A DNA stretch of 64,000 nt from Halegenticoccus soli (lineage in GTDB: Archaea > Halobacteriota > Halobacteria > Halobacteriales > Haloferacaceae). Of this stretch, positions 1-64,000 are shown in pieces (positions within the stretch are counted from its first letter, which is position 1; each line of letters starts with the position of its first letter). Under the pieces are notes generated by a model. It was not told the origin of the DNA, did not search any database, and saw only the letters and a program-made list of their open reading frames with translations. Where the stretch lies: positions 248,001-312,000 of the forward strand of contig NZ_PEND01000006.1 of the NCBI RefSeq assembly GCF_002844195.1, written 5' to 3'. The position numbers were made by a program, and so were the translations under genes.

Positions 1-446
1 TTCTCGTACTCAGCGAGTTTGAACGCCTTGCGCACCGACTCGTTTATGATCTCGGTGTCGTTGAGCTGGGTGTTCCACTTCACGACGGGCTCGAACATGT
101 GGACGACGTCGAGCGCCTGGTGGCTCTCCTTGTGGAGGCGCTCGCGGCCGCCCTGACCCGTGATGGCGACGAGCGGGGACTTGTCGAGGTGAGCGTCCGC
201 GACGCCGGTGATGAGGTTCGTCGCGCCCGGGCCGAGCGTCGCGAGGCAGACGCCCGCCTCGCCGGTCAGTCGGCCGTGGACGTCGGCCATGAACGCCGCT
301 CCCTGCTCGTGCCGCACCGGCACGAACTCGATCGACGAGTCCCGGAGGGCGAACAGCACGTCCTCCAGCTCCTCGCCGGGGACGCCGAACACGTACTCGA
401 CGCCCTCGGCTTCCAGGCACGCGACCAGCAGGTCGGCTCCGTTCAT
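1..446 (-). CDS. Thiamine-diphosphate enzyme, acetolactate synthase large subunit-like (N-terminal part, cut by window edge)
   Basis: The gene starts at 446 on the minus strand and runs off the left edge, so about 148 residues are visible. The N-terminus reads as the pyrimidine-binding domain of a TPP-dependent decarboxylase/synthase: GVPGEELEDVLFAL, then RHEQGAAFMAD with the conserved cofactor-activating Glu near residue 47, then LATLGPGATNL and ITGQ. These motifs are typical of the acetolactate synthase, benzoylformate decarboxylase and oxalyl-CoA decarboxylase group. The ATG overlaps the stop of the upstream aldehyde dehydrogenase by one base (TGATG), so the two genes are probably translationally coupled. 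A catabolic 2-oxoacid enzyme paired with an aldehyde dehydrogenase is plausible, but the substrate cannot be read from this half. Confidence 0.85.
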   Translation of the reverse strand, partial: MNGADLLVACLEAEGVEYVFGVPGEELEDVLFALRDSSIEFVPVRHEQGAAFMADVHGRLTGEAGVCLATLGPGATNLITGVADAHLDKSPLVAITGQGGRERLHKESHQALDVVHMFEPVVKWNTQLNDTEIINESVRKAFKLAEYE

Positions 447-1837
447 CACTCGCCCAGGGAGATGGATCCGACGCCGTGCTGGACCCAGATCGTCTTCCGG
501 TTGACGAACTCCCGGACGCCGGGGCGGCCGAGTTCGCGGCCGTACCCGGACGCCTTGACGCCGCCGAACGGGACCCGCGGATCCGACTTCACCATCTGGT
601 TGACGAACGCCCCGCCGGACTCGAACTTCCGGGCGAACCGCTCGCCCCGTTCGAGGTCCTCGGTCCACACGCTCGCCCCGAGGCCGAACTTCATGTCGTT
701 GGCCAGCTCGATCGCCTCCTCCTCGTCTGCGACCTCGAAGACCGCGGCGACGGGGCCGAACGTCTCCTCCCTCGCCGCGGGGGAGTCGCGCGGAATGTCC
801 GTCAGCACGGTCGGCGGGTAGAACGCCCCCTCGCGGTCGAGCGGCTCGCCGCCCGTGTGGCACTGCGCGCCCGCCTCGACGGTCGCCTCGACCTGCTCGT
901 GGAGGTCCTCCATCAGGTCCGGACGGGCCTGCGGGCCGATGTCCGTGTCCTCGTCGAGCGGGTCGCCGATCTCGTAGGACTCCAGCTCGTTTATGAAGCC
1001 GTCGAGGAACTCCTCGTAGGCGTCCTCGACGACGATGAACCGCTTCGCCGCGATGCAGGACTGCCCGGAGTTCTGCACCCGCGCCCAGGCGGCGCTCTCG
1101 ACCGTCTGCTCCATCGGCGCGTCGTCGAGGACGACGAACGGGTCGCTCCCGCCCAGTTCGAGCACCGTCTTCTTGAGGTTCCTCCCGGCGTTCTGCGCGA
1201 TCGATCGCCCCGCGCCCTCGCTGCCGGTGAGCGTCGCCGCCTTCACCCGGCCGTCGGCGAGGAGGTTCTCGACCTCGCTCGACCCCACGAGCAGCGACTG
1301 GAACGCCCCCTCGGGGAAGTCGGCGTCGCGGAACACCTCCTCGATGGCGAGCGCGCAGCCGGGGACGTTCGACGCGTGCTTGAGCAGGCCGACGTTCCCG
1401 GCGGCGAGGTTCGGCGCGGCGAAGCGGAACACCTGCCAGAACGGGAAGTTCCACGGCATCACCGCGAGCACCGGACCCAGCGGCTCGTAGCTCACGAGCG
1501 TGTGCGCGTTCGGTTCCGATCCGACGACCTCGTCCTGCAGGTGCTCTTCGGCGCGCTCGGCGTAGTACTCGCAGACCCACGCGCACTTTTCCACCTCGGA
1601 GCGCCCCTGCGTGATCGGCTTGCCCATCTCCTCCGCCATCAACTCGGCGTACTGGTCCGTCCGGCCGCGGAGCACGTCCGCCGCCTCGTTCATCAGCGTC
1701 CGCCGATCGGCGAACGACGTTTCCGCCCAGGAGTCGGCCGTCTGGGACGCCCGCCGGAGCGCTTCCTCGATGTCGTCGTCGCTCGGCTCCTCGTACGTAT
1801 CGACGACCTCGCCGGTCGCCGGGTTGATACTCTCCAT
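446..1837 (-). CDS. NAD(P)-dependent aldehyde dehydrogenase (succinate-semialdehyde dehydrogenase-like)
   Basis: A 463-residue soluble dehydrogenase that oxidises an aldehyde to the acid. The ALDH signature is complete: catalytic Asn in PWNFPFW (about residue 130), the general-base Glu in LELGGSDP (about 227) and the nucleophilic Cys in NSGQSCIAAKR (about 261). I chose the ATG at 1837 (MESINPATGEV), because that is where family homology begins; an upstream in-frame extension of 32 residues is basic and unlike the family. Length matches the short succinate-semialdehyde or glycolaldehyde-type group, but substrate specificity is inferred only from overall resemblance. It is followed with a one-base overlap by a TPP-dependent enzyme, which suggests one operon handling a 2-oxoacid-derived aldehyde. 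Confidence 0.9.
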   Translation of the reverse strand: MESINPATGEVVDTYEEPSDDDIEEALRRASQTADSWAETSFADRRTLMNEAADVLRGRTDQYAELMAEEMGKPITQGRSEVEKCAWVCEYYAERAEEHLQDEVVGSEPNAHTLVSYEPLGPVLAVMPWNFPFWQVFRFAAPNLAAGNVGLLKHASNVPGCALAIEEVFRDADFPEGAFQSLLVGSSEVENLLADGRVKAATLTGSEGAGRSIAQNAGRNLKKTVLELGGSDPFVVLDDAPMEQTVESAAWARVQNSGQSCIAAKRFIVVEDAYEEFLDGFINELESYEIGDPLDEDTDIGPQARPDLMEDLHEQVEATVEAGAQCHTGGEPLDREGAFYPPTVLTDIPRDSPAAREETFGPVAAVFEVADEEEAIELANDMKFGLGASVWTEDLERGERFARKFESGGAFVNQMVKSDPRVPFGGVKASGYGRELGRPGVREFVNRKTIWVQHGVGSISLGE

Positions 1838-1991
1838 GGTGTGTTTTGACACTCGCCAGCCGTATAGGCGTTCGTGCCGCCGGGCTGATATCCGGCGCGA
1901 CGCGGACGGAAACGCGGTGGCGCGGGCGAACATTCGACGCCGCGCTGGTGGACGCTCGGCGACGCTGCGCGGGTAGACGCCCGGCGACGGC

Positions 1992-2041
1992 GGAGAAGAG
2001 GAGGAGGAGGAGGAGAAGAGGAGGAGAAGAGGGAGGGAAAG
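1992..2041. repeat. Purine-rich GAG/GAAGAG microsatellite
   Basis: A run of about 50 purines built from GAG and GAAGAG units lies in the 234-base spacer between the start of the aldehyde dehydrogenase gene and the end of the M50 protease gene. Only one strand is purine, so triplex formation or slippage is possible. No gene was found in this spacer. Confidence 0.8.
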
Positions 2042-2071
2042 GAGATCGGTGGCCGGTCGAACCGGCCCCGC

Positions 2072-2707
2072 TCAGAGGACGTTAGATCCGAACAGCACGA
2101 CGAAGGCGACCGCCGCGACCGGGAAGAACACGAGCGTCCAGACGACTTTGCTCCACCCGATCACGGTCCGCCCGTCGAGCGGCCCGAACGGGATCATGTT
2201 GAACGCCGCGAGGAGGAGGTTGATGAGGATCCCGTAGAGGCCGATCTGCACGAGGAAATCCGATCCGAGCGCCGACCCCGCGACGGCTATCGGCAGGCTC
2301 ACGACCGCCAGGATCACGTTCGTCACGGGTCCGGCGAGGGCGATGAGCCCGTGCTGGCGCTCCGTCAGCATCCCGCGGTGGTGGACGGCCCCGGGCGCGG
2401 CGAACAGGAACCCGATCAGGGCGCTCATCACCGCGAGAAAGAGCATCCCGTAGTCCGCGCGGAACTCCGCGACCTGCCCGAAGTGAATGGCGACGACCTT
2501 GTGGGCGAGTTCGTGCAGCAGGAACGCGACGCCGGCCGTGAGGAGGCTGACGACGACGAGCGTGACGCCCTCTCCCCGCTGTACCGCGCCGAGGAAGCGG
2601 TCGCCGCCGCCGGCGAAGAAGATGGCGAACGCCACTCCGAGGACGAGCCAGGCGACGGCGAGGTCGCGCGTCTCCGTCGCGCTGAAGCGGAGTCGACCGA
2701 CGCTCAC
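2072..2707 (-). CDS. M50 family (site-2 protease type) membrane metalloprotease
   Basis: A 211-residue polytopic membrane protein with several hydrophobic segments. The zinc-binding HExxH motif is HELAH at residues 65-69 within a transmembrane helix, and the distal Asp ligand is in PFGPLDG (D178), the standard M50 arrangement. A second hydrophilic loop around RGMLTERQHG followed by ALAGPVTN also fits the haloarchaeal S2P-like group. The GTG start at 2707 overlaps the stop of the upstream TraB gene by four bases (GTGA), so translation is probably coupled. The family cleaves membrane-embedded substrates; the substrate here is unknown. Confidence 0.88.
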   Translation of the reverse strand: MSVGRLRFSATETRDLAVAWLVLGVAFAIFFAGGGDRFLGAVQRGEGVTLVVVSLLTAGVAFLLHELAHKVVAIHFGQVAEFRADYGMLFLAVMSALIGFLFAAPGAVHHRGMLTERQHGLIALAGPVTNVILAVVSLPIAVAGSALGSDFLVQIGLYGILINLLLAAFNMIPFGPLDGRTVIGWSKVVWTLVFFPVAAVAFVVLFGSNVL

Positions 2708-4380
2708 GTCACGGCCCTCCAGATCGTGTCGGCGCTCCGACTCGCCCCTTCGATCATCAATCTGGTGACTCCCTCGACGCCGCCCAGTTCGGCCCCGAAC
2801 AGCGGCAGGACGTACGCCGCGAACAGCACGCTGGCGATGATGCTCCCGACGTTCGTCATCGCGACGACCATGATCAGTCGGAACAGCGGCACGTCGAACA
2901 TCTCCGAGACGAGCTGTTTTATGGGTTTCTCCTCGTCCGACAGGAGGCGATTCAGCGTCGCGACGTCGCCGACGTTCACCCGCGTGTGGCGCAGCTCCAT
3001 GTAGCCGGTGAACCACCCCGGGGCCAAAAGCGGGTTCACCGAGGTCATCCACGCCACGCCGCCGCCGACCGCCGCCGAGGTCCACCGCGCCCCGGCGAGC
3101 TTCGCCAGGCCGGCGGCGAACACGCCGTTGACGAGGAACCACGCGCCGAACAGCTGCAGGAGGAACGCGTCCCGGACCCCCGCCATCGCCAGGAGGACGA
3201 AGAAGGCGACGAAGCCGACGGAGATGAGGACGCCGAGGATCTCGAACCAGGGGATCCCGCGCTTCTTCGCGGTCCCGACGAGCGACTCCATCGGCGGGAG
3301 GCTCCCGGGGTTCGCGAGGTAGCGCTCGATCCCCTCGCGGTGGCCAGCGCCGACGACCGCGACCACGTCGGCCCCCTGCGCCCGGAGCGCGACGAGCTGG
3401 TGGGCGATGTACGCGTCGCGCTCGTCGATGAGCGCCTCCGCCCCGCCGGGGCTGAACTGCCGGAACTCCTCCATCATCACGGTCACCACGTCCGTGTCCG
3501 TGAGCTCCGAGAGGTCGAGTTCCTCGACGTCCTCGACCTCGCCGACGCCGGTCACGCCGAAGGCGGCGGCCGCGACGACGCCGACGACGAGTCCGGCGGC
3601 GATCCCGAGGGCCATGCTCCCGACCGCGGCGCTCGCGAAGCCGCCGAGGTACGCCGACACGATCCCGTTCGCCAGCCCCAGCCCGAGGCCGCCGACGAGG
3701 CCGACCGCGACGCCGCCGCCGACGGCGACGAGCAGCCGCTCCTCGCCGTCGAGGAACGGGCCGGAGACGACGTGCAGGATGGTCCCCGCGACGACCCCGA
3801 GGAGGACGCCGCCGGTGGCGCGCGTCAGGAGCGCGTCGGTGACCCCGAAGGCACCGCCGAACAGGCCGATCAGCGGACCGAGGAACAGCCCGACGAACAG
3901 CCCGAGCGCGATCCCGACGACGCGGCTGTCGGTGACCCCGAAGGCGAGCCCGCCGACCATCCGGAGCTTCTCCGCGAGACCCATCCGCGCCCAGAACCGC
4001 TGGATGGTGGTCTGGATGTCGCGGTCGACGAGCGCCACGTCGATGCCGAGCTCCTCGGCGGTTTCGACCGCGGCGAGCATGTCCGCGCCGGGGCGGACGT
4101 CGAACTTCTCGCCCAGCTGCGCCTGCACGTACGAGAGCATCCAGTAGGCGATGAACTGGAAGACGGTGTTCCCCCGGAGCAGGTCGCTCGCGTCGAGATC
4201 GTCCGGCGTCTCGCCCTGTAGCTGGCGGTACCGCCCCTCGTCGAGTTCGACGGCGACGACGTCGGGACGCTCGGCCTCGATGGCCTCCTCGACCTCGCGG
4301 ACGCTGTCCGCGGAGACGTGCGCCGTCCCGACGACCCGCACGCTCCCCTCCGCAGGGGCCGACTCCGCTGTGTCACTCAT
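2704..4380 (-). CDS. TraB/PrgY family membrane protein
   Basis: A 558-residue protein with a soluble N-terminal TraB domain and a membrane-embedded C-terminal half. The N-terminus shows the family hallmark GTAHVS at residues 18-23, followed by VVAVELDEGRY and, later, VVAVVGAGHREGI near the end of the domain. A glycine-rich central region with several predicted helices (around FVGLFLGPLIGLFGG) interrupts the domain, and further helices follow. TraB relatives include pheromone-shutdown PrgY and the metalloprotease TIKI, whose active site uses the GxxH motif, so hydrolytic activity is plausible but unproven. The overlapping downstream M50 protease suggests a shared role in membrane peptide turnover. 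Confidence 0.88.
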   Translation of the reverse strand: MSDTAESAPAEGSVRVVGTAHVSADSVREVEEAIEAERPDVVAVELDEGRYRQLQGETPDDLDASDLLRGNTVFQFIAYWMLSYVQAQLGEKFDVRPGADMLAAVETAEELGIDVALVDRDIQTTIQRFWARMGLAEKLRMVGGLAFGVTDSRVVGIALGLFVGLFLGPLIGLFGGAFGVTDALLTRATGGVLLGVVAGTILHVVSGPFLDGEERLLVAVGGGVAVGLVGGLGLGLANGIVSAYLGGFASAAVGSMALGIAAGLVVGVVAAAAFGVTGVGEVEDVEELDLSELTDTDVVTVMMEEFRQFSPGGAEALIDERDAYIAHQLVALRAQGADVVAVVGAGHREGIERYLANPGSLPPMESLVGTAKKRGIPWFEILGVLISVGFVAFFVLLAMAGVRDAFLLQLFGAWFLVNGVFAAGLAKLAGARWTSAAVGGGVAWMTSVNPLLAPGWFTGYMELRHTRVNVGDVATLNRLLSDEEKPIKQLVSEMFDVPLFRLIMVVAMTNVGSIIASVLFAAYVLPLFGAELGGVEGVTRLMIEGASRSADTIWRAVT

Positions 4381-4557
4381 TATCCCCGCTACAGGCCCAC
4401 CGGTTTTACCAGTGTCGGAGTATGCGACTCTCGGCGTCCGGAACGCGCGGACACGTTCGCCGCGTCCGCGTCCGGCACCTCCCGCGGCGCGAGAGACCTC
4501 CCCGGCGTCGGCGCGAGCGACGCCCACCCTTTTGGTCCCCGGGCGTGATCCCCCGTC

Positions 4558-5901
4558 ATGATCCGAAACGCGGACGAACTCGGCGGAGGCGACGCCCGCG
4601 AGACGGCGCTCGCCTGCGTCGAGGCGGGCATCGAAGCCGCGACCCCGGAGCGCGTGATCGCCGAGCGCCTCTCGCTCGACGGCGACGCGCTCTCCGTGGC
4701 CGGTGCGTCCTACGACCTGGCCGGCTTCGACCGGATCGTCGTGGTCGGCGGCGGGAAGGCGGCCGGCGGCGTCGCGCGGGGGCTCGAATCGCTCCTCGGC
4801 GACCGCGTCGACGGCGGCGCGGTCGTCGCGTCCGACCCGGCGGAGACGGACCGAATCGCCGTAATCGTCGGCGACCACCCCGTCCCGAGCGAGCGGAGCG
4901 TCGAGGGCGCGCGTCGGGTGCTCGACATCGCGGCCGGGGCGGACGAGCGGACGCTCGTGCTCGCGGTCGTCACCGGCGGCGCGAGCGCGCTGCTCGCCGC
5001 GCCCGCCGAGGGAGTCTCCCTTGCGGACCTCCGGACGACGACCGACGCGCTGCTCGACAGCGGCGCCGACATTCACGCGATAAACGCGGTCAGAAAGCAC
5101 CTCTCCGCGATCAAGGGCGGGCAGCTCGCGCGGGTCGCAGCCCCGGCGACGGTCGTCGGTCTCGTCCTGAGCGACGTGGTCGGAAACGACCTGAGCGCGA
5201 TCGCGAGCGGCCCGACCGCCCCCGACGACTCGACGTACGCGGACGCCCTCGACGTGCTCGACCGCCGCGGGATCGACGCGCCCGACGCCGTCCGCGAGCG
5301 CCTGTCGCGCGGCGCGGCGGGCGAGCTCGACGAGACGCCGAGAGCCGGCGACCCGGCGTTCGACCGGGTGCGAAACCACGTCCTCGCGGACGGGTTCACC
5401 GCGCTCGCCGCGGCGCGCCGGGTGGCGCGCGAACGCGGGTACGGGACCTGCGTCCTCTCCTCGCGGGTCCGCGGCGAGGCCCGCGAGGCGGCGAAGACGC
5501 ACGCCGCGGTCGGCGAGGAGGCGCTCGCCACCGGAAACCCGGTGTCCGCTCCGGCGGTCGTCCTCGCGGGCGGAGAGACGACTGTCACGGTCCGCGGGGA
5601 CGGCGAGGGCGGCCCGAACCAGGAGTTCGCCCTGTCGGCGGCGCTCGAACTCGCGGCGTCGCTCCGCGGGGCGGACGGGGACGCGGCGCTCGCCAGCGTC
5701 GACACCGACGGGCGGGACGGCAGCACCGACGCCGCCGGCGCGCTCGTCGACGTCGACACCGTCGCTGACGCCGGGGAGGCCCGCGGCGCGCTGGCCGACA
5801 ACGACGCGTACGCGTACCTCGCCGACCGCGGCGCGCTGATCCGGACCGGACCCACGGGGACGAACGTCAACGACCTCCGCGTCCTGGTCGTCGACGCGTG
5901 A
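4558..5901 (+). CDS. Glycerate 2-kinase (MOFRL family)
   Basis: A 447-residue cytosolic kinase expected to phosphorylate D-glycerate to 2-phosphoglycerate with ATP, feeding lower glycolysis. The N-terminal GCK domain carries VVVGGGKAAGG with the conserved Lys near residue 67, VTGGASALL, and NAVRKHLSAIKGG. The C-terminal MOFRL domain is clear in GGETTVTVRG, GGPNQEFAL, DTDGRDGSTDAAG and TGPTGTNVNDL. The length is normal for the family. The gene diverges from traB across a 177-base spacer. Archaeal members support non-phosphorylated or semi-phosphorylated Entner-Doudoroff pathways or glycerate use; which applies here is not visible. Confidence 0.92.
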   Translation: MIRNADELGGGDARETALACVEAGIEAATPERVIAERLSLDGDALSVAGASYDLAGFDRIVVVGGGKAAGGVARGLESLLGDRVDGGAVVASDPAETDRIAVIVGDHPVPSERSVEGARRVLDIAAGADERTLVLAVVTGGASALLAAPAEGVSLADLRTTTDALLDSGADIHAINAVRKHLSAIKGGQLARVAAPATVVGLVLSDVVGNDLSAIASGPTAPDDSTYADALDVLDRRGIDAPDAVRERLSRGAAGELDETPRAGDPAFDRVRNHVLADGFTALAAARRVARERGYGTCVLSSRVRGEAREAAKTHAAVGEEALATGNPVSAPAVVLAGGETTVTVRGDGEGGPNQEFALSAALELAASLRGADGDAALASVDTDGRDGSTDAAGALVDVDTVADAGEARGALADNDAYAYLADRGALIRTGPTGTNVNDLRVLVVDA

Positions 5902-5974
5902 GCCGTCCGAACCGACGGAAGTGTGATCCGCACGAACCAATAGCTTTGTCTCAGTCCGCCGTCTACGGCGCGTC

Positions 5975-6616
5975 ATGGCGAGACTCCTGCCCTCCGCCTC
6001 CGACGCCCCCGCGGTCGAGGACGCCGAGCCGCGGGTCATCGGCGTCGACAGCGCGGACGCCGACGACCTCCTGTCGGCGCTCTCCTCGGGTACCGCCCGG
6101 CGGTTGCTCTCCGAACTCCACGAGGAGCCCGACACCCCCTCGGGGCTCGCCGGCCGGCTCGACACCACGCTCCAGAACGTCCAGTACCACCTCGGAAAAC
6201 TGTCGGACGCCGACCTCGTCGAGGTCGTCGACACCGTCTACTCCGAGAAGGGCCGCGAGATGAAGGTGTACGCCCCCGCCGATCGCCCCCTCGTCGTCTT
6301 CGCCGGCCGCGAGGAGGACGGAGCGGGGCTGAAAGCGGCGCTGAAACGGCTGCTCGGCGGCTTCGGGCTCCTGGGCTTCCTGAGTCTCGTCGTGCAGTAC
6401 CTGCTGACGGACGGGCCGTGGCTGGGCACGGCGCAGATGGCCGGAAGCGACGGCGGCGCCGGGGCGGGCGGGGTTCGGGCGACCGCCGAATCCGCCGACG
6501 CGGCCGCGACCGCCGCCGGTCTCCCGCCGGGGCTCCTGTTCTTCCTCGGCGGCGCGGCGGTTCTCGTCGTCTGGTTCGCGGTCAGGTACGCGAACCGGGA
6601 AGTCAGATCCGGATAA
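5975..6616 (+). CDS. Winged-helix (ArsR-like) regulator with C-terminal membrane anchor
   Basis: A 213-residue protein. Residues about 27-85 form a winged helix: DLLSALSSGTARRLLSEL, then TPSGLAGRL, then LQNVQYHLGKLSDADLV, an ArsR/HTH_20 pattern, with a wing ending in GREMKVYAPA. The C-terminal part has a hydrophobic segment around LGGFGLLGFLSLVVQYLL, an Ala/Gly-rich linker, and a second hydrophobic segment (LFFLGGAAVLVVWFAV) near the end. This suggests a membrane-tethered transcription regulator, a design common in haloarchaea. The ATG at 5975 leaves an almost leaderless transcript. The target genes are unknown. Confidence 0.85.
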   Translation: MARLLPSASDAPAVEDAEPRVIGVDSADADDLLSALSSGTARRLLSELHEEPDTPSGLAGRLDTTLQNVQYHLGKLSDADLVEVVDTVYSEKGREMKVYAPADRPLVVFAGREEDGAGLKAALKRLLGGFGLLGFLSLVVQYLLTDGPWLGTAQMAGSDGGAGAGGVRATAESADAAATAAGLPPGLLFFLGGAAVLVVWFAVRYANREVRSG

Positions 6617-6676
6617 GTGTCGTTTCGCCCCGGCATTGTTTCCTCCACGCCGTCGCCGTTCGTATTCCGGGGGTAG

Positions 6677-6685
6677 CTATTCATA
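6677..6685 (+). promoter_or_regulatory. TATA-like box for the DUF151 gene
   Basis: CTATTCATA lies about 23 bases before the ATG at 6708, the spacing expected of a leaderless haloarchaeal promoter. Confidence 0.5.
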
Positions 6686-6707
6686 CCTCCGACGCCAACT
6701 TCTGCCC

Positions 6708-7196
6708 ATGGATCACACTGCCGAAGTAGAGGGGATCGCCGTGGGCGTCGGCCCGGACGGCGCGAACGTTCCGGCAGTGGTGCTTTCGGCGCGCGGCGAG
6801 TACCTCCCGATCTTCGTCACGACCGACCAGGCGCAGGCGATACAACTCGGGCTCACCGGCGAGCCGTTCGAGCGACCACTGACACACGACCTGCTCGTCG
6901 ACATCGTCACCGAGTTCGGCGGGGCCGTCGACGGCGTCCGCATCGACGACCTCTCGGACGGGACGTTCTACGCGAAGCTCGACGCCGAGCGCTACGAGGA
7001 CGGTCGGCCGCAGAAGTACGTCTTCGACGCCCGCCCCAGCGACGCCATCGCCGTCGCGGTCCGCGCGGACTGCCGCATCACCGTCTCCGACGAGGTGCTC
7101 GACGCCGCCGGCCGGCCGCCGTCGGCGGTCGACCTCGTCTCCGAGGACCGGCGGGAGCGGAACCCCTTCGGCGAGATCGACGAGGACGAACCGTAG
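6708..7196 (+). CDS. Bifunctional nuclease domain (DUF151) protein
   Basis: A 162-residue protein of the DUF151/BFN family. Family features are VVLSARGEYLPIFV, followed by the QAQAIQLGL segment, the central region TFYAKL, and the signature FDARPSDAIAVAVRADCRI near residue 110, then SDEVLDAAG. Plant members show DNase and RNase activity in vitro, which gives the family its name; the role in archaea is not established. The ATG at 6708 was chosen because the family starts at this point; in-frame sequence upstream contains no matching residues and a TATA-like box lies there. The C-terminus is Asp/Glu rich, as usual for haloarchaea. Confidence 0.88.
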   Translation: MDHTAEVEGIAVGVGPDGANVPAVVLSARGEYLPIFVTTDQAQAIQLGLTGEPFERPLTHDLLVDIVTEFGGAVDGVRIDDLSDGTFYAKLDAERYEDGRPQKYVFDARPSDAIAVAVRADCRITVSDEVLDAAGRPPSAVDLVSEDRRERNPFGEIDEDEP

Positions 7197-7285
7197 CGCG
7201 GTTTCCCGCCCGCCGCCGAACCACCGGTGGCCGGGGCCGAGTCGAATCGACTGGCTTCTTGACGGGCCGGGTCCAACCCGCGCCC

Positions 7286-7774
7286 ATGTCGGACACCCGG
7301 ACCGCGACGCTCGCGGAATCGTACACCGAGATGACGGAGCTCCTGCTCCCGAACGACACTAACAACCTCGGACGGGCGCTCGGGGGGGCCGTGCTACACT
7401 GGATGGACATCTGCGGCGCGATCGCCGCGATGCGCTTTTCCAACCGCCAGTGCGTGACCGCCTCGATGGACCACGTCGACTTCATCAGCCCGATCGACCT
7501 GGGCGAGGTGGCGGTCATCGAGGGGTACGTGTTCAACACCGGCCGGACGAGCGTCGACGCGAAGGTCGACGTGCGCGCGGAGAACCCCAAGACCGACGAG
7601 GAGCGCGAGACGACGACCTCCTACTTCACGTTCGTCGCGCTCGACGACGACGGGCGGCCGACGCCGGTTCCGGACCTGGAGTGCCCGACGGAGGAGGAAC
7701 GGGCGCTCCGACGGGCGGCGGTGGAGGGCCGCAAGGCGCAACTGGAGGCGGTCGTCGAGCGGATGGGCGAGTAG
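7286..7774 (+). CDS. Acyl-CoA thioesterase (hotdog fold, YciA/BFIT type)
   Basis: A 162-residue hotdog-fold thioesterase that hydrolyses acyl-CoA to free acid and CoA. The typical motifs are LLLPNDTNNLGRALGGAVLHWMD, with the catalytic-region Asn and Asp, then VTASMDHVDFISPIDLGEV, then EGYVFNTGRTSVDAKVDV. The C-terminus is a charged helix (RALRRAAVEGRK). The start at 7286 (MSDTRTATLAESYTEM) matches the family; an upstream in-frame Met would add nine unrelated residues. The chain-length preference cannot be told from sequence. The neighbouring genes are unrelated, so it is likely monocistronic. Confidence 0.9.
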   Translation: MSDTRTATLAESYTEMTELLLPNDTNNLGRALGGAVLHWMDICGAIAAMRFSNRQCVTASMDHVDFISPIDLGEVAVIEGYVFNTGRTSVDAKVDVRAENPKTDEERETTTSYFTFVALDDDGRPTPVPDLECPTEEERALRRAAVEGRKAQLEAVVERMGE

Positions 7775-7786
7775 CTCCCCGAGGTA

Positions 7787-7794
7787 GATTTATC
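7787..7794 (+). promoter_or_regulatory. TATA-like box for the SHOCT membrane protein gene
   Basis: GATTTATC sits 24 bases before the ATG at 7819, the usual leaderless haloarchaeal promoter spacing. Confidence 0.5.
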
Positions 7795-7818
7795 TCCGGA
7801 TCGGCGCATTGTACCGGT

Positions 7819-8253
7819 ATGACGTCGGTTTCTCGCGGCACCCCGGACGGCCCGATCGCCCTCGTTCTCCTCGTCGGACTCGTCGCCCTCGGCGTCACGG
7901 GCCTCGCGACGAACGCGGGACTCTTCTTCCTTCTCGCGTACGTGTTCCTGTGGTCCGCCTCGCTCCTGTTCCTCGCGGATCCCGAGCGGTTCGTCGAGCG
8001 GGTCGAGTCGTGGCTCGAACTGGAGTTCTCGGACGGCGGATCGGACCGGGCCGACGGCCCGGCGAACCGGACCGACCCGGAGCCTGATCCCCTTCTCACC
8101 CTCCGCGAGCGGTACGCGGCGGGCGAGGTGGACGACGACGAGTTCGAGCGGTTGCTCGGCGCGCTGCTCTCGACGGAGACGCTCGCCGACGCCCGTCGGT
8201 ACGCGACCCGCGGCCGCGCGCGGCCGGCGACCGAACCGGCGATCGACAAGTAA
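7819..8253 (+). CDS. Two-helix membrane protein with SHOCT domain
   Basis: A 144-residue protein. The N-terminal half has two adjacent hydrophobic helices (about residues 13-48: IALVLLVGLVALGVTG and FFLLAYVFLWSASLLFL). An acidic linker follows, then a SHOCT-type C-terminal module, DPLLTLRERYAAGEVDDDEFERLLGAL (written here as its span, about residues 93-120). SHOCT modules are short oligomerisation or adaptor segments found at protein ends, common in haloarchaeal membrane proteins. A TATA-like box lies at the correct distance for a leaderless transcript. The function is unknown. Confidence 0.82.
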   Translation: MTSVSRGTPDGPIALVLLVGLVALGVTGLATNAGLFFLLAYVFLWSASLLFLADPERFVERVESWLELEFSDGGSDRADGPANRTDPEPDPLLTLRERYAAGEVDDDEFERLLGALLSTETLADARRYATRGRARPATEPAIDK

Positions 8254-8522
8254 GCGGCGAGTGGACGGCCGGGTGCCCGAGTACCCGAGTGACCACGTGG
8301 CCGAGTGACTGCGGTCCCCCGACCGTCGTCACCGCGGGCCGGCGGGCGCGCGGTAGATCCTAGTCGCCCAGCTTGTTCCCCCGCGCGGTCGAGAACCGGC
8401 GACGCCGCGACCTCCCCGTCGGCGGACGAGTCGGACGGCAGTTGGAACAAAGGGGATCCTCCCCGATCGAGACGCGGTCCGGACGCCGACGCTTTTTGTC
8501 GTCTCGCGCCCTCCGATGCGGT

Positions 8523-8981
8523 ATGTCACTCGACGTCGAGCCGCCGGAGCCGCCGGAACTGAACGAGATCGATCCCAACGAGTACGAGGACGCGACGATC
8601 GTCGGCGAGACGGACTACCGCCGGGAGGAGCTGCAGGCGTTCCTTCGGGAGGGCGCCTGGGAGGAGGCGTTCGCCGAGTGGGCGGCGGACGCGACCGTCG
8701 GCGAGGACGAGTGGGCGATCGTCCGGGATCTGGATCTGGTCGCCGGGTTCGACTTCTTCTGGGACGACTTCGCGGACCGCGTCGGCTACCACGCGCCCGG
8801 CGTCCCGGAAGACTGGAAGGAGCGGGACCTCCACCCCGACCTCGACAGCTGGGCGAAAGTGTCCGCCATCAACGCCGGGCTGACGGAACTCGGCCAGGTC
8901 GTCTGCGACGTGCTCAAGGAGGAGTACGTCGACTGGGAGGCGGAGTACGAGGCCCCGGACGACCTGCCCGATTTCGACTGA
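8523..8981 (+). CDS. Acidic soluble protein of unknown function
   Basis: A 152-residue, strongly acidic protein beginning MSLDVEPPEPPELNEIDP. It is rich in Trp and aromatic residues (DWKERDLHPDLDSWAKVSAINAGL; FDFFWDDFADRVGYHAPG) with no membrane segment, signal or Cys cluster beyond one VVCDVL. I do not recognise a characterised family; it reads as a conserved haloarchaeal protein. The start at 8523 follows a T-rich segment (GACGCTTTTTGTC) about 30 bases upstream that may be its promoter. The preceding spacer of 269 bases (8254-8522) holds only a few CCGAGTGAC-like direct repeats around 8278-8309. Confidence 0.75.
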   Translation: MSLDVEPPEPPELNEIDPNEYEDATIVGETDYRREELQAFLREGAWEEAFAEWAADATVGEDEWAIVRDLDLVAGFDFFWDDFADRVGYHAPGVPEDWKERDLHPDLDSWAKVSAINAGLTELGQVVCDVLKEEYVDWEAEYEAPDDLPDFD

Positions 8982-9073
8982 TCGGACCGACAGCCGCGCC
9001 GCGAGCCGCTCGGTTCTCGTCCGCCGATCCGGCGGCTTCATTGCCGGGCGGTCCGAACCGCCGGGACGGGTGA

Positions 9074-9520
9074 GTGTCCATCTACTCGAAACACCACTTT
9101 GCGATCTCGGTCCTGGTCGGAGCGGCGTTCGCCCTCGCCGTCGAATCGCCGTTTCCGGCGTGGTTCGTCGTCGCCTACGCCGCCGCCGTCGGCGTCGGCA
9201 TCGACTTCGATCACTTCCTCGTCGCTCGCCTGAACACCGGCTCCTGGCGGGCGGCCAGCGGGTGTCTCCGCGATCCGAGGCGGGTGTTCGCCGGCCAGGA
9301 CGACATCTTCGAGGCGGGCGAGGTGGGGACGCTCCGCCGCCTCCTGAGCCACGTGATCATCGCTGGGATCGCCGTCCCGCTCGTCTACGCTCTCAGCCCG
9401 GTCCTCGCGCTCCTGACGGCGCTTTCGCTGTACGCGCACCTGCTCTCCGACCTCGTGTGGGACGTGTACGCCGAGGCGAAGCGCGGATCGCCAGAGGTCC
9501 CGACGGCGGTCCGGGAATGA
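9074..9520 (+). CDS. Small membrane protein resembling YdjM/DUF457 metal-dependent hydrolase-like proteins
   Basis: A 148-residue protein with a GTG start at 9074 (SIYSKHHFAISVLVG). Hydrophobic segments include FAISVLVGAAFALAV, FVVAYAAAVGVGI and HVIIAGIAVPLVYALSPVLALLTAL. Conserved polar positions embedded in the membrane part are SKHH near the start, DFDHFL near residue 50 and HLLSDLVWD near residue 125, a spacing of His and Asp that recalls the DUF457/YdjM group of putative membrane metal-dependent hydrolases. That assignment is tentative, and enzymatic activity is not demonstrated for most of the family. It lies upstream of ileS but has a 134-base spacer. Confidence 0.7.
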   Translation: MSIYSKHHFAISVLVGAAFALAVESPFPAWFVVAYAAAVGVGIDFDHFLVARLNTGSWRAASGCLRDPRRVFAGQDDIFEAGEVGTLRRLLSHVIIAGIAVPLVYALSPVLALLTALSLYAHLLSDLVWDVYAEAKRGSPEVPTAVRE

Positions 9521-9622
9521 GGGGTCCCGACGGCGATTCGAAGTGAACGCGCCCGACGGCGCGCACCTCGGCCGGGCGGAAGCGGGGCCACCGGGTTCGA
9601 CACCCGCGGTGCAGGACCACCG

Positions 9623-9633
9623 TTTTGATATAC
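9623..9633 (+). promoter_or_regulatory. TATA-like box for ileS
   Basis: TTTTGATATAC lies 21 bases before the ileS ATG at 9655, consistent with a leaderless transcript. Confidence 0.5.
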
Positions 9634-9654
9634 GCAGGGCGTCAGAGAACCGAT

Positions 9655-12600
9655 ATGGAAGATATCAGCGACCAGTACGCCCCCGAGGAGGTAGAGGCCT
9701 CGGCGGAGGCGCACTGGGACGAACACGACGCCTACGGGGCGACGAAAGCGGCGCACGCTGATGATCCGCCCTTCTTCTTCGTCGACGGGCCGCCGTACAC
9801 GAGCGGCCAGATGCACCTCGGGACGGCGTGGAACAAGACGCTGAAGGACGCCGTCATCCGGTACAAGCGGATGCGGGGCCACCGGGTGACGGACCGGCCC
9901 GGTTACGACATGCACGGGCTGCCGATCGAAGTGAAGGTGGAGCGGGAACTCGGCTTCGACTCGAAGCGCGACATCGAGGAGCTCGGCGTCGAGGCGTTCA
10001 TCGAGGAGTGCAAGGCGTTCGCCGAGCGCAACCGCGAGACCATGGACGACGACTTCCGGTCCATGGGCGTCTGGATGGACTGGGAGAACCCGTACAAGAC
10101 ACTCAGTCCCGAGTACATGGAGGCGACCTGGTGGGCGTTCAAGCGCGTCCACGAGAACGGCCTCGTCAAGCGGGGAAAGCGCGCCATCAACCAGTGTCCC
10201 CGCTGTGAGACCGCCATCGCGGACAACGAGGTCGAGTACCACGAGATCGAGTCTCCCAGCATCTACGTGAAGTTCCCGCTGGTCGACCGCGAGGGGTCAC
10301 TCGTCATCTGGACGACCACGCCGTGGACCATCCCGGCGAATGCGTTCGTCGCCGTCGACGGCGAGATGACCTACCGGGCGGTCCGCGCCGAAACGGACGG
10401 GCGGAGCGAGCTCCTCTACCTCGCCGAGCCCGTCGTCGAGGAGGTCTTGAAGAAGGGCCGCTACGAGGACTACGAGGTCGTGGACGAGGTCTCGGGCGAC
10501 GAGATGGTCGGCTGGGAGTACGAGCACCCGCTCGCCGACGAGGTTCCGGACCACGTCGACTTCGAGGGCGCACTCCAGGTGTACACCGCAGACTACGTCG
10601 AGGCCGACAGGACCGGTCTCGTCCACTCCGCGCCCGGCCACGGGCAGGAGGACTTCGAGCGCGGCCGGGAGCTCGGGCTGGAGATCTTCTCGCCGGTCGC
10701 CGGCAACGGCGAGTTCACCGACGAGGCCGGCAAGTACGCGGGGACGTTCGTCCGCGACGCCAACGACGAGATCATCGCCGACCTCGACGCGAAGGGCCTG
10801 CTCCTCTCCAGCGGCCGACACACCCACCGGTACGGCCAGTGCTGGCGCTGCGACACGGACATCGTCTTTCTCGCCACCGATCAGTGGTTCATCACGGTCA
10901 CGGACATCAAGGACGAACTGCTGGAGAACATCGAGCACAGCGAGTGGTACCCCCAGTGGGCCCGCGACAACCGCTTCCGGAACTTCGTGGAGGACGCGCC
11001 GGACTGGAACGTCTCCCGACAGCGGTACTGGGGCATCCCGCTTCCCATCTGGGTCCCCGAGGACGCCGGCGAGGATCTCTCGGCCGACGACATCGTCGTC
11101 GTCGGCACCCGCGAGGAGCTCGCCGAACGGGTCGACCAGGACGTGGATCCCGAGGCGCTGGACCTCCACCGCCCGTCGGTCGACGACCTGACGATCACCG
11201 AAGGGGGAACCACCTACCGGCGGGTCCCCGACGTGTTCGACGTGTGGATCGACTCCTCGGTCGCCTCGTGGGGAACGCTGGACTACCCGAGCGAGACCGC
11301 CGACTACGAGGAGCTGTGGCCGGCCGACCTCATCATCGAGGCGCACGACCAGACCCGCGGCTGGTTCTGGTCGCAGCTCGGCATGGGGACGGCCGCCGTC
11401 GGCGACGTTCCGTACAGGCAGGTGCTCATGCACGGGTTCGCGAACGACAAGGACGGCCGGAAGATGTCCAAGTCGGTCGGCAACATCGTCACGCCGCACG
11501 AGGCGATCGAGCGCGCCGGCCGCGATCCGCTCCGCGCGTACCTGCTCAGCCACGACCAGCAGGGGGCCGATCTCGCGTTCGAGTGGGACGGCCTCGCGGA
11601 CACGCAGGCCACCCTCAACATCCTCTGGAACGTCTTCCGCTTCCCGCTGCCGTACATGCGCCTCGACGGCTACGACCCGGCCGAGGCCGACCTCGACGAC
11701 GGCGAGCTGTCGGTCGTCGACGAGTGGGTGCTCTCGCGCCTCCAATCGGTGAAAGCGGAGATGACGCGGCACTGGGACGAGTACGAGGTCCACGCGGCGC
11801 TGAACGCGCTTTTCGACTTCGTCACCGGCGACGTCTCGCGGTTCTACGTGAAGGCCATCCGCGAGCGCATGTGGGAGGAGGAAGACTCCGCGTCGAAGCG
11901 CGGGGCGTACGCCGCGCTCTCCACGGTCCTCCTCGAAACCGTGCGGCTCCTCGCGCCGTTCACCCCGTTCCTCGCGGAGGAGATGTACCAGCACCTCGAC
12001 GGCGGCGAGACGACGGTCCACATGCTCTCGTGGCCCGAAGTCGACCCCGATCTCCACGATCCGGACCTGGAGGCGAACATGGCCGTCCTCCGGAACGTCG
12101 AGGAGGCCGCCGCGAACGCCCGGCAGCAGGGCGGTCGGAAGCTTCGCTGGCCCGTCCAGCGGATCGTCGTCGAAACCGACGACGACGCGGTCGCCGAGGC
12201 GGTTCGGTCCCTGGAGGGCCTGCTCCTCGACCGGGTGAACGCGCGGTCGCTGGAGGTCGTCGAGGCGTTCGACGAGCTCGTCGAGTACGCCGAACCGCAG
12301 ATGGGCGTCATCGGCCCGAAGTTCGGCGGCGACGCGCAGAAGGTCATGCGCGCGGTGCGGGGGAAAACGCGCGAGGAGCTGGAAGGCGATCTCGCCGATG
12401 CCGAGTCGGCTCGTCCCGCAGTCGAGGTCGACGGCGACGTGTACGAACTCGAAGCGGACATGGTCGAGTACCGCGCGGAACCGCCGGAGAACGTCGCCGG
12501 CGCCGACTTCGAAGGAGGGACGGTGTACGTCGACACCGCGCTCACGGAGGAGATCGAGGCGGAGGGGTACGCCCGCGACATCGTCCGCCGCGTGCAGGAG

Positions 12601-12867
12601 ATGCGCAAACAGCTCGATCTCGACGTCGAAGAGCACATCCGGACCCGACTGGACGTCGCGGACGAGCGCGTCCGCGGCTTCGTCGACCGCCACCGCGAGT
12701 TCATCGCCGAGGAGACGCGGACCGCGGAGTTCGCCGAGGGGGACGAGTTCGATCTCGACGGCGACGGCGTCGATTCGCCGTTCGATCTCGTGGAGCGGTG
12801 GGACGTGGAGGGCGTCGACGTGACGATCGGCATCGAACGGCTCGGGGCCGAAGAGCAGACGGCCTGA
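9655..12867 (+). CDS. ileS: Isoleucyl-tRNA synthetase
   Basis: A 1070-residue class Ia aminoacyl-tRNA synthetase that charges tRNA-Ile. The HIGH-type motif is PPYTSGQMHLGTAW (HLGT at 54-57) and the KMSKS loop is GRKMSKSVGN (603-607). Between them are the editing (CP1) domain with TTTPWTIPAN, GTGLVHSAPGHGQEDFE-like residues around 315-330, and zinc-binding Cys pairs (CPRCETA; CWRCDTD). The anticodon-binding domain and the archaeal/eukaryal C-terminal extension follow. The start MEDISDQYAPEE at 9655 fits the family and lies just after a TATA-like box; an earlier in-frame codon would add ten unrelated residues. It is an intact housekeeping gene. Confidence 0.98.
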   Translation: MEDISDQYAPEEVEASAEAHWDEHDAYGATKAAHADDPPFFFVDGPPYTSGQMHLGTAWNKTLKDAVIRYKRMRGHRVTDRPGYDMHGLPIEVKVERELGFDSKRDIEELGVEAFIEECKAFAERNRETMDDDFRSMGVWMDWENPYKTLSPEYMEATWWAFKRVHENGLVKRGKRAINQCPRCETAIADNEVEYHEIESPSIYVKFPLVDREGSLVIWTTTPWTIPANAFVAVDGEMTYRAVRAETDGRSELLYLAEPVVEEVLKKGRYEDYEVVDEVSGDEMVGWEYEHPLADEVPDHVDFEGALQVYTADYVEADRTGLVHSAPGHGQEDFERGRELGLEIFSPVAGNGEFTDEAGKYAGTFVRDANDEIIADLDAKGLLLSSGRHTHRYGQCWRCDTDIVFLATDQWFITVTDIKDELLENIEHSEWYPQWARDNRFRNFVEDAPDWNVSRQRYWGIPLPIWVPEDAGEDLSADDIVVVGTREELAERVDQDVDPEALDLHRPSVDDLTITEGGTTYRRVPDVFDVWIDSSVASWGTLDYPSETADYEELWPADLIIEAHDQTRGWFWSQLGMGTAAVGDVPYRQVLMHGFANDKDGRKMSKSVGNIVTPHEAIERAGRDPLRAYLLSHDQQGADLAFEWDGLADTQATLNILWNVFRFPLPYMRLDGYDPAEADLDDGELSVVDEWVLSRLQSVKAEMTRHWDEYEVHAALNALFDFVTGDVSRFYVKAIRERMWEEEDSASKRGAYAALSTVLLETVRLLAPFTPFLAEEMYQHLDGGETTVHMLSWPEVDPDLHDPDLEANMAVLRNVEEAAANARQQGGRKLRWPVQRIVVETDDDAVAEAVRSLEGLLLDRVNARSLEVVEAFDELVEYAEPQMGVIGPKFGGDAQKVMRAVRGKTREELEGDLADAESARPAVEVDGDVYELEADMVEYRAEPPENVAGADFEGGTVYVDTALTEEIEAEGYARDIVRRVQEMRKQLDLDVEEHIRTRLDVADERVRGFVDRHREFIAEETRTAEFAEGDEFDLDGDGVDSPFDLVERWDVEGVDVTIGIERLGAEEQTA

Positions 12868-13114
12868 TCGGAACCGTCTCGGCCGATCCTCCCGCGGGAC
12901 GGCCGGAGTTCGCCGTCGTCCGCCCCGCGCTCTTCGGCGGCGGTTTCACGTCGCCTCGTTCTTGATTGAATCGGAGAACCGTTCCGGATAGTATTATCAA
13001 ATAGTTTATGAATGTCGAAATACAAGTATCTCACCGTAGGTATCGGGCATCGGGGTCTCAGAGCGTCCGGTACCTACTTTCCGCACTTCGCGCCGAGTGC
13101 GATCTCGAACGCGC

Positions 13115-13828
13115 TCAGTCCGGCTTTTTCCACGCGCCCGGCTCCTGCCCGTGGAACTCGCCCTTCGCCTGCCGTTTCCCCGGCCAGAACGTCAACGCGA
13201 ACAGGACCGCGTAGAAGAGCGCCAGCGCGCCGGCGACTACTTCGCCCGGAACGTCGGACACCGAGGCCGTCTCCAGCCACGTCTCGCCCGGAACGAAGAC
13301 GGTGATCCGAAAGATCCACGCCACGCCGAGCAGGAGGAACATCGGGAAGTACACCCGTCCGAGCCGGCGCGACAACGCCTCCCGGTAGGTGACCTTTAAC
13401 ACCGGGCTGCGGAGATCCCGCCCCAGTTCCTTGCGCCAGTCGCGGAGGGGCGCGCCCTCGGGGTCGAAGGCGTTCGCGAACACGTTCTCCTCGACGAGGC
13501 GAACCCGCGCCCTGATCGCGTCGTACGTCCGGTACCGCCGCACGTCGAACAGGAGAAACATCACGAGCGCGATCATCCCGATCAGAAGGAGGTTCGAGGA
13601 CCGCTCCGTGCTCTCGAACGCGAGCGCGAGCACGGCGGTGACGACAGCTATCGCCCAGTCCACGGTCAGGTCTAGGCGGTCGAGGTACGTCGCCGACTGC
13701 GACATCTCCCCCCGGTAGTACTGCTGCGCCATCGAGAGGAACTCGGACTCGTCCTCGGCGGCCGCTCCGCCGATCTCGCGCGCTTCCCGCTCGTCCGAGT
13801 CGAAATCCCCTCCGAGTCCTCCCGTCAT
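13115..13828 (-). CDS. DUF2270 integral membrane protein
   Basis: A 237-residue protein. The N-terminal soluble part ends in MAQQYYRGEMSQSATYLDRLDLTVDW, a hallmark of DUF2270; it is followed by helix pairs (WAIAVVTAVLALAF; LLLIGMIALVMFLLF), the conserved DVRRYRTYDAIRARVRLVEENVFANAFDP loop (about residues 95-122), and two more helices near the C-terminus (YFPMFLLLGVAWIFRI; VVAGALALFYAVLFAL). The function of the family is unknown. The gene converges on ileS; the 247-base spacer between them is AT-rich around 12955-13040 and holds no gene I can support. Confidence 0.85.
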   Translation of the reverse strand: MTGGLGGDFDSDEREAREIGGAAAEDESEFLSMAQQYYRGEMSQSATYLDRLDLTVDWAIAVVTAVLALAFESTERSSNLLLIGMIALVMFLLFDVRRYRTYDAIRARVRLVEENVFANAFDPEGAPLRDWRKELGRDLRSPVLKVTYREALSRRLGRVYFPMFLLLGVAWIFRITVFVPGETWLETASVSDVPGEVVAGALALFYAVLFALTFWPGKRQAKGEFHGQEPGAWKKPD

Positions 13829-14055
13829 CCCGTCCGTCTAGTCCTCCGGGTCGCTTAACCGCACCTCATACGCCGATCGCGTACCTCCCTTGCGGTAAGC
13901 ACCTTGCGGTCCGGGATTTGTACTGTCGGGAATAGACAGCGACCGCGATCCGCCGGGGACACCGGCGCGATTCGGAGCCGCCGGCGATTCGGAGCCGACG
14001 AACCGACTCGATCGGGGTGTCTCCGATCGCGGGGCGCTCCGCCGACGAGCGGGCG

Positions 14056-15090
14056 TTACTTCTCTTCGTCCTTTCGCGACCCCCGCCGGAGCGTCGAGAA
14101 GCGGCGAACGGCGTTCATGTCCGGCCGATCCCGCGACGGGAGGGTCGAAAACCGCGACCGACCCGACGCGCCGCTGGCGCGCGCGCCGTCTTCGTCCTCG
14201 GCGTCGTCGCGGCCTTCCTCGCTCCCTTCGTCCTCCTCGACGGTTTCGTCCGGCCGATCGGCGGACGCCTCGTCCGCTCCGTCGGCGTCGAACGACTCCC
14301 GAGCCTCCCGAAGCCCGTCGGAGAGCTCCGCCACGGAATCGAGCAGCCGTTCGCGGAGCGCCTCCCCGGCGGACGGGTCGCCGTCTCCGTCCTCCTCTTT
14401 TCCGCCTCCGTCCGCTTCTCCGCCTTCTTCTCCCTCCTCGCCGACGCGCTCTCGTTCCTCTCCGGGAGGCTCGCTCCCCTCTTCGGCGCTTTCGTCCTCC
14501 GCTTCGGCGCTTTCGCGCTTCCCTCCCTCGTCGCCTTCGCGGTCACTCCCCTCCGCGCCATCGACTCCGTCCGCGTCGTCGACCCCGTCGACCTCGTCCG
14601 CGTCCTCGGTTCCGTCCGCGCCCTCGTCGTCCGAAAGGAACTCGGTTAGCAACCCGCTCAGCGTCGACTCCTCCGCCCTTTCCGCGCCGTTTCCGTCGCC
14701 TTCGTCGCCGTCGTCGCCGAACTCTCGGAGCCACGACGCCAACTCCTCGTCGTCGCGTTCCACCGCGCTTCCGAGGTCGTCCATCCGGAGCAGCTTCCGC
14801 AGTCGGACGAGCGGATCCGCGTCCGCGTTCGCCACGAGCGCCGGGAGGTCGGTCGGGTCGATCTCCGAGGGGAGGTCGGTGAACCCCGCCGCCCGGAGCA
14901 ACTCGTCGATGGACGCGTCTTCGAGCGACTCGCCGCCCTCGCGCGCGAGTCGCCGCAGCTCCTCCCGATCTTCGTCTGAGAGGTCGGCCCCTCCCTCGTC
15001 GGCGTCCCCGGTGATCGATTCGGCGCGCTCTTCGATCTCCGCGAGGAGTTCGTCGAGTCGTTCGATCTCTTCGGTCTCGTGTTCGGACAT
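14056..15090 (-). CDS. Very acidic low-complexity protein with C-terminal tandem RFSTL repeat
   Basis: A 344-residue protein, last gene of a five-gene minus-strand cluster. The N-terminal 140 residues look folded and helical (ERLDELLAEIEERAESI; LSDEDREELRRLAREGGESL; SIDELLRAAGFTDLPSEIDP; RLRKLLRMDDLGSAV). A long Glu/Asp/Gly low-complexity stretch follows (about 160-300). The last 30 residues are basic and carry a tandem motif, RFSTLPSRDRPDM and then VRRFSTLRRGSR, in strong contrast to the acidic body. No known family is recognised. The start at 15090 is an ATG, 78 bases after the previous gene. The acidic body and basic tail suggest a scaffold or binding protein; that is inference. Confidence 0.78.
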   Translation of the reverse strand: MSEHETEEIERLDELLAEIEERAESITGDADEGGADLSDEDREELRRLAREGGESLEDASIDELLRAAGFTDLPSEIDPTDLPALVANADADPLVRLRKLLRMDDLGSAVERDDEELASWLREFGDDGDEGDGNGAERAEESTLSGLLTEFLSDDEGADGTEDADEVDGVDDADGVDGAEGSDREGDEGGKRESAEAEDESAEEGSEPPGEERERVGEEGEEGGEADGGGKEEDGDGDPSAGEALRERLLDSVAELSDGLREARESFDADGADEASADRPDETVEEDEGSEEGRDDAEDEDGARASGASGRSRFSTLPSRDRPDMNAVRRFSTLRRGSRKDEEK

Positions 15091-15168
15091 CGTCCCTGGC
15101 GTGTCGGTTCGGTCGGGAGCCGCGCGGTCAGCGATCGAGCCAGTCTCCGACGAGACGGACGAGGCGGT

Positions 15169-16044
15169 TCAGTCCGTCCCGCCCTCTTCCGGCCCGCTCT
15201 CTGCCGTCCCGTCGTCTTCCGCCCCGCTCCCTTCGGCCCCGTCTCCTTCCGGTTCCCCGTCGTCGCTCCCGTTCCCTTCGGATTCCGATTCGCCTTCGGC
15301 GTCCACGTCCTCCGAGAAGCGGTCGACGATCCGGTTGATCATCTCCTCTCTGCTCAGGTTGGCCTTGACGCCGACCTGCTTGGCGACGGACTGGAGGTCC
15401 CGGTACGACATGACTTCGAGGAGTTCGCGGTAGGTCTCCTTCTTCAGATCCCCGAGGTCTCCCTCGGAGAGGTCGCCGATGTCGACCGGCGCTCCTTCGA
15501 CAGCCCCTTCGGTTCCGTCGGTCTCCTCCGCCTCGGCGACCTCCTCCGCCGCGTCAGCCTCCCCGGTTTCTTCGTCCGTCTCCGTCCCCGTCTCCTCGGT
15601 CGTTTCCTCGTCGGCCGCTTCCTCGGCCGCTTCTTCCCCCTCGGCCTCCTTCTCCTCGCCGCCTTCCGGCGGTGGGCGGGCGGCGCTTCCGGCTCCTTCG
15701 GCGAGCGCCGTCAACCGCTCTTCGAGCGCGTCGCGGAAGCCGCTCGTCTCGGCCGCGTTCCGCAGCGCCGTGCGGAACGCTCCGAGCGCGCGTTCGAGCG
15801 GCGACGGCGATTCGTCCGATCCGTCGGACGAGCCCGGCCGGACGCGTCGACCGGCGCGCCGACCCAGTTCCCGTCCGACCGTCGCGCCGACCGCCGCGCC
15901 GACCGCCTTTCCGAGCTTCCCGGCGTCGATCTTCTCGGCGACGTCGCCCTCGCCGAGGAGGTCCGCCACGTCGAGCTGCTCGTCGAGCTCGTCCCGGATC
16001 GCCCGCTTGAGCGTCGGTCCGTCACCGCCCCCGTTCCCGCTCAC
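15169..16044 (-). CDS. Acidic protein with glycine-zipper segment and SAP/Rho-N-like module
   Basis: A 291-residue protein with a GTG start at 16044. Residues about 42-68 form a glycine-zipper-like helix (AGKLGKAVGAAVGATVGRELG) preceded by an amphipathic helix (LKRAIRDELDEQLDVADLL). Residues about 82-118 are helical (LERALGAFRTALRNAAE), and a Glu/Thr-rich linker runs from about 125 to 185. Residues about 203-245 (YRELLEVMSYRDLQSVAKQ, then VGVKANLSREEMINRIVDRF) resemble a SAP or Rho-N helix-extension-helix module, which in other proteins binds nucleic acid. The tail is again acidic. It belongs with the adjacent acidic genes. The DNA- or RNA-binding role is inferred only from this similarity. 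Confidence 0.78.
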   Translation of the reverse strand: MSGNGGGDGPTLKRAIRDELDEQLDVADLLGEGDVAEKIDAGKLGKAVGAAVGATVGRELGRRAGRRVRPGSSDGSDESPSPLERALGAFRTALRNAAETSGFRDALEERLTALAEGAGSAARPPPEGGEEKEAEGEEAAEEAADEETTEETGTETDEETGEADAAEEVAEAEETDGTEGAVEGAPVDIGDLSEGDLGDLKKETYRELLEVMSYRDLQSVAKQVGVKANLSREEMINRIVDRFSEDVDAEGESESEGNGSDDGEPEGDGAEGSGAEDDGTAESGPEEGGTD

Positions 16045-16113
16045 GGCTCACCACCGCCGGCGCGCGGGCCCGTCGGGGGGATCGACCGCACGATCCGGGA
16101 GGTCACACGGCGT

Positions 16114-16500
16114 TCACCCGCCCTCTTCGTCTGTTTCGCTCGCTTCATCTCCGTTCTCGCTGTCCTCGTCCGTCCCCTCGGCTTCGTCGGCCTCGTCACT
16201 TTCGGCCGATTCCCCGTCGTCCGCATCGTCCGACTCGTCCGATTCGTCCGACTCATTCGACTCGTCCGGCTTTTCTCTCCCGAGGACGTTGACGGCCATC
16301 CACGCGCCGAGAAGGCCGCCCAGCCACTCGCCGAGGTGCCGTCCGACGATCTCTCCCAGCCGGCCGCCGATCGCCTCGGCGACCGAACCGCCCTCGTCGA
16401 GGACGCCTTCGAGTTCCGTGCCCTCGAAGATCTCGTCGAAGTCCACGTCCTCTCCGACCTGATCGAGCCCCGCGTCTTCGATCAGCGATTCGTCGCTCAT
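16114..16500 (-). CDS. Small acidic protein with amphipathic glycine-zipper helix
   Basis: A 128-residue protein. Residues about 39-74 form one long glycine-spaced amphipathic or membrane-active helix (VAEAIGGRLGEIVGRHLGE then WLGGLLGAWMAVNVLG). An N-terminal acidic segment (DFDEIFEGTELEGVLDEG) precedes it, and a Ser/Asp/Glu-rich tail of 50 residues (ESDESDD-type repeats) follows. The ATG at 16500 overlaps the stop of the preceding gene by four bases (ATGA), so the two proteins are probably made in a fixed ratio. The glycine zipper parallels that in the next protein of the cluster. No family was recognised. Confidence 0.78.
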   Translation of the reverse strand: MSDESLIEDAGLDQVGEDVDFDEIFEGTELEGVLDEGGSVAEAIGGRLGEIVGRHLGEWLGGLLGAWMAVNVLGREKPDESNESDESDESDDADDGESAESDEADEAEGTDEDSENGDEASETDEEGG

Positions 16501-17201
16501 GCTTCGGCCTGCTCGCCGCTCTCGTCGCCTTTCGACTTACCGTCGAAGAGCTGCCGGACGAGCTCCTTGAGCAGCTGCGTGAGCAGCTCTTCGAGCGGCA
16601 GATCCCTCACGATCTCGCCGAGCGCGCCCCGGATCCGATCCGCGAGCGACGCGACGAACCCCTTCGAATCGTCGTCGCTCTCCCCGTCGCCGCCGAAGAG
16701 GCCGCCGAGCAATCCGCCGGGAAGGAGGTCGTCGAGGCCGCCGCGGTTCAGGAGGTTGGCGACCGCCGAGAGGAGGTTGCCGACCAGCCGGCCGTCACCG
16801 GGAACGGCCGACACGTCGAGGACGACCTCGTCGAGGTCGACTTCCAGCCCGAGGAGGTTGAGAAACAGGCCTTCGAGATCGAGGAACAGGACGGTCGTGC
16901 CTTCCTCCTCCTCGTCCTGGTCTCCTTCTTCCTCCTCTTCCTCCTGGTTCCGCTCTTCTTCGGCTTCCACCTCCCCTTCTTCGCCCTCTTCACCCTCTTC
17001 GCTCTCTTCGCCCTCTTCGCCCCCGGTCTCTTCGCCCTCGCCTTCTTCTTCGCCTCCGTCCGGGAGGAGTCGAACCTCCGTCGACGCGCCCCGAGAGGCG
17101 GCGGCTACGTCGCTCCCCGATTCTTCGCCGAATTGGGGGTTGAGAATGCGAATCTTTTGTACGCGTTCGCTATCGTGCGAAAGTGTATCCTCGGCGGTCA
17201 T
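16497..17201 (-). CDS. Glu-rich protein with LNLLG/GNLL hydrophobic module
   Basis: A 234-residue protein. The N-terminal 45 residues are mixed; residues about 50-100 are almost all Glu, Gly and Asp. Residues 103-151 form a hydrophobic beta-rich module (TTVLFLDLEGLFLNLLGLEV; then VVLDVSAVPGDGRLVGNLL). From memory, a similar LNLLGL...VPGxGxLLGNLL pattern recurs in uncharacterised secreted or surface proteins of actinobacteria and haloarchaea. A glycine-rich loop (PGGLLGGLFGG) and amphipathic helices (LADRIRGALGEIVRDL; LTQLLKELVRQLFDG) follow. There is no signal peptide. A palindrome overlapping its predicted TATA box suggests repressor control. The function is unknown. Confidence 0.8.
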   Translation of the reverse strand: MTAEDTLSHDSERVQKIRILNPQFGEESGSDVAAASRGASTEVRLLPDGGEEEGEGEETGGEEGEESEEGEEGEEGEVEAEEERNQEEEEEEGDQDEEEEGTTVLFLDLEGLFLNLLGLEVDLDEVVLDVSAVPGDGRLVGNLLSAVANLLNRGGLDDLLPGGLLGGLFGGDGESDDDSKGFVASLADRIRGALGEIVRDLPLEELLTQLLKELVRQLFDGKSKGDESGEQAEA

Positions 17202-17215
17202 GTAACGCTCACAGC

Positions 17216-17234
17216 AAAAATACGGCGTATTTTT
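17216..17234 (-). promoter_or_regulatory. Perfect 9+1+9 palindrome overlapping the promoter of the acidic gene cluster
   Basis: AAAAATACGGCGTATTTTT is a perfect inverted repeat with nine-base arms and one central base. It lies 15-33 bases upstream of the ATG at 17201, where a haloarchaeal TATA box is expected (an AT-rich TTTAAAAAAATAC continues outward). The symmetry and position suggest a dimeric repressor operator for the downstream genes. Confidence 0.6.
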
Positions 17235-17364
17235 TTAAATCCCTACTGGCCGTTTTTCAAGCGGATCCGCTCGGAACGCGGTGGACGCGGTGCGGAGAGA
17301 CGCGCCGCGCCCGAACCGACGATGGCGGCCGGGTGCGATCCGTCGACGAACGGATCCCCCCGGA

Positions 17365-17913
17365 TCAGCGCGGCTCCGGACCGCCCACGCCCGCTCCCGC
17401 CGCGCGGTCGATCACGCGTCGGACCCCGTCGGCGGCGGCGCGCCGCGAGGGGAACCCCCTGCCGCTCATCGCGATGATGTCGTCGCTCCCGTCGACCAGC
17501 CGCCAGCGCCACTCGCCCGCCCTGTCCTCGTAGATCTCGAAGCTTCCCGCCTCCTCGTCGTCGAGGCGGTCCAGCGCGACGCTCCCGGAGAGCTCTCGGT
17601 CGTCCGGTGATTTCCCCTGTCGCGCCTCGTCGCCCCCGTCGCTCTCGTCGCTCTCGTCGGAGACGCTCCACTCCAGCTCCACTTCGAGGGAGAGCTCGGA
17701 ACCGTCCTCGCTTTCGCCCTCGTCCGGCTCCTCGCGCTCTATCTCGAACTCGACGAGGAGCTGATCCGGGGGAGTCACGGTCGCCGCGGCCTCCCCCGCG
17801 GTGAACGTGATCGCGCCGCCGCGGGCGAGGCCGTCGGCCAGCTCCCGGAACAGCGCGGCGGTCGCCGCCCGCCGGATCGGTCGTTCGAACTCGAAGATGG
17901 TCTCGTCGCCCAT
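17365..17913 (-). CDS. amphi-Trp domain fused to DUF1508 (YegP/HVO_2922-like) domain
   Basis: A 182-residue soluble protein with two recognisable halves. Residues 1-90 match the amphi-Trp pattern: IFEFERPIRRAATAALFREL, then GGAITFTAGEAAATVTPPDQLLVEFEIE, then LSLEVELEW. After an acidic linker, residues about 122-172 match the DUF1508/HVO_2922 module (FEIYEDRAGEWRWRLVDGSD, then FPSRRAAADGVRRV). DUF1508 domains dimerise and occur alone or in tandem; their role is unclear. This is the first of five same-strand genes, separated from the second by 163 bases that contain the palindromic promoter, so it may be transcribed separately. Confidence 0.82.
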   Translation of the reverse strand: MGDETIFEFERPIRRAATAALFRELADGLARGGAITFTAGEAAATVTPPDQLLVEFEIEREEPDEGESEDGSELSLEVELEWSVSDESDESDGGDEARQGKSPDDRELSGSVALDRLDDEEAGSFEIYEDRAGEWRWRLVDGSDDIIAMSGRGFPSRRAAADGVRRVIDRAAGAGVGGPEPR

Positions 17914-18061
17914 ACTCGATGACTAATCGTCAACGACTCCTAAGCGTTGCGCGGAAGCGCCGCGGGGAGATCCCCCGGCTTCGGCGCACAGGTGTTTTCC
18001 CCGTCGGTCCCCAACTCCCTAGCGTGATGCAGGGTCCACTCGACCCTCGTCGGAGAGGGGT

Positions 18062-19318
18062 GTGTCAGCCGTGAAACGGACGACGGTGCTCGTCATCGGA
18101 GGTGGCGTAACGGGCGTCGGCGTCGCCCGCGACCTCGCCGTGCGAGGCGTGGACGTGACGCTGATCGAACGCGGCGGACTGGCGAGCGGGACGTCCGGCC
18201 GGTCCCACGGGCTGCTCCACAGCGGCGCGCGGTACGCCGAGGCCGATCGACTCGGCGCGGAGGAGTGCATCGAGGAGAACCGCGTCCTCCGCAACGTCGC
18301 CGGCGCGTGCGTGAACGACACCGGGGGGTTTTTCGTCCTGCTCGACGGGGACGACGAGGAGTACTACGAGCGGAAACTCGCCGCGTGCCGGGACGTCGGC
18401 ATCCCCGCCGACGACGTCGCGGTCGACGCCGCCCACGGCGTCGTTCCGGACCTCCCGGCGGACGCGGTGCGGGTGATGCGCGTCCCGGACGCGGTCGTCT
18501 ACCCCTCGCGTCTCGTCGCCGCGACGGCCGAGAGCGCCCGCGAGCACGGCGCGGAGATCCACACCCACGCGCCGCTCGTCGACCTCCACGTTCGGGACGG
18601 TGGGATCACGTCCGCGACGGTCGGCGGGAGCGTCGACGACCGCATCGAGGCCGACTACGTCGTGAACGCCGCGGGCGCGTGGGCCGGCCAGTGCGCCGCC
18701 CTGGCGGGCGTCGACGTGCGGATGCGACCGACGAAGGGGGTGATGGTCGGCGTGGACTACCGGGGGCTCGGACCGGTGCTCAACCGCTGTCGGAGGCCCG
18801 ACGACGGCGACATCGTCGTTCCGCACGAGGACCAGGTCGTCCTCGGGACGACGAGCGTCGAGGTCGAGGATCCGGACGAGTTCGACGAGGAGGGGTGGGA
18901 GATCGAGACCACCGTCGAGCAGTGCGCGAGGCTGTTGCCGCCGGTCGCCGAGGCCGAGATCACGCGGACGTGGTGGGGCGTCCGGCCGCTGTACGCCCCG
19001 GACGAGGAGTCGCGGGCGGACGCCGGGGAGGACGCCCGCGGCATCTCCCGCGACTTCTTCCTGCTCGATCACGCGGACGGCGGCGTTGACAACTTCGCCA
19101 GCATCGTCGGCGGGAAGCTCACTACCTACCGCCTGATGGCGGAGGCGACGGCGGACCTGGTCTGCGAGAAGCTGGGCGTCGAGGCGGCGTGCGAGACGAT
19201 GGACGAGCGGCTGCCCGGCGCGGACGACCCGGCGAAGCTGGACGAGCTGGTGGCGAAGTACGACGCCCGATCGCCGTCCGACGAGGACGTGGTCGCCCCG
19301 TCGCCGAGCGAGCGATAG
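18062..19318 (+). CDS. FAD-dependent oxidoreductase, GlpA-like without the Fe-S tail
   Basis: A 418-residue DAO-family flavoprotein. The N-terminus has the FAD Rossmann motif VLVIGGGVTGVGVARDLA and the glycerol-3-phosphate dehydrogenase signature SGTSGRSHGLLHSGARYA and [10 protein letters not shown]. Later motifs are VVNAAGAWAG, RPTKGVMV, WWGVRPLYAP and SIVGGKLTTYRLMAE. It ends where GlpA proteins would continue into a BFD-like [2Fe-2S] domain, which is absent. It is a close paralogue of the full-length GlpA at 22825-24600. A GTG start at 18062 was used; a second GTG nine bases on is possible. It may act on glycerol-3-phosphate or a related 2-hydroxy-phosphate. Confidence 0.85.
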   Translation: MSAVKRTTVLVIGGGVTGVGVARDLAVRGVDVTLIERGGLASGTSGRSHGLLHSGARYAEADRLGAEECIEENRVLRNVAGACVNDTGGFFVLLDGDDEEYYERKLAACRDVGIPADDVAVDAAHGVVPDLPADAVRVMRVPDAVVYPSRLVAATAESAREHGAEIHTHAPLVDLHVRDGGITSATVGGSVDDRIEADYVVNAAGAWAGQCAALAGVDVRMRPTKGVMVGVDYRGLGPVLNRCRRPDDGDIVVPHEDQVVLGTTSVEVEDPDEFDEEGWEIETTVEQCARLLPPVAEAEITRTWWGVRPLYAPDEESRADAGEDARGISRDFFLLDHADGGVDNFASIVGGKLTTYRLMAEATADLVCEKLGVEAACETMDERLPGADDPAKLDELVAKYDARSPSDEDVVAPSPSER

Positions 19319-19358
19319 CGACGGGGCAATCTTTCACCCGCGTTTTCGCGGCCGCCTC

Positions 19359-19365
19359 GTATAAC
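19359..19365 (+). promoter_or_regulatory. TATA-like box for the TrmB-like regulator
   Basis: GTATAAC lies 23 bases before the ATG at 19389, suggesting a leaderless transcript independent of the upstream oxidoreductase gene. Confidence 0.5.
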
Positions 19366-19388
19366 CGTCTCGCGGTCCTCCTCCCCCT

Positions 19389-20195
19389 ATGGCCAATGGG
19401 AACGAGGCGGTCGGGGTCCTCCAGAACCTCGGCCTGAGCGAGTACGAGGCGAAGTGCTACGTCGCGCTCGCTCACCTGCCGCAGGGAACCGCGCGGGACG
19501 TGAGTCGAATCGCGGACGTGCCGCGGTCGCGCGTGTACGGGGCGCTCGACAGGCTCAGCCGGAAGGGGCTGGTCGACGTACAGCGCTCTGAGCCGAAGGT
19601 CTTCCAGGCCGTCGGGGCCGACACGGCCCTCCGAATCCTCCGCAGGCAGTACGAGTCGTACTTCGACACCGTCGAGGAGTCGCTCCGCGACGTCGAACCC
19701 GCCTACAAGGGGATCGAGCGGGCGGTGTGGGCGATCGAAAACCACGAGAACGTGACGGAGCGGACGTTTTCGCTGATCGAGGAGGCCGAGAGCGAAGTCG
19801 TCCTGCTACTCCTCACGGAGGAGATCTTCGACGGCGAGCTGGTCGCAAGGCTCGCGGAAGCGTCCGAGAGGGGCGTTTCCGTCCTGGTCGGGACGGACAG
19901 CGAGGCGATCGCCGATGGGATCGAACGGGACGCGCCGGGCGTTCGACTGTTCGACTCGGAGTTGATCCGGTGGTTGAGCGAACGAGAGCCGCCGCAGGAG
20001 CGGAAACAGACGCTCGGACGACTGGTGATGACGGACCGGAACGCGGTGCTGGTAAGCGCCGTCTTCGGGGAACCGATTCCGGGGTTCCCCGAGGAGACGG
20101 CCGTCTGGAGCAGCGGCGTCGATCACGGGTTCTCGGCGCTGCTCCAGCAGCTTCTCACCCGAGAGATCGAAGGGATCGAAGGAATCGGGAGGTGA
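19389..20195 (+). CDS. TrmB-like transcriptional regulator
   Basis: A 268-residue regulator. Residues 1-75 form the TrmB winged helix: LQNLGLSEYEAKCYVALAHL, then GTARDVSRIADVPRSRVYGAL and LSRKGLVDVQRSEPKVFQAV. A coiled region (YESYFDTVEESLRDVEP) and a C-terminal effector-type domain follow (SEVVLLLLTEEIFDGELVARL; SVLVGTDSEAIADGI). TrmB relatives sense sugars or sugar phosphates. It lies between the solo GlpA-like gene and glpC, and its end converges on glpC with 40 bases between, so it is a good candidate for controlling glycerol genes. That link is inferred from position only. Confidence 0.88.
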   Translation: MANGNEAVGVLQNLGLSEYEAKCYVALAHLPQGTARDVSRIADVPRSRVYGALDRLSRKGLVDVQRSEPKVFQAVGADTALRILRRQYESYFDTVEESLRDVEPAYKGIERAVWAIENHENVTERTFSLIEEAESEVVLLLLTEEIFDGELVARLAEASERGVSVLVGTDSEAIADGIERDAPGVRLFDSELIRWLSEREPPQERKQTLGRLVMTDRNAVLVSAVFGEPIPGFPEETAVWSSGVDHGFSALLQQLLTREIEGIEGIGR

Positions 20196-20235
20196 CTCCA
20201 CACCCGCTCGTCTTGGAAGGGTCGACCCTCCCCGA

Positions 20236-21570
20236 CTACGTCAGCGCCTCCTCCAACACCTGCAGCGGGTGGCGGATCTCGTAGCCCGTCCCGTGTTCCA
20301 TCTGCATCGAGCAGGTCGGACACTCCGTCATGCCGACCTCGCCCGCCGCGTGCTCCATGTGTTCGAACATCTCCTCGCCGATCGCCATCGAGGTGTCGTA
20401 CTTCTCGGCCTTCCAGCCGTACGTCCCCGAGATGCCGGAGCAGGAGGGGCCGACGTCCTCGATCGTCACGCCGTCGAGGTCGCGGAACAGTTCGACCGCC
20501 TGTCGGTCGAGTCCCTGATTGCGGGCGTGACACGGCGCGTGGTAGGCGTAGGACCGATCGGACACCGACGCCTCTTCGAGCGCTCCCTCCAGGTCCTCGT
20601 GGATCCGGAGGTACTCCATCGCCTCGTAGGTGTGGTTCGAGAGGTCCTCGACGCCGTCCATCGAGAACAGCTCGGGGTACTCCTGCCGGAGCGACATCGA
20701 ACAGGAGGTGCACGACGCGACGACGTCGTACCCCTCCTCGATCAGCCCGGAGAACCTCTCGGCGTTGACGCCGGCGGCGCGCTCTGCGTCCTTCAGCATC
20801 CCGTTCGCGAACATCGGCGTCCCCGAACACCGCTGCCTCGGGACGACGACCTCGTAACCGAACGACTCGAAGACCCGGACCAGCGCCTTGCCGACCTCGG
20901 GCGTGTTGTAGTTCGAGTAACAGCCGTGGAAGTACGCGACGCGCTTTTCGTCCGAGGTAGTATCGTCGCCTCGCTCCGCTCTCGCCTCCCGCGCTCGCTT
21001 TTTCGAGGCTGCCGCGCCGCCTCGCTCCTCCCACCACTCGCGGAACGTCTGCTCCGCGAACTCGGGGAAGTCGCGCTTCGAGGTGATTCCGAGCACCTTC
21101 TCGTTGAACAGTTTCGTGACGCCGAGCCCCATCACGAAGTTCGTGAGGCGGGGCACCTTGCTCCCCAGCTCGGCCATCGTCCGGTAGTTCGCGAGGACGC
21201 GGTTCCGGACGTACTCCCGCGAGAGCGTGTCCATCTGCGCTTCGACGTACTCGCCCCGCGCCGCGTTGTGCATCTGCGAGAGCGGCACCGACGACGGGCA
21301 GGCGTTGTCGCAGCGCATGCAGTTCGAGCAGGACATGACCGATGGATCGATGTCCTCGTCGCCCTTGCGCTTCAGCCGCCACTGCTCCGGCCCCTGGAAC
21401 TTCGGTCCCGGGAACTCGTCGTCCACCTCGGCGACCGGACAGACCGAATCGCACGTCGTGCACTTGTAGCAGTTGTCCGCCCCCGGGCGGAGGTCCATCT
21501 CCTCCGCCTCCGGGAACACCTGTACCGGCTCGAAGTCGTCTTCCGAACGTGGTTGTTCTGCGTCGCTCAT
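20236..21570 (-). CDS. glpC: Anaerobic-type glycerol-3-phosphate dehydrogenase subunit C
   Basis: A 444-residue iron-sulfur subunit that passes electrons from GlpAB to the quinone pool. Two ferredoxin-type [4Fe-4S] motifs are near the N-terminus (CYKCTTCDSVCP and CSNCMRCDNACP). The C-terminal half has the Cys clusters of CCG-type domains (YFHGCYSNYNTPEVGKAL; SCTSCSMSL; GPSCSGISGTYGW; CPTCSMQM). It is the third gene of glpABC: its ATG at 21570 overlaps the stop of glpB by four bases. A Lys/Arg/Ala-rich insertion around ASKKRAREARAERGDD separates the halves. Haloarchaea use this complex aerobically despite the anaerobic name. Confidence 0.95.
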   Translation of the reverse strand: MSDAEQPRSEDDFEPVQVFPEAEEMDLRPGADNCYKCTTCDSVCPVAEVDDEFPGPKFQGPEQWRLKRKGDEDIDPSVMSCSNCMRCDNACPSSVPLSQMHNAARGEYVEAQMDTLSREYVRNRVLANYRTMAELGSKVPRLTNFVMGLGVTKLFNEKVLGITSKRDFPEFAEQTFREWWEERGGAAASKKRAREARAERGDDTTSDEKRVAYFHGCYSNYNTPEVGKALVRVFESFGYEVVVPRQRCSGTPMFANGMLKDAERAAGVNAERFSGLIEEGYDVVASCTSCSMSLRQEYPELFSMDGVEDLSNHTYEAMEYLRIHEDLEGALEEASVSDRSYAYHAPCHARNQGLDRQAVELFRDLDGVTIEDVGPSCSGISGTYGWKAEKYDTSMAIGEEMFEHMEHAAGEVGMTECPTCSMQMEHGTGYEIRHPLQVLEEALT

Positions 21571-22835
21571 GTCGCTTCTTCACCCGCGTTGCGGCCCGCG
21601 ACCAACCCGGTCGCGAGCGAGACGCCGCCGCCCGATTTCTCCGCCGCGAAGTCCGCCCCGCCGACGACGCCGCCGGCGGCCCGGAGGTTCGAAAAGTGCG
21701 GCCCGCCGCCCTCGTCGGTCGGCCGAAGCTCCGCGTCGGGCACGACGCCGAACCGCGCGAAGGCGTGGTCGCCGAAGGCGTCGTCCTCGAACCAGTCGTA
21801 TCGGTCCTCCGAGTGGGGGACGCGGCAGCCGAAGATCGGCTCCTCGACGCCCCCGCGGCCCGAATCGATCCCCTTCCCGACCAGGCCGCCGGTGGCGAGC
21901 ACGAACTGCTCGGCGTGGTACGGCACGCGCTGGCCCTTGCGATCGACGTAAACGGCCCGGACCCGCTCTCCGTCCGCCTCGTAGTCGACGACGGGGTTGC
22001 CCGTGCTGATCCGAACGCCCGCCTCGTCGAGCGCCGAGTAGAGCGCGTCCTCCAGTTTGAGGCCGAGGAGGCTCGGCGGCCCAGTCGGAATCTCGAACAC
22101 CTCCGCGCCGAGGGCCGCCTCCAGGTCCGCGCGCACCTCGTCGGCGCGTTCGTCGCCGAGCAGGGCGGGGAACCCGACCCGCTCGGCCGCTCCGAGGTGC
22201 GGCGCGACGGTCTCCGCCAGCGCCCGTCGCGTGCCCGCGCCGTCCGCGCGCTCGTCGCGGTCGAGCGCCTTCGCGAAGCGCGTCACCTTCGCGTCCGCCC
22301 GGAAGCGCCGCGGGAACGACACCGTGACCCCCTCGACGGAGAAGGGGACGCCCGCCGCCGAGAGGTGCCGCGCCGCCAGCGGCGCGTCGAAGTCGGTCAG
22401 CGATTCGAAGCCGACGAGCAGCGCGTCGCGCGGGTCGCTCGCGAGCCCCGGCGCGGCGCTCTCGGGGTACCGCGCGGTCGGTTTGACGGTCCCGCCGTGG
22501 GTGAGCAGGAGGGCGTTCGCGTCGGTGTGCCCGCCGCGGTAGGCGTCGCCGACCACGCCGTCGAACAGCTCGAACCCCTCGCGGACGGCGTCCTCGCCGA
22601 CGACGCTGTAGGGGTGATCGGCGGGCAGCTCCGCGATGGCCTCGAACGGGTCCGCGATCGGTCCCTCGCCGTCGGGCGCGTACCCCAGGGCGTCGACGAA
22701 CCCGCTGGCGAAGCGAAGGGTGCTCTTCTTGTAGGAGACGAGCCTGACCGAGGCCCCCGTCTCCGCGGCCGAGAGCGCGGCCGTCGCGCCCGCCAGCCCC
22801 CCGCCGACGACGAGCACGTCCTCCCTAATCGGCAC
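21567..22835 (-). CDS. glpB: Glycerol-3-phosphate dehydrogenase subunit B
   Basis: A 422-residue flavoprotein subunit of the membrane-associated GlpABC complex. The N-terminal dinucleotide-binding motif is [19 protein letters not shown], followed by [15 protein letters not shown]. Later GlpB features are [67 protein letters not shown] and, near the end, [31 protein letters not shown] (about residues 377-410). It overlaps glpA by 11 bases upstream and glpC by four bases downstream, so glpABC is one translationally coupled operon. Confidence 0.95.
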
Positions 22836-24600
22836 GGTCGCCTCCGTCGGTCGCGGCCCGATCGCCGCTCGCGTCCGCGCTCCCGGCCTCGGCCGCGGGC
22901 CCGGCGTCGAACGCGCCGAAATCGACGGCCTCGTCCCGCGCGGCCGGATCGCCGTCGCGGTTCATCGTCGTCGCGTGCAGCGCGTACTTCAGCATCGCCT
23001 GGGAGAGCTGTTCGCCCCACAGGGCGTGTCGCTCGCCCTTCCACCGCTCCTGGTACAGCTCGTCGAGCGCCGAGCGGACGGTGCGCTCGTCGTGGTCCGG
23101 GTGCAGCTCCTGGGCCATCCGGTGACAGCAGAACGCCCCCTGGCAGTTGCCCATGGAGGCGCGCGTCCGGATGCGGACCGCGTTGAGGTCGGTCCCCGAT
23201 CCCTCGATGGCGTCGTGGATCTCCGCGCGCGTGACGGCCTCGCAGTCGCAGACCACCGGGTTCGCGCCGGACCATCCGCCGAGCACCTCGCGCGAACGCG
23301 AGCCGAGCCGCTGTGCGCTCCGCCGCGCGACGGGCGAGCGGAGGCCGAACGACTCCATGTAGTCGTCGAGGACGCCGGCGTCCTCGCTGCCCGGCAGAGG
23401 TACCTCCGCGGTTCGACACGCCGCCTCGACCCCCAGCTTCTCGCAGACGTGGTCCGAGATCTTCTCGGCCATCATCCGGTAGGTGGTGAACTTCCCCCCG
23501 ACGATGCTGGTCATGCCGGGAAGGTCGTCGCGCTCCTCGTGGTCGAGGAGGAAGAAGTCGCGGGTGATGTCCGTCGGATCCGTCGTGCCGGTTCCCGGCG
23601 GCTCGTAGAGGGGACGGACGCCCCAGAACGAGCGGATGGTCCGAGCTCCCTTGAGGATCGGCACCAGCTCGGAGAGGGTGTCGATCATGAGATCGACCTC
23701 CCACTGCTCTTCGGGGTAGTCGTCGGGGTCTTCGACCTCCTCGTCGGTCGTGCCGAGGATGGCGGTGGTCTCGTGGGGGACGATGATGTCCGCGTCGCCC
23801 TTCGGCCGGCAGCGGTTTATCACCGTGTCGACCTGCCGGGTGTTCATGATGACCATGACCCCCTTCGAGGGGCGGACTTCGACGCTCACGCCGGCCATGT
23901 CGCCGATCTGCCCGGCCCACGCGCCCGACGCGTTCACCACGTAGTCCGCGCGGATCTCTTCGGTCGTTCCTGACGCCTGGTGCGTGCGTTGGCCCGAGGC
24001 GGCGTTCGCCGGCGAGGTACGCTTTCCCGGTCCGGACGCGTGTTCGACCTCGACGCCGACGACTTCGCCGCCGTCCCTCAGCACGTCGACCACCTCGGCG
24101 TGCGTCTCGATTCGCGCGCCGTGCCGTTCGGCGCTGGCCGCGTTCGCGACGCAGAGCCGGAAGGGGTCGATCGCGCCGTCGGGAACCCGGATCGCGCGCT
24201 TCACGTCCTTCGCGAGGAAGGGTTCGACCGCACGGGCTTCCTCGGCCGTCAGTTCCTCGGCGGGGATGCCGCACTCGCGGCACCCCCGCAGCTTCTCCTC
24301 GAAGTAGTCGTCGGGGTCCTCGGGTCGCTGGACGAACAGGCCGCCGGTCATCTCGACGCAGTGACTCGCGATGTCGCGGAGCACGCGGTTCTCCTCGATG
24401 CACTCTTTCGCGCTCGCCTGGTCGGAGACGGCGTACCGCCCGCCGCTGTGGAGCAGGCCGTGCATGCGCCCGGTCGTCCCGTGCGTCAGGTTCCCCCGCT
24501 CCACGAGCGTCACGTCCGCGCCCCGCATGGCGAGGTCGCGGGCGATGCCTGTCCCTGTCGAGCCGCCCCCGATGACAACCACCGTCGGTGTATCCGTCAT
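22825..24600 (-). CDS. glpA: Glycerol-3-phosphate dehydrogenase subunit A
   Basis: A 591-residue catalytic flavoprotein oxidising glycerol 3-phosphate to dihydroxyacetone phosphate. The FAD motif is [18 protein letters not shown], then [18 protein letters not shown]. Further motifs are [10 protein letters not shown] and [16 protein letters not shown]. The C-terminal BFD-like Fe-S domain is intact: [13 protein letters not shown] with a CxC pair, then [13 protein letters not shown] with two more ligands, about residues 440-490. The acidic tail is Ala/Asp rich. An extra hydrophilic stretch ([19 protein letters not shown], about 195-220) interrupts the flavin domain. It is first in glpABC and diverges from glpK. 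Confidence 0.96.
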
Positions 24601-24875
24601 CGGTCTACCCGAAGGTTGGACCCAGTCTACTTTACTTTACCCCTAGAAGCGCCTCGCGAGTAAACTATTGACCGACTCGTCGGGTGCCGTCCACGTTCGG
24701 CTGAGCGTCCCTTGATTAGACCGATCTCGGTTTAATATACGTGATCAATAGTAGTGGAATATTCACAGATCAATCGGCTAGAGTAAGATTTATAATGATA
24801 CTCCATTCTGTTTACGTGTGGCACGGCACCGTCGATAAAGAACGGACGTGCCGACCGCGGGAGTGGTGACAACAG
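24601..24875. promoter_or_regulatory. Divergent glpABC / glpK regulatory region
   Basis: This 275-base spacer separates divergent glpA and glpK and is AT-rich from about 24715 to 24810. A TATA-like TTTATAAT at 24789-24796 fits a glpK promoter with a leader of about 55 bases that ends in a possible ribosome-binding GTGGTGA before the ATG. For glpA, an ACTTTACTTTAC segment at 24628-24639 could serve as the box on the minus strand. Near 24741-24773 several GATCAAT/TGATC-like half-sites (GTGATCAATAG; CAGATCAATCG) recur and may bind a regulator. Confidence 0.6.
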
Positions 24876-26414
24876 ATGCCAGAGCAATACGTCGGTGCGA
24901 TCGATCAGGGTACGACCGGTACGCGGTTCATGGTGTTCGACCACAGCGGACAGGTGGTCGCCAACGCGTACGAGAAGCACGAACAGATCTATCCCGAGCC
25001 GGGGTGGGTCGAGCACGACCCCCTCGAAATCTGGGAGAACACGCAGTCGGTGATCAACGACGCGCTCGCGAAAGCGAACCTCGGGCCGGACCAACTCGCG
25101 GCCATCGGCGTGACCAACCAGCGCGAGACGACGCTGCTCTGGGACGCCGAGTCCGGCCGCCCGGTCCACAACGCCATCGTCTGGCAGGACCGCCGGACGA
25201 CGGACCGGGTCGAGGAGCTGGAGGAGGCGGACAAGGTCGGCACGATCCGCGAGAAGACCGGCCTCGAAGCCGACGCGTACTTCTCGGCGACGAAGGCCGA
25301 GTGGCTGCTCGACAACGCCGATCCGATCAAGCTGCAGCGCGCCCGGCCGGAGGACATCCGCGACCGCGCCGAGCAGGGAGAGGTCCTGTTCGGCACCATC
25401 GACACGTGGATCATCTACAACCTGACGGGCAACCACATCACGGACGTCACGAACGCCTCGCGGACCATGCTGTTCAACATCCACGACATGGACTGGGACG
25501 ACGAGCTCCTCGCCGAGTTCGGCGTCCCCCGCGAGATGCTCCCCGAGGTGCGCCCGTCCAGCGACGACGACTACTACGGTCGAACCGACGCCGACGGCTT
25601 CCTCGGGGCCGAAGTGCCCGTCGCGGGCGCGCTCGGCGACCAGCAGGCCGCCCTGTTCGGGCAGACCTGCTTCGACCCCGGCGACGCGAAGAACACCTAC
25701 GGGACCGGGTCGTTCTTCCTCATGAACACGGGCAACGAGGCCGTGGAGAGCGAACACGGCCTGCTGACGACCGTCGGCTTCCAGCGCTCCGGCGAGCCGG
25801 TCCAGTACGCGCTCGAAGGGGCCATCTTCATCACCGGGGCGGCGATCGAGTTCCTCGAAGACCTCGAACTCATCGAGGACGCGGCCGAGACCGAACAGCT
25901 CGCCCGGAGCGTCGACTCCACGGACGGCGTCTACTTCGTGCCGGCGCTCACGGGGCTGGGCGCGCCCCACTGGGACGGCCGGGCGCGCGGCACCATCGTC
26001 GGCATGACCCGCGGCACGCGCCGCGAGCACGTCGTCCGCGCGACGCTCGAATCCATCGCGTTCCAGACGCGGGACGTCGCCGAGGCGATGGAGGCCGACT
26101 CCGGGATCGAACTCGGCGACCTGCGCGTCGACGGCGGGGCGGTCAAGAACAACTTCCTCTGCCAGTTGCAGGCGAACATCGTCGATTCCACCATCGTCCG
26201 CCCGGAGGTCGACGAGACGACCGCGCTCGGCTCCGCGTACGCCGCGGGCCTCGCGGTCGGCTACTGGGAGACGGTCGACGAGCTGCGCGACAACTGGCAG
26301 ATCGACCGCGAGTTCGAACCGGACGCCGACGCGAACGACGTGGACCGACGCTACGCCCGCTGGGGCGAGGCCGTCGAGCGCTCGCTCGACTGGGCCCGCG
26401 ACGGGGGTGACTGA
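24876..26414 (+). CDS. glpK: Glycerol kinase
   Basis: A 512-residue FGGY-family kinase converting glycerol and ATP to glycerol 3-phosphate, the substrate for GlpABC encoded divergently. Motifs: GAIDQGTTGTRFMVFDHSG at the N-terminus, TNQRETTLLWDAESG, VWQDRRT, GDQQAALFGQTCFDPGDAKNTYG-type residues around 250-272, and GLGAPHWDGRARGTIVGMTRGT. The length is standard. The stop is directly followed, with no gap, by the ATG of a membrane protein gene (TGAATG), so the two form an operon. Glycerol is a major haloarchaeal carbon source because halophilic algae make it as an osmolyte. Confidence 0.97.
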   Translation: MPEQYVGAIDQGTTGTRFMVFDHSGQVVANAYEKHEQIYPEPGWVEHDPLEIWENTQSVINDALAKANLGPDQLAAIGVTNQRETTLLWDAESGRPVHNAIVWQDRRTTDRVEELEEADKVGTIREKTGLEADAYFSATKAEWLLDNADPIKLQRARPEDIRDRAEQGEVLFGTIDTWIIYNLTGNHITDVTNASRTMLFNIHDMDWDDELLAEFGVPREMLPEVRPSSDDDYYGRTDADGFLGAEVPVAGALGDQQAALFGQTCFDPGDAKNTYGTGSFFLMNTGNEAVESEHGLLTTVGFQRSGEPVQYALEGAIFITGAAIEFLEDLELIEDAAETEQLARSVDSTDGVYFVPALTGLGAPHWDGRARGTIVGMTRGTRREHVVRATLESIAFQTRDVAEAMEADSGIELGDLRVDGGAVKNNFLCQLQANIVDSTIVRPEVDETTALGSAYAAGLAVGYWETVDELRDNWQIDREFEPDADANDVDRRYARWGEAVERSLDWARDGGD

Positions 26415-27491
26415 ATGGTCCCGCTGCAGGCGGACTTCTCGGTCTTCTTCGACCCGGTGATGATCCTCGCGGCCCTCGCCGGCGGCGCGTTCGGGGCGGC
26501 GCTCGGGGCGCTCCCCGCCTTCATCTTCACGGGCTTCATGGTCATCGCCGGGCAGGTCGCCGAGTACGTCAACCCCGAGTCGGCCGGCATCACGACGGCC
26601 GTCGCGTTCGGGCCGCCGTTCTCGCCGGCGATCAGCTTCGCCGGCGGTGCGGCCGCCGCGGCGTACGCCGCAAAGCGGGGGTACATGGACACCGGCTTCG
26701 ACTACCACGAGGCGAAGAACATCGCGTTCGCACAGGGGACCAAGCCGGACATCCTCGCCGTCGGCGCGGTCTTCGGGGTCGTCGGCTACTGGCTGACGCA
26801 GCTTTCCGCCGTGTTCCTCCTGCCGTGGGACGCCATCGCCATGGGCGTCACACTTTCGGCGCTCATCCACCGCGTCGTGTTCGGCTACTCCATCATCGGG
26901 GACGTCCGCGGCGGCGGCCTGTTCGACATGTCGCCCTTCGAGCGCGAGGAGACGCGCGTGATCGGCGAGCCGGCGACGGCGGACGGCGGCGACGACGCCG
27001 CGACGGACGGCGGGACCGCGACCGGAAAGACGCGGTTCGCGGTCGAGCCGTGGCTCCCCCACCAGTACAAGTGGCCGGGGGTCGCCACCATCGGCGTCTT
27101 CGGGGGGCTCCTCGGCGGGTTCATCGCGCTCGAAACCGGCCTGGTGTTCCTCGGATTCGGGATCAGCGCCGCGACGCTCGTGTTCCTCAACTGCGGCGTC
27201 GAGAAGATCCCGGTGACCCACCACATCACGCTCATCGGCTCGGCCGGAGCCGTCGCCGCCGTCGGCGGCGATCCGACCGGGGCAACGACCCTCGGCCTCG
27301 TGGCCGGCGGGATCTTCGGCCTGCTGTCGGCGCTGTTCGGCGAGGCGTTTCAGCGGGTGTTCTACGCCCACGGCGACACCCACTGGGACCCGCCCGCGGC
27401 GGCCATCGTGATGGGGTCGCTCCTCATCGCGCTCCTCGCCATCGTCGGCGTGCTGCCGGACTCGTCGTACGTCCCGACGTTCGGCCTCTGA
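26415..27491 (+). CDS. Polytopic membrane protein, glycerol-locus partner (putative transporter)
   Basis: A 358-residue integral membrane protein with about eight to ten hydrophobic segments (for example MILAALAGGAFGAALGALPAF; ILAVGAVFGVVGYWLTQL; ATIGVFGGLLGGFIALETGL; VMGSLLIALLAIVGVL) and a soluble loop around EREETRVIGEPATADGGDD. Its ATG directly abuts the glpK stop codon. A membrane protein follows glpK at this place in other haloarchaea as I recall, and a role in glycerol entry is an attractive inference, but the sequence lacks the NPA motifs of aquaglyceroporin GlpF. Charged loops include DYHEAKNIAFAQGTKPD. Confidence 0.8.
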   Translation: MVPLQADFSVFFDPVMILAALAGGAFGAALGALPAFIFTGFMVIAGQVAEYVNPESAGITTAVAFGPPFSPAISFAGGAAAAAYAAKRGYMDTGFDYHEAKNIAFAQGTKPDILAVGAVFGVVGYWLTQLSAVFLLPWDAIAMGVTLSALIHRVVFGYSIIGDVRGGGLFDMSPFEREETRVIGEPATADGGDDAATDGGTATGKTRFAVEPWLPHQYKWPGVATIGVFGGLLGGFIALETGLVFLGFGISAATLVFLNCGVEKIPVTHHITLIGSAGAVAAVGGDPTGATTLGLVAGGIFGLLSALFGEAFQRVFYAHGDTHWDPPAAAIVMGSLLIALLAIVGVLPDSSYVPTFGL

Positions 27492-27665
27492 ACCGAACGC
27501 GGCCGCTTTCGAGGAACGCAGCCGTATGGGAAGCACCGTCCGTTCCGCCGGCCGAGGGAGCCTCCCGGCCGGCGACCGACCGTCGGTCGCCCTCGCGGGG
27601 TGTCGGCCGGTCGGACGGCGGACGATCCCGCCGCGCGGCGGGGACTCGGATCTGACTGAATCCGA

Positions 27666-28841
27666 ATGAACCTCAGAGAACGAATCGCACGGCGACAACG
27701 GACCGACAGCGCACCCAGGCTGGTTCACGACTACGACGCCGTGAACCCGGTCGTCCACCCCGAGGAGCCGACCGGCCGGGGGCCGGTGCTCGAACAGCTG
27801 CTCGACCACCTCGAACCGGCGCTCGAAGACGTTCTCCCCCCGAATCTCTACGTGTGGGGGCCGAAGGGCGGCGGCAAGTCCGCGGTCGTCTCGGCGCTCT
27901 TCAACCACCTCTCGGAGATGACGCGTGGCTCCCGCTCCGCGATCCTGACCACGACGCGGGCGACGCCGCCCCACCCGACGGAGTTCGTCTACGTCGACGC
28001 CCGCGCGGCGAAGAGCGACTTCGGCCTCTACCACGCGGTGCTCGACGCGCTCGTCGAGGAGACGGTGCCGGAACAGGGCGTCGGAACGGCGCAGCTCCGG
28101 GCGCGTCTCGGCGACGAACTGCGCGAGCGCGATCGGCGCGCGGTCGTCGCCGTCGACCACGTCGGCGAGCCGGAGACGCACTCGCTCCGGGCGGTCGACG
28201 ACCTCCTCTCCGAGGCCTCGGACCACGTCTCGTGGCTGGTGATCGGCCGCGACCCGCCGGGCGACGTCGGGTGCGACGCCCCCGCGGTTCGCGTCCCCCC
28301 GTACCGGCATCACGCCCTCGTCGACGTCCTCACGGGCCGCGTTTCGACCGGCCTCGCGCGCCACGCGCTCACGCACGAGCAGGTCCGCGAGATCGCGGAG
28401 TGGGCCGACGGCGACGCCCACGACGCGCTCGCGGCGGTGTTCGGGGCGACGGACGAGGCGATGCGCGCCGGTCACGAGAGCGTCCTGCCCGCCGACGTCG
28501 ACGTCGGGACGGCGGCCGTCCCCCGGCCGTGCGTCTCGCTCGGCCGCGTTCTCGCGCTGCCCCCGAACCGCCAGCGCGTGCTCCGACGGCTCCTCGATCT
28601 GGACGACGACGGGCTCGGATCGGTGCAGGGCGCGGCGGAGGCGATCGCGGCATCGCCCGACGTCGACCTCTCGGCGTCGACGGTCAAGCGGCTCCTGTAC
28701 GAGATGGCGGAGAACGGCGTCATGCGGCGGGTGACGATGGACGACGCGACGGGGATCGGTCGGCCGCCGAGCCGCCTCGAACCGCGCTTCCCGACGCTCG
28801 TGTTCCGCCGGCTCGCGGCCCTCGACGAGTCGAGGACCTGA
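27666..28841 (+). CDS. Orc1/Cdc6-like AAA+ ATPase with degenerate Walker B
   Basis: A 391-residue protein with the layout of archaeal Orc1/Cdc6: an N-terminal leader (HPEEPTGRGPVLEQLLDHLEPAL), Walker A GPKGGGKSAVV near residue 65, an AAA+ lid region (FGLYHAVLDALVEE), and a C-terminal winged helix (PPNRQRVLRRLLDL; SASTVKRLLYEMAENGVM). The Walker B region reads AVVAVDHVGE, with His where a catalytic Glu is normal, so ATP hydrolysis may be weak. The gene sits between the glpK partner and ptsH, an odd place for a replication initiator, and I saw no origin-type repeats. It may be a diverged regulator. Confidence 0.8.
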   Translation: MNLRERIARRQRTDSAPRLVHDYDAVNPVVHPEEPTGRGPVLEQLLDHLEPALEDVLPPNLYVWGPKGGGKSAVVSALFNHLSEMTRGSRSAILTTTRATPPHPTEFVYVDARAAKSDFGLYHAVLDALVEETVPEQGVGTAQLRARLGDELRERDRRAVVAVDHVGEPETHSLRAVDDLLSEASDHVSWLVIGRDPPGDVGCDAPAVRVPPYRHHALVDVLTGRVSTGLARHALTHEQVREIAEWADGDAHDALAAVFGATDEAMRAGHESVLPADVDVGTAAVPRPCVSLGRVLALPPNRQRVLRRLLDLDDDGLGSVQGAAEAIAASPDVDLSASTVKRLLYEMAENGVMRRVTMDDATGIGRPPSRLEPRFPTLVFRRLAALDESRT

Positions 28842-28901
28842 CCCGACCCCCGCCGAACCGGAACCCGACAAGTAAAGGGTCGCCCCCGCCAAGCGCGCGC
28901 C

Positions 28902-29174
28902 ATGGATCGAATCGTCACCGTCGTTCCGGAGGAGGGGCTCCACGCCCGCCCGGCCGCGAAGTTCGTCGAAACAGCGGGCGAGTACGACGCCGCCGTCACC
29001 ATCGCGCCGGTCGACGGGGACGGGGACCCGGTCGACGCGAGCAGCATGCTCGCGGTCACCGGTCTCGGCGTGAAAAGCGGCGAGGACGTGCGGCTCGTCG
29101 CCGAGGGCGACGACGCCGGGGCCGCGCTCGACGCGCTGGAGGAGATCCTCTCGACGCCGGAGGGCGAATCGTAG
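28902..29174 (+). CDS. ptsH: Phosphocarrier protein HPr
   Basis: A 90-residue HPr that accepts phosphate from PEP via enzyme I and passes it to DhaM. The phosphorylated His is H14 in EGLHARPAAKF, and the regulatory-loop region reads DASSMLAVTGLGVKSGEDV, followed by a C-terminal helix (AALDALEEILS). The gene converges with dhaM (83 bases between stops), consistent with a role in the dihydroxyacetone phosphotransferase route. No enzyme I gene (ptsI) is in this window. It starts with ATG and follows the Orc-like gene by 60 bases on the same strand. Confidence 0.93.
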   Translation: MDRIVTVVPEEGLHARPAAKFVETAGEYDAAVTIAPVDGDGDPVDASSMLAVTGLGVKSGEDVRLVAEGDDAGAALDALEEILSTPEGES

Positions 29175-29257
29175 CGACGAACGGCCGACGGCGGGGCGAC
29201 GAACTCCGCGCTCGAAACCGCTCGGCTCGGATCTCTGACGACGGTTCGGATTCGGGC

Positions 29258-29668
29258 TCAGGAGAGTTTCCGGTAGTCCCTGGCCTCTTCTGCGGCCTCG
29301 ACGACCGATTCCAGCGTCGACTTCGACCCGGCGGCGTTGACCGCCGCGTTGAGCGCGCCCTCCAGCACGGGCGCGTCGGCGATTCGCACCTCGGACTCGG
29401 CGCCGAGGGTCTCCTCCGCCATCTCGACCGCGAGCTCCGCGTTCATCACGGCGCTGCCGAGGTCGACGAGCACGACGACGTCCTCGCCGTCGCCGCCGGC
29501 GGCCGCCTCGATCGCCTCGCGGATGTGCGGGGCGCTCGTCCCGATGCCGCCGTCGCCGTCGCCGCCGGCGGGTTCGATCCTCGCGTCCGCGCCGCCCATC
29601 TGCGCGGCGATCTCGCAGATCCCCTCGGCGGCCTTGGCGCTGTGGGAGACCACGACGAGCCCGACCAT
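29258..29668 (-). CDS. dhaM: Dihydroxyacetone kinase phosphotransfer subunit (EIIA-like)
   Basis: A 136-residue single-domain DhaM. The phosphoryl-accepting His is H9 in VVVSHSAKAAEGI; other family motifs are GTSAPHIREAIEAA, VVVLVDLGSAVMNAELAVEM and APVLEGALNAAV. It moves phosphate from HPr to the ADP bound in DhaL. It lacks the HPr and EI-like domains that some bacterial DhaM proteins carry, which fits the separate ptsH next door. Its ATG overlaps the stop of dhaL by one base (TGATG-type junction), showing a dhaL-dhaM operon. Confidence 0.93.
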   Translation of the reverse strand: MVGLVVVSHSAKAAEGICEIAAQMGGADARIEPAGGDGDGGIGTSAPHIREAIEAAAGGDGEDVVVLVDLGSAVMNAELAVEMAEETLGAESEVRIADAPVLEGALNAAVNAAGSKSTLESVVEAAEEARDYRKLS

Positions 29669-30381
29669 CAGTCGTCCTCCGGGGTGGGCTCCTCCTCGGG
29701 CACGTCCGGCGACGCGGCGTCCACGTCGACGTCGCCCTCCAGGTACTCCTCGGCCGTCGCCAGGAGCTCCTCCACGATGAAGAGGGTGCTCGTCGCGCCG
29801 GGGTCCTGGTGGCCGACGGAGCGCCAGTCGAGGTAGGAGGCGCGCCCCTTCCGGGCCTTGATCGGCACCGTGAAGCGGACACCGCGCTCCGCGGCGTCGA
29901 CCGCCTTCGCCAGCGCGGTCAAAGGGGGCAGGTCGTCCTGCTCGATCGACTTCTTGTAGGTGTGGACCGCCGGCGTGAGCGCGTCGACCATCGTCTTCGC
30001 GCCGATCTCCGCCTTGCCCCGCTCCTGGACCTTGTCCAGGTACGCCTCGGCGAACGCGACGCTCGTCTCGGCGGTGATCCCCTCGGAGAGCTCCGCGCTG
30101 GCGCTCATGATCGACCCGCCGTACAGCGGGCCGGACGCGCCGCCGACCTCCGAGATCAGCGTCACCCCGACGGTCTTGACGAGGTCTGCGACCTCGCCGT
30201 CGTCCGCGTCGGCGGTCTTCTCGGCGACCGCCCGGAAGCCGCGGCTCATGTTCGCCCCGTGGTCGGCGTCGCCGATGGCGGAGTCGAGATCCGTGAGGTA
30301 CTCCTTCTCGGCTTCGATCCGGTCTGCGACGTTCTCGATCGCGTCGAGCACCGCCTCGCGCTGCGTCTCGGTGTCGGCCAT
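29668..30381 (-). CDS. dhaL: Dihydroxyacetone kinase ADP-binding subunit
   Basis: A 237-residue DhaL. The Mg-ADP-binding Asp cluster is in DSAIGDADHGANMSRGF (D33, D38, D40), and later motifs are GGASGPLYGGSIMSASAEL, TMVDALTPAVHTYK, and GRASYLDWRSVGHQDPGATS. Together with DhaK it phosphorylates dihydroxyacetone using the phosphate delivered by DhaM. In most haloarchaea as I recall dhaK lies directly upstream; here the DhaK gene is 15 kb away at 45469-46470. The ATG at 30381 has its own upstream element shared with dhaK, suggesting independent transcription. Confidence 0.94.
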   Translation of the reverse strand: MADTETQREAVLDAIENVADRIEAEKEYLTDLDSAIGDADHGANMSRGFRAVAEKTADADDGEVADLVKTVGVTLISEVGGASGPLYGGSIMSASAELSEGITAETSVAFAEAYLDKVQERGKAEIGAKTMVDALTPAVHTYKKSIEQDDLPPLTALAKAVDAAERGVRFTVPIKARKGRASYLDWRSVGHQDPGATSTLFIVEELLATAEEYLEGDVDVDAASPDVPEEEPTPEDD

Positions 30382-30405
30382 ACCGTTACGGGGGTCGGAG
30401 GCGGC

Positions 30406-30416
30406 AAAGCGTTTGT
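30406..30416 (-). promoter_or_regulatory. ACAAACGCTTT element upstream of dhaL
   Basis: On the minus strand ACAAACGCTTT lies 24 bases before the dhaL ATG. The identical 11-mer lies 31 bases before the dhaK ATG (46502-46512). The position is close to that of a haloarchaeal TATA/BRE box, so it may be a promoter element or a site for a common regulator. Confidence 0.5.
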
Positions 30417-30562
30417 GTCGCGGATCGGTCGTCCTCGTCAGCAGGGTGAATCGCCACGGCGGATCTCGGCGGCGGGCGGGAGCGACGAATCGCGGCGGCG
30501 CGTCGGAGCGACCGCCGATCAGCGGATCCCCGCGGCCGGACTGGTCGGCTCTTTCGCCCGGT

Positions 30563-32017
30563 CTATTCCCACGGTGTCTCCGCGCGGGCCGGCGTGCAAC
30601 ACCCCGTCGAATCGACGTCGTCCGTCGAGTAGTCGCTCTCCGAGTCGGCCAGGACGAAGTCCTCGCCGGTCACGTTCAGGGTGCTGTCTTCGAGTTCGAC
30701 GGTCGAGTCGAGGAGGAAGAACCCGTCGCGGTTCTCGCCGGTCTGGCTGATGCAGCAGTCCTCGAACGTCGCCTCGCGGTGCTGGAGGCGGACCACCTCC
30801 CGCTCGCCCCCCTCGCCCGTGACGCTCACGTTCTCGTACTCCAGCGGCTCGCCCTCGCCCTTGGTCCTGACCGCGTTGACGCCGTCGGCGTTGATCTCGA
30901 TCCGGCTGTCGTACACGTCGCACCTGCTCGGCGCGCCGTATCCCGACTTGTAGTGGATTCCGCTTCCCGCCGGGTGGTCGATGACGACGTCGCAGTCCTC
31001 GACGAACCCGTCCATGTTGTAGTAACACCAGATCGCGCGGGCGTTTCCGGGGCTGTCCTCGTAGAGCCGGGTCGGCCCCTCCTCGTCGACGACGACGGTG
31101 CAGTTCTTCGCGTAGCTGTCGGGGGTCCCGAGGCGGATGCTGGAGACGTTGTTGTTCCTGAAGTACGAGTTTTCGACCTCGACGGCGCCCATCTCGCCGC
31201 GGTCTATCTGGCCCGCGCCGGATGCGTACAGCGCGTTCGCGCTCATTCCCTCCATCGAACACCGGTCGAACCGGAGCGTCCCCGCGTGGGCGTTGTAGAC
31301 GAAACAGCCGTTGCCGGGGACGAACTCCGCCGCCCCGTCGGGGCAGTGGACGTTCTCCACCAGCCCCTCGCCGTCCTCGTCGGTCACGGCGACCAGGAAG
31401 CAGCTCGTCGCGCCGTCCGCGTCGCGGACGCCCTCGAACAGGACGTCCCGCATGAGGAAGTCGTCGTCGCTCTGGAAGGCGACGGCGGCGGTCGTGTTCG
31501 GGGCGGCGTAGTCGACCGTGAAGTTCTCGAACCTGACGCCGGTGCCCCTGATCGAGATCACGTAATCCGCGTACCCGTCCGGCACGGTGATCGTCGCGTC
31601 CCCCTCGCCGACGACCGCCGTGTTATCGGCCTCGAAAAAGCGCGTGAGCCGATCGAACAGGTACGTCCCGTCCGGAAACACGACCGTCGTGTTCGGGCCG
31701 AGCGCCTCCTCGAACGCGTCGTTCACCGGCTCGCTCCCCGTCGGGTCCGCCCCGTAGTCCTCGACGACGTTTACGACCCTCGCGCTTTCGTCGTTCACGT
31801 CCGGACCGTCGTCGCCGCGCACCGTATTCGATCCGGCCGCGGCGACCGCGCCGAGCGACGTCGCGGAGAGCGCGCCGAGGAACGCCCGGCGACCGACCGG
31901 CGGAGTCGTCCGCGGCTCTTGCCCCCCTCGTTTCGTCCGCTCCTCGGCTGTTTCGATCGAGTCGCCCCGTTCCCCACCGCGTTCCCGAGCGCCGTTTCGT
32001 TCTGGTTCGCCTGGCAT
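30563..32017 (-). CDS. Tat-exported right-handed beta-helix (pectate lyase-like) protein
   Basis: A 484-residue protein. The N-terminus is charged and carries a twin-arginine motif, VGRRAFLGALSATSLGAVAAAG at about 42-63, so Tat export is expected. The mature part opens with VVEDYGADPTGSEPVNDAFEEAL, the standard start of pectate-lyase-superfamily beta-helix proteins, then repeats of short strands (RFENFTVDYA; MRDVLFEGVRDAD; GLVENVHCPD; EVENSYFRNNNVSSIRLG; FVEDCDVVID). Such folds bind or cleave polysaccharides. Cys are unusually frequent (CFLVAV, FDRCSMEG, EDCC, TGCC), and the last residues are TGCCTPARAETPWE. Substrate unknown. Confidence 0.85.
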   Translation of the reverse strand: MPGEPERNGARERGGERGDSIETAEERTKRGGQEPRTTPPVGRRAFLGALSATSLGAVAAAGSNTVRGDDGPDVNDESARVVNVVEDYGADPTGSEPVNDAFEEALGPNTTVVFPDGTYLFDRLTRFFEADNTAVVGEGDATITVPDGYADYVISIRGTGVRFENFTVDYAAPNTTAAVAFQSDDDFLMRDVLFEGVRDADGATSCFLVAVTDEDGEGLVENVHCPDGAAEFVPGNGCFVYNAHAGTLRFDRCSMEGMSANALYASGAGQIDRGEMGAVEVENSYFRNNNVSSIRLGTPDSYAKNCTVVVDEEGPTRLYEDSPGNARAIWCYYNMDGFVEDCDVVIDHPAGSGIHYKSGYGAPSRCDVYDSRIEINADGVNAVRTKGEGEPLEYENVSVTGEGGEREVVRLQHREATFEDCCISQTGENRDGFFLLDSTVELEDSTLNVTGEDFVLADSESDYSTDDVDSTGCCTPARAETPWE

Positions 32018-32548
32018 ATCGTCCGGACGTACTATCCGGTTAGACGACTAAAATTTAGCTTAAGATAGTATATATTTGATACTGGAGAAATATTTGAAAA
32101 TAGGTGAATGGGGCGTCGCACTCCCGCCGCCTCTTTCGAGACGCGCGCCGATCCGAGAACGGTATCACGACCGGCTTCTCTCGATGACGAACCCGCCGCT
32201 TTCCCCGCCCCGCGGATCGAGGTCTACGGAGCCGCCAATGCCGCAGCGTCTCTCGAACGCGTGAGCGTACGAGGGTACCAGTACTATGTACGAACCTGAC
32301 CGCAACCGCGTCCTATTTTCCAGTATTTACTAAGAATATAAAGATTCAATATAAAATAATAAAAGTTAGAACCTGAGGTGGTAGAATCCGGCGTCCGCTA
32401 CCGCGTCAGTCGCGCGCCGGACGTACGCCTCGGAAATCGCGACGGAGACAGGGCGCATCGGGCGGCGAAAGGCACAGGCACCTATCGCCGGCCCGGGAAC
32501 GCCTGTCGACCGTCGGAGTTCGCAGACAACCAACGGAGGACGACGACA
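32018..32548. other. AT-rich spacer with divergent promoter region
   Basis: This 531-base spacer lies between the divergent beta-helix and hydrolase genes. It has two AT-rich islands, 32036-32105 and 32320-32370, far below the window's GC level. The first includes palindromic CTAAAATTTAG-like sequence and TATATTTGATAC; the second includes TTCAATATAAAATAATAAAAG. The second is 180 bases from the hydrolase start, so that gene may have a long leader. Apart from the doubtful 63-codon frame listed at 32108 I see no gene. Confidence 0.6.
32108..32299 (+). CDS. Possible small protein (63 residues), doubtful
   Basis: A 63-codon frame begins with ATG about 28 bases after a TATATTTGATAC box, the spacing of a leaderless gene. 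The product (MGRRTPAASFETRADP... ending RVSVRGYQYYVRT) resembles nothing I know and has no obvious domain; the codon usage is only moderately haloarchaeal. It could equally be a chance frame or a gene remnant in the inserted region. Confidence 0.25.
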   Translation: MGRRTPAASFETRADPRTVSRPASLDDEPAAFPAPRIEVYGAANAAASLERVSVRGYQYYVRT

Positions 32549-33436
32549 ATGGACTACAGACGGCTCACAAACCGCATCGGACGGACGGCCGACAGCGCGA
32601 CAAACGACGTATCGGAGCGCTCGCCTTCGGAATCGGTGAGTCGGCGGAGCGTCTTGAGATCGGCGGCGGTCGGCGTCACCGGGTTGGCGGCGACGAGCGG
32701 GACGGCGACGGCCGGCGATTACGGCTGCGATTACCACTTCCCCGACTGTCCGTCCTGGTTCGGGGAGGTCGAACCGGAGAGCTGGGACTTCCACAATTGG
32801 CCGTGGGGAGCGGACAACCTGACCATCTTCGTTCACGGGTTCACGAACCAGAACGGGGGTCGAGACTACGCCTACGAGGTCTACCGGAACCTGTCGGACC
32901 AGGGATACGGCGGGTACGTCGTGGCCTGCGATTGGAACGCGGGGGACTCCTGGGACGACTGGTACTGGGCCAAGGACCAGGCCATCGAGGTCGGCCAGGA
33001 GTTAGCCCGGATCTTCGATTATTACGGCTGGACGGAAGACCACGGCGTCACGGTGAACCTCGTCGCGCACTCGCTCGGCGGGAAACTGGCGCTGGAGTGC
33101 GTCCGGGAACTCCAGGGCACCTACGGCCACTCGATCAACTCGGTCAACCTGTTCGGTGCCGCAGTGTGGGACGAGCAACCCGGCGAACGGTTCTACGACG
33201 GCATTCTGTACGGGACGAACGAGACGCACAACTACTACAGCGAGAACGACGACGTCCTCGGTGACCTGTACCAGTCGGCCGAGTTCGGGAGACACGCCTG
33301 CGGATACACCGGCGGAGCGGGCGGGGAACCCTGGAACTGGTACGATCACGACGTGTCGTGGCGAATCGAACAGCACTGCGAATACATGGACTACGACGAC
33401 GGCTGCGTCTGGTACGTCGACGACGACCTCTACTGA
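32549..33436 (+). CDS. Tat-exported alpha/beta hydrolase (lipase-like)
   Basis: A 295-residue protein. The ATG at 32549 follows a GGAGGA ribosome-binding sequence at 32535-32540 and gives a Tat signal, VSRRSVLRSAAVGVTGLAATSG near residues 31-52. The mature protein has an alpha/beta-hydrolase core: LTIFVHGFTNQNGGRDYAYEVY with the oxyanion-loop HG, then the nucleophile elbow NLVAHSLGGKLALE (Ser around 190), and a Tyr/Trp/His-rich C-terminus (EPWNWYDHDVSWRIEQHCEYM) containing candidate catalytic His. It is rich in aromatic residues and has several Cys, as in exported haloarchaeal enzymes. The substrate, lipid or polymer ester, is unknown. Confidence 0.85.
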   Translation: MDYRRLTNRIGRTADSATNDVSERSPSESVSRRSVLRSAAVGVTGLAATSGTATAGDYGCDYHFPDCPSWFGEVEPESWDFHNWPWGADNLTIFVHGFTNQNGGRDYAYEVYRNLSDQGYGGYVVACDWNAGDSWDDWYWAKDQAIEVGQELARIFDYYGWTEDHGVTVNLVAHSLGGKLALECVRELQGTYGHSINSVNLFGAAVWDEQPGERFYDGILYGTNETHNYYSENDDVLGDLYQSAEFGRHACGYTGGAGGEPWNWYDHDVSWRIEQHCEYMDYDDGCVWYVDDDLY

Positions 33437-33685
33437 CCCCCGAACTCCGTTTTCGCGCCGACGAGCGGGTTCGTCGCTTCCGCCGGCACGTGGAGAACCT
33501 CGGGTTCTCCCAGCGTGACTGTCCCGCTCGACGTGCATTCTCGGCTTTCGTACCGGATTCGATTACCGTCCCCGACGAGATAACGCCTCTCGAGGGCGGC
33601 GGGATGGACGGCAAGAAAGCGCGATGGACAGCAACGCTCCCGCGGAGGTCGATGGCCTCCTCAGAGGCCGGACGCCGCTGTCTCG

Positions 33686-36139
33686 TCAGGCGTTTTCGAA
33701 CACCAGCTCGCAGAGCCGGCGCTCGGCCTCCCGGAGGTGGTGGGAGAACGTCGATTGCGTGATACCCAGCGCCTCGGAGAGTTCTTTGCCCGTCCGCACC
33801 CGCGGTGACTCGAAGAAGCCGCTCCGGTAGGCCGTTTCGAGGACTTCGCGCTGCCGGTCCGTGAGCTCCTCCGTGAGGACGTCCCGCAGGTTCTGCGGCG
33901 TCTTGATGGATCGGTCGCGGGTGCGGCGAGCCACGAGTTCGGTTTTCGGATAGGCGGTTCGCACGGTCTCGACGAACTTGCGAACGTCCGCGGCGGAGGG
34001 GAGGTCGACGACGACGCTGGTTCCGTCGTCCGCGGCGGTGAGCGAGCGGATGACGGCTCTTTCGTCGATTACGCGCGACGCGAGCGTCGGCCCCGTCACC
34101 GTTCCTTCGAAGACGCACTCCCCTCGGTCGTCTTCGACGAGTTGCAGCCCTACGACGTCAGTCACCCGTTCGGCGCCGGCGAGCACGTCCTCCGGGGAGG
34201 CTCCGCGAGCGGTGAAGAAGAGACGGGCCCGACCCTCCGTCCGCGGAACGAGTCCGTCGAAGTCGATCTCGCACCCGGTTTCCCGAGCGAGTCGCGCGAG
34301 GACGTCGTCCGACTCCGATATCCTCAGCGTCACCTCGGCGACGCTGTCCGTCCGGAGTGTCCGCCTGGTTTCGGCGGCGTCGATCGCGTGGGCGATCGTC
34401 CCGCCTAGCTCTCCCAGCACCGCCCGCTCCAGTTCATCGAACGCGTTTGGCGACCCCGCGTACAGGGTCAACGCCCCGTAGACCGATTCCTCGTAGACGA
34501 GCGGGACGCTGATGCAGGCTCGAAATCCTCGCGACAGCGTCGCTTCGCGCCACGGCTTGAACCCCGGATCCGTCAGTACGTCCTGGATCACCTGTACCTC
34601 CCCCGTTTGAAGCGCCGCGGTCACCGGCCCCGGTCCGGTCGGGGTGTCGTCGTCGGTGATCGTGACGGCGTCGAGATAGCCGCTCCGGTCCCCCGCCCGT
34701 GCGCGCGGTACGATCGCGTCCGTAGCCGGGTCGAAATCGCCGATCCAGACGAACTGATAGGGGTCGAACGCGGCGAGCCGCTCGCAGACGATCTGCTCGA
34801 TCTCCGCGCGCGTGTCGGCGCCCACCAGCGCTTCGTCGATGCCCCGGACGACGCGATTAATTCGGTTGAGCCGTTCCAGCTGGTCGTTCTGTTCCCGGAG
34901 CGTGCGTTCGCGGTCGGCGCGATCCAGCGCCGCCTCGATGTTCGCCCCGATCGCGGTCGCCAGGTCGACCCTCGGATCGTCGAACGCGTGCGGGTGCGTC
35001 GATCCGGTACAGAACACGCCGTGCCTCCCGAGCGGGACGATCACGCCGCTTCGGAGCGGGGTCTCGGATCCGTCGAACCCGGCTGAGGATGCGAGGTCGT
35101 TCAGGACCTCCGTCTCCTCCGTGACGAACGTGTCCCACGCGAGATCAGCGTGCAGCTCGGTGAAGCTAGTGACGTTCGCCTCCGGATCGGCGGCGCTCCT
35201 GCCGTGACATTCGAGTTCGCCGGTGTCCCCGTTGTAGGACCAGAACGACGCGAACGTGACGTCGAGTACGTTCCGAACGATATCAGCAGCGCGCTCGGCG
35301 ATGTCGTCGCCGTCGAGATACATCAGCTCCTGCGTCGCCCGGTTAAGCGCGCGCAGACCCCGCTCGCGCCGTTGGAGCGTCTCGTAGGCCCGGACGCGTT
35401 CGAGTAACGACTGGGCGGCTCGGCCCCCGTCGACGTCTGCGACGGAGTGTTCTCCGGTCTCGACGCCCTCGTCCGGGAGATAATAGAAGTTCCGCGCGGT
35501 CGCCCCGCCGTAGACGAGGTTCGGGTGGGAGCGGATGATCTGGTTGAGTATCTCCGGTTCGAAGCGCGTGACGTTGTACTGGCAGACTCCGACGACGGGC
35601 CGGTTCTCGTACACGGCATTCAGCGTCCGCTCGTACTCGATCATCCGGTCGAGACTGTGCTCACCGTCGAGCGCCCACGTCATCTCGCCCACCATCCGAA
35701 TCGTGTCGTATTCGTCGCTCTCGGTCACTTCCCGGACCAGTTCCTCGGTTGCGGCGACGGTGTCGTCCGGGTCGAACGCTCCGCCCCGCAGGAAGAGTTC
35801 GTCCTTGGTGTGAAACGAGAGAGCGCCGGCCTCGACCGCGGCGTCGACGTCGATTCCCGCCTCGCGCATCGCCGCCACGACCTCCGCTTTCGTGTTGTCG
35901 TCGTGGAGGTAGTAACAGCGCTCACCGCGATCGAGACCGTCGCGAACCAGCGGGGCGACGGCCGCGAACTGCTCGTCGCGGTCCGCGTACAGGAGCGCGA
36001 CGTGATCGTGAAGTGAACCGTCGAGGTCGCGATCGTGCCCCTCGCAACCCGGCCCAGCGGCGATCCGATCGAGGCTGATCGAGCGATCCGAAGTAGAGGG
36101 TGTGGTATCCGGTCTCCGGTGACGTTCGTCCTGATCCAC
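33686..36139 (-). CDS. MEDS/GAF sensor with Bat-type HTH output domain
   Basis: An 817-residue soluble multi-domain regulator with a GTG start at 36139. The N-terminal 190 residues match a MEDS (DcmR-like) sensory domain: ALLYADRDEQFAAVAPLV, RGERCYYLHDDNT, EVVAAMREAGIDVD, YERTLNAVYENRPVVGVCQYN and NPNLVYGGATARNFYYLP-type residues. Two GAF-like domains follow (around 230-390 and 430-590: FVWIGDFDPATDAI; ACISVPLVYEESVYGALTLYAG). The C-terminal part is a bacterio-opsin activator (Bat) region with the HTH_10 helix-turn-helix LTDRQREVLETAYRSGFFE then LSEALGITQSTFSHHLREAE. Likely a cytosolic light-, redox- or metabolite-sensing transcription regulator. Confidence 0.88.
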   Translation of the reverse strand: MDQDERHRRPDTTPSTSDRSISLDRIAAGPGCEGHDRDLDGSLHDHVALLYADRDEQFAAVAPLVRDGLDRGERCYYLHDDNTKAEVVAAMREAGIDVDAAVEAGALSFHTKDELFLRGGAFDPDDTVAATEELVREVTESDEYDTIRMVGEMTWALDGEHSLDRMIEYERTLNAVYENRPVVGVCQYNVTRFEPEILNQIIRSHPNLVYGGATARNFYYLPDEGVETGEHSVADVDGGRAAQSLLERVRAYETLQRRERGLRALNRATQELMYLDGDDIAERAADIVRNVLDVTFASFWSYNGDTGELECHGRSAADPEANVTSFTELHADLAWDTFVTEETEVLNDLASSAGFDGSETPLRSGVIVPLGRHGVFCTGSTHPHAFDDPRVDLATAIGANIEAALDRADRERTLREQNDQLERLNRINRVVRGIDEALVGADTRAEIEQIVCERLAAFDPYQFVWIGDFDPATDAIVPRARAGDRSGYLDAVTITDDDTPTGPGPVTAALQTGEVQVIQDVLTDPGFKPWREATLSRGFRACISVPLVYEESVYGALTLYAGSPNAFDELERAVLGELGGTIAHAIDAAETRRTLRTDSVAEVTLRISESDDVLARLARETGCEIDFDGLVPRTEGRARLFFTARGASPEDVLAGAERVTDVVGLQLVEDDRGECVFEGTVTGPTLASRVIDERAVIRSLTAADDGTSVVVDLPSAADVRKFVETVRTAYPKTELVARRTRDRSIKTPQNLRDVLTEELTDRQREVLETAYRSGFFESPRVRTGKELSEALGITQSTFSHHLREAERRLCELVFENA

Positions 36140-36234
36140 AGTATCGCAGAGACGGCTTGCGGGCTGAATAATGTGGCGTTGGATACCCGGACGGACCCCA
36201 CGGCGGCAGACGTTCGCAGGCGCTGATCGGACGA

Positions 36235-36534
36235 CTACTCGACGATTTCGTCCTCGTATTCGTCGAGTTCCCGGACGAGCGACTCGACCCGAGCGAAGTT
36301 GGACCCTCTGGTGATCATCCCGGTCTCCCGGTCGTAACGAATGTAGTCGTTTTTCTCCAAGAGCGGGAGGTCAGTGTGATGGAGCCGTATCCGCACGCGG
36401 GTAGCGTCTTCGTCGGGGAGGTCAGCCCGGCGGACCAGCTCTGCGAGATGCCGCGGAGATGCCTCGCTCACCTGGCGCAGGACCGCTCGCCGCGTCGGCT
36501 TTGCGAGCGCCCGTAAGTGCTCACTGAGCGTCAT
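36235..36534 (-). CDS. Small winged-helix protein (DUF7344-like)
   Basis: A 99-residue protein. The start at 36534 (MTLSEHLRALAKPTRRAVLRQV) was chosen because the fold begins here; in-frame sequence upstream is basic and low complexity. Helix-turn-helix elements are visible in RHLAELVRRADLPDED and TRVRIRLHHTDLPLLEKNDYIRYD, with a C-terminal helix SLVRELDEYEDEIVE. This looks like the many short haloarchaeal winged-helix proteins, some of which pair with sensor regulators. It follows the Bat-type gene region on the same strand, 95 bases before that gene's start. Confidence 0.75.
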   Translation of the reverse strand: MTLSEHLRALAKPTRRAVLRQVSEASPRHLAELVRRADLPDEDATRVRIRLHHTDLPLLEKNDYIRYDRETGMITRGSNFARVESLVRELDEYEDEIVE

Positions 36535-36617
36535 TCGGTTCCGTCCTCGTCCCGGAGAGTGATGGGGGCTGAGCGACCTCGCGCTCGGAAATTTCGACGT
36601 TGGCCATCCGCGCACGC

Positions 36618-36836
36618 TCACCGGTCGTGAAGGATCTCCGTCTCGCACGCTGAGCAGACGGTTCGACGAACGGGCCGTTTCGCGAACTTGGCGTTCCCCG
36701 GAGCGACTTCGTTTCCATCGGCTGTCGACGTTAGCCGGATCGATAAGTGGTGTACCGTATCCTTCCCACAGCGCTCGCAGTAGGCCACTGTTTTGTTCGG
36801 ATCGAAGAGATACTGGGGTGCGTCGGAAGTGACCAT
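36618..36836 (-). CDS. Small CxxC zinc-finger protein
   Basis: A 72-residue protein with two CxxC knuckles (YCERCGKDTVHHL and TVCSACETEIL) separated by about 38 residues, the arrangement of haloarchaeal small zinc-ribbon proteins. The start at 36836 (MVTSDAPQYLFDPNKTVA) was preferred over an upstream start that would add 30 residues of unrelated sequence. It could bind nucleic acid or protein through the zinc ribbon. It is on the same strand as the winged-helix gene, 83 bases upstream. Confidence 0.72.
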   Translation of the reverse strand: MVTSDAPQYLFDPNKTVAYCERCGKDTVHHLSIRLTSTADGNEVAPGNAKFAKRPVRRTVCSACETEILHDR

Positions 36837-36961
36837 CTCTGCGGTTCTTCTCGGGATCGAACCGGGATGAGCGTTTACTCTAGACTGTGCGGTCGTCGCT
36901 GTCGTCGACCCCCAATAACTAGACACCCCCCGGGGCGAGGTGGCGTCTCAAGCGAGGGGAG

Positions 36962-37132
36962 CTAGATGAACACCGTTTCGCGGTACTCGTTGAACCGCTC
37001 GGGTGACGGTGGACGGGAGTAGATCGAGAGACGCCCGAGCAGATAGTGACGCAGCGCTCGGAGCGTACCGAGTCCCGTGCGGTCTCGGCGAGTGAGCGTT
37101 CGTTTTTCCGTCTCTGTCGTCCCAGCTCCCAC
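36962..37132 (-). CDS. Small basic protein (56 residues) divergent from the GH97 gene
   Basis: A GTG at 37132 opens a 56-residue frame whose product, after TETEKRTLTRRDRTGLG, contains LRALRHYLLGRLSIYSRP and ends PERFNEYRETVFI. The C-terminal part has the look of a conserved protein end rather than random translation. A TATA-like TTTATATTTT on the minus strand about 33 bases upstream suits it. It might instead be the remnant tail of a larger gene lost from this region. The rest of the 36837-37214 spacer holds nothing else I can support. Confidence 0.45.
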   Translation of the reverse strand: MGAGTTETEKRTLTRRDRTGLGTLRALRHYLLGRLSIYSRPPSPERFNEYRETVFI

Positions 37133-37164
37133 CGAGAGGCGGGAAACGTCCTTCGTATTAGAGG

Positions 37165-37177
37165 AAAAATATAAATT
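37165..37177. promoter_or_regulatory. Shared AT-rich promoter between small gene and GH97
   Basis: AAAAATATAAATT reads as a TATA box on both strands: TATAAA toward the GH97 start at 37215 (about 40 bases) and TTTATATTTT toward the small gene at 37132. It is the only AT-rich segment in the spacer. Confidence 0.45.
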
Positions 37178-37214
37178 ACATACGATAACGAATTTACGTC
37201 GCTGTCCGAAAACC

Positions 37215-40200
37215 GTGCCCGTGACACACAAGCGGAATCCTGATGAGGATCGTAGTAAAGAATCGGATTCGGCCGCGCGACTCGACCGACGGAACTTCCT
37301 GAGCGGACTCTCGGGATTGTTCGCCGCCGCCGCGTACACCGCGGAGGTTCCCGAAGCCGTCTCCGCGACCATATCGAACGAGGACGACGCGGACGAACAG
37401 ACCATCACCTCTCCCGACGGCAGCGTCCGGGTAACTCTCGACGTTTCGAGCGGGGTCCCCGCCTACGCGGTCTCGTTCGACGGAACGACGTACCTCGAAT
37501 CCTCGACGCTCGGCTTCGATTTCCGAAACCAGCCGCCGTTCGGCGCCGCAGCGGACGGGACCGCCGGCGCGAGCGTCACGGTGACGGGGAGCGAAACCGG
37601 AACGGCCACCGAGACGTGGGACCCGCTGTGGGGCCAGTACGCCACCGTCTCGGCGGAGTACACGTACCTCCGCGTCGGGCTGGCCGAGACGAGCGGGCCG
37701 AACCGGGCGGCGAATCTGGAGTTCCGCGCGTTCGACGACGGCGTCGGGTTCCGGTTCGCCCTCGGCGAGGATTTCGTCGGAAACAGCGGAAACGCGGTCG
37801 TCACGTCGGAGAACACCCGGTTCGACTTCGCCGGGGATTACACGGCCTGGTGGATCAAAAACGAGTTCGTCAATCCCCGGTTCGAACAGGAGTACCGGGA
37901 GACGAGGCTCAGCGAGGTCGAGTCCGGCACCCGAACCACCCGTCCGAACGGCAACGCCGTTCGAAACGGCGCGCACACGCCGTTCACCGTCAAAGCCGGC
38001 GAGGACGCGTACCTGAGCATCCACGAGGCGGACCTGACGGACTACGCCACGATGTCGCTCGCCCCCCGGTCCGAGGGCGGCGGAACGGACTTCGCGGCGG
38101 AGCTCGCGCCGCTCCCCGACGGGACGAAGGTGTCGGCCGAACCGCCGATGGCGACCCCGTGGCGCACGATCCAGCTCGCGCGCAGACCCGGCGACCTCGT
38201 CGAATCGTCGCTGATTCCGCTTCTCAACGACGAGCTGGACGAATCGGTGCTGCCGACCGTCGACGGCGACCCCGACGCGAGCTGGATCGTCCCCCGGAAG
38301 TACGTCGGCATCTGGTGGACGATGATCGCGGGCAACGCCAACTGGGAGTACAAATCCGACGCCGAAGTCGAGGCCGACGGCGACGATCCCGCGGCGTACA
38401 TCCACGGGGCCCGAACCGAGCGGATGAAGCGGTACATGCGATTCGCCAGCGAGAACGGCATCGAGAGCGTGCTCGTCGAGGGGTGGAACCGGGGCTGGGA
38501 CAGCTTCCCCGGCTCCGGGGTGACGATGGACTTCGACCGTTCGTACCCCGACTTCGACCTGACCGGGGTCACGGACTACGGGCAGTCGCTCTCCCCGAGC
38601 GTCGAGATGACCGCCCACAACGAGACTGCCGGGAACGTCGTCACCTACGAGGAGCAGATCCTGAACGACGACATCTTCCGGTACTACGAGGACAACCGCA
38701 TCCGCAGCATCAAGAACGGCTACGTCAACGACGACGGGCTGGGTCACAGGGGAGACGGCGGAACGGCGACCACCAGCCAACACAGCCAGATCGCGGTCAA
38801 CCACCACGAACTGGTCGCCCGGGAGGCGGCGAAGAACCGACAGCTACTGGAGCGCCACGAGGCCGACAAGCCCACCGGGAAGCGCCGCACGTATCCGAAC
38901 CTGGCGGCCACGGAGACGGTCAAAGCGCAGGAGTACGACGGCTTCGGCGCGCTCGGCTCCGACGTCGGCCCGGACCACCACGTCACCCTGCCGTTCACCC
39001 GGATGCTGGCCGGCCCGGCGAGCTACCAGCCGGGCATCTTCGACATCACCTTCAACGACGACACCGGCGGACAGATCCAGACGACCCGGGCCAAACAGCT
39101 CGCGATGTACCCGAACTACAACGCCGGGCTGCAGATGGTCGCCGACCGCATCGAGGCCTACGTCAGCCCGGAGCTGGAGGTCGGTGAACTCCTGCAAGCC
39201 GCAGCCGGAGACCTCGGCGGGTTCGTCACCGCGGACGAGTGGCGCGACGCGTTCGGGACGAACTACGTCGCGGTCGACCCGAACCGGGTGCCCTCCGGGT
39301 CGTCGGTCTCGTGGACGGTCACGGGCGTCCCGTCGGACGGGACGTACGACCTGCACCTGCGCTACGCCAGCGCGCCCGAGGAGAACGCGTCCCGGGTGGT
39401 CGAAGCGGGCGAGCCGCGGGCGACGCTCCGGGTGAACGACTCGACCGAGACGATCACGCCGCCGTTCACGGAGTACTGGGACGACTGGCAGGTGTTCACG
39501 ACGCGGGTCGAACTCGACGAAGGCGAAAACAGCGTCGCCGTCGAACTGCACTACGACGACTCCGGGGAGACGTTCACCGGCGACGTCGGCGGGTTCAACC
39601 TCAACACGGTCGCCGTCACCGAGACCGGAGCGGAGTCGCCGGTTCCGGCCGAGTACGAGGGCTACACCCCGGAGAACGAGAACTTCGAGACGGAGACCGA
39701 GTTCGCGTTCCTGGAGAAGGTTCCCGCGGGCGGCTGGGACGACACGGCCGTCCTCAACGCCGAAATCGGCGAGTACGTCGTCACCGCTCGACGGAAGGGC
39801 GACGAGTGGTACGTCGGCGCGATGACGAACGGGGACGGCCGCGCCGTCGACGTGCCGCTGGACGTTCTCAACCCCGGGAAGAACAGCGAGGGCGCGCGGG
39901 GTCCGAAGCACGTCGCCGAGATCTACGCGGACGGGAGCGACGCCAGCTACGACGAGAACCCCACGGACGTGTGGACGACCGACCTGATCGTCGACCCGGA
40001 CACGACCGTCCTCGCCTCGATGGCCGCCGGCGGCGGTCAAGCGATTCGACTGCGGCCCGTAAACGGCACGGACGTGAAGGAACTCCCCGCATACGAGCCG
40101 CCGGCGCAGGAGTACGTCTCCTTCGAGGCCCCGGAGACCGCGGTCTCCGGGCAGTCGATCACCGTCACGATCACGGGGACGAACGCCGGGTCGGTCATCG

Positions 40201-40850
40201 GCGGAGAGACCCTGAGCGTCTTCGTCGACGGCGAGGAAGTCGGGACCGCGTTCGTCCGGCTGGCCCCCGGCGAGAGCGAGAGCGCCGTCCGGGTCGAGCT
40301 GCCCTCTCTCTCGTCCGGCGATCACGAGATACGGATCGGACGGTCGCCGGACGAGGCCCTCCCCGCGCAGACGATTCGAGTGCTCCCGGCGATGCCGCTC
40401 TCTTCGACCTGGCTGTTCCAGCGGGGCGACGACGCGGCCCGGGCGGATCCCGACTACGACGACAGCGACTGGGAGCGCGTCGAACTTCCCGCGAACTGGG
40501 AAGACCACTCGGGATACGCGGAGGATCAGGTCTTCGGCTGGTACCGGAAGACGATCACCGTCCCGGAATCCTGGGAGGACTACGGAGCGGACCTGCTACT
40601 CCCGGTGGGGAAGATCGACGACGTCGACCGGACGTTCGTCAACGGCGAGGCGGTCGGCCAGACCGGGAGCTTCCCGGAGGAGGGCTTCAGCACCGCCTGG
40701 GAGGAACCGAGAGAGTACACGGTGCCGACGGAGATCGTCGATTACGGGGGCGAAAACGTCATCGCGATCAGGGTCTACGACGAGTTCGGAGGCGGCGGCC
40801 TCTACGCGGGACCGCTCGGTCCCGTCCGGCCGGATTACGATCGTTCCTGA
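37215..40850 (+). CDS. Tat-exported multi-domain GH97 alpha-glycosidase
   Basis: A 1211-residue exported enzyme. The GTG start at 37215 (or 37221) gives a Tat signal DRRNFLSGLSGLFAAAAYT. The GH97 N-terminal sandwich (SPDGSVRVTLDVSSGVPAYAV) and catalytic barrel follow (WWTMIAGNANWEYKSD; IESVLVEGWNRGWD). Glutamates in AHNETAG (E470), RHEADKPTG (E549) and KAQEYDGFG (E573) align with SusB Glu439, Glu508 and Glu532, and the 24-residue spacing of the last two matches, supporting an inverting alpha-glucosidase. Added domains: a carbohydrate-binding-like module (about 690-800), a CARDB-like module (about 965-1050) and a terminal jelly roll (about 1060-1205). It is within the inserted region. Confidence 0.9.
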   Translation: MPVTHKRNPDEDRSKESDSAARLDRRNFLSGLSGLFAAAAYTAEVPEAVSATISNEDDADEQTITSPDGSVRVTLDVSSGVPAYAVSFDGTTYLESSTLGFDFRNQPPFGAAADGTAGASVTVTGSETGTATETWDPLWGQYATVSAEYTYLRVGLAETSGPNRAANLEFRAFDDGVGFRFALGEDFVGNSGNAVVTSENTRFDFAGDYTAWWIKNEFVNPRFEQEYRETRLSEVESGTRTTRPNGNAVRNGAHTPFTVKAGEDAYLSIHEADLTDYATMSLAPRSEGGGTDFAAELAPLPDGTKVSAEPPMATPWRTIQLARRPGDLVESSLIPLLNDELDESVLPTVDGDPDASWIVPRKYVGIWWTMIAGNANWEYKSDAEVEADGDDPAAYIHGARTERMKRYMRFASENGIESVLVEGWNRGWDSFPGSGVTMDFDRSYPDFDLTGVTDYGQSLSPSVEMTAHNETAGNVVTYEEQILNDDIFRYYEDNRIRSIKNGYVNDDGLGHRGDGGTATTSQHSQIAVNHHELVAREAAKNRQLLERHEADKPTGKRRTYPNLAATETVKAQEYDGFGALGSDVGPDHHVTLPFTRMLAGPASYQPGIFDITFNDDTGGQIQTTRAKQLAMYPNYNAGLQMVADRIEAYVSPELEVGELLQAAAGDLGGFVTADEWRDAFGTNYVAVDPNRVPSGSSVSWTVTGVPSDGTYDLHLRYASAPEENASRVVEAGEPRATLRVNDSTETITPPFTEYWDDWQVFTTRVELDEGENSVAVELHYDDSGETFTGDVGGFNLNTVAVTETGAESPVPAEYEGYTPENENFETETEFAFLEKVPAGGWDDTAVLNAEIGEYVVTARRKGDEWYVGAMTNGDGRAVDVPLDVLNPGKNSEGARGPKHVAEIYADGSDASYDENPTDVWTTDLIVDPDTTVLASMAAGGGQAIRLRPVNGTDVKELPAYEPPAQEYVSFEAPETAVSGQSITVTITGTNAGSVIGGETLSVFVDGEEVGTAFVRLAPGESESAVRVELPSLSSGDHEIRIGRSPDEALPAQTIRVLPAMPLSSTWLFQRGDDAARADPDYDDSDWERVELPANWEDHSGYAEDQVFGWYRKTITVPESWEDYGADLLLPVGKIDDVDRTFVNGEAVGQTGSFPEEGFSTAWEEPREYTVPTEIVDYGGENVIAIRVYDEFGGGGLYAGPLGPVRPDYDRS

Positions 40851-40937
40851 GCCGGATCGCTCGGTGCGGTTTCGGCCCAGTCGATGGAGCGCCTGAAGCG
40901 CCTCGCCGAAAGCGACCCGGCGGTCTCCGCCGGCGGA

Positions 40938-41453
40938 TCACCCGTACCGTCGAACCGCCCGGAAATACGCGTCGGCGACGGCCGGGAACGCTCCGATCGC
41001 GACGCTACTACCGACCACAGCGAAGACGATCGAACCGAGCGGCGACTGCTCCAACGCCAGGGCCGCGCCCCCGTACGCGACTCCCCCCAACAGGAGATTG
41101 TAGTAGGCGAAACGGAGTAAAATCAGCGACGGAGTGAGTGATACCCACCCGGGGACGTCGGATCCGAGCGGCGTTACCCAGCCGCCGCGAATCAACGCAC
41201 CGACCGCCACCATCGTCATCCACGCGACCAGAGCGCTCGTCTTCGCGCCGAAGTAACTCTGCGGCTCGGTGACCATGACGGCGTACAGGACGGGGAGGCT
41301 CAGAACGGATATCTCCGCGAAAACGAACACGACGTCGTCGATGAACAGCCCGAATCCGTCTTTTTCGGCCTGGGCCCCTTCTCCGAGCCCCGACCAGGTC
41401 CACCGACGGCGACTCTGCGCGGCCTTCGTCTGCCGACTCGGCGGATCGGACAT
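40938..41453 (-). CDS. Four-helix membrane protein of unknown function
   Basis: A 171-residue protein with a charged N-terminus and about four hydrophobic segments: DDVVFVFAEISVLSLPVLYAV, TSALVAWMTMVAVGALI, LLLGGVAYGGAALAL and GSIVFAVVGSSVAIGAFPAV. A polar loop with GGWVTPLGSDVPGW lies in the middle. No family was recognised and there is no conserved catalytic motif. It converges on the GH97 gene, with 87 bases between their ends, and lies next to the TnpB element. Confidence 0.75.
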   Translation of the reverse strand: MSDPPSRQTKAAQSRRRWTWSGLGEGAQAEKDGFGLFIDDVVFVFAEISVLSLPVLYAVMVTEPQSYFGAKTSALVAWMTMVAVGALIRGGWVTPLGSDVPGWVSLTPSLILLRFAYYNLLLGGVAYGGAALALEQSPLGSIVFAVVGSSVAIGAFPAVADAYFRAVRRYG

Positions 41454-41625
41454 GATGGTACGTATGCGTCACCCCGACGATAATCCCTCCGGAGAATTCG
41501 GGGCTTGGCGGTTGTTCCTTCCGACGCGGTCCGCTTGCTTTTAGCTGAATTGAGGCGCTAAGCCCCCCTTCCTCAGCGAGCGCCGACCGAACGGGAGGCG
41601 CGAGCAGGGAGGGGATACAGCGTCC

Positions 41626-41675
41626 CCAGAACGCTTCGCGTTCTGGTGTGCAGACGAGACGCCCCGCGTCTCGTC
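41626..41675. repeat. Double-hairpin repeat, copy 1
   Basis: Two adjacent perfect stem-loops: CCAGAACGC-TTC-GCGTTCTGG (41626-41646) and GACGAGACGC, loop CCC, GCGTCTCGTC (41653-41675), with six bases between. Arms are 9 and 10 bases and both loops are 3 bases. The same architecture recurs at 42977-43025. Confidence 0.75.
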
Positions 41676-41758
41676 AACGCCGCACGGTTCTCATACACGA
41701 TTCGGTGGCAGGCCCACAGGCCCACCGTCGTCTTTCGGTGTGTTTATGGGGGGTTGGA

Positions 41759-41896
41759 ATGCATACTGTATATACGGTGAAGCGGACCACAATCACGCTC
41801 CGAGAGGACCAACACGAGTGGGTTCAGGAACACCACCTGAACCTCTCGTCGTTCATCCGTGAGTGTCTTGACGAGTACATCGAGGAGCACGAGTAG
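41759..41896 (+). CDS. Small ribbon-helix-helix-like protein preceding TnpB
   Basis: A 45-residue protein, VKRTTITLREDQHEWVQEH then LNLSSFIRECLDEYIEEHE. The short strand followed by two helices (TITLREDQHEW; LSSFIRECLDEYI) is the ribbon-helix-helix pattern. Such genes commonly precede tnpB in haloarchaeal IS1341-type elements. Its stop codon TAG is immediately followed by the tnpB ATG, so they are cotranscribed. A GTG at 41777 is an alternative start. It may autoregulate the element, which is inference. Confidence 0.75.
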   Translation: MHTVYTVKRTTITLREDQHEWVQEHHLNLSSFIRECLDEYIEEHE

Positions 41897-43066
41897 ATGT
41901 ACTTCGCCCACAAATACCGTCTCAAGCCATCCGACGCCCACCGCGAGGAGTTGGACCGCCACCGAGACATTTGTCGGCAACTGTACAATCACGCGCTCTA
42001 CCGCTTCAACCAAATCCCCGAGGACGCAGGCACCCTCAATCAGCGCGTTCGGTCCATCCGCGATGAACTTCCCGCCCTGAAAGAGTGGTGGGATGGCCTC
42101 TCGGACGTGTATTCGACGGTGCTTCAAACGACCGTCATGCGAATTGAGCAGAACGTGAAGTCCCTCGGGGAACTCACGGAGAACGGCTACGGCGTCGGGC
42201 AACTCAAGTGGAAGCCCCCACGGGAGTTCCGCAGTTTCACGTACAACCAGTCTGGCTTCAAGCTCGACAAGAAGAGCGGTCAGACTGTGCTGTCTCTCTC
42301 GAAACTCGCGGACATACCGATACGGCTTCACCGCGCCATCCCCGACGACGCCACACTCAAGCAGGTCACGGTCAAGAAGGAGCCGACAGGCGAGTGGTTC
42401 GCCACCTTCGGCGTCCAAATGGAGCGTGAACCGCCAGAACCGCCCGAGGCTCCTGAGCGGTGCGTCGGCATCGACGTTGGCATACTCAAGTACGCCCACG
42501 ACACAGACGGGTTCGCAGTCGGGTCGCTCGACCTCTCCGACGAACGGGAACGGCTGGAGCGCGAACAGCGGTCCCTCTCGCGGAAGCAACACGGGTCGAA
42601 CAACTATGAGAAGCAACGCCGACGAGTCGCGGAGTGTCACGCCGTCCTCCGACGGAAGCGCCGCGACTTCTTGCACAAACTCTCGGCGTACTACGCTCGG
42701 GAGTACGACCTCGTAGCTGTCGAAGATTTGAACGTGAAGGGGATGCTCGAATCGCCGTCGAACAGCCGCAACACCGCGTCTGCCGCGTGGCGAACGTTCC
42801 TCTCGGTGCTCGAATACAAGTGCGAGCGAGCGGGGACGCACTTCGTGGCGGTCGACCCGAGAGGGACGACCAAGGAGTGCGCGGCGTGCGGCGTTTCGAC
42901 GGAGAAGCCGTTGTGGGTCCGTGAACACTCCTGTCCCGCCTGCGGGTTTGAGGCGGACAGGGACGCGAACGCGGTCGCCAGAACCGCCGGTTCTGGCGGG
43001 CAGCCAAAACGCGGAGCGTTTTGGCAACGGCGTGGAACATCCTTTCTCGCGGTCTTTCCGATGTAG
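41897..43066 (+). CDS. tnpB: RNA-guided nuclease TnpB, C-terminus frameshifted by repeat insertion
   Basis: A 389-residue TnpB. RuvC-like acidic residues are visible: D193 in GIDVGIL, E276 in AVEDLNVKG, and the third Asp in EADRDANA (354-356). The zinc-ribbon Cys are C328/C331 (CAACG) and C346/C349 (CPACG). The expected continuation WNILSRGL... occurs in another frame downstream, because 56 bases at 42975-43030 containing two hairpins interrupt the reading frame. The frame then ends in about 30 unrelated residues (GGQPKRGAFWQRRGTSFLAV). All catalytic residues are upstream of the break, so activity may survive. TnpB uses a right-end RNA as guide. Confidence 0.88.
   Translation: MYFAHKYRLKPSDAHREELDRHRDICRQLYNHALYRFNQIPEDAGTLNQRVRSIRDELPALKEWWDGLSDVYSTVLQTTVMRIEQNVKSLGELTENGYGVGQLKWKPPREFRSFTYNQSGFKLDKKSGQTVLSLSKLADIPIRLHRAIPDDATLKQVTVKKEPTGEWFATFGVQMEREPPEPPEAPERCVGIDVGILKYAHDTDGFAVGSLDLSDERERLEREQRSLSRKQHGSNNYEKQRRRVAECHAVLRRKRRDFLHKLSAYYAREYDLVAVEDLNVKGMLESPSNSRNTASAAWRTFLSVLEYKCERAGTHFVAVDPRGTTKECAACGVSTEKPLWVREHSCPACGFEADRDANAVARTAGSGGQPKRGAFWQRRGTSFLAVFPM
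42975..43030. repeat. 56-base double-hairpin insertion in tnpB (copy 2)
   Basis: Two perfect stem-loops: GCCAGAACC-GCC-GGTTCTGGC (42977-42997) and GCCAAAACGC, loop GGA, GCGTTTTGGC (43003-43025), separated by five bases. Removing the segment restores the conserved DRDANA-WNILSRG junction, so this is an insertion; 56 is not a multiple of three, which explains the frameshift. Confidence 0.8.
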
Positions 43067-43079
43067 GAGTGGTTCACTC

Positions 43080-43206
43080 CGAAGAAACGCCTGTGGAGAC
43101 TGCGCTCCCTACGGGAACCGATTCGGTTCCTGCAAAGCGCGTCGTGGAAGCAGGAAGCCCCGCCTCAAGGAGCGCCCGAAGGGCGCGAGTAGGGCGGGGT
43201 AGTTCA
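43080..43206 (+). ncRNA. Probable right-end guide RNA (omegaRNA/reRNA) of the TnpB element
   Basis: The segment after tnpB ends in nested hairpins: an inner GCGCCC-GAA-GGGCGC (43172-43186) inside an outer CCCCGCC/GGCGGGG stem (43158-43199), followed by the element end near GTTCAC. This arrangement is typical of the TnpB guide RNA scaffold, with the guide taken from the flanking sequence after about 43207. Exact 5' end unknown. Confidence 0.55.
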
Positions 43207-43306
43207 CAAGTTACGGCCTTCTCGTGGAGGCATCGGTCAACAGGCCACCTCTATCCGCACAATGGTCCTCCGAATTTACTTGCGTCTCTTCCGAATGTAG
43301 TTCGAT

Positions 43307-43777
43307 ATGGCTCTCACCGTCGATCGCTCGCTCACCGCCGAAGCGGCCGAAGAGCTCCGAGCGTTGTACGACTCGCATCCGGGGTGGGCCGGACGAACCA
43401 TCGAAGAGGTCCGCACACTGATCAGGAACTCCGACGAAGTCGTCGGCCTCTGGGAGACGAACGCGGAATCGGAATCAGAATCGAAGACGCTCGTGGCTTC
43501 CGCGCGCGTGTTGACGGACTACGTGATGTACGGGATGATCTACGAGGTGATCGTCGCAGAATCGCGCAGACGAACGGGGCTCGGAAAGCGAGTGATGGAG
43601 GCGGTCGTCACCCATCCCGAACTCGAAGGCGTGGCGCTCTCGCTGCAGTGTCGCGAAGGGCTCGTTCCGTTTTACGAAGCGTGCGGGTTCGAACTTCACG
43701 ATCGGAATATCGAGTTCCCCGAGTTCCCGGACGGCGATCCCGTCACCTACCGCACGATGATGTACGAACGCGAGTGA
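43307..43777 (+). CDS. GNAT family N-acetyltransferase
   Basis: A 156-residue GNAT-fold protein. The acetyl-CoA-binding motif A region is EVIVAESRRRTGLGKRVMEAVV, with the R/Q-x-x-G-x-G/A pattern as RRTGLGK. It is followed by VALSLQCREGLVPFYEACGFEL, the typical motif B with a Tyr in the FYEACGF segment. The N-terminal half (IEEVRTLIRNSDEVVGLWE) is substrate-side and gives no clue to the acceptor. The start MALTVDRSL is an ATG. It lies just past the right end of the TnpB element inside the inserted region. Confidence 0.88.
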   Translation: MALTVDRSLTAEAAEELRALYDSHPGWAGRTIEEVRTLIRNSDEVVGLWETNAESESESKTLVASARVLTDYVMYGMIYEVIVAESRRRTGLGKRVMEAVVTHPELEGVALSLQCREGLVPFYEACGFELHDRNIEFPEFPDGDPVTYRTMMYERE

Positions 43778-43876
43778 GAATCCGAGACCCTCCGGGCGCT
43801 TCCCGGTGGCGAATGCGCGGAGCGGTGGCCCTCGAACCGGAACCGCGCGTGCGGCACTCATCCGCCGCGGCGCGGG

Positions 43877-44505
43877 CTACGAGTCTTCGGCCAGCGGATC
43901 GTTCGGCAGCCCGTCGTTCGCTTCGAGCTCCTCGAGCGCGACTTCGCCCTCCGGGATGCGGTACCTCCTGAGCACCGCCCGGGGGGGCGTCGGCGTCGTC
44001 GACGCTGTCGTCGACCGCGTAGGCGGTCCAGACGCACTCCTCGGGTGTGAACTCCGCGACCGCGTACCCGCTGTACTCGGCAGTAGCGGTGTCGGTCGGG
44101 GGGCAGTTCGCCGTCGAGGTCGGCCTTGATGACGTAGTTGTTCTCCGCTCTGATCCGATCCGCGTCGATCCGCCCCTCGTAGATCGGGTCGGCGAACGCC
44201 TCGGTCTCGGCGACCTGCACGTACGCGGGGGCCGCTTCGTCGTAGGCTTCGTCGGCGATTTTGGCCCAGAGGATCGCTCCCGACGGGGTCGGCCCGCCGC
44301 TGAGCACCGAGAGGGGAAACGTCCCCTCGGGCGACCTCTCGGACGACCACTCCACCTCGCTGCGTTCGAGTCGCCGGGGAGCGAGACCCCGCACGAGGTC
44401 GGCGTCGAACAGCTCAAGCGACAGCCCCCCGACACCCACCGCGCCGATCGATTTCAGCACGCTCCGTCTACCAAGCGTCGTGTCCGCTTCGTCCGTGTCC
44501 GGCAT
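43877..44505 (-). pseudogene. Degenerate PhoD-like alkaline phosphatase
   Basis: The first 137 residues read as the start of a Tat-exported PhoD-like phosphatase: LGRRSVLKSIGAVGVGGL as Tat motif, then PLSVLSGGPTPSGAILWAKI and AYVQVAETEAF. The reading frame then shifts near 44095-44105. The second frame gives YSGYAVAEFTPEECVWTAYAV, and a third shift near 43981 gives RAVLRRYRIPEGEVALEEL, both resembling the end of the same family. The metal-binding core of some 300 residues is missing, so this is an internal-deletion pseudogene. The shift points are at runs of six and seven G. It cannot encode a phosphatase as it stands. Confidence 0.8.
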
Positions 44506-44990
44506 GATGCGGTCGGATCGATAAAACCGGGCGCATTAGGGTTTATAATAGTTGTAAGGGCGTGAAATTACCGGCGCATCGTGGATCCGATCGCTGGCGT
44601 CGTCTCGGGAGCACAACGTAGCGGTACGTCTCAGTAGCCAGCCCCGGCCGACGGAAATCACCGGCCGACGTGCTTCCGGCGGTTCGACGACCACGCAATC
44701 ACGTCGCGCTCGACGAGTTATGACCACGCAACTGAGTTCACCACAAAACATTTACCTCCCATCGAGCATCTCTCAGTCGGTCCGTGACGAAGGGTGCCTC
44801 TGACAGATCGTTTCCCTCCACGGACACACCGCCGGCCGAACGGTCCTTGCTGCGCGGTCCTGCCGTCGCATTGGACACCGACACCGCAGGATCGCGGCTT
44901 TTCGATCTCGCCGTGAAAGGGTAGATCGCAGGCGGACGGCTGCGACGCCGTGGTTCGTCCGTGTCCGCCAAAAACGGCGGAACGTCGTCC
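44506..44990. other. Spacer upstream of the phosphatase pseudogene
   Basis: This 485-base spacer has a TATA-like TATTATAAAC on the minus strand at 44541-44550, 36 bases before the pseudogene start, so the dead gene still has a promoter. I found no convincing gene in the rest on either strand; translations are Arg-rich and unlike haloarchaeal proteins. A small hairpin, CCGCC-AAAAAC-GGCGG, lies near 44965-44980. Confidence 0.5.
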
Positions 44991-45164
44991 TCACGGGCCG
45001 TTTATCACGCCGCAGGCGTTTTCGGCGCGAGCCGTCCCCTCGAGAAGTTCGACGACGAGATCGTCCCACGTCTGGTTAGAGCGTTTCATCTCCCGAAGCG
45101 TCTCGTACGTTTCGGGAGAGACGGCCACGCGTTCGTACCTCCGGTGCGTGAGGGTGTCTGTCAT
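44991..45164 (-). CDS. Small VapB/DUF7557-like protein (57 residues)
   Basis: A 57-residue protein starting at the ATG at 45164: HRRYERVAVSPETYETLREM then KRSNQTWDDLVVELLEGTA. The pattern VxVSPETYETLRxxK and WDDLVVELL is that of haloarchaeal VapB-type or ribbon-helix-helix small antitoxin-like proteins. The codon usage fits the genome, unlike the opposite strand. No PIN-domain toxin follows it, so it is either an orphan or a remnant of a toxin-antitoxin pair in the inserted region. Confidence 0.65.
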   Translation of the reverse strand: MTDTLTHRRYERVAVSPETYETLREMKRSNQTWDDLVVELLEGTARAENACGVINGP

Positions 45165-45468
45165 CGTCCTGTGGGCGGTTGCATCCCCCTCTACTGAGCA
45201 GTTCTGGAACCGGTGTGAACTGAAAAAAAGTTCATTTCGGCCGCGTTTCGCCCGCGGTCGGAACGTCGGCGCGTGACGGTGCCTCGGCGCGTCACGATCG
45301 ACCGGTTCACCGGCCGTGACGGTCGCGTCCGGTGACGAACGATGTCTCTCCGGCCGCCCGTTCAGCGCCTCGATCGCGGCGCAGACGTACTATCGCAGTC
45401 CCCTCGGCTCGGCGAACGCGGATACGAGTCGAAAAACGAGCGGGACGAACCGAACCGGCGCCGACGGG
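45165..45468. other. Spacer between small antitoxin-like gene and dhaK
   Basis: In this 304-base stretch I see only a T-rich GAACTTTTTTTCAG segment on the minus strand near 45220-45235, a possible promoter for the small gene. No gene was supported. It contains the right-hand boundary of the region that separates dhaK from dhaL. Confidence 0.5.
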
Positions 45469-46470
45469 CTACTCCGTTACCTTCAGCGCCGGGGTGTTCG
45501 CGGACGCGGCGAGCAGCTCCTTCAGCTCGTCGTCGACGGCGCAGACCGTGATCGAACAGCCCTGCATGTCGAGCGAGGTCATGTAGTCGCCGACCCAGGC
45601 GTCCCACGTTTCGAGGCCGTTTTCGTCCATCAGCTCCTGGAGCCGGCGGTTCACGACGAAGAGCTCCATAAGCGGCGTGCCGCCCATCCCGTTGACGATG
45701 GTGAGGACCTCCCGCCCCTCGTCGAGGTTGAGGTCCTCCAGCACCCGTTCGGTCAGGTGGTCGGTGATTTCGTCCGCGCTCATGATCTCAGTGCGCTGGG
45801 TTCCCGGCTCGCCGTGGATGCCGATGCCGAGTTCGATCTCGTCCCCGCCGAGGTCGAACGTCGGCTCGCCCTTCTCGGGCGTCACACAGGAGGTGAGCGC
45901 CATTCCCATCGTCCCGACGCTGTCGACGACCTTCTCGGCGACCGCCTTCACCTCCTGGAGGTCGCCCCCGGCGGCGGCCTTCGCCCCGGCGGCCTTGTGG
46001 ACCAGGATCGTCCCGGCGACGCCGCGCCGACCGCTCGTGTACAGCGAGTCCTCGACCGCCACGTCGTCGTTGACGACGACCTGCTCGACCTCGGCACCCT
46101 CCATGTCGGCCATCTCGGCCGCGGTGTCGAAGTTCATCACGTCCCCCTCGTAGTTCTTCACGACGCAGAGGACCCCTTCGCCGGCGTCGCACGCCTGGAT
46201 CATCGCGCTGAGCTGGTCCGCGGTCGGGGAGGTGAACACCTCGCCCGCGGCCGCCCCGTCGAGCATCCCGTCGCCGATGTACCCGGCGTGGGTCGGCTCG
46301 TGGCCGCTCCCGCCGCCGGAGACGATGCCGACCTTGCCCTCGACGGGGGCGTCCGAGCGGACGAGTACCTCCGTCCCCTCCAGCCGGCGGAGGCGGTCCG
46401 GGTACGCGGCGACCATCCCGTCGAGCATCTCGTCGACCACATCTGACGTCTCGTTGATGAGTTTCTTCAT
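45469..46470 (-). CDS. dhaK: Dihydroxyacetone kinase substrate-binding subunit
   Basis: A 333-residue DhaK that binds dihydroxyacetone covalently through a His as a hemiaminal. The active-site regions are GIVSGGGSGHEPTHAGYIGDGMLD, with H57 in GSGHEP, and the second His in GIGIHGEPGTQR (H219). Other motifs: VLCVVKNYEGDVMNFDTAAEMA, VAVEDSLYTSGRRGVAGTI and VNGMGGTPLMELF. It should act with DhaL and DhaM at 29258-30381, on the same strand but 15 kb downstream. The presence of complete intact genes on both sides suggests the split has not inactivated the system. Confidence 0.95.
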   Translation of the reverse strand: MKKLINETSDVVDEMLDGMVAAYPDRLRRLEGTEVLVRSDAPVEGKVGIVSGGGSGHEPTHAGYIGDGMLDGAAAGEVFTSPTADQLSAMIQACDAGEGVLCVVKNYEGDVMNFDTAAEMADMEGAEVEQVVVNDDVAVEDSLYTSGRRGVAGTILVHKAAGAKAAAGGDLQEVKAVAEKVVDSVGTMGMALTSCVTPEKGEPTFDLGGDEIELGIGIHGEPGTQRTEIMSADEITDHLTERVLEDLNLDEGREVLTIVNGMGGTPLMELFVVNRRLQELMDENGLETWDAWVGDYMTSLDMQGCSITVCAVDDELKELLAASANTPALKVTE

Positions 46471-46501
46471 GGCTCGTGTTATCGGTTGGCGCGACGCGTC
46501 A

Positions 46502-46512
46502 AAAGCGTTTGT
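46502..46512 (-). promoter_or_regulatory. ACAAACGCTTT element upstream of dhaK
   Basis: The same 11-mer found before dhaL (30406-30416) lies 31 bases before the dhaK ATG on the minus strand. Flanks differ (CT before, TTGAC after), so the identity is confined to this element. Confidence 0.5.
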
Positions 46513-46635
46513 AGGGAGTCTGACGGGAGCGCCGCTCGCGGCGTCGACGAAATGGGGTCCCGCGCTTCCCGAAAACGGGACAGTACCGCCTCCTGTCCGA
46601 CGAGTACAAGCCGTCGAGACGCCTACTTCCGGTAG

Positions 46636-46950
46636 GTGTTCGCGTTGTTCGACGCGTGGCGCACGGACATCGAAGCCGCCGAAAACGGGCCCGCCGCGTT
46701 CGAAAGCGCGCGAGCGGCCGACGGGCGCTCGTCCGGCGCGGAAACGCCCTCGTCCGGTTCGTACCTCAAGTTGCTCCCCGGCGAGGGCGTCGCTCAGCTC
46801 GGACCGGCGCTCGCCGCGGTCGCTGCGGCCGTCGTCGCCTTTCTTCCGCTTCGAGGCGGCTCCGGCCCGCTCGCGACGATGCAGGGAGGCGCGCTCTCGG
46901 AGCGGGAGCCCCGAGGGTTTCCTGCCGACGATGCGATCTCCGCGAGGTGA
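46636..46950 (+). CDS. Doubtful small membrane-type protein
   Basis: A 104-residue frame with a GTG start and haloarchaeal-like codon use. The product has an acidic N-terminal half (AWRTDIEAAENGPAAFESA) and one hydrophobic segment (LGPALAAVAAAVVAFLPL), then a charged tail. Nothing is recognised. It lies in the 638-base spacer 46471-47108 upstream of dhaK, where I see no other gene. It could be a remnant of a larger membrane protein or a chance frame. Confidence 0.3.
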   Translation: MFALFDAWRTDIEAAENGPAAFESARAADGRSSGAETPSSGSYLKLLPGEGVAQLGPALAAVAAAVVAFLPLRGGSGPLATMQGGALSEREPRGFPADDAISAR

Positions 46951-47108
46951 ACGCGAACGAGAGCAAACGCGACAGGTGACAGAGATGCCCCCGCCGAGGC
47001 GGGTGAGCTGCCCCCGATATTACTGAACGGAGGCGCTGGGCGGTTCGAGGCGGACGGCGACCGTTCCGGTCGCCAGATGGATGGGGAACGAGCGCTAAGA
47101 GGGGGTCG

Positions 47109-47393
47109 ATGAAAGCGTACGAACGGGAGTATCTGAACGAGACCCTCGAAACGTGTGCCGTGAGCATCGCACATCTCCTTCGGGAGGGGTTCGTGAGCGA
47201 GGAGGTCCTGGAGAGTCAGAGTCAACTCACCGACTTTGGATTGATGTGGGTCAAGGGGTTCATCGCCGGGAGACTCATGCTCATCCGAAGCTGCTGTGTC
47301 GGAAATCCGAACCTGTCCCCCGCTGATATCGACGAGCTGACGGAACTCGCCGGGCAGCACGAGGCGAAGATCGCCGGGCAGTTGTATTCGTAA
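47109..47393 (+). CDS. Small hypothetical helical protein
   Basis: A 94-residue protein starting at the ATG at 47109: LNETLETCAVSIAHLLREGF, then SQLTDFGLMWVKGFIAGRLML, then NPNLSPADIDELTELAGQH. It looks all-helical and has three or four Cys (TCAVS; RSCCVGN). It is less acidic and less biased in codon use than its neighbours, which hints at a recently acquired gene. No family was recognised. Confidence 0.55.
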   Translation: MKAYEREYLNETLETCAVSIAHLLREGFVSEEVLESQSQLTDFGLMWVKGFIAGRLMLIRSCCVGNPNLSPADIDELTELAGQHEAKIAGQLYS

Positions 47394-47482
47394 TGCGGAA
47401 ACTGACCGCTGCGGTCGAAGCGAGAAGACGCCGCGTCGAGCACGCGCGTGCCCACTCCACAGCACCCCGAGAGTAGTCGAAC

Positions 47483-48298
47483 ATGCTACCCACGGTGCGC
47501 GTGATGTCGTACAACATCCGGTACGACAATCCGGACGACGGATCCAACACGTGGCGAAGGCGCCGAGACGCTATCGTGAGCGCGATCCGCTTTCACAGCC
47601 CAGATCTCGTCGGATTGCAGGAGGCGTGGCCTACACAGCGTCGGTATCTCCGCAATCAGCTCCCCGAGTACGACTGGCGAAGCGCGAGCGAAACGTCGAA
47701 CCCCGGAGAGTTCGTCGCGCTGGGGTACAAAACGCGTCGATTCACCTTCGAGAGCGACGGCGTCTTTTGGCTCTCTCCGACTCCGGACGAACCTGGCGGT
47801 CCCGGTTGGGACGCAGCCCTCCCGCGGCTCGTCTACTACGCGACCCTGCGGGAGCGAACGACGGGGGTGAGGCTCGTCCACTTCAACACCCACTTCGATC
47901 ACGTCGGGGACGCCGCCCTCGTGGAAAGTGCGAAACTGGTGCGGGCTCGTCTCTCCGAGGTAGCGTCAACCAGGCCGGTAATCCTCACCGGCGACTTCAA
48001 TTTCCGACCGTCGTCACCGGCCTATCGGCGGCTGACTCGGCGTTCGACGGACACCGGTGCCACTCTCGTCGACGCGTATCGCGCCTCGAAGCGCGGCCAC
48101 CACGGACCGTCGACGACCATGACGGACTTCCGGTCGCTCGTCCCCGACAAGAAACTCGATCACGTCCTCGTGTCCGACGATATCGACGTTCGCATTCACG
48201 GGATACTGAGCGACACGTACGAAAACGGTCGGTATCCGTCCGACCACCTCCCCGTTTGTGTCGACGTGTCGCTTCCCGCGCCGAACGAGAGCGAGTGA
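47483..48298 (+). CDS. Endonuclease/exonuclease/phosphatase family protein
   Basis: A 271-residue EEP-fold protein. The family signatures are all present: VMSYNIRYDNPDDG at the start, LVGLQEAW with the metal-binding Glu near residue 48, FNTHFDHVG, ILTGDFNFRPSS with catalytic Asp and Asn, KKLDHVLVSDD, and the terminal active-site His in YPSDHLPVCVDV. No export signal is seen, so it is probably cytosolic and may hydrolyse nucleic acid, sugar phosphate or phosphodiester; the exact substrate is not clear. The N-terminus MLPTVRVM follows the common start for these proteins. Confidence 0.9.
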   Translation: MLPTVRVMSYNIRYDNPDDGSNTWRRRRDAIVSAIRFHSPDLVGLQEAWPTQRRYLRNQLPEYDWRSASETSNPGEFVALGYKTRRFTFESDGVFWLSPTPDEPGGPGWDAALPRLVYYATLRERTTGVRLVHFNTHFDHVGDAALVESAKLVRARLSEVASTRPVILTGDFNFRPSSPAYRRLTRRSTDTGATLVDAYRASKRGHHGPSTTMTDFRSLVPDKKLDHVLVSDDIDVRIHGILSDTYENGRYPSDHLPVCVDVSLPAPNESE

Positions 48299-48610
48299 CG
48301 TCCTCCGTAGCCTTACCGAGAGTGGCATCCCGGGGGAGAACTCCGTGCGCTGAGAACAACGAGTGTTGTCCTACAACGGCTATTATTAAGAAAATTGATA
48401 ATTCTTATCCCCTCCGATCCCCCACCAACTCTTGTAATGACCTGGAAACACCGTCGAAACCTCTCGAAGTCCGAACAGAAAACGGGTGAAGCGAAAGCCG
48501 GTACTAACTGGTGGTTCATCGCCGCCGCAGCTGTCGCGGCGTAGCGTCACCGGCGACGTCAGTATCCCTTTCCCAGTCGAGGCTTTGTCGTCACACTTCG
48601 TAGGAGGAGT
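48299..48610. other. AT-rich spacer before the second TrmB gene
   Basis: A 312-base spacer with an AT-rich core at 48378-48410 containing an AAGAA...TTCTT inverted sequence and a GTTGT-CCT-ACAAC hairpin just upstream (near 48367-48379). These could be the operator and promoter of a small gene at 48437 or of the TrmB gene. See the small frame listed separately. Confidence 0.4.
48437..48544 (+). CDS. Possible 35-residue membrane-tail small protein
   Basis: ATG at 48437 opens a 35-codon frame: basic TWKHRRNLSKSEQKTGEAK then GTNWWFIAAAAVAA, a positively charged N-terminus and a short hydrophobic Trp-containing end. It starts about 30-40 bases after an AT-rich segment. The pattern resembles small single-pass membrane proteins, but the frame is too short to rule out chance. 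Confidence 0.35.
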   Translation: MTWKHRRNLSKSEQKTGEAKAGTNWWFIAAAAVAA

Positions 48611-49687
48611 ATGGAAACCCCCGAACTCACCGCCGTGCTCCGAGATGCCGGTCTTTCGCCGTACCAGGCTGACGCCTACGTGACGCTGCTCGAACTCGGA
48701 TCGGCGTCGGCTAGCGACCTCGCTATCGCGAGTGGCGTTCCGGGGCCGCGCATCTACGATATCCTTCGCGGACTGGAGGACGAGGGGTACGTCATCACGT
48801 ACGAGCAAGATCGGCTCTACGCTCGGGCGGCGGATCCTGCGGAGGCACTTGCGAACATCAGGACCCAGGTCGGACGGTTCGAAGCGGCCATCGAGGAGAT
48901 CGAAAGCCGATGGCATCAACCGGAAACCCACGAGCACGAGATCACCGTCGTGAGACGGTTCCAGACGGTTTTCGAGCAGACCAAACGCGATATCCAGAGC
49001 GCGGATCAGTACGTCCTGTTAGCGGTCACGCCCCCTCAGTTCCTGGAACTCGAACCGGCGCTGTCGACCGCGTACGAGAACCGCGTGCACGTTCAGCTCG
49101 TAGTCCATCCGCGGCCGGACGAGGATATCGTGCTCGAAGAGGCGGACTTCGAGACGGTGTGTGCGGAAGCGCGCAGAACAGTCCCGTGTACGGGGAAACC
49201 GTTCGTCGCCCTCATCGACCACCGGAAAGCCCGACTCGCACTGAACGTCGGCTCGTCCGACGAATACGGATTCCTCGTCGACGATCCGCTCCACGAGTAC
49301 CTCCTTTGGTTCTATCTCGCCGGGCTGTCGGAAGTCGCGAAGCCGATTTACTCGGAGCAAAATCTCCAGCTTCCTATCACCTTCACCGAAATCCGCAGCT
49401 GTATCCGAGTGATCGAACCGCATCTTCGAGAGAAAACGAACGTGAGCGTGCGAGTGCGCGGTCGGTGGGTCAGAACGAAGCGGCCGTGTGAGATCTCGGG
49501 AAACGTCACGGCGATACGGTACGCGGGCGAACCGGCAACCGGCGAACCGCTCTCGGTCTTTCACCTGGCCGAACAGGCCGGGTTCGTAGTCGACACCGAA
49601 GACCGGACAGTCACAGTAGGCGGGTTCGGAGCCGTTCTGGAGGAACTCGAAGCGGAGGAGATCGTCGTCGAGGAAATCGGAGAGTGA
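48611..49687 (+). CDS. TrmB family sugar-sensing transcriptional regulator
   Basis: A 358-residue TrmB protein with both domains. The N-terminal winged helix covers residues 1-80 (LRDAGLSPYQADAYVTLLEL; SASDLAIASGVPGPRIYDIL; LEDEGYVITYEQDRLYARA), then a coiled coil (VGRFEAAIEEIESRW). The C-terminal part is the ligand-binding domain (DQYVLLAVTPPQFLELEPAL; KPFVALIDHRKARLALNVG; HEYLLWFYLAGL; then a beta-sandwich from CIRVIEPHLREKTNVSVRV). It is not next to sugar transport genes here, so the ligand is unknown. It is longer than the TrmB-like protein at 19389, which lacks the full sugar-binding region. Confidence 0.9.
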   Translation: METPELTAVLRDAGLSPYQADAYVTLLELGSASASDLAIASGVPGPRIYDILRGLEDEGYVITYEQDRLYARAADPAEALANIRTQVGRFEAAIEEIESRWHQPETHEHEITVVRRFQTVFEQTKRDIQSADQYVLLAVTPPQFLELEPALSTAYENRVHVQLVVHPRPDEDIVLEEADFETVCAEARRTVPCTGKPFVALIDHRKARLALNVGSSDEYGFLVDDPLHEYLLWFYLAGLSEVAKPIYSEQNLQLPITFTEIRSCIRVIEPHLREKTNVSVRVRGRWVRTKRPCEISGNVTAIRYAGEPATGEPLSVFHLAEQAGFVVDTEDRTVTVGGFGAVLEELEAEEIVVEEIGE

Positions 49688-49792
49688 GGCTCGCGGTCCG
49701 TTCACGGAATTTCGGCGGACCGGACGGCGTGACGAGTGACTCCGGCAACCGGACCCGAAGACGGCGCGGCCAGCGGGGAATCGAGAACGAGG

Positions 49793-49798
49793 TTTATG
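49793..49798 (+). promoter_or_regulatory. TATA-like box for phosphoglycolate phosphatase
   Basis: TTTATG lies 23 bases before the ATG at 49822, consistent with a leaderless gene. Confidence 0.45.
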
Positions 49799-49821
49799 CG
49801 CGCGGCCCCCCACGCACCCCT

Positions 49822-50487
49822 ATGAGCCCGCCGCTCGCGCTCGACATCGACGGGACGCTCACGACCCCCGAAGGGACCATCGACCCGCGGTTCTTCGACG
49901 CGCTCTCCTCCTGGGACGCGCCGGTCGTCCTCGCCACCGGAAAGGCGTTCCCGTACCCCGTCGCGCTGTGTCACTTCATCGGCATCCCCCAGACCGTCGT
50001 CGCCGAGAACGGCGGCGTCGCGCTCGCGGCCGAGCGGGTCTCGTTCGTCGGCGACCGCGAGCGGGCGCGGGCCGTCGCCGAGGAGTTCGAGGCGCGCGGC
50101 GGGGATCTCGGCTGGGGCGCCGCGGACACCGTCAACCGCTGGCGGGAGACGGAGATCGCCGCCAACGTCACCGCCGACGAGGCCCTGCTCCGGGAGGTCG
50201 CCGGGGAGTACGGGATGCAGGTGTACGACACGGGGTACGCCTACCACATCACGGTTCCCGGCGTCGAGAAGGGCACGGGGCTCCGGGAGGTCGCGGACAT
50301 CCTCGACATGGACGTCGGGGAGTTCGTGGCCGTCGGCGACAGCGAGAACGACGTCTCCCTCTTCGAGGTCGTCGGCGAGTCGTACGCGCTCTCCAACGCC
50401 GACGGCCCCGCGCGGGCCGCGGCGGACGCCCTCGTCGACGGCGGGTACAGCGAGGGGACGCTCTCGGTGCTGGCGTCGCTGCGGTGA
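49822..50487 (+). CDS. Phosphoglycolate phosphatase (archaeal HAD type)
   Basis: A 221-residue Cof-type HAD phosphatase. Motif I is LALDIDGTLTT near residue 6-16 with both catalytic Asp; motif II is VVLATGKAF; motif IV is VAVGDSENDVSLFE near residue 170, and the catalytic Lys is in VEKGTGLREV. The cap region between includes PQTVVAENGGVALA. Archaeal members of this group dephosphorylate 2-phosphoglycolate, but activity on other sugar phosphates is possible. The start at 49822 follows a TTTATG box at the right distance; an upstream in-frame extension of 46 residues is unrelated to the family. Confidence 0.9.
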   Translation: MSPPLALDIDGTLTTPEGTIDPRFFDALSSWDAPVVLATGKAFPYPVALCHFIGIPQTVVAENGGVALAAERVSFVGDRERARAVAEEFEARGGDLGWGAADTVNRWRETEIAANVTADEALLREVAGEYGMQVYDTGYAYHITVPGVEKGTGLREVADILDMDVGEFVAVGDSENDVSLFEVVGESYALSNADGPARAAADALVDGGYSEGTLSVLASLR

Positions 50488-50536
50488 CCCGCCTCCGATT
50501 TCGACCGGATACCGGTCGTCCCCCTCGTCTCGTCGC

Positions 50537-50842
50537 TCATCCCTCGACCGCCCCGTCGCGCCAGCCGGCGAACGCCTCCAGCACGTCGGTCTCTTCGAAG
50601 CGCTCGACGCAGGGCACGTCGTAGGGGTGGAGTTCGACGACCCGCGATTTCAATTCCTCGTAGCGTTCGTCGGTCGTCTTCGCGAGGAGGATCACCTCCT
50701 CGTCGTCGCTCACCTCGCCCTCCCAGCGGTAGACGGACGAGCAGTCGACGCTGTTGACGCAGGCGGCGAGGCGCTCTTCGACGAGCGTCCGTGCGAGGTC
50801 GTCGGCCGCCTCGGGCGGCGCGGTGACGTACGCGGTGACCAT
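50537..50842 (-). CDS. cutA: Divalent-cation tolerance protein CutA
   Basis: A 101-residue CutA1-type trimeric ferredoxin-fold protein. The family motifs are complete: AYVTAPPEAADDLARTLVEERLAACVN (about residues 4-30), then SVYRWEGEVSDDEEVILLAKT with the conserved Trp, and ELHPYDVPCVERF near residue 75. Linked to copper tolerance in bacteria, though the biochemical function is not settled. It converges on the phosphoglycolate phosphatase gene with 49 bases between their stops. Confidence 0.92.
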   Translation of the reverse strand: MVTAYVTAPPEAADDLARTLVEERLAACVNSVDCSSVYRWEGEVSDDEEVILLAKTTDERYEELKSRVVELHPYDVPCVERFEETDVLEAFAGWRDGAVEG

Positions 50843-51018
50843 GTGCGACCCGTCGGCCGCCGACGTGTTCGCCCTTTCGGTCCGCCTACCCCGGGCCCTC
50901 GATTCCGCCCCCTCGGAGGCAGGTTCAGCCCGCCGATTCCCCGAACCGCGACTGTGTGTACCGGTTTATTTTCTCTGCAACTAAGGAAAACACAAATATA
51001 CTGCGGCTTCTAATTACT

Positions 51019-51369
51019 ATGCGAATCGTGTCAGACGAGCTCCAAGATCGGTTACGAACCCTCCGCGAAACGCGTCCCTCGAAGTACGGGCTCCTGTGCG
51101 CCTACCACCGGGACGTCGGCCGGGCGCTCGACGAGTGTCCGCGGAACTACCCGTGCGTGAAACAGCTCCACGGATCGCTCGAAAACCCGGACGTCACGCC
51201 GCAGATGCTCGGCAACGTTCTCTCCCTCTTCGTTCAGCTCGGCGTGCTCGGCGCGTACAGCGAGCGGAGCAACAGCAACCGGTACGACCTTACCGAGTAC
51301 GATCGGGCGGCAATGCGGGAACTCGCCGGCCTCCTGGAATCCGAATCCGAGACGTCCGCGAGGGGGTGA
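51019..51369 (+). CDS. Hypothetical haloarchaeal protein with winged-helix-like C-terminus
   Basis: A 116-residue protein starting at the ATG at 51019 after an AT-rich CACAAATATA segment. The product is helical: DELQDRLRTLRETRPSKYG, then YHRDVGRALDECPRNYPCVK, then GNVLSLFVQLGVLGAYSERS and NSNRYDLTEYDRAAMREL. The last part looks like recognition helix plus wing of a winged-helix domain. It has three or four Cys. I do not recognise a named family; a small regulator is the most likely class. Confidence 0.65.
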   Translation: MRIVSDELQDRLRTLRETRPSKYGLLCAYHRDVGRALDECPRNYPCVKQLHGSLENPDVTPQMLGNVLSLFVQLGVLGAYSERSNSNRYDLTEYDRAAMRELAGLLESESETSARG

Positions 51370-51410
51370 TCGTCGGCGATCACCGGCGCGGGCTTCCGCG
51401 GGCGAGCCGC

Positions 51411-51465
51411 GTCACTGTATATCTGGCAATATATCCGTACATCTATCTAGATATCCAGCTCGAAC
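51411..51465. other. AT-rich island with TATCTAGATA palindrome
   Basis: Between two convergent genes lies a short AT-rich segment with repeated ATATCTGG, ATATATCC and AGATATCC units and the palindrome TATCTAGATA. It is the only AT-rich stretch nearby and may form the shared transcription end or hold a small RNA. Confidence 0.4.
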
Positions 51466-51524
51466 CCGGGGAACACGCCGGTAGTCGTCTCGGCGGGCGC
51501 TGTCGCGTCCGCCCGACGGCGCGG

Positions 51525-51707
51525 CTACTCCTCTTCGATCGGCAGGAACGTCCCGTTGATGTCCCACTCGTGGATGCAGTAGACGCTCCCCGCCCGACGC
51601 TCGCCGTCGTCGACGGCGACGCGCCAGCTTCCGTCCTCCCAGACCTCGCGCCGTCCGCACCGCTCGCAGATGCGCTCGGTCGGCCTCCGGAGTCGTGCGT
51701 CGGTCAT
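51525..51707 (-). CDS. HEWD family small zinc-binding protein
   Basis: A 60-residue protein with CERCGRREVWEDGSWRVAV, a later single Cys (SVYCIHEWD), and the namesake motif HEWDINGTFLPI at the C-terminus. The Cys pair and the later Cys/His may bind zinc. This family is known only as a small conserved haloarchaeal protein, of unknown role. The start at 51707 (MTDARLRRPTERICERC) follows directly; a longer frame continues upstream but has no family match. Confidence 0.8.
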   Translation of the reverse strand: MTDARLRRPTERICERCGRREVWEDGSWRVAVDDGERRAGSVYCIHEWDINGTFLPIEEE

Positions 51708-51815
51708 ACCCGAATAGGGGTCGGCGAACGGTTTAACGTTAGCTCCGACGGCAGACGTTCCGGCCGCCGGAGCCGACACCGGTAGAGCGAAGTCCGTCAT
51801 GATCGTCCGTCCGGT

Positions 51816-52133
51816 ATGGTCACGCTGATCGAACTGCTCGTCCGCAAGGACGGGCTCACGCACGAGGAGTTCGTCGACTACTGGTTCGAGACGCACAGCC
51901 CGATCGCGAAGGAGCTGCCGGGGCTCGAACGCTACGTCACCTCGGTTCCGAAGGACCCGGAACGGGCCGGATACGACGGCGTGCTGGAGCTCACGTTCGA
52001 GGACGCGGACGCGCTGAAGGCGGCGTTCGACTCCGAGGCCGGCGAGCGAACGATGGCGGACGCGGAGAACTTCGTCGAGGTCGGCGCGGGACCGCGACTC
52101 GTCGTCGAGGAGACGGTCCAGTTCGAGAGGTAG
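51816..52133 (+). CDS. EthD-like dimeric alpha-beta barrel protein
   Basis: A 105-residue single-domain protein: VTLIELLVRKDGLTHEEFVD then YWFETHSPIAKELPGLERYV, which is the EthD signature with the HSP segment, then GVLELTFEDADALKAAF and a final strand VVEETVQFE. EthD-like proteins form ferredoxin-fold dimers and often assist ring-cleavage or ether-degradation enzymes, but many members are of unknown function. It is a stand-alone gene here, starting with ATG at 51816. Confidence 0.82.
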   Translation: MVTLIELLVRKDGLTHEEFVDYWFETHSPIAKELPGLERYVTSVPKDPERAGYDGVLELTFEDADALKAAFDSEAGERTMADAENFVEVGAGPRLVVEETVQFER

Positions 52134-52168
52134 CGCCGATCCGTCCGATCGCCTCGCCCGCCCTCCCT

Positions 52169-52702
52169 TCAGGCCGATCGGGTCGAGGTCGACTCCCGCT
52201 CCCCCTCGAACAGCGTCCGGAGCGGCGCGGTCACGACCACCTCCTCCGCGCTCGCCTCGCCGAACCGGGCGGTCCGCCGTTCGACCTCCTCGAAGCCGCG
52301 GGCGTCGTAGAACGCGCGGCCGACCTCGTTGCCGGCGAGCACGGCGGCGCGGAGGTCGCCGTGGCCCGCCTCCGCGAGGTCCGCGGCGACGGCCGCGAGC
52401 AGCCGGGAACCCAGACCGGTGCCCCAGAACACCTTCCGGGCGTAGATGCGGTGGAGGGTCGCGCGACCCTCGTCGTCCGCGCCGCCGTGCGCGAAGCCGA
52501 CGACCTCGTTCGCGTCGGCCGCGACGTAGAAGGGATCCGAGCCTCTCGTCTGCTCGCGGACGTCGTCCGCGTCGTACCACTGGTCGAGCGTCCGATCGAT
52601 CTCGTCTGCCGGGAGGAGGTCGGCGTGCGCCGCGTGCCACGCCTCGCGCGCGACGTTCACGATCATCGGCGCGTCCTCCGGTCGAGCGGGACGAATGTCC
52701 AT
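52169..52702 (-). CDS. GNAT family N-acetyltransferase
   Basis: A 177-residue GNAT acetyltransferase. Motif A is HRIYARKVFWGTGLGSRLLAAVA with the GTGLG acetyl-CoA loop, and motif B is ANEVVGF plus AVLAGNEVGRAFYDARGFEEVERR. The N-terminus MDIRPARPEDAPMIVNVARE is the usual start; ATG at 52702. The C-terminal tail (EEVVVTAPLRTLFEGE) is short and acidic. The acceptor substrate is unknown. The neighbours suggest no pathway. Confidence 0.88.
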   Translation of the reverse strand: MDIRPARPEDAPMIVNVAREAWHAAHADLLPADEIDRTLDQWYDADDVREQTRGSDPFYVAADANEVVGFAHGGADDEGRATLHRIYARKVFWGTGLGSRLLAAVAADLAEAGHGDLRAAVLAGNEVGRAFYDARGFEEVERRTARFGEASAEEVVVTAPLRTLFEGERESTSTRSA

Positions 52703-52775
52703 GCGAGGTGACTCTACGTCGCGCCACGTAATGTCTCCGGTCCAACATCGCGGTTCCGCTCCGCCCGGCGCGGCG

Positions 52776-52781
52776 TTTATG
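52776..52781 (+). promoter_or_regulatory. TATA-like box for the methyltransferase
   Basis: TTTATG lies 23 bases before the ATG at 52805, the leaderless spacing seen repeatedly in this window. Confidence 0.45.
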
Positions 52782-52804
52782 CGCTCGCCGACGCATCTTC
52801 CGGC

Positions 52805-53359
52805 ATGGGATTCCACACGTTCGACGTCGACCGGGCCGACGCCCTCGAAGACGAGGGGCGGTACCGGTTCTGCTCGCGCGAGGAGTTACTCGCGCTCGTC
52901 CGCCCCCACGAGCGGATGGTCGCCGCCGACCTCGGTTCCGGGACCGGCTTCTACACCGACGACGTCGCCCCTTTCGTCGCGGAGCTCTACGCGGTCGACG
53001 TGCAGCCGGAGATGCACGAGCTGTACCGCGCGAAGGGGCTTCCGGAGTCGGTCGAGACGGTGACCGCGGACGCGGCGGACCTCCCGTTCGGCGACGGCGC
53101 GCTCGACGCCGCGTTTTCGACCATGACCTACCACGAGTTCGCCGGCGAGGAGAGCCTCGCCGAACTCCGTCGCGCCCTCCGTCCGGGCGGTCGACTGGTC
53201 ACGGTCGACTGGTCGGCGGCGGGGACGGGCGAGCGCGGACCGCCCGTCTCCGAGCGGTACGACGTCGGGGACGCCGCCTCGGCGCTCCGCGACGCGGGGT
53301 TCGCCATCGAGTCGGCCGCCTCCCGGTTCGAGACGTTCGTCTGCGTCGCCCGCCGGTAG
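52805..53359 (+). CDS. Class I SAM-dependent methyltransferase
   Basis: A 184-residue methyltransferase of the UbiE/Methyltransf_11 type. Motif I is VAADLGSGTGFYTDDVAP (about residues 40-58), motif post-I ends at AVDVQPEMHELY, motif II is ADAADLPFGDGALDAAFS with the acidic residues, and motif III is RALRPGGRLVTVDW. The C-terminus has the fold-completing helix SALRDAGFAIESAASRFE. The substrate, small molecule or lipid, cannot be judged. A TATA-like TTTATG at 52776-52781 gives a leaderless start. Confidence 0.9.
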   Translation: MGFHTFDVDRADALEDEGRYRFCSREELLALVRPHERMVAADLGSGTGFYTDDVAPFVAELYAVDVQPEMHELYRAKGLPESVETVTADAADLPFGDGALDAAFSTMTYHEFAGEESLAELRRALRPGGRLVTVDWSAAGTGERGPPVSERYDVGDAASALRDAGFAIESAASRFETFVCVARR

Positions 53360-53506
53360 TCGAGCGAGGCGGTTCGCGGGGTCGCGCCCTCCGTCGTCGT
53401 CCGTCCGCCGGTTCCGGCGGGCGGGAGGGCCTTCGGGAGCCTTCGGGCGCGGCCGCGGCGCTCGACGCGTCACGGTCGATCCCGACGAAAACGGGTCGCG
53501 CCGCGC

Positions 53507-54484
53507 TCAGTACTCGATGTCGTCGGCGTAGTAGTCGATGACGACGACGAGCAGCGCGCCGACCAGCCCCGCCCCGAGGAACGCGGCGACGGCTTCGGTC
53601 GTCCACGCCCCGCCCGATTCGGCCAGCTTCTTCCCGGCCTCCACGACGGGCGCGCGGAGCGCGCCGACGATGAGGCTCACGAGGAACGCGAGCGTCGCCT
53701 CGCGGTAGCGTTCGAGCGCCCACCGGACGACGTGCGACACCGTGAAGAGGCCGACGACGGCGCCGGTCACGAACGTGACGACCACGATCCCCGGTTCGAT
53801 CACCCTGCTCACGTCGCCGCCGGTGAGGACGGCGAGCGCGCTGTCGATGAACGACGACAGGGTCGCCACCATCCGCTCGTACTGCCCGAGGAGGATGAGC
53901 AACAGCGACCCCGAGATCCCCGGGAGGATCATCGCGCTCACCGCGATCGCCCCGGCGACGAGGACGACGAGCAGGCCCCCTCCGAGGTTGCCGGCCGTCT
54001 CCCCGGAGACGAGAAACGCGAGGACGAACCCCGCGATCGCGGCGGCGATCCGACCGGGCGTGTCCAGCCTGACCTCGCCGTAGAGGACGAGCGCCGAGGC
54101 GGCGATGAGGCCGAAGAAGAACCCGAACGTGAGCACCGGGATCTCCTCGATGGCGACGTGGAGGACCCGCGTGATCGTCGCCACGGCGGTGAAGATGCCC
54201 GTCCCCAGCACGAGGAGGAACAGCCCGTCCATCTCGAAGAACGCGTCGCGCGCGTCCGAGCGACCGCCCGGCGTCGCGCCCTTGAGCACCCGAACGACGC
54301 GGTCGGGGCCGATGGCGGTCACCGCCCCGATCAGCCGCTCGTAGATGCCCGTGATCAGGGCGATGGTGCCGCCGGAGACGCCGGGGACGGCGTCGGCGGC
54401 GCCCATACAGAAGCCCTTGAGGTACAGGACGACCCACGAGCGGATCCCGTCGACCGAGAGCGACGTGCGGAAGTCGCTCGCCAT
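53507..54484 (-). CDS. DUF368 (PopT-like) polyprenyl-phosphate transporter
   Basis: A 325-residue membrane protein with eight or nine hydrophobic segments. The DUF368 signature motifs are repeated in each half: GFCMGAADAVPGVSGGTIALITGIYERLI near the N-terminus, and ILPGISGSLLLILLGQYERM in the second half (about residues 187-207). Bacterial PopT/DUF368 proteins translocate undecaprenyl phosphate lipid carriers. Its ATG overlaps the aglB stop by one base, so it may recycle the dolichol-phosphate released by AglB. That functional link is inference from the position. Confidence 0.9.
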   Translation of the reverse strand: MASDFRTSLSVDGIRSWVVLYLKGFCMGAADAVPGVSGGTIALITGIYERLIGAVTAIGPDRVVRVLKGATPGGRSDARDAFFEMDGLFLLVLGTGIFTAVATITRVLHVAIEEIPVLTFGFFFGLIAASALVLYGEVRLDTPGRIAAAIAGFVLAFLVSGETAGNLGGGLLVVLVAGAIAVSAMILPGISGSLLLILLGQYERMVATLSSFIDSALAVLTGGDVSRVIEPGIVVVTFVTGAVVGLFTVSHVVRWALERYREATLAFLVSLIVGALRAPVVEAGKKLAESGGAWTTEAVAAFLGAGLVGALLVVVIDYYADDIEY

Positions 54485-57400
54485 CAGCGGATCCCGGCTC
54501 CGACCGCGGCGATCGGTGCGCCGACGAGCGCCGCGGTTTCGGGTGCCGCGGTTCCGGGCGCTGCCAGCGCGTTGGCTGCGGTACCGTTCCCGCCGGAGCC
54601 GCCCGTGGTTCCGGCGCTCCCGTTCGCGCCGTCGCCGTCCGCCGTCGCGTTCCCGCCCGCGTCGCCGTCGGCCGAGCCGTTCCCGGCGGTCTCGTTTCCG
54701 GCCGCGGTTCCGTCGCCGGTCGCGCCGCCGTCACCGCCCGACCCCTCGCCGGGGACCGGCCGTTCGCCGTCCGCGGTCTCGTTCACCCGCTCGATCGGCG
54801 TCCGTTCGAGTCGGACCCGCGCGGGGCTGTCGTCCTCGCCGACGACTTTCGCCTCGGACACGTCGACGGTGCCGTTGTAGACGACCCGGTCGCCGCCGTC
54901 GTCCGTCGGCTCGGAGACGATCTGGTACGGCCCGGTCGCGCGGACGCTGACGTTCGAGTAGCCGTTCTCGGGGCCGAACCGCTCGTACCCGGTCGTCGAG
55001 TACGGCAGCGTCAGCGTGAACTCGCCGTTCCCGTTCGTCTCCGCGTACTGCGTGTACTCGAAGGTGGAGCCGTCGGGCGACCGCATCTGCACCGTCGCCC
55101 GCACCTCGCTGTTCGGCGGCGCGCCGCTCCCCCGGACGGTCGCGCCGGGCACGCGTTCGAACGTCTTCACCCACGAGGGATCTGTCTTGGAGAGGAACTG
55201 TGGCGGAATACCGGTCACCTGTGAAGTAATTCCGACGCTCTGCTGGTACGAGTACGTACCGGCCGCGGACGACTGGCTCGCGTTAACGAGGCGGTAGTGC
55301 TTCAGCGCCGGCACGCGCTCCTCGGGGTAGGGTCCGACGCCGCCGATCTGGGCGCTGCCGTCCCGTTCGACGTACTCGCGCGCGGCGGACACGTTGTCGA
55401 ACGTCCGGACGAACTCGCCGTCGCCGCGCGGGGCCTCCCTGAACGTCGTTCCGTCGATCGTCCGCGGCTCCCAGTCGATCACGAAGGGCGCGGGCTCCAT
55501 CGCGCTGCCGTGGTAGTGGTACAGGCGGACCATCATGCTCTGGTAGTACCGCTGGTCGTGCGTGAGGAGAACCGGCGAGTACCCCCGCTCGGACCGCTGA
55601 TAGACGACGTCGTAGAAGTCGCGGTCGTCGAGGTTCTCCTCGTCGTAGAAGACGATCGGCGCGCCGAACTTCTCGCCCGGCGTGACCATCTGGTAGTCGA
55701 CCATCACGTACCGCGTCTGGTTACCCTCGGTGCTCTGGTTGGCGAGGACCTGCGCGGCCCGCCCCTCGCTCGGCGCGAGGAGGTAGTTCGCGGCCGCGGT
55801 CGCGCCCTGCTGGAACGGGTTGGCGTTCGGGATGCGCTCGCCCATCACGGTGATCCAGTGGCCGTAGTCCCACCAGGACATGACCCCGTAGGCCCCCTCG
55901 GGGTACTCGAAGTCGCCCGTCCGCTCGTAGCGGTCGTAGTACCCCATCTCGTTGTCCGCGCCGCCGTACGTTCCCTCGGCCGGGGTTTCGGTCGCCAGCC
56001 ACCGGAGGCTCTCGTCCCACCGGGTGATGTCGCCCGGCCCGTGGCTCCGCGCGACGTCCATCGCGGTCGCGCTCCTGTCGTACGCCGGCGTTCCCGTGTT
56101 TCGGATGTCCACCGGAAGGACGAGCGCGGGCGTGACGATCAGCATCACGGCGGCGACGACGGCGAGCACCTGGTAGCCCTTGATGTCCCCCACGGCGTCG
56201 GACGCCGGCCGACGGAGGTCGAGGAGCCGGAGCACCTCGCCGAGCAGGAACGCGTTCATGACGACCACGACCGGCGCCAGGTAGTAGTTGAAGCGGACCT
56301 GCGTGAACGCCGCGGCGGTGATGAACGCGGCCCAGACGACGACGAAGAGGCGTTCGGCGCGGTAGCGCGTCAGGAGCGTCGCACCGAGGAGCAGCGCGGC
56401 GACGACGAGCATGCCGACCAGCTGACCCGTGACAGGAAAGCCGCCGAGGGCCGCGTCTAGCGGCCCCGCGAGCGCCCGGAGGACGCCCGGCGCGAGGAAG
56501 ACGAGCCCGACGACCGCGATGCCGGCCCCGACGTAGCCGAGGCGCTTCGAGTCGCCGTCGCGGACGAGCGGTTTGGCCACGAGCCACGTCGCGGCGGCGA
56601 CGCCCGTGAAGATCGTCAGCCCGTACTCGCTGATCAGCATCCCGGTCGCGTCGAGCCCCCGCTGTTCGAGCAGCCCCGGGTCGAGGAAGGGGCGGGCCTC
56701 GGCGATCGTCCGCGTCTGCGCGCCCGCGTTGAACCCGAGCGTCCCGAGGAAGTTCCGCTGGAGCAGGCTGAACACCTGCGGCAGCGCGACCGCGACGACG
56801 GCCAGCGACAGGGCGATGAGGCCGAACACCGCGACCGGGTAGTGCGACGTCGAGAGGTCGCGGCTCTCCCACTCGCGGGCCAGCCAGGCCATGAAGACGG
56901 CGCCCGCGGCGACGGCGAAGGCGAACCCGGGCTGGAGGAGCGAAAAGCGGGTCGTGGTGAACCCGAACGACTCCACCGGGGGCAGCATCAGCAGTCCGGC
57001 GACGCCCATCGAGACCGCGCCGGCGAACGCGACCGGCTCGGGGCTGTCGCCGTTCACCGTGTCGCTCGTCAGCTTGAAGACGAGGAACACGCCCACGATC
57101 CCCACCAGGAGGACGCCGGGCGGCCAGACCCACATGTACGCCGCGGTCGCCGCCCCGGCGACCGCCCCCCAGCGCAGCGGATTCCGGAGCCCGTCGAGGT
57201 CGCGGTCCGCGACGAGCTCCCAGACGGGCTTTTCGCGCTCCGCGACCGCGAAGGCGACGAGGAGCGCCGCGACCGCGAGCGACTGGAAGAGCGGCTCGAT
57301 CCCGTTGTGGTCCGCGACGCCGACGAGTGAGCGCGCGAGGAACGTGCCCGGGAGGAGCATCAGGATCGCCGCGCCGAAGACGCCGGCGAGTCGCCCGCCG

Positions 57401-57834
57401 AGGCGCTTGCCGATGATGTACACCGGGATCGCGGTCAGCGCGCCGCCGACGGCCGGCGCGACGAGCAGCACTTTGGCCACGAGCGCGTCGCTCGGGTTTC
57501 CGAGCCCGACGACGAGCGCGACGGTGGCGACGATCTGGTCGTACAGGGTGCCGAACTGCCCGGTGCTCGTCCCGTAGGGGAAGTACGTCCACGGGTCGAA
57601 CGGCATGGTGAACGGCCAGTGGCGGACCGCGTAGTTCACCTCGCGGAGGTGATACCACGCGTCGTTGCCGGAGAACAGCACCCGCCCGTCCCTGACGAAC
57701 CGCCCGTACGGCAGGAGGCGGATCCACAGCATGACCGCCACGATCGCCGCGAGGGCGGGGACGTGATACCAATCTTCCAAGAGCTCGAGGACCGAGGACC
57801 CGTAGTCCTCTTCGCTCTCGCTGCGCAGGCTCAT
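54484..57834 (-). CDS. aglB: Oligosaccharyltransferase AglB (N-glycosylation)
   Basis: A 1116-residue membrane enzyme that transfers lipid-linked glycans to Asn in N-X-S/T sites. The N-terminal part has about 13 helices and the family acidic motifs (FSGNDAWYHLREVNYAV; VGVADHNGIEPLFQS). The catalytic signature WWDYGHW is at residue 654, within VMSWWDYGHWITVMGERIPN. A periplasmic-type C-terminal domain follows (YGSAMEPAPFVIDWEP; beta-rich segments). The tail beyond about residue 1035 is Gly/Ala/Asn rich, with several N-X-S/T sequons, and ends in a hydrophobic stretch. The ATG at 57834 was chosen; an earlier in-frame start adds 18 residues. Confidence 0.95.
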   Translation of the reverse strand: MSLRSESEEDYGSSVLELLEDWYHVPALAAIVAVMLWIRLLPYGRFVRDGRVLFSGNDAWYHLREVNYAVRHWPFTMPFDPWTYFPYGTSTGQFGTLYDQIVATVALVVGLGNPSDALVAKVLLVAPAVGGALTAIPVYIIGKRLGGRLAGVFGAAILMLLPGTFLARSLVGVADHNGIEPLFQSLAVAALLVAFAVAEREKPVWELVADRDLDGLRNPLRWGAVAGAATAAYMWVWPPGVLLVGIVGVFLVFKLTSDTVNGDSPEPVAFAGAVSMGVAGLLMLPPVESFGFTTTRFSLLQPGFAFAVAAGAVFMAWLAREWESRDLSTSHYPVAVFGLIALSLAVVAVALPQVFSLLQRNFLGTLGFNAGAQTRTIAEARPFLDPGLLEQRGLDATGMLISEYGLTIFTGVAAATWLVAKPLVRDGDSKRLGYVGAGIAVVGLVFLAPGVLRALAGPLDAALGGFPVTGQLVGMLVVAALLLGATLLTRYRAERLFVVVWAAFITAAAFTQVRFNYYLAPVVVVMNAFLLGEVLRLLDLRRPASDAVGDIKGYQVLAVVAAVMLIVTPALVLPVDIRNTGTPAYDRSATAMDVARSHGPGDITRWDESLRWLATETPAEGTYGGADNEMGYYDRYERTGDFEYPEGAYGVMSWWDYGHWITVMGERIPNANPFQQGATAAANYLLAPSEGRAAQVLANQSTEGNQTRYVMVDYQMVTPGEKFGAPIVFYDEENLDDRDFYDVVYQRSERGYSPVLLTHDQRYYQSMMVRLYHYHGSAMEPAPFVIDWEPRTIDGTTFREAPRGDGEFVRTFDNVSAAREYVERDGSAQIGGVGPYPEERVPALKHYRLVNASQSSAAGTYSYQQSVGITSQVTGIPPQFLSKTDPSWVKTFERVPGATVRGSGAPPNSEVRATVQMRSPDGSTFEYTQYAETNGNGEFTLTLPYSTTGYERFGPENGYSNVSVRATGPYQIVSEPTDDGGDRVVYNGTVDVSEAKVVGEDDSPARVRLERTPIERVNETADGERPVPGEGSGGDGGATGDGTAAGNETAGNGSADGDAGGNATADGDGANGSAGTTGGSGGNGTAANALAAPGTAAPETAALVGAPIAAVGAGIR

Positions 57835-57978
57835 TGCTTGCACCGAGTCCCAAACTCTCCATAAGCCTTGTGATAAAAGGGACGACACGAGGACAGCGGT
57901 AAGAGAAGAAACATGATCGGCGCGGGACGGCGACGGCGGGGCGAGCGTCGGCCCCGGCCGGTATCGATGTCACGAAGC

Positions 57979-57986
57979 TTTTATAC
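57979..57986 (+). promoter_or_regulatory. TATA-like box for the glycosyltransferase-sulfatase series
   Basis: TTTTATAC lies 22 bases before the ATG at 58009, giving a leaderless promoter for the four-gene run 58009-62205. Confidence 0.55.
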
Positions 57987-58008
57987 GCCGATCTACTGTC
58001 GTTCACCA

Positions 58009-58908
58009 ATGGTCTCGCACAGTATCGCCGTCTGTAACTACAACATGGCCGATACTATCGAGCGGTCGCTCCGGAGCATGCTCGATCAGGTCGACGACCG
58101 ATTCGAGGTCGTCGTGGTCGACGGGGGGTCCGACGACGGCAGCGTCGAGATCGTCCGGCGGTTGGCGGACGAGTACGACGCGCTCCGGCTCGTCGCGCTG
58201 CGACCGGATCCCGAACGTTACCTCGGCGCGGATCGGAACCGATCGTTCGAGGAGTCGCGGGGGGAGTACGTCCTCGAATCGCTCGACACCGACGACTACT
58301 ACTTCGACGGCGTCATCGAGGACTTCGTCGAGATCTACCACCAGCTCGAATCCCAGCTCGACTTCGAGTTCTTCCTCAGCGGGACGGGGATCAACGCCGC
58401 GCCCCGGTCCCTGCTCCTCGACGTCCCCTACTACAACCTCGGCGGCGCGGAGGACCGCGACCTCTGGCGGCGGCTCCTCGCGCGGGGGCAGCTCGTCTGG
58501 CTCGACCACGGCCCCGTCTTCGAGCGGATCGGCTACCACAAGTCGCTCCGGGACGAGATCCGCCGCGACGTGCACGGGAAGGTCTGCGACTTCCAGTCGG
58601 GGATCTCGCTCCCGAGCTGCCTCTCCTGGGCGGTCTCCCACGAGCGCTACTACATTCTCGAAGAGCCCTGCCACCCGCTCCTGCGGCCGGCGAAGGCGGC
58701 CTACCACCTCGTCACGTTCCCCTACGCGTACCTCCTCGCGCGCGGGAGGGAGCGCCACGACGCGCCGCCGGGGTTCGAACGCCGAGGCACGCTGGAGCGC
58801 GTCATTCACGAGGAGAGGCGAACTCTCTCCGAGATCGAGGCGCGCTACGGCGTCGAGATCGACCGGAGCGCCCTGAGCGAGACCGGACGCGAGGTGTACG
58901 ACCTGTGA
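58009..58908 (+). CDS. Family 2 glycosyltransferase
   Basis: A 299-residue soluble GT-A glycosyltransferase. The N-terminus HSIAVCNYNMADTIERSLRSM is the nucleotide-sugar binding entry of GT2; VVVDGGSDDGSVEIV carries the first acidic motif, and ESLDTDDYYFDG is the DxD-like metal site near residue 98. Later residues include GGAEDRDLWRRLLARG, like the ED motif. It probably adds a sugar to a surface glycan. The ATG at 58009 is leaderless behind a TTTTATAC box; the frame continues upstream without family match. The stop overlaps the next gene by four bases (GTGA). Confidence 0.88.
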   Translation: MVSHSIAVCNYNMADTIERSLRSMLDQVDDRFEVVVVDGGSDDGSVEIVRRLADEYDALRLVALRPDPERYLGADRNRSFEESRGEYVLESLDTDDYYFDGVIEDFVEIYHQLESQLDFEFFLSGTGINAAPRSLLLDVPYYNLGGAEDRDLWRRLLARGQLVWLDHGPVFERIGYHKSLRDEIRRDVHGKVCDFQSGISLPSCLSWAVSHERYYILEEPCHPLLRPAKAAYHLVTFPYAYLLARGRERHDAPPGFERRGTLERVIHEERRTLSEIEARYGVEIDRSALSETGREVYDL

Positions 58909-60326
58909 CGGGGGACAGAAACGTCGTCCTCGTCTGCCTCGACGCCGTCCGGAAGGACTACTTCGACGAGTACGCGCCGCGGCTGCGCGCGATGGCGGAC
59001 GTCTCCTACGAGCAGTGCCGCGCCGCCAGCGGCTGGTCCGTGCCGAGCCACGCGAGCGTGATGACCGGCGAACTGCCCTCCGAACACGGAATTCACGTCT
59101 ACAACCGGGACTTCTCCGGGCTGACCCGCGCGGACACGTTCCTCGGCGATCTCCCGGACCACCGCGCGACGGGCGTCAGCGCCAACGCCTACGCCTCCTC
59201 GGCGTTCGGCTTCGATCGGATGTTCGACGACTACTCCGACGTGTCTCCGCAGTGTCGGTTCCCGGAGGGGATCAACGTAATCCGGTTCGGCCAGGAGTCC
59301 GAAAAGCGCGGCGTCGCGCGGTACGTCGACTTCCTCCGGGCGGCCGCGACCCACGAGCACCCCCTCGCCAGCCTCGCCAACGGCGCGCTCGTGCAGGTCG
59401 ACCGCGCGCTCGCCCGGCTCCCGGTGCCGAAACCCCTCGACGACGGGGCGAACATCGTCTCGCGCCACGCCGTCCGCGCCGCGCGGGAGGGTCCGGAGCC
59501 GTTCTTCGTCTTCACGAACTTCATGGACGTCCACGCGCCCCTCACGAACGTCCTCGGCTACGACGACGACCTCCACGACGCGTCGAACACGTGGTCGTCG
59601 GCCGCGTTCGACACCGACGAGGTGAACTACGGCGGAAAGCTGGAGGAGCACCTGGCCGAGATCGAGACTCACCGCGGGCTCTACGCCGCGGCGGTCGACT
59701 ACCTTGACCGGAAGGTGGCGGCCGCGATCGAGCGGATCGAGGAGGCGACGGACCGGGAGACGACGTTCGTGATCACCGCCGACCACGGCGAACACCTGGG
59801 GTTCCCGGCCGACGACGGGCTCTTCGGCCACCGCGGGCCGCTGACGGAGGGGCTGTTGCACGTCCCCCTGGAGGTGATCAACGCCCCGGACGGGGAGTCG
59901 TTCGTCGAGACCGGTTACGTCTCGCACCTCGACCTCGGCGACCTCGTCGTCGGCCTCGCGAACGGGGCGGTGCCCGACGTCGCCCGGCGGCGTATCGCGG
60001 CGGAGCGCGTGGGGTCCAACGTCCCCGGCGGTGCCGATCTCACGGCGGAACAGCGGGAGTACTGGGACCGGATGGTCCGGTGCGTCTACGACGGCGATCG
60101 GAAGGTCTCGTGGAACTCCGCCGGCGACCGGACCGAGTACGAACTCGACCCCGAGCGGCCGTGCTGGCAACGGGCGGTCCGCGACGGCGTCGCCGTCGCG
60201 GCGTACGAGCGCGAGTTCTTCGACGCGCCGATCGACGAGGCGAAGCGGGCGGCGCGTGAGGCCCGGCGCGAGGTCGAGGTCGACGCGGCGACGGCCGACA
60301 GGCTGCGCGAACTGGGGTACCGATGA
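58905..60326 (+). CDS. Sulfatase / alkaline-phosphatase superfamily enzyme (paralogue 1)
   Basis: A 473-residue protein without a signal peptide. The metal-binding start VVLVCLDAVRKDYF, the nucleophile region SGWSVPSHASVMTGELPS (Ser where sulfatases have Cys or Ser), the His/Asp motif FVITADHGEHLG and FGHRGPLTEGLLHVPLEV mark the sulfatase fold. Arylsulfatases carry CxPxR; here it is SVPSH, so it need not be a sulfatase and might be a phosphoglycerol- or phosphate-transferring enzyme. It starts with GTG overlapping the upstream glycosyltransferase stop by four bases and ends LRELGYR. Closely related to the protein at 62374. Confidence 0.85.
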   Translation: MTGDRNVVLVCLDAVRKDYFDEYAPRLRAMADVSYEQCRAASGWSVPSHASVMTGELPSEHGIHVYNRDFSGLTRADTFLGDLPDHRATGVSANAYASSAFGFDRMFDDYSDVSPQCRFPEGINVIRFGQESEKRGVARYVDFLRAAATHEHPLASLANGALVQVDRALARLPVPKPLDDGANIVSRHAVRAAREGPEPFFVFTNFMDVHAPLTNVLGYDDDLHDASNTWSSAAFDTDEVNYGGKLEEHLAEIETHRGLYAAAVDYLDRKVAAAIERIEEATDRETTFVITADHGEHLGFPADDGLFGHRGPLTEGLLHVPLEVINAPDGESFVETGYVSHLDLGDLVVGLANGAVPDVARRRIAAERVGSNVPGGADLTAEQREYWDRMVRCVYDGDRKVSWNSAGDRTEYELDPERPCWQRAVRDGVAVAAYEREFFDAPIDEAKRAAREARREVEVDAATADRLRELGYR

Positions 60327-61306
60327 CGTTCGCCGACTGGCTCGCCGAGACGCGGCTCCGGTTCGACCAGGAGGGGCTCGCCGCGGCGCGGCCGGCGCTC
60401 TCGGAGCTGTACATGGGCGCGTGGAGCCGCGTCGGCCGCGCGTACAACTACGGGACGCCCGTCTGGGAGCGCGAGTGGGACCTGCTCGTGATCCTCGACG
60501 CCTGCCGGGTGGATCTGCTGCGCGCGGTCGAGGGGGAGTACGCCTTCGTCGACGGCGCGCTCGGGACGCTCGACTCCGTCGGGAGCATGTCCGCGGAGTG
60601 GCTGGAGAAGACGTTCGCGCCCGAGTACGCGGACGAGATGCGCCGGACCGCCTACGTGACGGGGAACCCCTTCACGGAGCGCGTCGGGCTGGATCCGAAC
60701 GACTTCGCCGCGCTCGACGAGGTGTGGGCGTACGCGTGGGACGAGGAGGCCCGGACGATCCGGCCGCGGCCGCTCACAGACCGGACGATCGCCCGCTGCC
60801 GGGGCGAGCGGCCGGACCGGGTGATCGTCCACTACATGCAGCCGCACGCGCCCTTCCTGAGCGACCCGTCGCTCGGGACCGACCTCGGCACCCCCGACGA
60901 CGGCTTCGGCGAGGTGACGGAGACGAAGACCGTCTGGCAGCGGCTCCGCGACGGCGAGGTCGACCGGGGACGGGTCTGGAACGCCTACCTCGACAACCTG
61001 CGGATCGTCCTCGACGACGTGGCGCTGCTCCTCTCGAACGTCGACGCCGGCCGCGCGGCGATCACGGCGGACCACGCCAACGCGATGGGCGAACTCGGGA
61101 TCTGGGGCCACCCCGACCACGTCCCGCTGCGGGCGGTGAAGCGCGTGCCGTGGGTGGTCACGAGCGCGACCGACCGGGGGACGCACGAGCCGGCGGACTG
61201 GCGGCCCGACGAGGGAGGCGAGCGGACGATCGAACAGCGGCTCTCGGACCTCGGGTACGTCGACGGCAAGACTGACGGCGGCGCGCGGGGAGGTGCGAAC
61301 CGATGA
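60323..61306 (+). CDS. Alkaline-phosphatase superfamily protein, shorter type
   Basis: A 327-residue protein whose ATG at 60323 overlaps the previous stop by four bases. It begins with a helical segment (WLAETRLRFDQEGLAAARPAL) before the metal-site motif WDLLVILDACRVDLL. SVGSMSAEWLEK replaces the usual nucleophile loop, VIVHYMQPHAPFL and AAITADHANAMGELG give the later metal ligands, and the C-terminus ends ERTIEQRLSDLGYVDG. It is half as diverged again from the paralogue pair and may be a modified family member. Its role, like that of its neighbours, is likely in surface-glycan processing or transfer of phosphate-linked groups. Confidence 0.8.
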   Translation: MTFADWLAETRLRFDQEGLAAARPALSELYMGAWSRVGRAYNYGTPVWEREWDLLVILDACRVDLLRAVEGEYAFVDGALGTLDSVGSMSAEWLEKTFAPEYADEMRRTAYVTGNPFTERVGLDPNDFAALDEVWAYAWDEEARTIRPRPLTDRTIARCRGERPDRVIVHYMQPHAPFLSDPSLGTDLGTPDDGFGEVTETKTVWQRLRDGEVDRGRVWNAYLDNLRIVLDDVALLLSNVDAGRAAITADHANAMGELGIWGHPDHVPLRAVKRVPWVVTSATDRGTHEPADWRPDEGGERTIEQRLSDLGYVDGKTDGGARGGANR

Positions 61307-62205
61307 ACGACACCATCGCCGTCGTCGCCCTCGACGCGACCGACGTCAGGCTCGCGCGGAGGTGGGACTGCGAGAACCTCCTGCTCGACGAGCACCGGCG
61401 GCTGGAGACGTACTCGCACTCGCTTTCCTTCCCGCGGACGGTCGAGGTGTGGCCGACGGTCGCCACGGGCCTCGGGCCCGAGGAGCACGGCATCGCGGGC
61501 GACGGCAACGAGTGGGAGAACCCCCTCCTCCGGGCGGCGAGCGCCGTCACCCGACACCTCCCCCGGGAGGTGCGGGCGACGCTCGGCCGGCCGTTCCAGC
61601 GCGCGGGGGAGCGGCGGTCCATCGCGCGCACGGACGCCGACCACGTCTTCGAGGCGGGCGCGGTGCGGTACTGGCCGGGGATCGCGGACGCGACGCACCT
61701 GGTGGAGTCGTGGCGGCTCATGTCCTTCGCGACGGGCGGCGACATCACCGAGCGGGAGCTCCAGCGCGAACTCCGGGGGCTGACCGGCGAGGAGTTCGGC
61801 TGGCTCGCGGTCGCCGCCGAGTGGGACGTTCCCGTCGTCGGGGTCCACTCGCACGTGCTCGACACCGCGGGGCACGTCTACGCGAACCGCGAGGACGACC
61901 TCCGCGAGGCGTACGAGTGGGTCGACGGGCAGGTCGGCCGCCTCCGCGAGCGGATCGACCGCCTCGTGATCCTCTCGGACCACGGGATGGGGGTGTCGTT
62001 CCTCGGCGACGACGACCCCGGCACCCACAGCTTCGACGCGATCGTCGCCGCCCAGGGCGTCGACGGTCCGCTGCCGGAGTCGGTGTACGACGTGCGCGAC
62101 TGGCTCGAACGGCGCACGACTCGACCGGCCGCCGCCGAGTCGGACGCCGCCGCCCGGTCGGACACGCCCGTCGAACACCTCCGGGATCTGGGGTACGTGG
62201 AGTGA
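61303..62205 (+). CDS. Nucleotide pyrophosphatase/phosphodiesterase-like alkaline-phosphatase superfamily protein
   Basis: A 300-residue protein; the ATG at 61303 overlaps the previous stop by four bases. Motifs: IAVVALDATDVRLAR at the start, SLSFPRTVEVWPTVATGLGPEEHGI with Thr/Ser nucleophile candidates, VHSHVLDTAGHVY, LVILSDHGMGVSFLG and GTHSFDAIVAA, which together follow the type-I phosphodiesterase pattern. The C-terminus ends VEHLRDLGYVE, like its neighbours. No signal peptide is seen. The series of 4-base overlaps suggests cotranslation with the two upstream genes. Confidence 0.82.
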   Translation: MNDTIAVVALDATDVRLARRWDCENLLLDEHRRLETYSHSLSFPRTVEVWPTVATGLGPEEHGIAGDGNEWENPLLRAASAVTRHLPREVRATLGRPFQRAGERRSIARTDADHVFEAGAVRYWPGIADATHLVESWRLMSFATGGDITERELQRELRGLTGEEFGWLAVAAEWDVPVVGVHSHVLDTAGHVYANREDDLREAYEWVDGQVGRLRERIDRLVILSDHGMGVSFLGDDDPGTHSFDAIVAAQGVDGPLPESVYDVRDWLERRTTRPAAAESDAAARSDTPVEHLRDLGYVE

Positions 62206-62343
62206 GACCCGACGGGAGCGGCATCCCCTCCGGGTGAAGCGCACCACTCCGTCGAAGCGAACCGCCCCGGCGAAGCGCCCCTCCCGCGCGGTCGGAGCGG
62301 CTGTCACGACCGATCCCTTCGGTGCCGACGACGTCTCAAGCGA

Positions 62344-62350
62344 TTTATAC
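62344..62350 (+). promoter_or_regulatory. TATA-like box for the second sulfatase-family gene
   Basis: TTTATAC lies 23 bases before the ATG at 62374, an independent leaderless promoter after the 58009-62205 operon. Confidence 0.55.
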
Positions 62351-62373
62351 GGGCGCCTGCCAACCCCTCACGC

Positions 62374-63783
62374 ATGCGTAACGTCGTCCTCGTCTGCCTC
62401 GACACCGTCCGGAAGGACTTCTTCGACGACTACGCCCCGCGGATACGGTCGCGAGCGGCGGTCTCGTTCGAGCAGTGCCGCGCGGCGAGTTCGTGGTCCG
62501 TGCCGAGCCACGCGAGCATGATGACCGGCGAACTCCCGTCCCGACACGGCGTGCACGACCACAACCGCGACTTCTCCGGGCTGACGCGCGCGGACACGTT
62601 CCTCGCGGACCTCCCCGGTCACCACGCGACGGGCGTCAGCGCCAACGTCTACGCCTCCTCGGCGTTCGGCTTCGACCGACTGTTCGACGACTTCTGCGAG
62701 GTGTCGCCCGACCGGCGGTTCCCCCGAGGCATGCACGTCGGCCGGTTCGGCTACGAACACCCCGAGGGGGGAATCCGGAAGTACCTCGCGTACGCGCGGG
62801 AGTCCCTCCGGCACGAGCACCCGATAGCGAGCCTCGCCAACGGCGCGTCGGTGGCGTTCGAGCGCCTCTCCGAGCGCCTGCCGCTGCCGAAGCTCCTCGA
62901 CGACGGGGCGAACACCATCGCCCGACAGGGCGTGAAAACCGTCCGGGACGCCCCCGAGCCGGTGTTCCTCTTCGCCAACTTCATGGACGCCCACGCGCCG
63001 CTGCGGCACACGCTCGGCTACGACCGGTCGCTCCACTCGGCCCCGAACTCGTGGGACTCGGAGGGGTTCGACAACTGGGAACTGAACCTCCGGGGCGAGG
63101 GGGGCCTCGCGGCCAACATGCGCGACGTGCGGCTCCACCGGGAGGTGTACGGCGCGGCGATCGACTACCTCGACCGGCGCGTCGTCCGCTTCGTCGACGA
63201 GGTGCGGCGGGCGACGGACCGGGAGACGACGTTCGTGATCACCGCCGACCACGGCGAGAACCTCGCCTACGAGGCCGAGGGGTACATGTTCGGCCACGAC
63301 AGCAGCCTCTCGGAGGCGCTCCTGCACGTCCCGTGTTACGTGATCGATCCGCCCGAGGGGTACGACGGGGTCGAGGACGGCTACTTCTCGCACCTGCGGC
63401 TCGGCGACCTCATCGTCGGCCTCGCGAACGGGGAAACGCCGGACGTGTTCGACGAGCGCATCCCGGCCGAACTGGTGGGCAGCAACAACGCGAACCCGCC
63501 CGAGGACGAGGAGTACTGGGGGCGGATGCTCCGGTGCGCCTACGGCGGCGAGACGAAGGTCGAGTGGGACTCCCTCGGCGACAGCGCCCGCTACGAACTC
63601 GACCGCGACCGCCCCTGCTGGCAGCGGAAGGCCGAGACGGGCGTCGCCTGCGACGAGCTAGAACGGGAGTTCTTCGACGAGCCGATCGCCGAGTACAAGC
63701 GCCGGGCCGCGGGCGGGGAGGGCGACGATCCGAGCGTCGACGCGGCCACCCGCGACCGCCTGCGGGAACTCGGGTACCTCTGA
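62374..63783 (+). CDS. Sulfatase / alkaline-phosphatase superfamily enzyme (paralogue 2)
   Basis: A 469-residue protein with the same motif order as the gene at 58905: NVVLVCLDTVRKDFF, SSWSVPSHASMMTGELPS, NRDFSGLTRADTFLADLPG, TGVSANVYASSAFGFDRLFDDF, TTFVITADHGENLAYEAEG and FGHDSSLSEALLHVPCYV. Long stretches are nearly the same as in paralogue 1, showing a duplication, yet it has its own TTTATAC promoter box. It ends LRELGYL. As with paralogue 1 the nucleophile loop is SVPSH rather than CxPxR. Substrate unknown; a surface-glycan role is inferred from the aglB locus. Confidence 0.85.
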   Translation: MRNVVLVCLDTVRKDFFDDYAPRIRSRAAVSFEQCRAASSWSVPSHASMMTGELPSRHGVHDHNRDFSGLTRADTFLADLPGHHATGVSANVYASSAFGFDRLFDDFCEVSPDRRFPRGMHVGRFGYEHPEGGIRKYLAYARESLRHEHPIASLANGASVAFERLSERLPLPKLLDDGANTIARQGVKTVRDAPEPVFLFANFMDAHAPLRHTLGYDRSLHSAPNSWDSEGFDNWELNLRGEGGLAANMRDVRLHREVYGAAIDYLDRRVVRFVDEVRRATDRETTFVITADHGENLAYEAEGYMFGHDSSLSEALLHVPCYVIDPPEGYDGVEDGYFSHLRLGDLIVGLANGETPDVFDERIPAELVGSNNANPPEDEEYWGRMLRCAYGGETKVEWDSLGDSARYELDRDRPCWQRKAETGVACDELEREFFDEPIAEYKRRAAGGEGDDPSVDAATRDRLRELGYL

Positions 63784-63837
63784 CGGTTCGGGGCTCCTCT
63801 GACGGTGGTCGAGTAACGGAACCGTCGAACCGCCCCC

Positions 63838-64000
63838 TCAGAGGACCACGCCGAGCAGCCTGACGCGGTAGTGCCAGTACGCGAACGCCGCGAAGACGAG
63901 CGCGAACGCGATCGGAAACGCGCTCGCGGTGAGGAGGAAGCCGAGCGGCGTCCCGACGATCCACCCCGCGCCCGCCGCCTCGACGGCGGCGTCGAAGAGC
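63838..64000 (-). CDS. Membrane protein C-terminus (cut by window edge)
   Basis: Only the last 53 residues lie in the window; the start is beyond the right edge. The visible end has one or two hydrophobic helices, GWIVGTPLGFLLTASAFPIAFALVFAAF, followed by AYWHYRVRLLGVVL and a TGA stop at 63838-63840. It converges on the sulfatase-family gene at 62374. The identity cannot be told from this fragment. Confidence 0.55.
   Translation of the reverse strand, partial: LFDAAVEAAGAGWIVGTPLGFLLTASAFPIAFALVFAAFAYWHYRVRLLGVVL

Follow-up and report, generated by a model that had tools for sequence, protein, structure and literature searches.

The 64,000-nucleotide stretch of Halegenticoccus soli DNA analyzed here (the window) contains five minus-strand genes, A to E (Table 1), which raise the question of whether their products form an assembly of their own or belong to a system that is already known. 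A first-pass annotation had proposed the former, namely, an undescribed, non-enzymatic, compartment-linked structural assembly. All five genes are present, but what emerges is an unrecognized part of a known organelle, since E is homologous to the gas-vesicle protein GvpI and since distribution, linkage, and promoter tie the operon to the gas-vesicle (gvp) genes. The profile match to gas-vesicle proteins that the annotation had set against novelty was thus found for E, whereas B, C, and D matched no family. The notion of an undescribed structural system holds for these three unnamed families; that of a free-standing compartment does not.

Gas vesicles are of interest both as buoyancy organelles and as contrast agents for ultrasound, and their mechanics are usually tuned through GvpC. 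This protein is missing from many haloarchaeal gvp clusters. As the operon described here is often unlinked to these clusters, some components may have been overlooked when GvpC-less clusters were assessed, and its four proteins are now at hand as candidates for shaping or stiffening vesicles at high salt. The new element is a gas-vesicle accessory operon, unrecognized and often unlinked, that is composed of three unnamed families and a GvpI paralogue; its link to gas vesicles is strong, and a precise role is proposed below. A literature search, covering few subscription papers, retrieved no earlier description of B-C-D in gas vesicles.

A conserved operon of four genes

The initial grouping of five genes was off by one. 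Comparison of 24 loci identified the same-strand operon B-C-D-E (positions 14056-17201, minus strand) as the conserved unit; its gene order, which the annotation had suggested checking in other haloarchaea, is kept among these loci, with E missing in a few, and the four-base overlap of the B and C reading frames (16497..16500) is kept almost everywhere. In locus L036 of the sister genome the gene order is IleRS-E-D-C-B-glpA, and neither gene A nor the DUF2270 gene is present. Gene A is the amphi-Trp/DUF1508 fusion that had been described (Pfam matches to Amphi-Trp, PF20068, at 1e-20 and to DUF1508 at 5e-9), and it was rejected as an operon member because neither L036 nor any other module locus read contains it. 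The genes flanking B-C-D-E differ between genera, which argues against passive synteny as the reason for its conservation. Homologues of B were taken from profile searches, an earlier pattern scan with full-length B having landed on acidic low-complexity sequence and on one locus only. A search of a plasmid collection with B gave no match.

Table 1. Genes and features of the analyzed locus (positions are those of the window)
Feature	Position	Strand	Description
Gene A	17365..17913	-	Amphi-Trp/DUF1508 open reading frame
Promoter element	17235..17252	-	CGGCCAGT-AGGGAT-TTAA (TATA-like) before B; composite common to the gvpA promoter
Gene B	16497..17201	-	234 aa; acidic arm, LNLLG hydrophobic domain, C-terminal amphipathic helices
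LNLLG core of B	16746..16895	-	G/L/N columns invariant in 18 homologues
Gene C	16114..16500	-	128 aa; DF-x-E-x-FEGT motif, glycine zipper, acidic tail
Glycine zipper of C	16303..16380	-	Invariant G45, G53, G57
Gene D	15169..16044	-	291 aa; glycine zipper, helical/acidic linker, SAP-like C-terminal domain
Glycine zipper of D	15841..15924	-	Invariant G49, G53, G57, G61; residues 41-68 modeled as a helix
SAP-like helix-extension-helix domain of D	15307..15477	-	From the structure model; alone retrieves the same 23 family genomes as B
Gene E	14056..15090	-	344 aa; paralogue of E2, the long GvpI encoded in the gvp cluster
N-terminal helical domain of E	14698..14994	-	Homologous to E2 (hhalign probability 99, E 6e-18)
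Basic tail of E	14059..14154	-	RFSTLPSRDRPDMNAVRRFSTLRR..., GvpI-type STVP repeat; E-tail HMM versus E2

None of B, C, D, and E matched a family above the cut-off in Pfam, NCBIfam, or PADLOC, which rules out known families for B and C. Judged from their sequences, B, C, and D each represent a new protein family without a curated name. The modules that had been recognized in them are well conserved. The LNLLG core of B hardly varies among 18 aligned homologues; the predicted structure of B was poor (pLDDT 51) and was left out of the fold search. The glycines of the zippers of C and D are invariant across 19 and 22 homologues, respectively, and recur every four residues or multiples thereof, forming a conserved GxxxG series, and the Pfam glycine-zipper models match C and D weakly, below the cut-off. 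The SAP-like module that had been assigned to D corresponds to residues 194-252 or so, predicted as helices with pLDDT values of up to 96, the remainder of the model being mostly poor. Foldseek matches of this domain in the PDB were weak (all E > 0.4, with high probability) and mostly to SAP/HeH proteins, among them DEK, 3'hExo, PIAS1, Rho, Tho1, and Hcc-1; one D homologue matched Pfam SAP_new25 at 0.0015, below the cut-off. Neither B nor the SAP-like domain had a credible match when their sequences were searched against the PDB. A SAP-like fold of the D C terminus is suggested by the model, and nucleic-acid binding by it is putative. The long acidic linkers and arms that had been pointed out are present; their length and sequence vary between homologues, and they appear to reflect in part plain haloarchaeal acidity.

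A few D homologues match YtxH-, phasin-, or apolipoprotein-like amphipathic coat proteins weakly (E 4e-4 to 6e-3), mainly in Ala/Glu-rich helical linkers, and these matches are probably driven by composition; the D protein of the window has none of them at E 0.01.

Co-occurrence with gas-vesicle genes

A near-perfect co-occurrence emerges between the operon and the haloarchaeal gvp/vac clusters (gvpACNO and gvpDEFGHIJKLM). Among 394 genomes of the order, B was found in 137, and 135 of these possess GvpA-family (PF00741) genes. Of the two exceptions, one is a weak match and the other a fragmented genome that contains GvpN. GvpA-family genes were detected in 29 of the 257 B-negative genomes and were missing from the other 228, these negatives being soft, as the acidic linkers fill the first-look filter and as B escaped detection in genome G377, in which D is present. 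The association is highly significant (Fisher p 2.5e-73), with the proviso that related genomes are not independent.

A similar picture was obtained for the family, where genes of the GvpA type were detected in 44 of the 171 genomes. B occurs in 23 genomes, all nested within the gvp-positive set (Fisher 1e-16); a weak 24th match, in G077, was discarded, as this genome has neither gvp genes nor D. An independent search with the alignment of the SAP-like domain retrieved D in exactly the same 23 genomes, all gvp-positive. In genus g5 the operon is confined to G018, its gvp-positive member. The operon is not compulsory, since neither B nor D could be detected in around 20 gvp-positive genomes without GvpC.

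Position relative to the gvp clusters

The operon usually stands apart from the gvp/vac clusters, elsewhere in the genome, and no Gvp family is matched by B, C, or D. In the genome of the window (G000), a full gvpA-O/F-G-H-E2-J-K-L-M cluster is found on contig C4 and the operon on contig C6. Linkage to the cluster, absent here, was seen in several relatives, and in many of them B-C-D(-E) lies inside or beside the gvp genes. Module genes are located in the gvpH-gvpJ interval of six loci. L145 and L161 are arranged as gvpH-B-C-[GvpI-like]-gvpJ, in L127, L149, and L162 the interval harbors B and a zipper gene and D adjoins gvpO, and L001, of Halocatena pleomorpha, has one zipper protein only and no separate D. 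The module stands beside gvp genes in L052, L054-L057, L128, L129, L132, L134, L135, L146-L148, L154, and L155. Some linked loci were fetched for the proximity of B to a GvpA match, so that the linked fraction among them is not unbiased; in the unselected family sample, 5 of the 23 module loci were linked to gvp genes.

Gene E and the GvpI line

In the module-bearing gvp clusters read, the gvpI slot between gvpH and gvpJ is occupied by a protein of around 280-380 residues, termed E2, whose C terminus (SRNPTAxSTMP...STVPxxTRYSxAPNRxRIYGxRF) is of the classical GvpI type; a hidden Markov model of this tail matched classical GvpI at 6e-16 to 3e-10, with shuffled controls at 0.6 or worse. The N-terminal helical domain of E is homologous to that of E2 by hhalign profile-profile comparison (Table 1). 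The basic repeat tail that had been noted in E is conserved in 18 homologues (S-T-x-P...R-x-D-M...R-x-S-T; consensus STVPSSRxDM...RxST), and a model of this tail matched E2 at up to 2e-8, with shuffled controls above 5. A direct comparison of E with classical GvpI gave weak matches (0.001 to 0.002 at best).

In a phylogenetic tree, the 41 E sequences separate completely from the 57 of E2 type, giving two clades with support 1.0, a split that suggests one old duplication, and E is, on sequence grounds, an ancient paralogue of the long GvpI. It is filed as a paralogue and not as GvpI itself because E2 holds the gvpI slot. Although E shares with the long form of GvpI the N-terminal helical domain and the STVP-type basic C-terminal repeat, it differs in its old separate clade, its shorter tail without the terminal RIYGxRF motif, and its location outside the gvpI slot. 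GvpI has a pI of about 10.8 (PMC9501494), whereas E is acidic overall and basic in its C-terminal tail only. The long GvpI has been noted earlier in Natrialba magadii and Haloterrigena turkmenica (Nmag_0338 and Htur_2370) (PMC3403918). In the linked arrangement E2 directly follows B-C, and the unlinked operon may have arisen from a duplication of a B-C-E2 segment.

A promoter element common to B and gvpA

In the genome of the window and in its sister, the promoters of gvpA and of B both carry CGGCCAGT, followed within a few bases by a TTAA box. The composite CGGCCAGTN{3,6}TTAA, i.e., CGGCCAGT-N3-6-TTAA, has three sites in the 4.6-Mb genome, located before B, before gvpA, and inside a dehydrogenase-like coding sequence; as the motif was spotted first and counted afterwards (post hoc), it is taken as supporting evidence only. 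A palindrome beside the TATA box of B was rejected as a conserved operator, as it was not found before B in other loci.

Relation to GvpC and possible functions

The distributions of the module and of GvpC (Halo_GVPC, PF05465) are complementary. Multi-repeat GvpC was found in none of around 80 B-bearing genomes and in about 21 of 42 B-less, gvp-positive genomes tested (p about 1e-11), a contrast that is confounded, since gvpD and gvpE are also absent and since the module-bearing clusters represent a second cluster type overall. A lone, marginal GvpC repeat (22.8 bits against a cut-off of 22.4) was detected in one of the B-positive genomes, G232. In genera g55 and g51, individual species carry either the module or GvpC (G434 versus G217/G231, and G221 versus G228). 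The operon thus occurs where gvpC, and also gvpD/gvpE, are missing from the gvp cluster; no gvpD or gvpE was seen between gvpA and gvpF in the module-type clusters read. The absence of gvpD/gvpE has been noted for some GvpC-less species (PMC4390858, PMC3403918), and several GvpC-less species were reported to be without vesicles (PMC4390858). This complementarity suggests a role in shaping or strengthening the shell comparable to that of GvpC. However, the module has no sequence similarity to GvpC and consists of four proteins instead of one: B-E and their homologues matched neither PF05465, with its 32-residue repeats, nor the PF00741 Gas_vesicle domain.

GvpC stabilizes and shapes the shell, and its loss results in long, weak vesicles; loss of GvpI in Halobacterium leads to extremely long vesicles (PMC7688916). 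The partners of GvpI are GvpH, GvpF, and GvpL, and it induces GvpJ, GvpK, and GvpM to oligomerize (PMC7688916). By analogy with these roles, E is most likely a second GvpI-type assembly or termination factor, and the architecture and distribution of B, C, and D would fit a shell-associated coat or an assembly aid where GvpC is absent. C and D would use their glycine-zipper and amphipathic helices to attach to one another or to the GvpA-type shell, B would contribute its hydrophobic LNLLG domain and acidic arm, and the basic STVP-type tail of E would bridge acidic partners and limit rib growth as GvpI does; together, the four proteins may coat, shape, or strengthen the shell without GvpC. Such physical binding, the coat or shape role, and that of the SAP-like domain as a tether to DNA, RNA, or another protein are what we infer.

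These statements differ in their likelihood. That B-C-D-E belongs to the gas-vesicle system is very likely. That it is an accessory operon of GvpC-less gas vesicles, acting as a coat, shape, or strength module with E as a GvpI-like growth regulator, is considered reasonably probable as a whole. The chances that it has a coat or shape role in the shell and stands in for GvpC are just short of even, and it is somewhat more tentatively that B, C, and D, with a second GvpI-type protein, are proposed as a non-homologous, independently evolved replacement of GvpC (coat/shape) in most gvp-positive haloarchaeal genomes sampled.

Two other functions within the gas-vesicle system were considered. The operon could be regulatory and stand in for GvpD/GvpE, in which case the SAP-like domain of D would bind DNA and the other proteins would tune gvp expression as its co-factors. 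The fold of D, the clusters read without gvpD/gvpE, and the promoter element common to B and gvpA would agree with such a function, but it is judged unlikely: B and C are hydrophobic or zipper proteins unlike regulators and lie, where linked, inside the accessory-protein operon adjoining gvpH and gvpI, E is a paralogue of GvpI, which acts in assembly (PMC7688916), and the domain match of D is weak and silent on DNA binding. Alternatively, the operon could position, cluster, or segregate vesicles, the zippers and E gripping the vesicle and the SAP-like domain tethering it to the nucleoid or another scaffold. A modular architecture with a possible nucleic-acid domain in proteins linked to gas vesicles speaks for this function; its improbability follows from the lack of operon genes for an ATPase or another positioning protein, from the putative nature of nucleic-acid binding by D, and from the Halocatena pleomorpha locus with one zipper protein and no separate D. 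A mere coincidence, in which an operon unrelated to gas vesicles would co-occur with gvp genes since both are common in the same lineages, is compatible with their different contigs in the genome of the window but is highly improbable and largely refuted by its restriction in genus g5, by its switching with cluster type in g55 and g51, by its physical insertion into gvp clusters, by the GvpI paralogy of E, and by the common promoter element.

The possibility that the module replaces GvpN was also considered, GvpN being missing from 21 of the 23 module genomes of the family; it was rejected, as GvpN and B coexist widely in other families.

Inverted repeats at the promoters

Upstream of B, the gene for the LNLLG protein of the proposed gas-vesicle accessory operon B-C-D-E, the window carries a perfect 19-base inverted repeat that occurs only once in the 64,000 nucleotides and was not found when it was looked for upstream of B in other genomes. 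In genus g18, a short inverted repeat followed by a GCC box is present at both the B and the gvpA promoters, and this combination may represent another operator common to the two.

Features in the window and in loci of relatives
Feature	Locus	Position	Context
Inverted repeat AAAAATACGCCGTATTTTT	window	17216-17234	between B TATA box and B start
Gene A, amphi-Trp + DUF1508 fusion, HVO_2922-like	window	17365-17913 (-)	
CTTGCTATGGCAAG-type inverted repeat	L043-L045, L047, L050 (genus g18)		upstream of B
Inverted repeat CCTGCATTTGCAGG	L087, L088, L094-L096 (genus g18)		upstream of gvpA
Stand-alone LNLLG protein, 189 aa	L059	9104-9673	not at a gvp cluster
Stand-alone LNLLG protein, 189 aa	L060	9918-10487	not at a gvp cluster
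Extra zipper/D-like gene	L085 (genus g15)	6240-7145	directly after gvpM
Extra zipper/D-like gene	L086 (genus g15)	9660-10832	directly after gvpM
Solitary extra gvpA	L078	9219-9494	outside gvp cluster
Solitary extra gvpA	L080	10165-10386	outside gvp cluster

Neighbouring and dispersed genes

Gene A is separated from B by 163 bases in the window; it is not kept as a neighbour of B-E in the loci of relatives. Since the stand-alone LNLLG proteins are encoded apart from gvp clusters, the range of the LNLLG domain exceeds the gas-vesicle module. In the order-wide list of B matches, seven genomes (G236, G250, G256, G269, G405, G426, and G434) show a second, shorter LNLLG match with in-frame stop codons, corresponding either to frames around another LNLLG family or to decayed copies. 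The extra zipper/D-like gene of genus g15 is present despite a B-C-D module elsewhere in the same genome, and the genomes carrying it are the only module-bearing ones in the Haloferacaceae sample that have GvpN. The solitary gvpA copies belong to two module-bearing genomes, G008 and G102.

What the first reader, a model, noticed from the sequence alone, without database searches (positions are those of the whole stretch)
42975..43030. Double-hairpin repeat inserted in tnpB, with a structural twin upstream
A 56-base segment with two perfect hairpins breaks the tnpB frame. A second unit at 41626-41675 has the same layout: 9-base arms/3-base loop, 5-6 bases, 10-base arms/3-base loop, followed by AACG. 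The second stems differ (GACGAGACGC against GCCAAAACGC) at three places, each with the matching change in the other arm, so structure rather than sequence is kept. Both first stems contain CCAGAAC. This looks like a small palindromic mobile or REP-like element.
Basis: seen in the sequence. Interest (0 to 1): 0.75.

Follow-up and report, generated by a model that had tools for sequence, protein, structure and literature searches.

The report
Mobile double-hairpin repeat in archaeal tnpB
A 55-60 base DNA unit made of two back-to-back hairpins appears to slip cleanly in and out of fixed places in the transposon gene tnpB of salt-loving archaea, keeping its folded shape while its letters change; it resembles bacterial REP repeats whose mover is unknown.

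Summary
The two units belong to a family defined by structure: CGTY-hairpin-spacer-hairpin-AACG. A covariance model finds 28 places in this genome at E<=1e-6 and members in 272 of 293 sampled genomes of the order. Stems covary: 98.6% of cells pair, 31-44% when slid; 15 of 19 pairs change on both sides. Both window units have empty sites. In 86 related tnpB elements the same sites recur, scattered on the tree as if at random. Two Natronorubrum copies, 99.2% identical over 1,351 bases, differ by exactly two units without footprint. At coding sites C and D all 17 inserts are 57 or 60 bases, in frame; the window's 56-base insert shifts the frame. Best reading: non-autonomous REP-like doublets, the archaeal counterpart of bacterial CGTC-tagged REP dimers and akin to Haloquadratum 'small mobile repeats', integrating behind NNCG without target duplication, probably as single strands. 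The enzyme is unknown: at least 86 unit-bearing genomes lack a detectable Y1 transposase.

The parts
42973..43028 (+). Unit 2: 56-base insert in tnpB directly behind the DRDANA codons (RuvC-III region; motif name recalled); hairpins 42976-42998 and 43003-43025, right-end AACG 43026-43029
   Evidence: 63 of 63 bases identical in two further copies of this genome; empty in L019, L020, L022
41621..41679 (+). Unit 1 (site A, noncoding left part of the same element): CGTCC-hairpin-TGTGCA-hairpin-AACG; hairpins 41626-41646 and 41653-41675
   Evidence: empty site ACAGCG|CCGCACG in L018
41541..43207 (+). Host element: tnpB-only IS200/IS605 (IS1341-type) element; approximate limits from the stretch shared with the copy on contig C5
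   Evidence: query 102-1768 aligned at 94%
41897..43066 (+). tnpB open frame as it stands (389 codons); C-terminal end replaced after the unit shifts the frame
41759..41896 (+). small ribbon-helix-helix-like gene directly upstream of tnpB (assignment by eye, recalled)
   Evidence: translation; no family search run
43080..43099 (+). Site C, empty in the window (CGAAGAAACG|CCTGTGGAGA); carries an in-frame unit in other copies

Best explanation
The units are non-autonomous, structure-defined mobile repeats: head-to-head doublets of a CGTY-tagged hairpin (5'-CGTC/T-hairpin-spacer-hairpin-(A/G)ACG-3'), 55-60 bases as a rule, the haloarchaeal counterpart of the CGTC-tagged REP dimers of bacteria. 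They integrate immediately behind a short NNCG target, the right end of the unit being AACG; the unit brings its own AACG, so no target longer than the shared CG is duplicated and loss restores the gene exactly. That logic (cut behind a target-like tetranucleotide at both ends, subterminal hairpins, no duplication, clean excision) is that of IS200/IS605 single-strand transposition, so I think a Y1 (TnpA-like) or other hairpin-recognising enzyme acts on them in trans while single-stranded. Preferred residences are IS200/IS605-type elements: noncoding ends, the loop of their near-terminal palindrome, and tolerated sites in tnpB. Inside the gene mostly in-frame units persist (19 or 20 added codons); the window's 56-base unit is a frame-shifting exception. 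SHOWN by comparison: family, structure conservation, empty/filled sites, clean junctions, recurrence, frame bias. INFERRED: movement rather than recombination at each site, the single-stranded route, the enzyme.
For: Family and structure. Clean junctions: site C has 62 empty copies with 5 bases between anchors and 11 filled ones with 57 or 60 more; site D 6 filled, all +57; site A empty/filled; L079 against L072. Right-end AACG is the unit's own: left flanks are AGCG (A), GTCG (D), ACCG (C in own_C3) while the right end stays AACG. Near-identical pair L200/L193: 99.19% over 1,351 bases, two units present in one and absent in the other. Recurrence: minimum changes C 11 for 11 filled, A 11 for 12, A2 7 for 8, D 5 for 6, near the shuffled means. 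Unit edges stand alone as the matched stretch in many plasmid records (query 21/22 to 82/83 of 101). Residence: 19 of 34 unit places within 1.5 kb of a tnpB/tnpA domain against 2.4% of the genome, others in a noncoding element of about 430 bases with tnpB-element-like ends. Nested and tandem units.
Against: Y1 transposase (PF01797) is found in only 186 of 293 genomes while units occur in 272 of 293, so at least 86 genomes have units without it; in the two such genomes looked at, 19 of 20 units sit in larger dispersed repeats, so copy number there may be passive. The tnpB tree is weakly resolved (36 of 83 inner branches open) and recombination between tnpB copies could mimic scattered occupancy. 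Guide/cleavage pairing as in IS608 was not demonstrated. The frame bias is modest against the noncoding baseline (17 of 17 against 12 of 17, Fisher p = 0.044).
Confidence: 0.6

Rival explanations
1. Old insertions spread by homologous recombination: units entered tnpB a few times, and filled alleles and stem variants are exchanged between tnpB copies by gene conversion; no current transposition.
For: The same exact sites recur; site B and D rows cluster slightly on the tree (fraction of shuffles with as few changes 0.05 and 0.1). The three copies with unit 2 are 94-98% alike in the 100 bases before it although parts of the copies differ more.
Against: At site C, filled pairs are not more alike in the flanking 60+60 bases than expected from their overall distance (p = 0.16, a weak test); three quite different second stems occur at site C in about 90%-identical hosts; units also sit in non-tnpB places such as the 3' end of a dnaK-like gene and in the spacer of another unit.
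Confidence: 0.22
2. Mobile repeat moved by an enzyme that is not Y1 TnpA (for example another transposase or recombinase), using the double hairpin as its substrate.
For: Units without detectable Y1 in at least 86 genomes; bacterial CGTC REPs are reported to lack a dedicated transposase (PMC3733652).
Against: No candidate found; junction logic fits Y1 enzymes; Y1 genes may have been lost or act after transfer.
Confidence: 0.3
3. Native structural part of the IS element or of its guide RNA (omegaRNA), not an insertion.
For: Fixed positions; site C lies near the 3' end of tnpB, where guide RNAs are read (established knowledge, recalled).
Against: 62 empty copies at site C; 79 of 80 relatives without a unit at site B by the model; both orientations relative to tnpB; units outside IS elements.
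Confidence: 0.03
4. The structure is kept because the RNA acts (stability, termination, translation), with mobility secondary.
For: Hairpins lie in regions that are probably transcribed, as inferred from the genes around them; not tested.
Against: Both orientations are used (site D antisense, sites A and C mostly sense); G-U pairs are rare in stems (2 of 208 cells); loops occur as reverse-complement pairs in similar numbers, which points to DNA.
Confidence: 0.1

Closest known systems
CGTC-tagged REPs, head-to-head dimers (Di Nocera et al. 2013, PMC3733652; parts 1-2 of 8 and passages read)
   Same: CGTC tag at the outer end, head-to-head dimers, heterogeneous compensated stems, no known transposase, some units inside palindromes or genes
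   Different: Reported by that paper in five bacterial phyla only; there stems begin with A/T pairs, loops are 4-5 bases and tails CCA. Here mostly 3-base loops, stems beginning CC/TC/CG, right tag CGTT, Archaea
SMR-A small mobile repeats and PATEs of Haloquadratum walsbyi (Dyall-Smith et al. 2011, PMC3119063; passages read)
   Same: Haloarchaeal, transposase-free, no target duplication, inserted in IS605-type elements and in their near-terminal palindromes, mobilisation unknown
   Different: SMR-A are about 110 bases with prominent terminal repeats; terminal-only PATEs (52 bases) are remnants of IS605 ends. The units here are 55-60 bases with two different hairpins and ends unlike their host element
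REPINs / TnpA-REP (RAYT) systems
   Same: Two hairpins back to back, non-autonomous
   Different: GTAG tag and RAYT partner; archaeal TnpA-Y1 are reported to be subclass 1.1 only (PMC6006769, passages)
Rickettsia palindromic elements
   Same: Palindromic repeats inserted in frame in protein genes (PMC10969869, passages); some are CGTC REPs (PMC3733652)
   Different: About 150 bases, many unrelated genes; here one recurrent host gene family
IS200/IS605 ends and their MITE-like derivatives
   Same: Subterminal hairpins, no target duplication, clean excision
   Different: No guide pairing or enzyme shown; two perfect hairpins make up the whole unit

Membership tests
CGTC-tagged REP dimers | Terminal CGTC tag | tested here: met
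   90 of 116 unit rows start CGTC (CGTY 95); the other end reads CGTT in 104 of 116, CGTC in 2; the rows were chosen by the model, which favours this
CGTC-tagged REP dimers | Head-to-head dimer with compensated stem variation | tested here: met
   15 of 19 pairs changed on both sides; many places score on both strands with the model
CGTC-tagged REP dimers | A/T pairs in the first two stem positions | tested here: not met
   13 of 97 scored first hairpins
CGTC-tagged REP dimers | Loops 4-5 bases, CCA tail | tested here: not met
   174 of 194 scored loops are 3 bases; spacers TGTGCG, TGGGCTG, TTGGC, TCATCA
SMR-A of Haloquadratum | About 110 bases with prominent terminal inverted repeats | tested here: not met
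   inserts of 51-60 bases, symmetry only CGTC/CGTT plus hairpins
SMR-A of Haloquadratum | No target duplication; preference for IS605-type elements and PATEs | tested here: met
SMR-A of Haloquadratum | Sequence relationship to HqIRS42/43/55 | tested here: inconclusive
   sequences not available; model finds nothing on plasmid PL47
Y1-mobilised IS200/IS605 derivative | Insertion behind a fixed short target, no duplication, exact excision | tested here: met
   (NNCG; comparison of alleles, direction not shown)
Y1-mobilised IS200/IS605 derivative | Y1 transposase present wherever units are | tested here: not met
   Y1 186 of 293, units 272 of 293
Y1-mobilised IS200/IS605 derivative | Guide-to-cleavage-site base pairing and cutting | not tested
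   needs an assay; pairing not worked out
Terminal-only PATE | Ends equal those of a parent IS605 element, a single palindrome left | tested here: not met
   host ends (TTTAGCT... / ...GTAGTTCAC) differ from unit ends; two different palindromes
REPIN/RAYT | GTAG tag | tested here: not met

The most novel reading that the evidence does not exclude
Haloarchaea carry an order-wide, fast-cycling population of minimal mobile hairpin doublets that repeatedly home to the same few positions of TnpB elements and behave as removable, in-frame protein inserts, driven by an unrecognised hairpin-specific enzyme (possibly by the RNA-guided TnpB host itself through break repair).
Probability: 0.25. Interest if true: 0.85.

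Novelty: new variant of a known kind. Interest (0 to 1): 0.64.

Why it matters
CGTC-tagged REPs were described in bacteria as repeats without a mover. Finding their structural counterpart in 272 of 293 sampled Halobacteriales genomes, with alleles that differ by exactly one unit per site in otherwise 99%-identical elements, offers genetically tractable archaea in which the moving enzyme can be found. It also shows a repeat family in which selection holds the fold, the ends and, inside a gene, mostly the reading frame, while stem letters change freely; and it explains some interrupted or lengthened TnpB proteins.

Tried and rejected
Rfam: no match in the window at gathering scores. Native omegaRNA or IS part: rejected by empty sites. 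Terminal-only PATE: rejected, ends differ. A unit in Haloquadratum PL47: none found, which does not settle SMR-A kinship. Y1 transposase as sole mover: not supported by co-occurrence. Weak model hits C9:97268, C5:438312, C14:367 and C4:370375 (E 7.8e-4 to 0.025) are in the table and among the 34 but not in the 28 at E<=1e-6; C13:12711 (E 2.6e-6) likewise. The unit at C3:348955 in L020 was missed by the model (seen), so counts are lower bounds. Phylum control: 33 of 33 own-order genomes and only 4 of 163 others match at E<=1e-4 (the split is read from the printed kinship rows); those 4 were not followed. Local-recombination test at site C: not significant (p = 0.16). Paper searches for a prior haloarchaeal description; only PMC3119063 is close; subscription journals are mostly not held.

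Full report
OBSERVATION. The window lies in a 4.6-Mb haloarchaeal genome (G000, contig C6:248001-312000; haloarchaeal by its relatives). A window scan for two neighbouring hairpins with arms of at least 8 bases finds only these two; 20 simulated sequences have none. Both fold far better than dinucleotide shuffles (z -5.0 and -6.3).

HOST AND EMPTY SITES. The units sit in a tnpB-only IS200/IS605-type element of about 1.67 kb, of which the genome holds several copies. Unit 2 is present, identical over 63 bases, in two further copies and absent from three others (L019, L020, L022). Without it the gene reads DRDANAAWNI...; with it the frame shifts and the product ends 30 residues after DRDANA. Unit 1 is absent from L018: ACAGCG|CCGCACG, against ACAGCG|TCC...AACG|CCGCACG when filled. 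L019 and L020 carry a unit at a third place (site C) that is empty in the window.

A FAMILY DEFINED BY STRUCTURE. Units with other stems were read from the genome by eye and script. Eleven of them (A2) gave a covariance model (R1). It finds 28 distinct places in this genome at E<=1e-6. On A2, 98.6% of cells form standard pairs, 31-44% when the partner is slid; 15 of 19 pairs change on both sides, and no shuffle of 500 reaches these three values. A2 was built from these rows with hand-set register, so the absolute values lean towards the structure; the compensation is visible in the raw sequences. Over 116 unit rows taken (104 distinct), 90 begin CGTC and 104 end so that the reverse strand reads CGTT. 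Two sub-types occur: CGTCN...TGTGCG/TGGGCTG...AACG and TGGTT...TCATCA...AACG. Units also occur in tandem (four hairpins, L011/L012) and nested in the spacer of another unit (L222, L223, L230, L232).

DISTRIBUTION. 272 of 293 genomes drawn from the order have at least one match at E<=1e-6, 81 of 88 genera. In a phylum-wide draw 37 of 196 match at E<=1e-4: 33 of the own order and 4 others. Unit 1 with flanks matches 53 plasmid records, with haloarchaeal names wherever organisms were printed. Many matches stop at the unit's edges, as expected of a separate mobile piece.

WHERE THEY SIT. 19 of 34 places lie within 1.5 kb of a tnpB or tnpA domain; such zones make up 2.4% of the genome and 12.7% of contig C5. 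Several others lie in a noncoding element of about 430 bases whose ends resemble those of the tnpB element, with and without the units (L075, L087-L089 filled; L037, L038, L032 empty at the second type). Three lie in the loop of a palindrome (CCTCGGGGTCAAG|unit|ACCCCGAGG; L076, L077, L084). One lies in the last codons of a gene that reads like dnaK (L073; name recalled, not searched). I found no unit-specific gene.

EIGHTY RELATIVES. A scan with four TnpBs returned the best 80 of 351 related loci, named haloarchaea with a few MAGs. R1 finds units in 28 of the 80. They fall at few positions: A or A2, about 270 or 560 bases before the start codon, 17 loci; site C, 9 loci; site D, 6 loci, antisense; site B (the window's), 1 locus; a handful elsewhere. 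Two plasmid copies (L127, L128) carry a 51-base unit at site B with other stems. At site C, 73 of 86 copies could be anchored: 62 empty with 5 bases between the anchors, 11 filled with exactly 57 (5) or 60 (6) more. At site D, 48 of 80 could be anchored and all 6 filled have +57. So 17 of 17 are in frame; 14 of the 15 from the 80 loci read through to the conserved tail, the exception L192 being broken upstream. At the noncoding sites 12 of 17 lengths are multiples of three, so the excess is modest (p = 0.044). Site B goes the other way: 56 (window, three copies), 52 (L176) and 51, 51 bases.

MOBILE OR INHERITED? On a tree of 86 tnpBs without the inserts, occupancy needs 11 changes for 11 filled at C (shuffled mean 10.6), 11 for 12 at A (11.4), 7 for 8 at A2 (7.8), 5 for 6 at D (5.9), 3 for 4 at B (3.95). 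That is what frequent gain or loss would give, but recombination among copies could too, and the tree is weakly resolved. The clearest case is L200 (Natronorubrum sulfidifaciens) against L193 (N. thiooxidans): 99.19% identical over 1,351 bases, one with units at A (54 bases) and C (60 bases), the other with both sites intact. Stems at site C fall into three unlike second-hairpin types in hosts about 90% alike, which argues for replacement or repeated arrival. The three copies of unit 2 in this genome, in contrast, are best read as one insertion shared by descent or conversion.

JUNCTIONS AND MECHANISM. Empty alleles read NNCG|N; filled alleles read NNCG|TCC...AACG|N. The left tetranucleotide varies (AACG, ACCG, AGCG, GTCG; a TG in place of CG in L079) while the right one is nearly always AACG, so AACG belongs to the unit and no target beyond CG is duplicated. 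Known IS200/IS605 elements cut behind a short target on the left and behind a similar sequence of their own on the right, recognise subterminal hairpins and leave no scar (established knowledge, recalled); the units share this geometry. Against a simple Y1 story, PF01797 is found in 186 of 293 genomes, so at least 107 - 21 = 86 genomes have units but no Y1 gene. In two of these (G044, G004) 19 of 20 units share flanks of another dispersed repeat, so their number need not reflect recent movement.

COMPARISON WITH THE KNOWN. Di Nocera et al. 2013 describe CGTC-tagged REPs, mostly head-to-head dimers, in five bacterial phyla and without a dedicated transposase. Tag and dimer architecture agree here; A/T stem starts, loop size and tails do not. 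Dyall-Smith et al. 2011 describe transposase-free SMRs that attack IS605-type elements and PATEs, insert in near-terminal palindromes, make no target duplication and move by unknown means; our units share habit and habitat, not length. RepRanger (PMC12306157, passages) lists no haloarchaea among the species seen in those passages. I therefore file the family as a new variant of a known kind, REP-like doublets / small mobile repeats, not as a member of either.

LIMITS. No movement was observed. R1 was built from this genome's units and was capped at 18 or 28 scored candidates per genome in the wide searches, so numbers per genome are floors. Relatives were ranked by TnpB likeness, so the site table is about this tnpB lineage, not all hosts.

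Noticed in passing
116 unit rows: Of 174 three-base loops 76 are all-pyrimidine and 65 all-purine, in near-equal reverse-complement pairs (TTC 37/GAA 24, TCC 18/GGA 21, TTT 13/AAA 11, TCT 7/AGA 7), as if hairpins flip orientation in place.
   Followed up: partly
L073:1520-1584 (G000 C6:194319-194383): A unit sits in the last codons of a dnaK-like gene; the reading frame gains a new acidic end (QDDDE) from the hairpin itself.
   Followed up: partly
   Followed up: no
L127:1819-1870 and L128:1809-1860 (Natronorubrum bangense, Natrinema salinisoli plasmids): 51-base (3n) units with other stems at the same tnpB position as the window's frame-shifting 56-base unit; no gene is annotated there.
   Followed up: partly
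   Followed up: no
G317, G326, G333, G423: Four genomes outside the order with matches at E 5e-5 to 2e-10; could be distant relatives, transferred or chance.
   Followed up: no
L131, L132 (Haloferax mediterranei pHME132): Arrays of two or three adjoining units, some beside IS6-family transposase genes.
   Followed up: no
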